Source: a bacterium (GTDB lineage: Bacteria; CSSED10-310; JAJRTK01). From it: a DNA stretch of 14,590 nucleotides. Numbering within the stretch: position 1 is the first letter of the stretch; every line of letters begins with the position of its first letter. A model generated the notes under the pieces. The model saw only the letters and a list, made by a program, of their open reading frames with translations. It was not told the origin of the DNA and did no database searches. Below, piece after piece: positions 1 to 14,590 of the stretch. The translations under genes were made by a program, and so were the position numbers. The stretch covers positions 1 to 14,590 of the forward strand of contig JAJRTK010000453.1 of the NCBI GenBank assembly GCA_024278345.1. The letters run 5' to 3'.

Positions 1-93
1 GGAGCTGGCTCCCTGGCGTGGGTCTGGGAGCGGCGCTCCCAGCGGAGGTCCGGAGGCGGAGCCTCCGCCGGGTTCCAGGGCTGGAAGCCCCGG
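1..93. repeat. Array of short GC-rich hairpins (REP-like), left edge
   Basis: Four consecutive small inverted repeats are visible. GGAGC (1-5) pairs with GCTCC (8-12) and is probably cut by the window edge. CTGGGAG (24-30) pairs with CTCCCAG (36-42). CGGAGGC (51-57) pairs with GCCTCCG (61-67). CCAGGGCT (75-82) pairs with AGCCCCGG (86-93) with one mismatch. Loops are 2-5 bases. TGGGT (19-23) stands directly before the second hairpin, as it does before two hairpins at the other end of the window. The array lies downstream of the winged-helix gene. It may act as a transcript end or be a dispersed intergenic repeat; no reading frame is needed to explain it. Confidence 0.7.
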
Positions 94-156
94 GGCGGCG
101 TCTGAAATCTGAACCGTGGCCGGTACCATGACCGAGGCCTTACTTGGCATCGGTCC

Positions 157-198
157 ATCGGTGGTCGGCGGGCGAGAGCCGCCAAAGCGGCCACCGAT
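157..198 (-). terminator. Nested inverted repeat after the winged-helix gene, possible terminator
   Basis: ATCGGTGG (157-164) pairs with CCACCGAT (191-198), and inside it GGCGG (167-171) pairs with CCGCC (179-183). The structure begins 19 bases past the TAA stop of the winged-helix gene at 217. There is no T tract after it on the minus strand, so it is not a classical intrinsic terminator. It could protect the 3' end, work with Rho, or be another member of the hairpin repeats at 1-93. Confidence 0.35.
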
Positions 199-216
199 AA
201 CCGGTCCCCAAGACCT

Positions 217-693
217 TTATGGAGCATTTCGTCCGGGCTGGGTTGGCGTGGTGGTGGGAACAGGAAGTTCTGTGGCGGCGGAGGGGGCTTCATCGGAGGA
301 CCCGGGCGCATCCCGGGTCGCGCTCAATCCTGACCGCGCCCGGAGGATGACAGTCTCCAATTCATCAAGGTAGGCCCCAAAGCGGCTTTTCCCCTCCAGG
401 GTCATGGCCACCGTAGTTTTGCGGCGCCGGTTTCCTGTCTCCTTCCGTACTTGAACGAATCCGGCATTTTCCAGGACTCGAAGATGGGTCGCCAGATTGC
501 CGTCAGAGAGCGAGAGCATTCCCTTGATTTGAGCGAAGCTGGCCGAGCCGCGCACCGCCAAATAGGCCAGGAGCGCAAGGCGGCTTCGTTCGTGGATGAT
601 CTTGCTCAGTCCGCTCCTCGAGCTTGCCAGCAGCGGAGGCGTTGTCTCTTGTGCCCCATTTCGCCGGTCGCCCCAAGAGTCTTTCTGGCTCAT
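217..693 (-). CDS. Winged-helix transcriptional regulator (HTH_34-like)
   Basis: The 158-residue protein has one recognisable domain at about residues 31-113. It has the order expected of the small winged-helix family that resembles MarR/ArsR regulators: a helix with RLALLAYLAVRG, a helix with FAQIKGML, a recognition helix around LSDGNLATHLRVLENAGFV, and a wing with GNRRRKTTVAMTLEGK. The rest, about residues 125-158, is Pro/Thr/Ser/Ala-rich and probably disordered. The frame stays open upstream of 693, but that part only mirrors the membrane-protein gene. The ATG at 693 is chosen because it overlaps the TGA of that gene (ATGA). Such regulators often act on the gene beside them, so the membrane protein is the likely partner. 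The ligand is unknown. Confidence 0.85.
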   Translation of the reverse strand: MSQKDSWGDRRNGAQETTPPLLASSRSGLSKIIHERSRLALLAYLAVRGSASFAQIKGMLSLSDGNLATHLRVLENAGFVQVRKETGNRRRKTTVAMTLEGKSRFGAYLDELETVILRARSGLSATRDAPGSSDEAPSAATELPVPTTTPTQPGRNAP

Positions 694-1319
694 TTCCGAC
701 GCTCCTTTCGCGCCTTGTCGTTCGCCGCGTCGATCCAAGATGTCCGAAGACCGTAACCAAGGTGCAGGAGACCAAAGCTCAACGTCATGAACCCGTTGGA
801 ATGCCCCGGGAGCCACACGAGGTGGATCGACCCAATGATCAGGAACGACCAGCCGAACCAACCAATCCAGGGATCCACGTAAGGACGGCAGCTCAGAACT
901 CCCATCCCGTAAACCAGGATCCAGAGTCCCGCCAAAAGCTCCACCTGCCCCAGCCGGACCATAGCCACCGCCAAAATCGCTGCCACGGCCAGGGCCGGAA
1001 GAATCGTCTGGGCAAGAAGCAACGCCACCTCCGACAACACCGGCTCCATCCTCCGGTTTGCGTTCCGGATGGAAAAAAACAGGTGACTCATGAGCGCCAG
1101 CACCCAAACCAGTGTCCACGTCGCGATGAACGCAAGGGGAAAGTCCGCCGCCGAGCCATAAGTCCAACCGAAAAGCGTTCCCCCAAAAAGCGCAAGCAGC
1201 CCCGCCGTAATCCCCGAGGCCCCCGGCAAATTGCGGTACAGCCGCGAGCGCACGAAAATCTCGTTCACCACTCGAAGCTGGTCCACCGCCTCATGGTACT
1301 CGATAGAAAAGGATTCCAT
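690..1319 (-). CDS. Six-helix integral membrane protein, unknown function
   Basis: This 209-residue protein has about six hydrophobic segments, near residues 33-52, 58-80, 98-118, 123-142, 148-168 and 171-190. A basic end (KARKERRK) is probably cytoplasmic. I recognise no enzyme motif. A TTG at 1346 would add nine residues, but the ATG at 1319 has AGGTG five bases upstream and is preferred. The stop overlaps the start of the winged-helix gene by four bases, so the two are almost certainly translated together. Small membrane proteins paired with this type of regulator are common in soil-type bacteria. A role in sensing or in modulating the regulator is inferred only from that pairing. Confidence 0.8.
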   Translation of the reverse strand: MESFSIEYHEAVDQLRVVNEIFVRSRLYRNLPGASGITAGLLALFGGTLFGWTYGSAADFPLAFIATWTLVWVLALMSHLFFSIRNANRRMEPVLSEVALLLAQTILPALAVAAILAVAMVRLGQVELLAGLWILVYGMGVLSCRPYVDPWIGWFGWSFLIIGSIHLVWLPGHSNGFMTLSFGLLHLGYGLRTSWIDAANDKARKERRK

Positions 1320-1406
1320 GACACACCTGAATCCCCGGGTCCTCAAATTGCCGTTTCAGCCGGCCACCGGAACAGTGGGAACCGGACCCCTCCAATGTAC
1401 AGAAAC

Positions 1407-1447
1407 AAGAAGGGATCTGTCGAGAGCTCGACCGATCCGTCCTTCTT
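1407..1447 (-). terminator. Long imperfect inverted repeat, possible terminator after the methyltransferase
   Basis: AAGAAG (1407-1412) pairs with CTTCTT (1442-1447), GGATC (1413-1417) with GATCC (1434-1438), and GTCGA (1419-1423) with TCGAC (1428-1432) around a GAGC loop. There is one mismatch and a three-base bulge. Read on the minus strand, the stem ends in CTTCTTGTTTCT, a weak T-rich tail. It lies in the 255-base gap (1320-1574) between the methyltransferase stop and the membrane-protein gene. The nearly symmetric stem could work in either direction. Nothing else in the gap looks coding. Confidence 0.45.
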
Positions 1448-1574
1448 TCCGTTGCGTTCCGCTCCTGTCGCTCGCGGCCGCTGCGCGCCAGGCGCCCCTA
1501 CCCTCCCGGATCCGAAACCAAAAGCCGCCAATTCCGGAAAATGCCTCTCTGGCTTCGCCTTCATCTCCGCGGGA

Positions 1575-2864
1575 TCAAGAGACCCGCCGGGCCACCACAA
1601 TCCGGTTCGTGTTTGTTCCCTTGCAGTTGTTGCTCACTCCCCAGCAGTTGGAGGTCTTGGTGAATTCTTGGCCGTTGATCAAGACGAAATCCGGCTCGAG
1701 GCCGGCTCTCACCATGCACTGCAAAACCGCCTCTTCCAGCCGTATCTTACCCTGCCGGATTTCTCCCACTTCGAAGGCAACCGTGGCGCCAGGACTGAGA
1801 ATTCGGCGCAGCTCCAGGAAAAGCTCCGTCATGTGGGCTTGCCAGTCTTCCAGCTTCCTCAGAATCGAGATGGGCACCTCTTGAGCCTCAATCCCCATGA
1901 ACCAACAGCGAAGCCAGTTGTCCGCCGCGTAATTGACGACGTCCAAAAACGGGGGCGAGGTCACCACAAGGTCTACGGAGTCCTCCGAAATCTCCGGCGT
2001 CGCCCGAGAATCACCCGTCAACAGGATGGCGTCGCCCTCCAAACGCCGGAGAGTTTCCTTCTCCTGACAGGTGAGCCTCCGAAGAAGACTCTTCGACTTC
2101 CGAAGGATGAGGGCCCGGACGTCCCGGGCCGTGGGCGCCTGTTTTCGCCGGGCGTTGATCTTTTTCTGGGCCTCCACCGAAACTGCTTGATTCGGCGGCA
2201 TGGTATAGACGGAGAAGAAACCTGCGGAATGCCCCGTCAGCCGGTTGATAGCCACCATCCTGATCCACCGGTCCACCCGGTCCAGTTTGCCTCTACCGTC
2301 CTGTTCCAGAAATACGTTCCTCAGGGAGCAGAGGGAGCGCAGCGTGGCAGGATGGTAGAAGACCAGGAGATCTTCGGGTAGGGCCTTCGCCTGCCCCAGG
2401 TCGATGGCGTCCAGGCGGTCCCGAATCTCCTCCAGGGTTGGCGGATCCAGGCGTGGGCGGAGAAGACCCTCCGACAGCGGGTTGATATCGCATCCCGCCA
2501 CGCGGCGACCCAGAAGTGCGGCCTCAAGGAGCGTTGTTCCGCGACCCATGAAGGGGTCGTAGACCCGGTCCTCCCGCCCCGTAAGCCGCGTGATGAAGAA
2601 GGCGGGAAGTTGCCCCTTGAAACAGGCGCGATACGAGATTTCGTGGAGAGAATGGGCCGCCCGCTGCCTGGAGGTCCAGAACTCGTTGACCAACATCGGA
2701 ACCCGCAGTGAGCCGCCATCGTCCAGGCCAATCTCCAGAATCTCTTCCCGCGTCGCTGTTCCAAACTCCCGGAACCGCCGGACTTGCTCCAGAAGATCCC
2801 ACTCCGGTTCAGCTTCCCCGTACGGCAAGGCCAGTTGTTCCGCCACGGTGATCGATTGGCGCAT
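1575..2864 (-). CDS. Solitary DNA methyltransferase (N4-cytosine/N6-adenine class)
   Basis: The 429-residue protein should transfer a methyl group from S-adenosylmethionine to an amino group of a DNA base. The SAM-binding motif DPFMGRGTT is at 103-111, with the acidic residue of the next strand in GCDINP (124-129). The catalytic motif TSPPF is at 302-306, the form used by amino-methyltransferases. The C terminus has a conserved-looking stretch at 408-424 containing NNCKGTNTNRIVV. The SAM motif precedes the catalytic motif by about 190 residues, and that span presumably holds the target-recognition part. The ATG at 2864 has GAGG nine bases upstream. There is no restriction nuclease or specificity gene nearby, so it looks solitary. 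N4 versus N6 cannot be settled from the motifs, and an RNA target is possible but less likely. Confidence 0.88.
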   Translation of the reverse strand: MRQSITVAEQLALPYGEAEPEWDLLEQVRRFREFGTATREEILEIGLDDGGSLRVPMLVNEFWTSRQRAAHSLHEISYRACFKGQLPAFFITRLTGREDRVYDPFMGRGTTLLEAALLGRRVAGCDINPLSEGLLRPRLDPPTLEEIRDRLDAIDLGQAKALPEDLLVFYHPATLRSLCSLRNVFLEQDGRGKLDRVDRWIRMVAINRLTGHSAGFFSVYTMPPNQAVSVEAQKKINARRKQAPTARDVRALILRKSKSLLRRLTCQEKETLRRLEGDAILLTGDSRATPEISEDSVDLVVTSPPFLDVVNYAADNWLRCWFMGIEAQEVPISILRKLEDWQAHMTELFLELRRILSPGATVAFEVGEIRQGKIRLEEAVLQCMVRAGLEPDFVLINGQEFTKTSNCWGVSNNCKGTNTNRIVVARRVS

Positions 2865-2945
2865 GAAGTCGAGCCTCGGTCAGGTTCGCGGGGAAAAAAG
2901 TGTTCTCACTCTTCCAAAATGGAGCTTTTCCAGGAACCTGAAACC

Positions 2946-2966
2946 TGTCAAATATCGGTTTATCGG
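2946..2966 (-). promoter_or_regulatory. Weak promoter-like site with a hexamer direct repeat, before the methyltransferase
   Basis: On the minus strand a perfect TTGACA (plus 2946-2951) is preceded by a direct repeat of CCGATA (plus 2953-2958 and 2961-2966, eight bases apart). That is the position an activator site would take next to a -35 box. No good -10 box follows at 16-18 bases (AAAGCT is the best there). The site may therefore depend on an activator or be chance. It lies in the 115-base gap between the phosphatase stop and the methyltransferase start. Confidence 0.25.
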
Positions 2967-2979
2967 AGTTCTTGGAGCT

Positions 2980-3783
2980 TCATGACTTCGCCAGACCTCG
3001 CGTGATTTCGCCAAGGAGCGGTTCGTGGAGCCTTCCGTTGGTGGTCACCAGGTTCCTTCCATACAGGAAATCGTCTTTCCCATGGAAATCAGTCACTTGT
3101 CCGCCAGCCTCTTCCGCGATGAGGCTTCCCGCAGCCACGTCCCAGGGGGACAAACCCAGCTCCCAGAACCCATCCGTCCGGCCATAGGCAACATAGCAGA
3201 GATCCAAGGCAGCGGAGCCATGGCGTCGAATGTCCGCCGCGATCCTCAAAACCCGCGGGAGCACCGAGAGATTGTTGGGGCTTCGTCCCGAGCGGAGACA
3301 GGCGAAACCGGTGGAGAAGAGGGCCTCTTCCATGGAATCGGTTTGGCTCACTCGGATGGGCTGCTCTCCCAGCCAGGCGCCCTCTCCCCGGACGGCCCAA
3401 AACTCTTTGCCCAGGGCTGGGGCGAAGACGATGCCCAGCTCCCGGATTCCGTCCACCACGAGAGCTAGGGAGATGGCGAAACAGTCCAAGGCGTGGACGA
3501 AGTTCTTGGTGCCGTCAAGGGGATCGAGAATCCAGAGGCGGGCTCCGTTGTCACCGATCTGCCCCCGTTCTTCACTGAGTATGGCGTCCCCGGGGAACGC
3601 CTGGCGCAACTTCGTAAGAATCAGGGCCTCGATCTCCCGATCAACGCTGGTGACCAGGTCGGTCACCGAGTCCTTATGCTCGATGGTTCCCAGATCTCGG
3701 GCTCGGTGGCGCTCCAATAGAATAATTCCGGCGTCGCGAACGATCCGCCGCGCTTGTGTCGCCTCTTTCATTCGATCTTTCAT
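2980..3783 (-). CDS. Inositol monophosphatase family protein (SuhB/CysQ-like)
   Basis: The 267-residue protein is a Mg-dependent phosphomonoesterase. It carries the metal-site motifs of the family: DLVTSVDRE (42-50), SEERG (70-74), WILDPLDGT (84-92), and the C-terminal PWDVAAG (213-219) after YGRTDGFWE (200-208). Length is normal for the family. Candidate substrates are inositol-1-phosphate, 3'-phosphoadenosine 5'-phosphate or fructose-1,6-bisphosphate; sequence alone does not choose. The ATG at 3783 is preferred: AAGG lies nine bases upstream, inside the end of the kinase gene whose stop is at 3789. A TTG at 3792 overlapping that stop and an ATG at 3771 are alternatives. The tight junction implies one transcript with the kinase. 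Confidence 0.93.
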   Translation of the reverse strand: MKDRMKEATQARRIVRDAGIILLERHRARDLGTIEHKDSVTDLVTSVDREIEALILTKLRQAFPGDAILSEERGQIGDNGARLWILDPLDGTKNFVHALDCFAISLALVVDGIRELGIVFAPALGKEFWAVRGEGAWLGEQPIRVSQTDSMEEALFSTGFACLRSGRSPNNLSVLPRVLRIAADIRRHGSAALDLCYVAYGRTDGFWELGLSPWDVAAGSLIAEEAGGQVTDFHGKDDFLYGRNLVTTNGRLHEPLLGEITRGLAKS

Positions 3784-3788
3784 GGGCG

Positions 3789-6700
3789 TCAACCTTGATT
3801 TGCATGGGCGCCACGGATTTCACGGGTCAGCCGTTGGCGCAGTGCGGGGGAGAGGTCCTCCAGAAGCTCTCCTCGGTATAAGAGCTGGTGTTCTCCCTTG
3901 TCAAAGGCGGCTGCCGCCCGTTCCAGGCCGTCGAGCCGTTGTCCCAGGTCGCTTTTCGGGCCACAGTCGAAAGAAACAAGAAACTTCCGGATGCGGTGAA
4001 GAGAGCTGCGGGGCAGGATTCCCATGGCCAACTCCAGGTGACCCAGCTCCGCGTAGAGCTTGGCCAAAAATAGCTTGCTTCCAGATTCAACAAACGTTGC
4101 CTCCGCTTTTTGGAGCCAGCTCCGGGCCTGTTTCAGGTCTCCACCCGCCAGCCGCGCCTGCCGGGCAAGAAGCTTGAGTAGATCGGCTTGGAGTTCGGGT
4201 TCCCCGATCTTCTTGGTGATCTCCATGGCTGCTTCACACGCGAGCTTTGCCGCTTCCAGGCGTCCCTGCTCCAATCGAAGCTCTACCACGCTGGCCAGGG
4301 CGTAGCTCTCGTGGTGCGGCTCTTGGATTCTCCTGGCGATGGCCAGTGCTCTCAGGAGGCGTGTTTCGCTTTCGTCCAGGGTCCCCCGGACGAGGGCCAG
4401 TTCACCGGTTTCTCTCAGCATACTTCCCTCCAGCCGCGGCCGCTCCAGCCGGAGGGCGATCTTCATGGCGGCCTCATAGTGTTGCCGGGCCGCCTCCAAT
4501 GATCCCAGCTCTCGATGGCAGTGGGCCAGGGTTCCCAGTGCGTGGCATTCGGTATCGTGGTCTTGGAGGTCTCGAGCAATCTTGAGGGATGCCTTGGAAA
4601 ACTTCAGGGCCTTCTTGATGTTGCCCCGGGGTAGATGGCAACCGGCAAGATTGATCAGCTCTATTCCCTCGAGGCGGGGATCCGCGGTCACTCGGGAAAT
4701 TCGGAGCGCTGCCTCATGGAGGGTCAGGCTCGATTCCACTCGCCCCAACTCGCCCTCCACGTTGGCCAGATTCAAGAGGGCGTATCCCTCGGTATGTTGT
4801 CTTCCATGGCGCTTGGCCAGCCCTGCCGCGGCTTTGTGGAGGTTGCGGGACTCCTCCATTCTTCCCTGCTCCGAGTGGAGGATCCCCAGGCCGTTCAGGA
4901 TTCGCGCCTGAAAACCTGGATCTGCCGCCTTTTTTGCCGCCCGCAGTGAGTTTTCATAAATGGATCGCGCCTGCTCCATCCGGCCTTGATCTCTCCGGAG
5001 CATTCCCAACTGGAGCAATGCGTTTGCCTCCAGCCTGGGTTCTCCCAGATCGTGGGCGATGGCGAGGGTCGTTTTGAATAGAGTCTCGGCTCTGTCCATG
5101 TCGCCGATGTCCGAATGGATGTGCCCCAGGTACAGACAGCTCCTTGCACGCCCCTTGTCATCCCCCAGCTCCGTGGCCAGGCGGATTGCTTCCTTGTGTT
5201 CCGTCAGCGCTTCCTCGAGCTTTCCGGAATCCCGAAGAACATCGTGTCCAAGCTCGTTGCGGATCATCACGGTATCGGCACTGGAAGGTGGCGCCAGGCG
5301 CAACGTGGCTCGGTACAGCTCTTCGGCTTCCCGGTAGGCGGCCCGTTTCTTCGCTTCTCTGGCCGCTTCCAGGTAGCAGTTGGCGGCTTGTTCCTTTTCC
5401 CCGCCTTTCTCCCAGTGTTGGCCCATTTCCGCCAGATGCTCTTTCCGATTCGCTTGAAGCACGGCTTCCATGGCTGTGGCTGCGGCCCTGTGAAGCAGGG
5501 GGCGCTGGCGGTTATCGATCCAGGTATAGGCGGTTTCCCGGAGCTTGTCGTGATTGAATCGGAGCTCTCCTTCGGAGTCCTCCTCCAAAACCTTGCGCCG
5601 CCGGAGCTCTTCGCTTGCCTCCAGGAAGAGCCTTTCTTCGAGCTCGACCATCCGTTCCACCAGCGGCAACGAGACCTCCCGGCCGATGACCGCCGCTGCC
5701 TGGCAGAGTTCGGTGGCGGGCGGGGACAATCCCTCGAATCTGCGGAGGATCAGCTCCCGAAGAGAGGAGGGCAAGGCGAGTCCCTCGTATTGTGTTCCAT
5801 GGATTTCGGGAGTGCTTTCGGCAACTTGCCAGGAGCCACGCTCATCACGCCAGAGCAGCCGCTCCTCCACCGCCGTTCGCAGATACTCCGCCACGAAGAA
5901 TGGGTTCCCCTCGCTGTGGCGGGCCAGGGCTTTGCCAAAATTCTCTGGCGGGGGGAACATTGCCAGCATTTCTCCCACCATTGCAACGATGGCGGGTTCC
6001 CGGAGTCGCGCAAGCTCCATCGCCTCCACGTCGGTGAACTCCAGCAGCCGATCCAGCCCGGCGGTTTTCTCTTCGCTGCGGTAGTCGCCGATGATGAGCA
6101 GCCTCCGCTTCCCCAGCTCGCCGGAGCGGTGGGCGAATTCCAAGAAGCCCAGAGTCAGCTCGTCTGCCCACTGGAGATCATCGAACAGCAATAAGAGTCC
6201 CTGCCGTAGCTCGGCCACCGCACTCATGGTTTCCAGGAGCGCCCGGAAAAGGCGGATGCGCGCCTCGTCCGGAGGCAGATCCGCTGGCGGGGGAATCTCC
6301 TCTTGCCCAGGAAGAGTCTCCAGAGATTTTTCGTAAAGGGACAGGAGGTTGCCTCGACGCCCGAGGATCTTCTTCGTCCTGGCAAAGCCTCCCTGGCGGC
6401 AGAGGTCGCCGATCTCTTCCAGAATCTTGTGAAAGGCCCGGAGCGGCCCCTCCTCGCTGTCCAGGCACTCCCCAATCAAGACTTCCACCCGCTGGCGGAT
6501 CGCCACCCGCCTCAGCTCGTTGAGGAGGCGCGTCTTGCCCACTCCGCTTTCTCCCCCAAGGAGCAGAAGCCCACCATTCCCCTGCTTGAGATGCTCCAGA
6601 TGTTTGATGAGCCGTCCAAGTTCCGCGTCTCGTCCGGCAAGACCCGGCAAATACAAGTATGAGCGAGCCTTCGGGGCAGGGGGGGCCATGGGAGGCACTC

Positions 6701-7937
6701 CCTGATTCTCCAGCATCTTGGCCAGGTCCGTGGCATAGCCGAACCGATGCCGCGGATCCTTGCTGAGCAGCCTCAGGACCAATTCGTCCACTTCTCCGGG
6801 AATCCCCACAACCACGGTGGAGGGAGGTCTTGGAATCTTGCTCAAGTGATCCTGGATCACTTTGTTGCGCGAGCCGCCGGAAAAGGGGGGAGAACCCGTG
6901 AGAAGCTCGTAGAAGATGCAGCCCACGGAGTAGAGGTCCGCCCGGGCATCCACCCTCTGGCCAAGGATCTGCTCCGGAGCCATGTAGTTCAGGGTGCCGA
7001 CCGAAGGCGTCCCCGCGTCAAGGGTCTCGCGGCTCAAGGCATCCGTGAACCGCGAAAGGAGCCCAAAATCCACCAGCACGGGCATGTCGTTGTCGAGTAC
7101 CAGAACATTTCCGGGCTTCAGGTCCCGGTGGACCAGGCCTTCGCCGTGCAAATAGGCCAACGGAGCGCAAAGGTGGTGGATCATCCCAAGGATCGCCTCC
7201 AGCGCCGTTCCGTCCAGCATTCCGGATGGGGGCAGCCTCTCCATATCCGGAGCCCGGTCCAGGGGAGTGCTCCCAAGCGGCTGGGCCAGCGTCTGGGCGC
7301 TTTTCGCGCCCCGCAAACCCTCCACGGAAGTCAGGGATTCCGTCCACCATTCCGCGGAGCCTGAACCTGCCAGCCGGCCGGCATCTTCCGCTAGCTTTCG
7401 TCGTGGCGCGGCGCTTGGCTCCGCGCTGGAGGGATCTTTCTCCGCGGCAGCCCCAACCACCGTCCTGTCATCATCCATTTTACGGATTTGGACGAAAAGA
7501 GTGTTATCGGGAGGACCGGAAGCTGGCTCGACTCGGGTTTTCTTTGGCTTGGGAGCGGGGGCCAAAGTCGCTGTTTCGTTCAGAGAGGAAGTGGAAGAGG
7601 CCTGGCTTTTTGCCATCTCTCCCGCCAGCTCATTCCTCCACTGCCCCAACGTCCACCCTTTCAAGACCTCCATGGCATACCAGGGAAGCCCATTCAGAAT
7701 CCCATGGTCCAGAATCTTGACGATATTGGGGTGCCGAAGGCGAAAGAGTGCGTGGATCTCCCGCCGCATACTGGCAAGAAAGGTTTTTCGGGGCAACAAA
7801 ACCGTTTTCAGAGCGGCTAGACTGTCATTTTCCGCGTGCCGGGCAAGGTAAACGATTCCCATGCCGCCTTGGCCCAACGGTTCGAGGATCTTGTAAGGCC
7901 CGATCTGGTCGGGAACGGAGTGATTTGCCGTCGTCAT
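3789..7937 (-). CDS. Ser/Thr protein kinase with AAA ATPase and TPR array (PknK-like architecture), paralogue A
   Basis: The protein has 1382 residues. The kinase domain (about 14-410) has the glycine loop GQGGMGIVYLA (22-32), K44, E60, HRD (270-272), DFG (290-292) and APE (320-322), so it should be active. About residues 101-243 are an insert before helix E, mostly Ser/Pro/Ala-rich, containing WWTESLT (197-203) and PLGSTPL (220-226). An AAA/STAND-type ATPase follows, with Walker A GGESGVGKT (461-469) and Walker [14 protein letters not shown] (581-593). TPR units start near 835. Nine glycines or equivalent turns from 905 to 1225 recur exactly every 40 residues. There is no membrane segment, so it is probably cytoplasmic. 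The order kinase-ATPase-TPR matches the PknK type, in which the C-terminal part is thought to sense or bind partners. The ATG at 7937 has only a weak ribosome site. Confidence 0.92.
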   Translation of the reverse strand: MTTANHSVPDQIGPYKILEPLGQGGMGIVYLARHAENDSLAALKTVLLPRKTFLASMRREIHALFRLRHPNIVKILDHGILNGLPWYAMEVLKGWTLGQWRNELAGEMAKSQASSTSSLNETATLAPAPKPKKTRVEPASGPPDNTLFVQIRKMDDDRTVVGAAAEKDPSSAEPSAAPRRKLAEDAGRLAGSGSAEWWTESLTSVEGLRGAKSAQTLAQPLGSTPLDRAPDMERLPPSGMLDGTALEAILGMIHHLCAPLAYLHGEGLVHRDLKPGNVLVLDNDMPVLVDFGLLSRFTDALSRETLDAGTPSVGTLNYMAPEQILGQRVDARADLYSVGCIFYELLTGSPPFSGGSRNKVIQDHLSKIPRPPSTVVVGIPGEVDELVLRLLSKDPRHRFGYATDLAKMLENQGVPPMAPPAPKARSYLYLPGLAGRDAELGRLIKHLEHLKQGNGGLLLLGGESGVGKTRLLNELRRVAIRQRVEVLIGECLDSEEGPLRAFHKILEEIGDLCRQGGFARTKKILGRRGNLLSLYEKSLETLPGQEEIPPPADLPPDEARIRLFRALLETMSAVAELRQGLLLLFDDLQWADELTLGFLEFAHRSGELGKRRLLIIGDYRSEEKTAGLDRLLEFTDVEAMELARLREPAIVAMVGEMLAMFPPPENFGKALARHSEGNPFFVAEYLRTAVEERLLWRDERGSWQVAESTPEIHGTQYEGLALPSSLRELILRRFEGLSPPATELCQAAAVIGREVSLPLVERMVELEERLFLEASEELRRRKVLEEDSEGELRFNHDKLRETAYTWIDNRQRPLLHRAAATAMEAVLQANRKEHLAEMGQHWEKGGEKEQAANCYLEAAREAKKRAAYREAEELYRATLRLAPPSSADTVMIRNELGHDVLRDSGKLEEALTEHKEAIRLATELGDDKGRARSCLYLGHIHSDIGDMDRAETLFKTTLAIAHDLGEPRLEANALLQLGMLRRDQGRMEQARSIYENSLRAAKKAADPGFQARILNGLGILHSEQGRMEESRNLHKAAAGLAKRHGRQHTEGYALLNLANVEGELGRVESSLTLHEAALRISRVTADPRLEGIELINLAGCHLPRGNIKKALKFSKASLKIARDLQDHDTECHALGTLAHCHRELGSLEAARQHYEAAMKIALRLERPRLEGSMLRETGELALVRGTLDESETRLLRALAIARRIQEPHHESYALASVVELRLEQGRLEAAKLACEAAMEITKKIGEPELQADLLKLLARQARLAGGDLKQARSWLQKAEATFVESGSKLFLAKLYAELGHLELAMGILPRSSLHRIRKFLVSFDCGPKSDLGQRLDGLERAAAAFDKGEHQLLYRGELLEDLSPALRQRLTREIRGAHANQG

Positions 7938-8030
7938 TGGGTCTTTGGCCGCAAGAATTCGTGAGAGGAGCGAGGTCGCCGACAGACCAGGAGCTGCCGG
8001 GTGAATCCCGTGGAAGCGGAGTTTGAAGTC

Positions 8031-8060
8031 ATTATATCCGAATTTGCCGCCTTTTCACAA
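8031..8060 (-). promoter_or_regulatory. Sigma70-type promoter for kinase paralogue A
   Basis: On the minus strand TTGTGA (plus 8055-8060) and a perfect TATAAT (plus 8031-8036) are separated by 18 bases. The kinase ATG at 7937 is about 90 bases downstream, leaving a leader of roughly 85 bases. This is the best promoter match I found in the window. It suggests the kinase-phosphatase pair is transcribed independently of smpB, whose stop is at 8111. The 173-base gap holds no other gene that I can see. Confidence 0.6.
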
Positions 8061-8110
8061 ACACGCGCCACTCAAGCACACCAGCTGAACCTGTATCTCG
8101 CGAGGCAATC

Positions 8111-8581
8111 CTACCTTCTGCGAGCCAATGCCTGGCTGACTTCGCGCTTCAAATCGCGATCCTTGATCTCCCGTCGCCGATCGGTCTGCTTCTTGCCTTT
8201 TCCCAAACCCAGGTTCAGCTTCGCTATTCCCTTTCGAAAATAAAGGCTCAGCGGAACCAGAGAAAAGCCCCGCTCCAGGATCTTGATGCTGATCTTTCGG
8301 ATTTCCCGCCGGTGTAAGAGGAGCTTCCTGGGCCGGAGCGGATCGTGGTTCTCGTGGGTGCCATGGGAGTACGGGGCGATGTGGAGGTTGACCAGGAGAA
8401 TCTCTCCTTTTTCAACTTTGGCATGGGCATCCTTGAGGTTCACCCGGCCATCCCGCAGCGATTTCACCTCTGTTCCCCGGAGCACGATCCCCGCCTCGTA
8501 CTTCTCCACGATGTCGAACAGCCGGTAGGCATTCCTGTTGGATGCGATGAGTTTGGTTCCAGGATCCTTGGAAGTGGCCAT
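8111..8581 (-). CDS. smpB: SsrA-binding protein SmpB
   Basis: SmpB binds tmRNA and brings it to ribosomes stalled without a stop codon, for trans-translation. The 156-residue length is typical. Family landmarks are NRNAYRLFDI (15-24), GIVLRGTEVKSLRDGRVNL (31-49), HIAPYSHGTHEN (67-78), LLLHRREI (87-94) and the basic C-terminal tail TDRRREIKDRDLKRE (133-147), which enters the mRNA channel. The frame is open further upstream to 8725, but those residues are arginine/glycine/proline-rich read-through of a GC-rich leader. The ATG at 8581 fits the family start and has GGAG nine bases upstream. The tmRNA gene ssrA, often nearby, is not in the window. As a housekeeping gene it is flanked by unrelated signalling and transport genes. 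Confidence 0.97.
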   Translation of the reverse strand: MATSKDPGTKLIASNRNAYRLFDIVEKYEAGIVLRGTEVKSLRDGRVNLKDAHAKVEKGEILLVNLHIAPYSHGTHENHDPLRPRKLLLHRREIRKISIKILERGFSLVPLSLYFRKGIAKLNLGLGKGKKQTDRRREIKDRDLKREVSQALARRR

Positions 8582-8616
8582 GAAAGGAGTCTCCAGGAGA
8601 AGAGCCAGTTGTGAGC

Positions 8617-8692
8617 CCGGGAGATTCTCCCGGCGGCTGCCGCCCCGGAAGGGCGAGCAGCGGGCGCCGCGGGGAACTCGCGCCACAGGCGC
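8617..8692 (-). promoter_or_regulatory. Hairpin-rich leader upstream of smpB
   Basis: The 188 bases between the dppC-type stop (8770) and smpB hold at least three inverted repeats. CCGGGAG (8617-8623) pairs with CTCCCGG (8627-8633). GGCGGC (8632-8637) pairs with GCCGCC (8639-8644). GCGCC (8680-8684) pairs with GGCGC (8688-8692). The first two share bases 8632-8633, so both full stems cannot form together. They may be the transporter operon's transcript end, or a folded smpB leader. No riboswitch class is recognised, and no convincing promoter for smpB was found. Confidence 0.35.
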
Positions 8693-8769
8693 CGGTCGAA
8701 CCGATGTGAGCGGAAGTCGGCCCAAAGGGTAAGATAGCTGGAAAGAATGGATTGGCGAAAATGGAGCCT

Positions 8770-9627
8770 CTATCGCCGGACATCCCGTGGATCCAGGACG
8801 TCCCGCAAGCCGTCACCCAGGAGGTTGAAACCCAGGATGACCAGCAGGATCGCTAAACCGGGGAAAAGCGTCAAGTGCGTGGCTGTGGGAAGAATCATGA
8901 ACTTCGTTCCCTCGTTGAGCATACTCCCAAAACTGGTGTTGGGTGGCTGGATTCCCAAGCCCAGAAAACTCAGCGATGCCTCCGCCAGGATTGCGCCAGC
9001 CATGCCGAACGTCGCCTGGACGATGAGCGGGGCTAGGGCGTTGGGCAAGATGTGGACCCCGATAATTCGCAAGGGACCTGCCCCCAAGCTTCGGGCCGCC
9101 TGGACGTATTCCATTTCCCTTTGCACCAGCACCTGCGCTCGGGCCAACCGGGCATAGCTCACCCAACCCGTCAGACAAAGCGCCAGCACGACCCGATCAA
9201 GGCCTGTTCCAAGAAAGGCTATCACCGCAATGGCCAGAAGCAATCCCGGGAAGGCCAGGAGGATATCGACGACCCGCATGGTGATCTCGTCCAGCCAGCC
9301 GCCCCAATACCCGGCCGCTGCCCCCAGGGAGATGCCGATGATGGACGAGATGAAGACGACGATGCACCCCACTCTCAAGGAGACGCGGCTCCCGTAGATC
9401 ACCCTTGACAAGATGTCTCGGCCCTCCGAGTCCCGGCCGAACGGATGAGACCAACTTGGCCCTTGGAAGGCGTGGCTTAAATCCTCCCGAGCCTCGTCAG
9501 CAACCCGATCGATAGGGTAGGGGGCGATCCAAGGCGCCAACAGAGCCACGGCGGCAAAAGAAACGACCAAGAAAATCCCAGAGATCAACAGCGGATTCCG
9601 GAAGGCCTTTTGGGTCACGGGGCTCAC
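8770..9627 (-). CDS. dppC: ABC transporter permease, DppC/OppC family
   Basis: This is one of the two inner-membrane permeases of a dipeptide/oligopeptide-type ABC importer (285 residues). Visible are an N-terminal helix (about 10-30), the family motif [19 protein letters not shown] (61-79), further hydrophobic segments, and the cytoplasmic loop that docks the ATPase, [17 protein letters not shown] (174-190) ending in HILPN. The start is a GTG at 9627 whose last bases overlap the TGA of the kinase gene (GTGA), with GAGGA six bases upstream. An upstream start at 9696 would add a hydrophilic stretch that only mirrors the kinase C terminus. The substrate could be peptides, nickel or other small solutes; the symbol is at family level. 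No binding protein or ATPase gene is in the window. Confidence 0.94.
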
Positions 9628-12600
9628 GATGCTTCCTCGGGATGGCGAGACCGCCCGGGGCCTCCAGGTTTTTGCGCCTGGTTGCTCTTCTTCCATCGGT
9701 TGGCAGGGGACTTCCCGGAGTTGCCAAGAGTCTCCCGCACAGCTTCTTCCAGCCGCCTACGTTGCCGAAGGAGAGGGCATGCAGGCAGCAGATCGTTTTC
9801 CGCCAACAGGCGGTCGATCACCTCCAAATAGCTCGTGCGGCCACCGCCCCGGGCCAGCTTCAGATGGACCATCTCCATGAGGCAGGCCGCTCGTCCCATG
9901 GGTGTTCCCAGACTGTCGAACAGGGGCATGGCCGACGCGATCAGTGAACCTGCTCGATGGAGGTCGCCGGTCAGCCTCCTGTGCACGATGGCCGCCTGTA
10001 GAAGAGCCCGTGCTTCCACGCCTCGGTCCCGAATGGAGACAAGGAGATCTTGGGTCTCATGGACGAGCCGCAGCGCTTGCGGAAGATCCTCCAACTCCGT
10101 GTACAGTGCGGTAAGCTCCGTGAGCGTCTCGGTTTCGTATCGCGGGTCGCCCACCAAGCGCAAGAGTTCCAGGGCCTGCCCGAAGAGTTCACGCGCCCGG
10201 TGGATTTGCCGGCCATGGAACTCGATGGAGCCCAGGTTCGCCAACGTAATCCCTTCGGATCTGCGGTTTTGCAGCTTTCTGTGGAGGGCCAGGGCTTGGA
10301 GCTGAAGCTCCTTTGCACGTAGGAAGTCTCCCCTTGTGGCCTGCACGACGCCAAGATTGCTGAGGCTGATCCCTTCCAAGCTGGGGTTCAGGGTTTCTCT
10401 GTGGATTTGGATGGCCGTTTCAAAGCTCCTCCGGGCCTTGGCAAGCGCTCCGCCCTCGAGCTGGGCCGCTCCCAGCACGGTCCAGGTTGTGCCCTCCATT
10501 TTTCGGTCGCCAAGCTCTCGGAAGAGGTCCAGGGCCCGGTGGCAGGAGTCTTGAGCTTCTTGGAGCCGGCCCAGGGCCCTCTGGATCGTGGACAGCCCCT
10601 GGAGACTTCGTGCCTCTCCCGGAGAGTCGCCGATCTGTTGCGCTTCATTCAGGGCCAGGATCTCTTCGTCCAACCCTTCCAGATCCCGGCCCTGGAGGTG
10701 GAGCACTTCCCTGGCGAGCTCGTTTCGCGCCTGGATCGACCGAGGAGTTGGCGTGGGGGAGAGGCCGATGACGTTGCGGTAGAGCCGCTCGGCCTCCGTG
10801 TGCGCGTAGCGGGAAGTCGCCGCCCTTGCCGCCATGAGGTAGTAGTCTTGCGCTTTTGACCGGTTACCCACGGCTGCCCAATGGGATCCAAGCTCTGATA
10901 AGGCCAGCGGCTCCGGCTCCGGTGCCCTGGACTCCAAGGCTTCCGCCGCCAGGCGATGAAGCTGCTTTGCCTTGTCCGGCCTCAGATTGTCATAGGCAAC
11001 TCTTCGGAGGCCGTCGTGAAGGAAGCGGAGGTGCCCCGGCTCCGATTCTTTCAAAATCTGGCGGCGCAGCAGATCGAGAATTCCGTCCAGAATGGTTTCA
11101 CTGTCCAGGGCAACCAAACTCGAAAGCAACTCAAGGCTGGGGGCCTCTCCCAGAACGGCCGCCGCCCCCAAGATCTCCTCCACCCTTGTGTCGAGCCCCG
11201 TGAGCCGCCGCTGGAACAAATTCCGGAGGGTTGCTGGAAGATCCAGGGTCTCAAAACCAGCCGTAGGCTCTGTTTCGCTGGGCGGCGGAAGCCGCCAACG
11301 GCCTGCCTGGTCCAGATGGAGCACTCCCTCCGCGATCCCGGCTCTGAGGTATTCGGCGATGAAGAATGGGTTGCCCGCCGACCGTTGGCTCAGCCACTGG
11401 ATGAACTCCTGAGGGACATCAGGAAAGGCCAGCATATCCGCCACCATCCTGCCGACGGCGGCCTGGAAAAGCTTGCCGAGCTCGATCTTGCTCGCTCTCC
11501 CTGTTTCGCTAAGTTTCCGCAAGGCCTCAGGGGCTTCCTCCAGCCGGTACGTCCCCAAGATCATCCAAGGCGCCGGGTTGAGAGTGTCGGCGAACAGCGC
11601 GGCCTCAAGGAACCCAAGAGTCAGCTCATCAGCCCATTGGAGATCATCGATGACCAGGAGTAAAGGGCGGATTGCCGCAAGGGAGGAGAGAGTTTCGAGG
11701 AGTGCTTCGTAGAGCACGGCCCGGAAGCGATCAGGAGCGAAGGGTGGCACCGGTGGCCACTCTTTGGCCCCGGGGTTTTGGAAGAGTGATGGTTGAAACA
11801 TTCCCAAGAGACGCCCGTGCTCCCCCAGGACCTCTTGGGCAGATGCCCCCCCTAGTTCCCGGCAGCGGTCCGCCACGGCTTCCAGGGGCTTACGAAGGCC
11901 CGCCAACAGGGGATGGCCACCGGAATCCGACGATGACGTCGTTCCTGTAGAAGAGCGGCATTCTCCTGCCAGAACCTGCATTCTCCATCGTCTTGCCGTC
12001 GTGGCGGCTTCCATTGCCAGGCGGGTCTTACCCGAACCGCTCTCCCCGACGATAAACATGATCTCCCTCGACCCTTCCCGGGTTGCCTCCAGACTGGCCG
12101 TCAACTCCTTCAAGGCGGTCTCTCGTCCCGCCAGTCGCGGTCTGTACAGGAGAGGCCGTGCTGCTGGACGTCTCTGGCTGGGCCGCTCCGCGCCGAGTCT
12201 CACCAATCTCTCCGCCACGATTCGAGCGTAGCCGATCCTTTCTTCCGGGCTCTTGGCCAAAAGATGCGCTAGCAGCCGGTCCAGGTCGAAATCGATCCCC
12301 GAAACCACTCGGGATGCAGGCGTCAATGCCTGTCCTAAATGGCATTCCAAAACTTGCCGTTCCGGACTGCCTAGAAAAGGCGGAGAACCGGTCAACAGCT
12401 CATAAAGGATACAACCCACAGCGTAGAGGTCGGCTCGGGCGTCCACAAGCTCGCCGCGGATCTGCTCTGGTGCCATGTACCAGGCCGTGCCTGCCAGTGT
12501 CCCGCTTGCTTCAAAGCTTTCGCGGCCAGGGGCGTTACCCGTGGGAAATGCCAGTCCAAAATCTACCAAGACCGGGCGGCCATCCGGTTGTACAAGGATG

Positions 12601-13385
12601 TTGCCAGGCTTCAGGTCCCGATGGACAAGGCCCTGGCCGTGTAGATAGTCCAGCGCGTCGCAGATTCTTGCCACGAGGGTCAAAGCCAGTTCAATCGCTC
12701 CCCCTGCCGCCCGCCTCCGGCTCGATGGGTTCGGGCTTCCGATTTCCCTGTTTTCTGGTGCTTCTCCGGCGCAAACCATCGGTGGTTTCCCACCCGTGGA
12801 CAATGGGCTGCTGCCAAGGGGCGCCGTCACGCTTTCCCATCCCTTTTCTTCATGCCCGGCTGCTATTTCTTGCCCCTGCGTCGCGGTTCTTGGCAAGCGT
12901 GCCGGAGCTTCTGATGGCGTCGGGCCTCGGTACCATGGCCCACCGCACTGATTTCCGTTCCGTGCGGGCAGCGTCAGTGTTTCAGTCCACCAGACTTCAG
13001 GCTGGTTTTTGCCGTTTCCCGGTGGAGTCCCGGATCTGGGGGCTCGCCTTCCCCGATCTCTTTGGAGTTTGGTGAAGTCAGGGCTCACCAGAGCGAAGTG
13101 GTCCACCAGATTGACGCCGCTGAGCTTGTCCATGGCATACCAGGGAATCCCCTCGTGTACGCCGTGATCTACGATCTTCACGATGAGGGGATGTTCCAGG
13201 CGGGCAAGTGCATGGATCTCCCGCCGGATTCCTGCCAGCATGCCACGAGAAGGGGCTTCCACCGTTTTGAGAGCGACCTCACGGCCCGAGTCCTTCTCCA
13301 CGGCGGCGTACACAATTCCTCCGCCGCCCTGCCCCAAGGGCGTCAGAAGCCGGTAAGAACCGATGATTGTTTCTTGGCCAGGCAT
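9624..13385 (-). CDS. Ser/Thr protein kinase with AAA ATPase and TPR array (PknK-like architecture), paralogue B
   Basis: The protein has 1253 residues. Kinase landmarks are the glycine loop [11 protein letters not shown] (18-28), K40, E56, HRD (255-257), DFG (275-277) and APE (305-307). An insert (about 98-228) at the same place as in paralogue A carries WWTETLT (132-138) and PLGSSPL (189-195). The ATPase has Walker A GESGSGKT (447-454) and Walker [14 protein letters not shown] (575-587); [10 protein letters not shown] (672-681) is shared with paralogue A. About six TPR units (near 895-1150) have a 40-residue period, and the tail (1224-1253) is basic. The ATG at 13385 with GGTGG upstream is preferred over a TTG at 13400. 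It lies between the two ABC permease genes, 40 bases after one and overlapping the other, so it is probably made with the transporter and may sense its activity or modify it. Confidence 0.92.
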
Positions 13386-13425
13386 GGTTTGCCACCCCAA
13401 CGAAAACTCGCCGAGACCGCGGGAG

Positions 13426-14379
13426 TCACCCCAACTGAACCCTGGGATCGAGCCACGAGTAAAGAAGATCGACCACCAGGTTCACCAGCACGTAAACCAG
13501 AGCAATCACAAGGATACAGCCCTGCACCAAAGGATAATCCCGATTCTGGATCGCCTCCAAAGTCAGCAGGCCGAGTCCCTTCCAAGTAAAGATTGTTTCG
13601 GTGATGATTGCTCCAGTCATGAGCGCTCCGAATTGGAGCCCCGCAATCGTCGCCACCGGTATGAGGGCGTTTTTTAGAGCATGGACGAAGAGAACCCGGC
13701 TCCTGCCGAGTCCCTTGGCTCGTGCCGTGCGGATGTAGTCCGAACGCAGTACTTCCAGCATCGATGAACGGGTCATTCGGGTCAAGATCCCAGCCAGCGA
13801 TGTCCCCAAAGTCACGGCGGGCAGGACGATACTCAGGGCACCGCCTTCACTGGGCATGGGAAAGAGACTCAATCGATAGCAAAAGAAGATAATCAGCATC
13901 GCGCCCAGCCAGAAGTTAGGGAGGGAAATCCCTATGAGCGCCCCAATCATCGACCCCAAATCAACCCATGAACCCTGGCGCACCGCTGCTAATATCCCCA
14001 ACGGAATTGAGATCAACAGCGCCAGAAGAATACTCGCCATGGCCAGAATCGCCGTGTTCGGCAAACGCTCCCAAAGGAGCGCGGATACCGGCGTCCCCCG
14101 GCTGAAGTTGAAGCTCTCTCCAAGATCTCCGTGCAACAGCCCTGAAAGAAAAATCCCGTAGCGCACCGGGAGGGGCCTGTCCAGGTTTAGCGACTGGCGC
14201 AGCGTTTCCCGGTCCACTGGCATGGCTCCTTCGCCAAGGATTGCGTCCACGGGATCGCCTGGCACGATAGCCATTAAAAAGAAAACAATCGTCGCCAGCC
14301 CCAACACCGTGGGTACAAGAAGCAGCAGCCGCCTGAGGATGTAGCTCGCCAAATCTCCACGCCCTCCCAGCGGGATCAT
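13426..14379 (-). CDS. dppB: ABC transporter permease, DppB/OppB family
   Basis: This is the second permease of the dipeptide/oligopeptide-type importer (317 residues). The N terminus has the typical [15 protein letters not shown] (13-27), followed by VPGDPVD (39-45), the periplasmic motif LHGDLGESF (82-90), and the ATPase-docking loop [20 protein letters not shown] (214-233) ending NALIP. The protein ends in the common WLDPRV. About six membrane segments are visible. The ATG at 14379 lacks a strong ribosome site. A TTG at 14352 is an alternative that would start nearer the family's usual N terminus. It is the first gene of the inferred dppB-kinase-dppC unit. Its promoter would lie in 14380-14513, where I see no clear -10/-35 pair. 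The substrate is unknown. Confidence 0.94.
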
Positions 14380-14513
14380 GGCCCGCCCATTTCAAACAAT
14401 TCGGGAACTAGATTCCGGACGGTTCGCTTTCGGGGCCATTGGTTCTGTGGGGTATCCACGCAAGGCGGGACAAAGTTTGGAAACAAAAGGAAAACGCGCA
14501 GCGCACAAAAATG

Positions 14514-14584
14514 TGGGTCCAGGGAGCGAGCTCCCTGGTGGGTGCAGGGCGAAGTCCTGCCAGGGGACGGGGGACAGCGTCCCC
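14514..14584. repeat. Array of short GC-rich hairpins (REP-like), right edge
   Basis: TGGGT (14514-14518) is followed by CCAGGGAG (14519-14526) pairing with CTCCCTGG (14531-14538). A second TGGGT (14539-14543) is followed by GCAGG (14544-14548) pairing with CCTGC (14556-14560). GGGGAC (14570-14575) then pairs with GTCCCC (14579-14584). The hairpin size, small loops and TGGGT lead match the array at 1-93, so both belong to one repeat family. It is about 135 bases upstream of the dppB-type start, so it may close a gene lying beyond the window. Confidence 0.7.
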
Positions 14585-14590
14585 GGACCA

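Follow-up and report, generated by a model that had tools for sequence, protein, structure and literature searches.

The window analysed here, the whole stretch of 14,590 nucleotides, encodes two large protein kinases, P0001 and P0002, whose kinase domains carry a long insert between helices D and E. According to the initial annotation, both inserts have diverged except for a heptapeptide, WWTE[ST]LT, and a second short element, PLGS[ST]PL. This raises the question of whether selection has retained a paired-tryptophan element in a disordered part of the kinase and, if so, whether it serves in docking, in autoinhibition or as a site of phosphorylation, the three roles proposed for it.

Both proteins have the same Pfam domain order, Pkinase, AAA_16 (STAND ATPase) and TPR_12/TPR_MalT. 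The Gly loop, the VAxK lysine, the helix C glutamate and the HRD, DFG and APE motifs were all found by alignment in both kinase domains. Judged by architecture, P0001 and P0002 are Hanks-type Ser/Thr kinases of the PknK-like STAND class; the Hanks kinase, the STAND-type ATPase and the helical repeats are common to them and Mycobacterium tuberculosis PknK, a likeness of Pfam architecture. The top structural matches to an AlphaFold model of the P0002 kinase domain were M. tuberculosis PknB and related kinases. The best NCBIfam match, to the ATPase-TPR part, was the TOMM system kinase/cyclase fusion (TIGR03903); its scores of 219.5 and 225.3 bits are far under the curated cut-off of 705.75, and membership was rejected. 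PADLOC matches to PD-T4-6 fall on the kinase domain and are uninformative about defence. P0002 is located between two permease genes, one DppB-like (13426-14379) and one OppC-like (8770-9696), all on one strand, as if inserted into an oligopeptide/dipeptide-type transporter operon (8770-14379).

Table 1. Coordinates of the two kinase genes, their inserts and the short elements within them.
Feature	Coordinates	Strand	Remarks
PknK-like protein P0002	9624..13385	-	ATG at 13385, TTG at 13400 possible; Pfam Pkinase 3e-42, AAA_16 1.4e-23, TPR_12 1.3e-16
P0002 kinase-domain insert, helix D to helix E	12702..13094	-	predicted disordered (AlphaFold)
WWTETLT motif copy, P0002	12972..12992	-	codons TGG TGG ACT GAA ACA CTG ACG (12992-12972)
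PLGSSPL, P0002	12801..12821	-	not family-conserved
PknK-like protein P0001	3789..7937	-	Pfam Pkinase 9.6e-40, AAA_16 5.4e-23, TPR_12 4.4e-39
P0001 kinase-domain insert, helix D to helix E	7206..7628	-	ends estimated from alignment
WWTESLT motif copy, P0001	7329..7349	-	codons TGG TGG ACG GAA TCC CTG ACT (7349-7329)
PLGSTPL, P0001	7260..7280	-	not family-conserved

In the model of the P0002 kinase domain, helix D comprises residues 95-107 and helix E residues 232-252, which confirms the proposed location of the insert. Residues 115-218 have a pLDDT of about 33 and are almost devoid of secondary structure, and 222 core residues have a pLDDT >=90. Measured from the WYAM hinge to the HxD catalytic loop, the insert is 89-200 residues long in 21 PknK-like kinases of the window genome (G000; 6.06 Mb, 550 contigs). 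Its composition is rich in Ala, Pro, Ser and Gly, and outside the motif it is unalignable among family members, in line with the divergence claimed initially. In location, length and predicted disorder, the insert matches a kinase insert domain of the helix D-helix E type.

Both heptapeptides are present as annotated and are encoded by differing codons, including different codons for both shared threonines. Among 32 copies the first position is W (31 copies; F in one), the second W (32), the third T (31; I in one), the fourth variable, the fifth S (17) or T (4) and the sixth L (25), V (3), F (2) or I (1), commonly followed by A, G or T. As read from these copies, the family-wide motif is [W/F]-W-T-x-[S/T]-[L/V/I/F], with the consensus form WWTx[S/T]L[A/G/T]. 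The WWT core and position 6 of the annotated heptapeptide are thereby upheld; the glutamate at position 4 and the threonine at position 7 are not conserved. All four Thr codons (ACC 13, ACG 11, ACA 5, ACT 3) and five Leu codons are in use among the copies, so selection acts on the protein.

In the window genome, 11 of the 21 long-insert PknK-like kinases contain [W/F]WTxx[L/V] in the insert. Pooled with three further genomes (G001, G003 and G007), which represent three separate families of the same small phylum, at least 33 of 75 long-insert kinases carry the motif, counts that are lower bounds because the G003 kinases were only partly fetched and a hinge regular expression was used to find them. 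The motif is thus conserved in four genomes and is not limited to the two paralogues of the window, where the likeness of the heptapeptides is by itself just mildly surprising. The strict form WWTxx[LVIF] occurs in 30 of the 75 inserts; 2000 residue shuffles averaged 0.04 and never exceeded 2. There is one motif per protein, always within the same insert and never elsewhere in the kinases examined. Enumeration of three-residue gapped patterns over all inserts showed enrichment of fragments of WWTx[S/T]L only, and no comparable pattern emerged after removal of the motif or in motif-free inserts. Decayed remnants in motif-free inserts are about as frequent as expected (2 against 1.4), and a single plainly decayed copy was seen, WWTAHP in L280. 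The proposal that selection retains a paired-tryptophan element within a kinase insert that is disordered and has diverged is borne out across the family.

The placement of the motif is also constrained. Counted from the start of PWYAM, the first tryptophan comes after 24-112 residues (median 49), and 24 of 33 copies fall between 40 and 60, where ∼10 would be expected under uniform placement. The hinge-to-motif distance is usually 43-56 residues; its interquartile range is 9, compared with 32 for uniform placement in the same inserts, and none of 20,000 draws was as tight. P0001 is the one far outlier, with the motif 112 residues from the hinge. PLGS[ST]PL, which had been put forward as a second retained element, is confined to the two window proteins and absent from every other family member examined. 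It is a single 6-of-7 match and is unsupported as a second motif, because 4 of 300 shuffled pairs match as well.

A motif profile was used to scan eight genomes of the phylum at E up to 0.05, and it matched almost exclusively kinases of the PknK-like long-insert family, a result that is partly by construction because the profile was built from these phylum genomes. Four copies in G003 (C165, C202 twice, and a 57-aa frame at C72) lie outside the profile alignment and are informative, together with absence of the motif elsewhere. The exceptions were a 330-aa membrane-like protein in G005 and the 57-aa G003 frame, which resembles a kinase fragment. The membrane-like protein and some transporter-like frames look like chance matches. 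The motif also lies in truncated frames at G003:C202:12192-12233 (361 aa) and G003:C72:75350-75388 (57 aa), which look like family kinases that have been broken or frameshifted.

Outside the phylum, ∼1,030 genomes were scanned with the profile (235 from the phylum of a Polyangiaceae relative, 396 from that of a Thermoanaerobaculia relative and 398 from a third), and no convincing case of the motif was found. Matches were mostly in short random frames; the longer frames hit include three of 803, 906 and 361 aa and two others, which were read and are not kinase-like. Unlike the window proteins, 53 related kinases parsed from named genomes of other phyla all lack the motif, and most lack the long insert. 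The nearest named relatives, two Polyangiaceae kinases (L030 and L031), have a short insert from which the motif is absent. Within the sample, the motif appears restricted to one small phylum. The initial annotation knew of no such motif at this position, and a search of the open-access literature, a scope outside which most subscription literature lies, likewise found no description. WWTx[S/T]L is, on the sequence evidence, a real short linear motif, previously undescribed as far as the literature is searchable.

A tree built from 85 kinase cores, with the insert left out, had almost no resolution; the median length of its end branches was 0.75 changes per site. The kinases of P0001 and P0002 are not sisters on this tree; rather than a special pair, they are two among many paralogues that have diverged to about the same degree. 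Motif presence requires 26 changes on the tree, losses and gains counted together, and the mean for shuffled labels is 26.3, so motif presence is not clustered. Few fixed positions, disordered and diverged surroundings, and apparently frequent loss or gain are features expected of a short linear motif. In many of the kinases the arginine of HRD is replaced by Gly, Leu or Cys (in the window genome, L007, L011, L013, L016, L018, L019, L021, L022 and L023). Such non-RD kinases make up 10 of 33 motif-bearing and 6 of 42 motif-free long-insert kinases in the four genomes (p = 0.15).

Packing of the tryptophans on the kinase or ATPase domain was one suggestion to be examined in predicted structures. 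It was not seen: both AlphaFold models, of the P0002 kinase domain and of P0002 residues 4-1198, leave the motif undocked and the insert disordered. This counts as weak evidence because the window proteins were the only two insert-bearing sequences in the AlphaFold alignment. A dedicated pocket for the motif on its own protein should set motif-bearing paralogues apart from motif-free ones at that site. With 29-33 motif-bearing and 39-42 motif-free proteins, a sample of modest power, 7 tests in the kinase core (303 columns, two alphabets) reached p<=0.01, compared with 6 expected. In the stretch that starts shortly before HRD and runs to the C terminus, p<=0.01 was reached by 9 of 1011 columns, compared with 10 expected; six columns had the minimum p of 0.002, about two being expected, and these were at scattered positions.

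Docking fits best among the roles initially proposed. Our preferred reading, which we hold tentatively and at slightly less than an even chance, is that WWTx[S/T]L acts as a short linear docking motif on a tether and is recognised by a partner that the kinases share in trans. The motif would be displayed on a disordered tether that emerges between helices D and E of the kinase, and a groove of the partner would receive the two aromatics, the beta-branched residue and the hydrophobic residue at position 6. The partner would be common to many kinases of the family and may be an adaptor, a substrate carrier, a phosphatase or another family kinase. Tagged kinases would plug into it, and paralogues that have lost the tag would not. 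We infer protein binding, the position of the partner in trans and the sharing of that partner; a shared trans partner is the simplest reading. Further support for docking comes from the near-invariant W and T of positions 2 and 3 amid an unalignable insert, from the constrained distance to the hinge, and from free turnover of the motif among paralogues with no clear coupling to the remaining protein. The reading is weakened because the flanking genes give no partner (no gene family specific to motif-bearing loci is shared among them) and because the narrow hinge spacing would also suit docking on the kinase's own body. A family with GAF and sigma-54 activator-like features, judged by eye, recurs near PknK-like kinases of G003 (L352, L355, L364, L366 and L369), whether the motif is present or absent. 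A bolder version is possible but doubtful: one shared partner would read WWTxSL on dozens of differently acting STAND kinases and so wire the family into one hub, with paralogues gaining or losing the tag independently of their kinase and sensor domains.

The spacing, along with the occurrence of a single motif per protein, always in the same insert, speaks for an in-cis latch, in which WWTxSL would dock on the N-lobe, the back face of helix E, the ATPase or the TPR domain of its own protein and lock the enzyme in an active or inactive state, much as the hydrophobic motifs of AGC kinases do. Intramolecular contacts keep STAND proteins in a closed state (PMC4381067). An in-cis latch of this kind is nevertheless rather unlikely, given that clear co-variation with the motif is seen at no column of the kinase core or the C-terminal region, that the motif is undocked and disordered in both models and that the P0001 copy lies so far from the hinge; a pocket invariant across the family would escape these tests. 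The autoinhibitory role proposed initially thus has neither clear co-variation nor modelled docking behind it.

A phosphorylated element was the third proposed role. The motif threonine would be autophosphorylated and then read by an FHA domain. FHA domains show selectivity at the +3 position, where Leu would suit, and this position is hydrophobic in 31 of 32 copies; the threonine itself is nearly invariant and never Ser. The four motif-bearing genomes contain 14 to 55 FHA matches each, and FHA domains are known bacterial partners of such kinases (PMC4238996), although FHA proteins are common in these bacteria anyway. Phosphorylation is not favoured because one copy has Ile in place of Thr, which keeps the beta-branched shape and provides no phosphosite, and because position 5 is often neither Ser nor Thr. 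FHA recognition would also leave the two nearly invariant tryptophans unexplained, and a phospho-Thr switch seems improbable.

Carriers are confined to a single kinase family of a single phylum, as would be expected if the heptapeptide were a neutral relic or a recently copied cassette, shared through recent descent or gene conversion alone. This is very improbable in view of the scrambled synonymous codons, the unalignable flanks, the long end branches with carriers spread across the tree, and the rarity of plainly decayed copies. That the motif is an ordinary part of the kinase fold, for instance through lengthening of helix D or helix E, can be set aside almost entirely: it lies within the kinase domain, but is predicted to be disordered and outside both helices, and it is missing from the 53 related kinases parsed from other phyla.

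Preferred here as a trans-docking element, WWTx[S/T]L has counterparts in better-known systems. In the PDGFR/KIT/VEGFR receptor tyrosine kinases, the disordered insert that separates helices D and E is a docking platform whose phosphotyrosines are read by SH2 domains. The bacterial insert occupies the same site in the fold and is likewise predicted to be disordered; it has WWTxSL instead, and shows no sign of homology. The hydrophobic motif of AGC kinases, FxxF[S/T]F, which binds the PIF pocket, is also tethered, aromatic-rich and close to Ser/Thr, but it is located C-terminal to the kinase, whereas WWTxSL sits in the helix D-helix E insert. To our knowledge, the placing of linear docking motifs within kinase inserts is a theme of eukaryotes, with few known cases in bacteria. 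The insert domain of land plant RLCK XI kinases, which harbours nuclear localisation signals, is similarly long and disordered with few conserved motifs, and differs in its location between subdomains VII and VIII (PMC9992409).

About half of a large STAND-kinase family has kept the motif while the remaining insert has diverged past alignment. This gives a six-residue handle for seeking the shared partner of these kinases, and motif-bearing and motif-free paralogues within one cell form a natural control set. The expansion of Ser/Thr kinases in these bacteria is very large, with 129 Pkinase matches in the window genome and 160 family-profile matches in G003. Many of the kinases in these two genomes are STAND kinases of 1,100-1,400 residues, dispersed as orphan genes.
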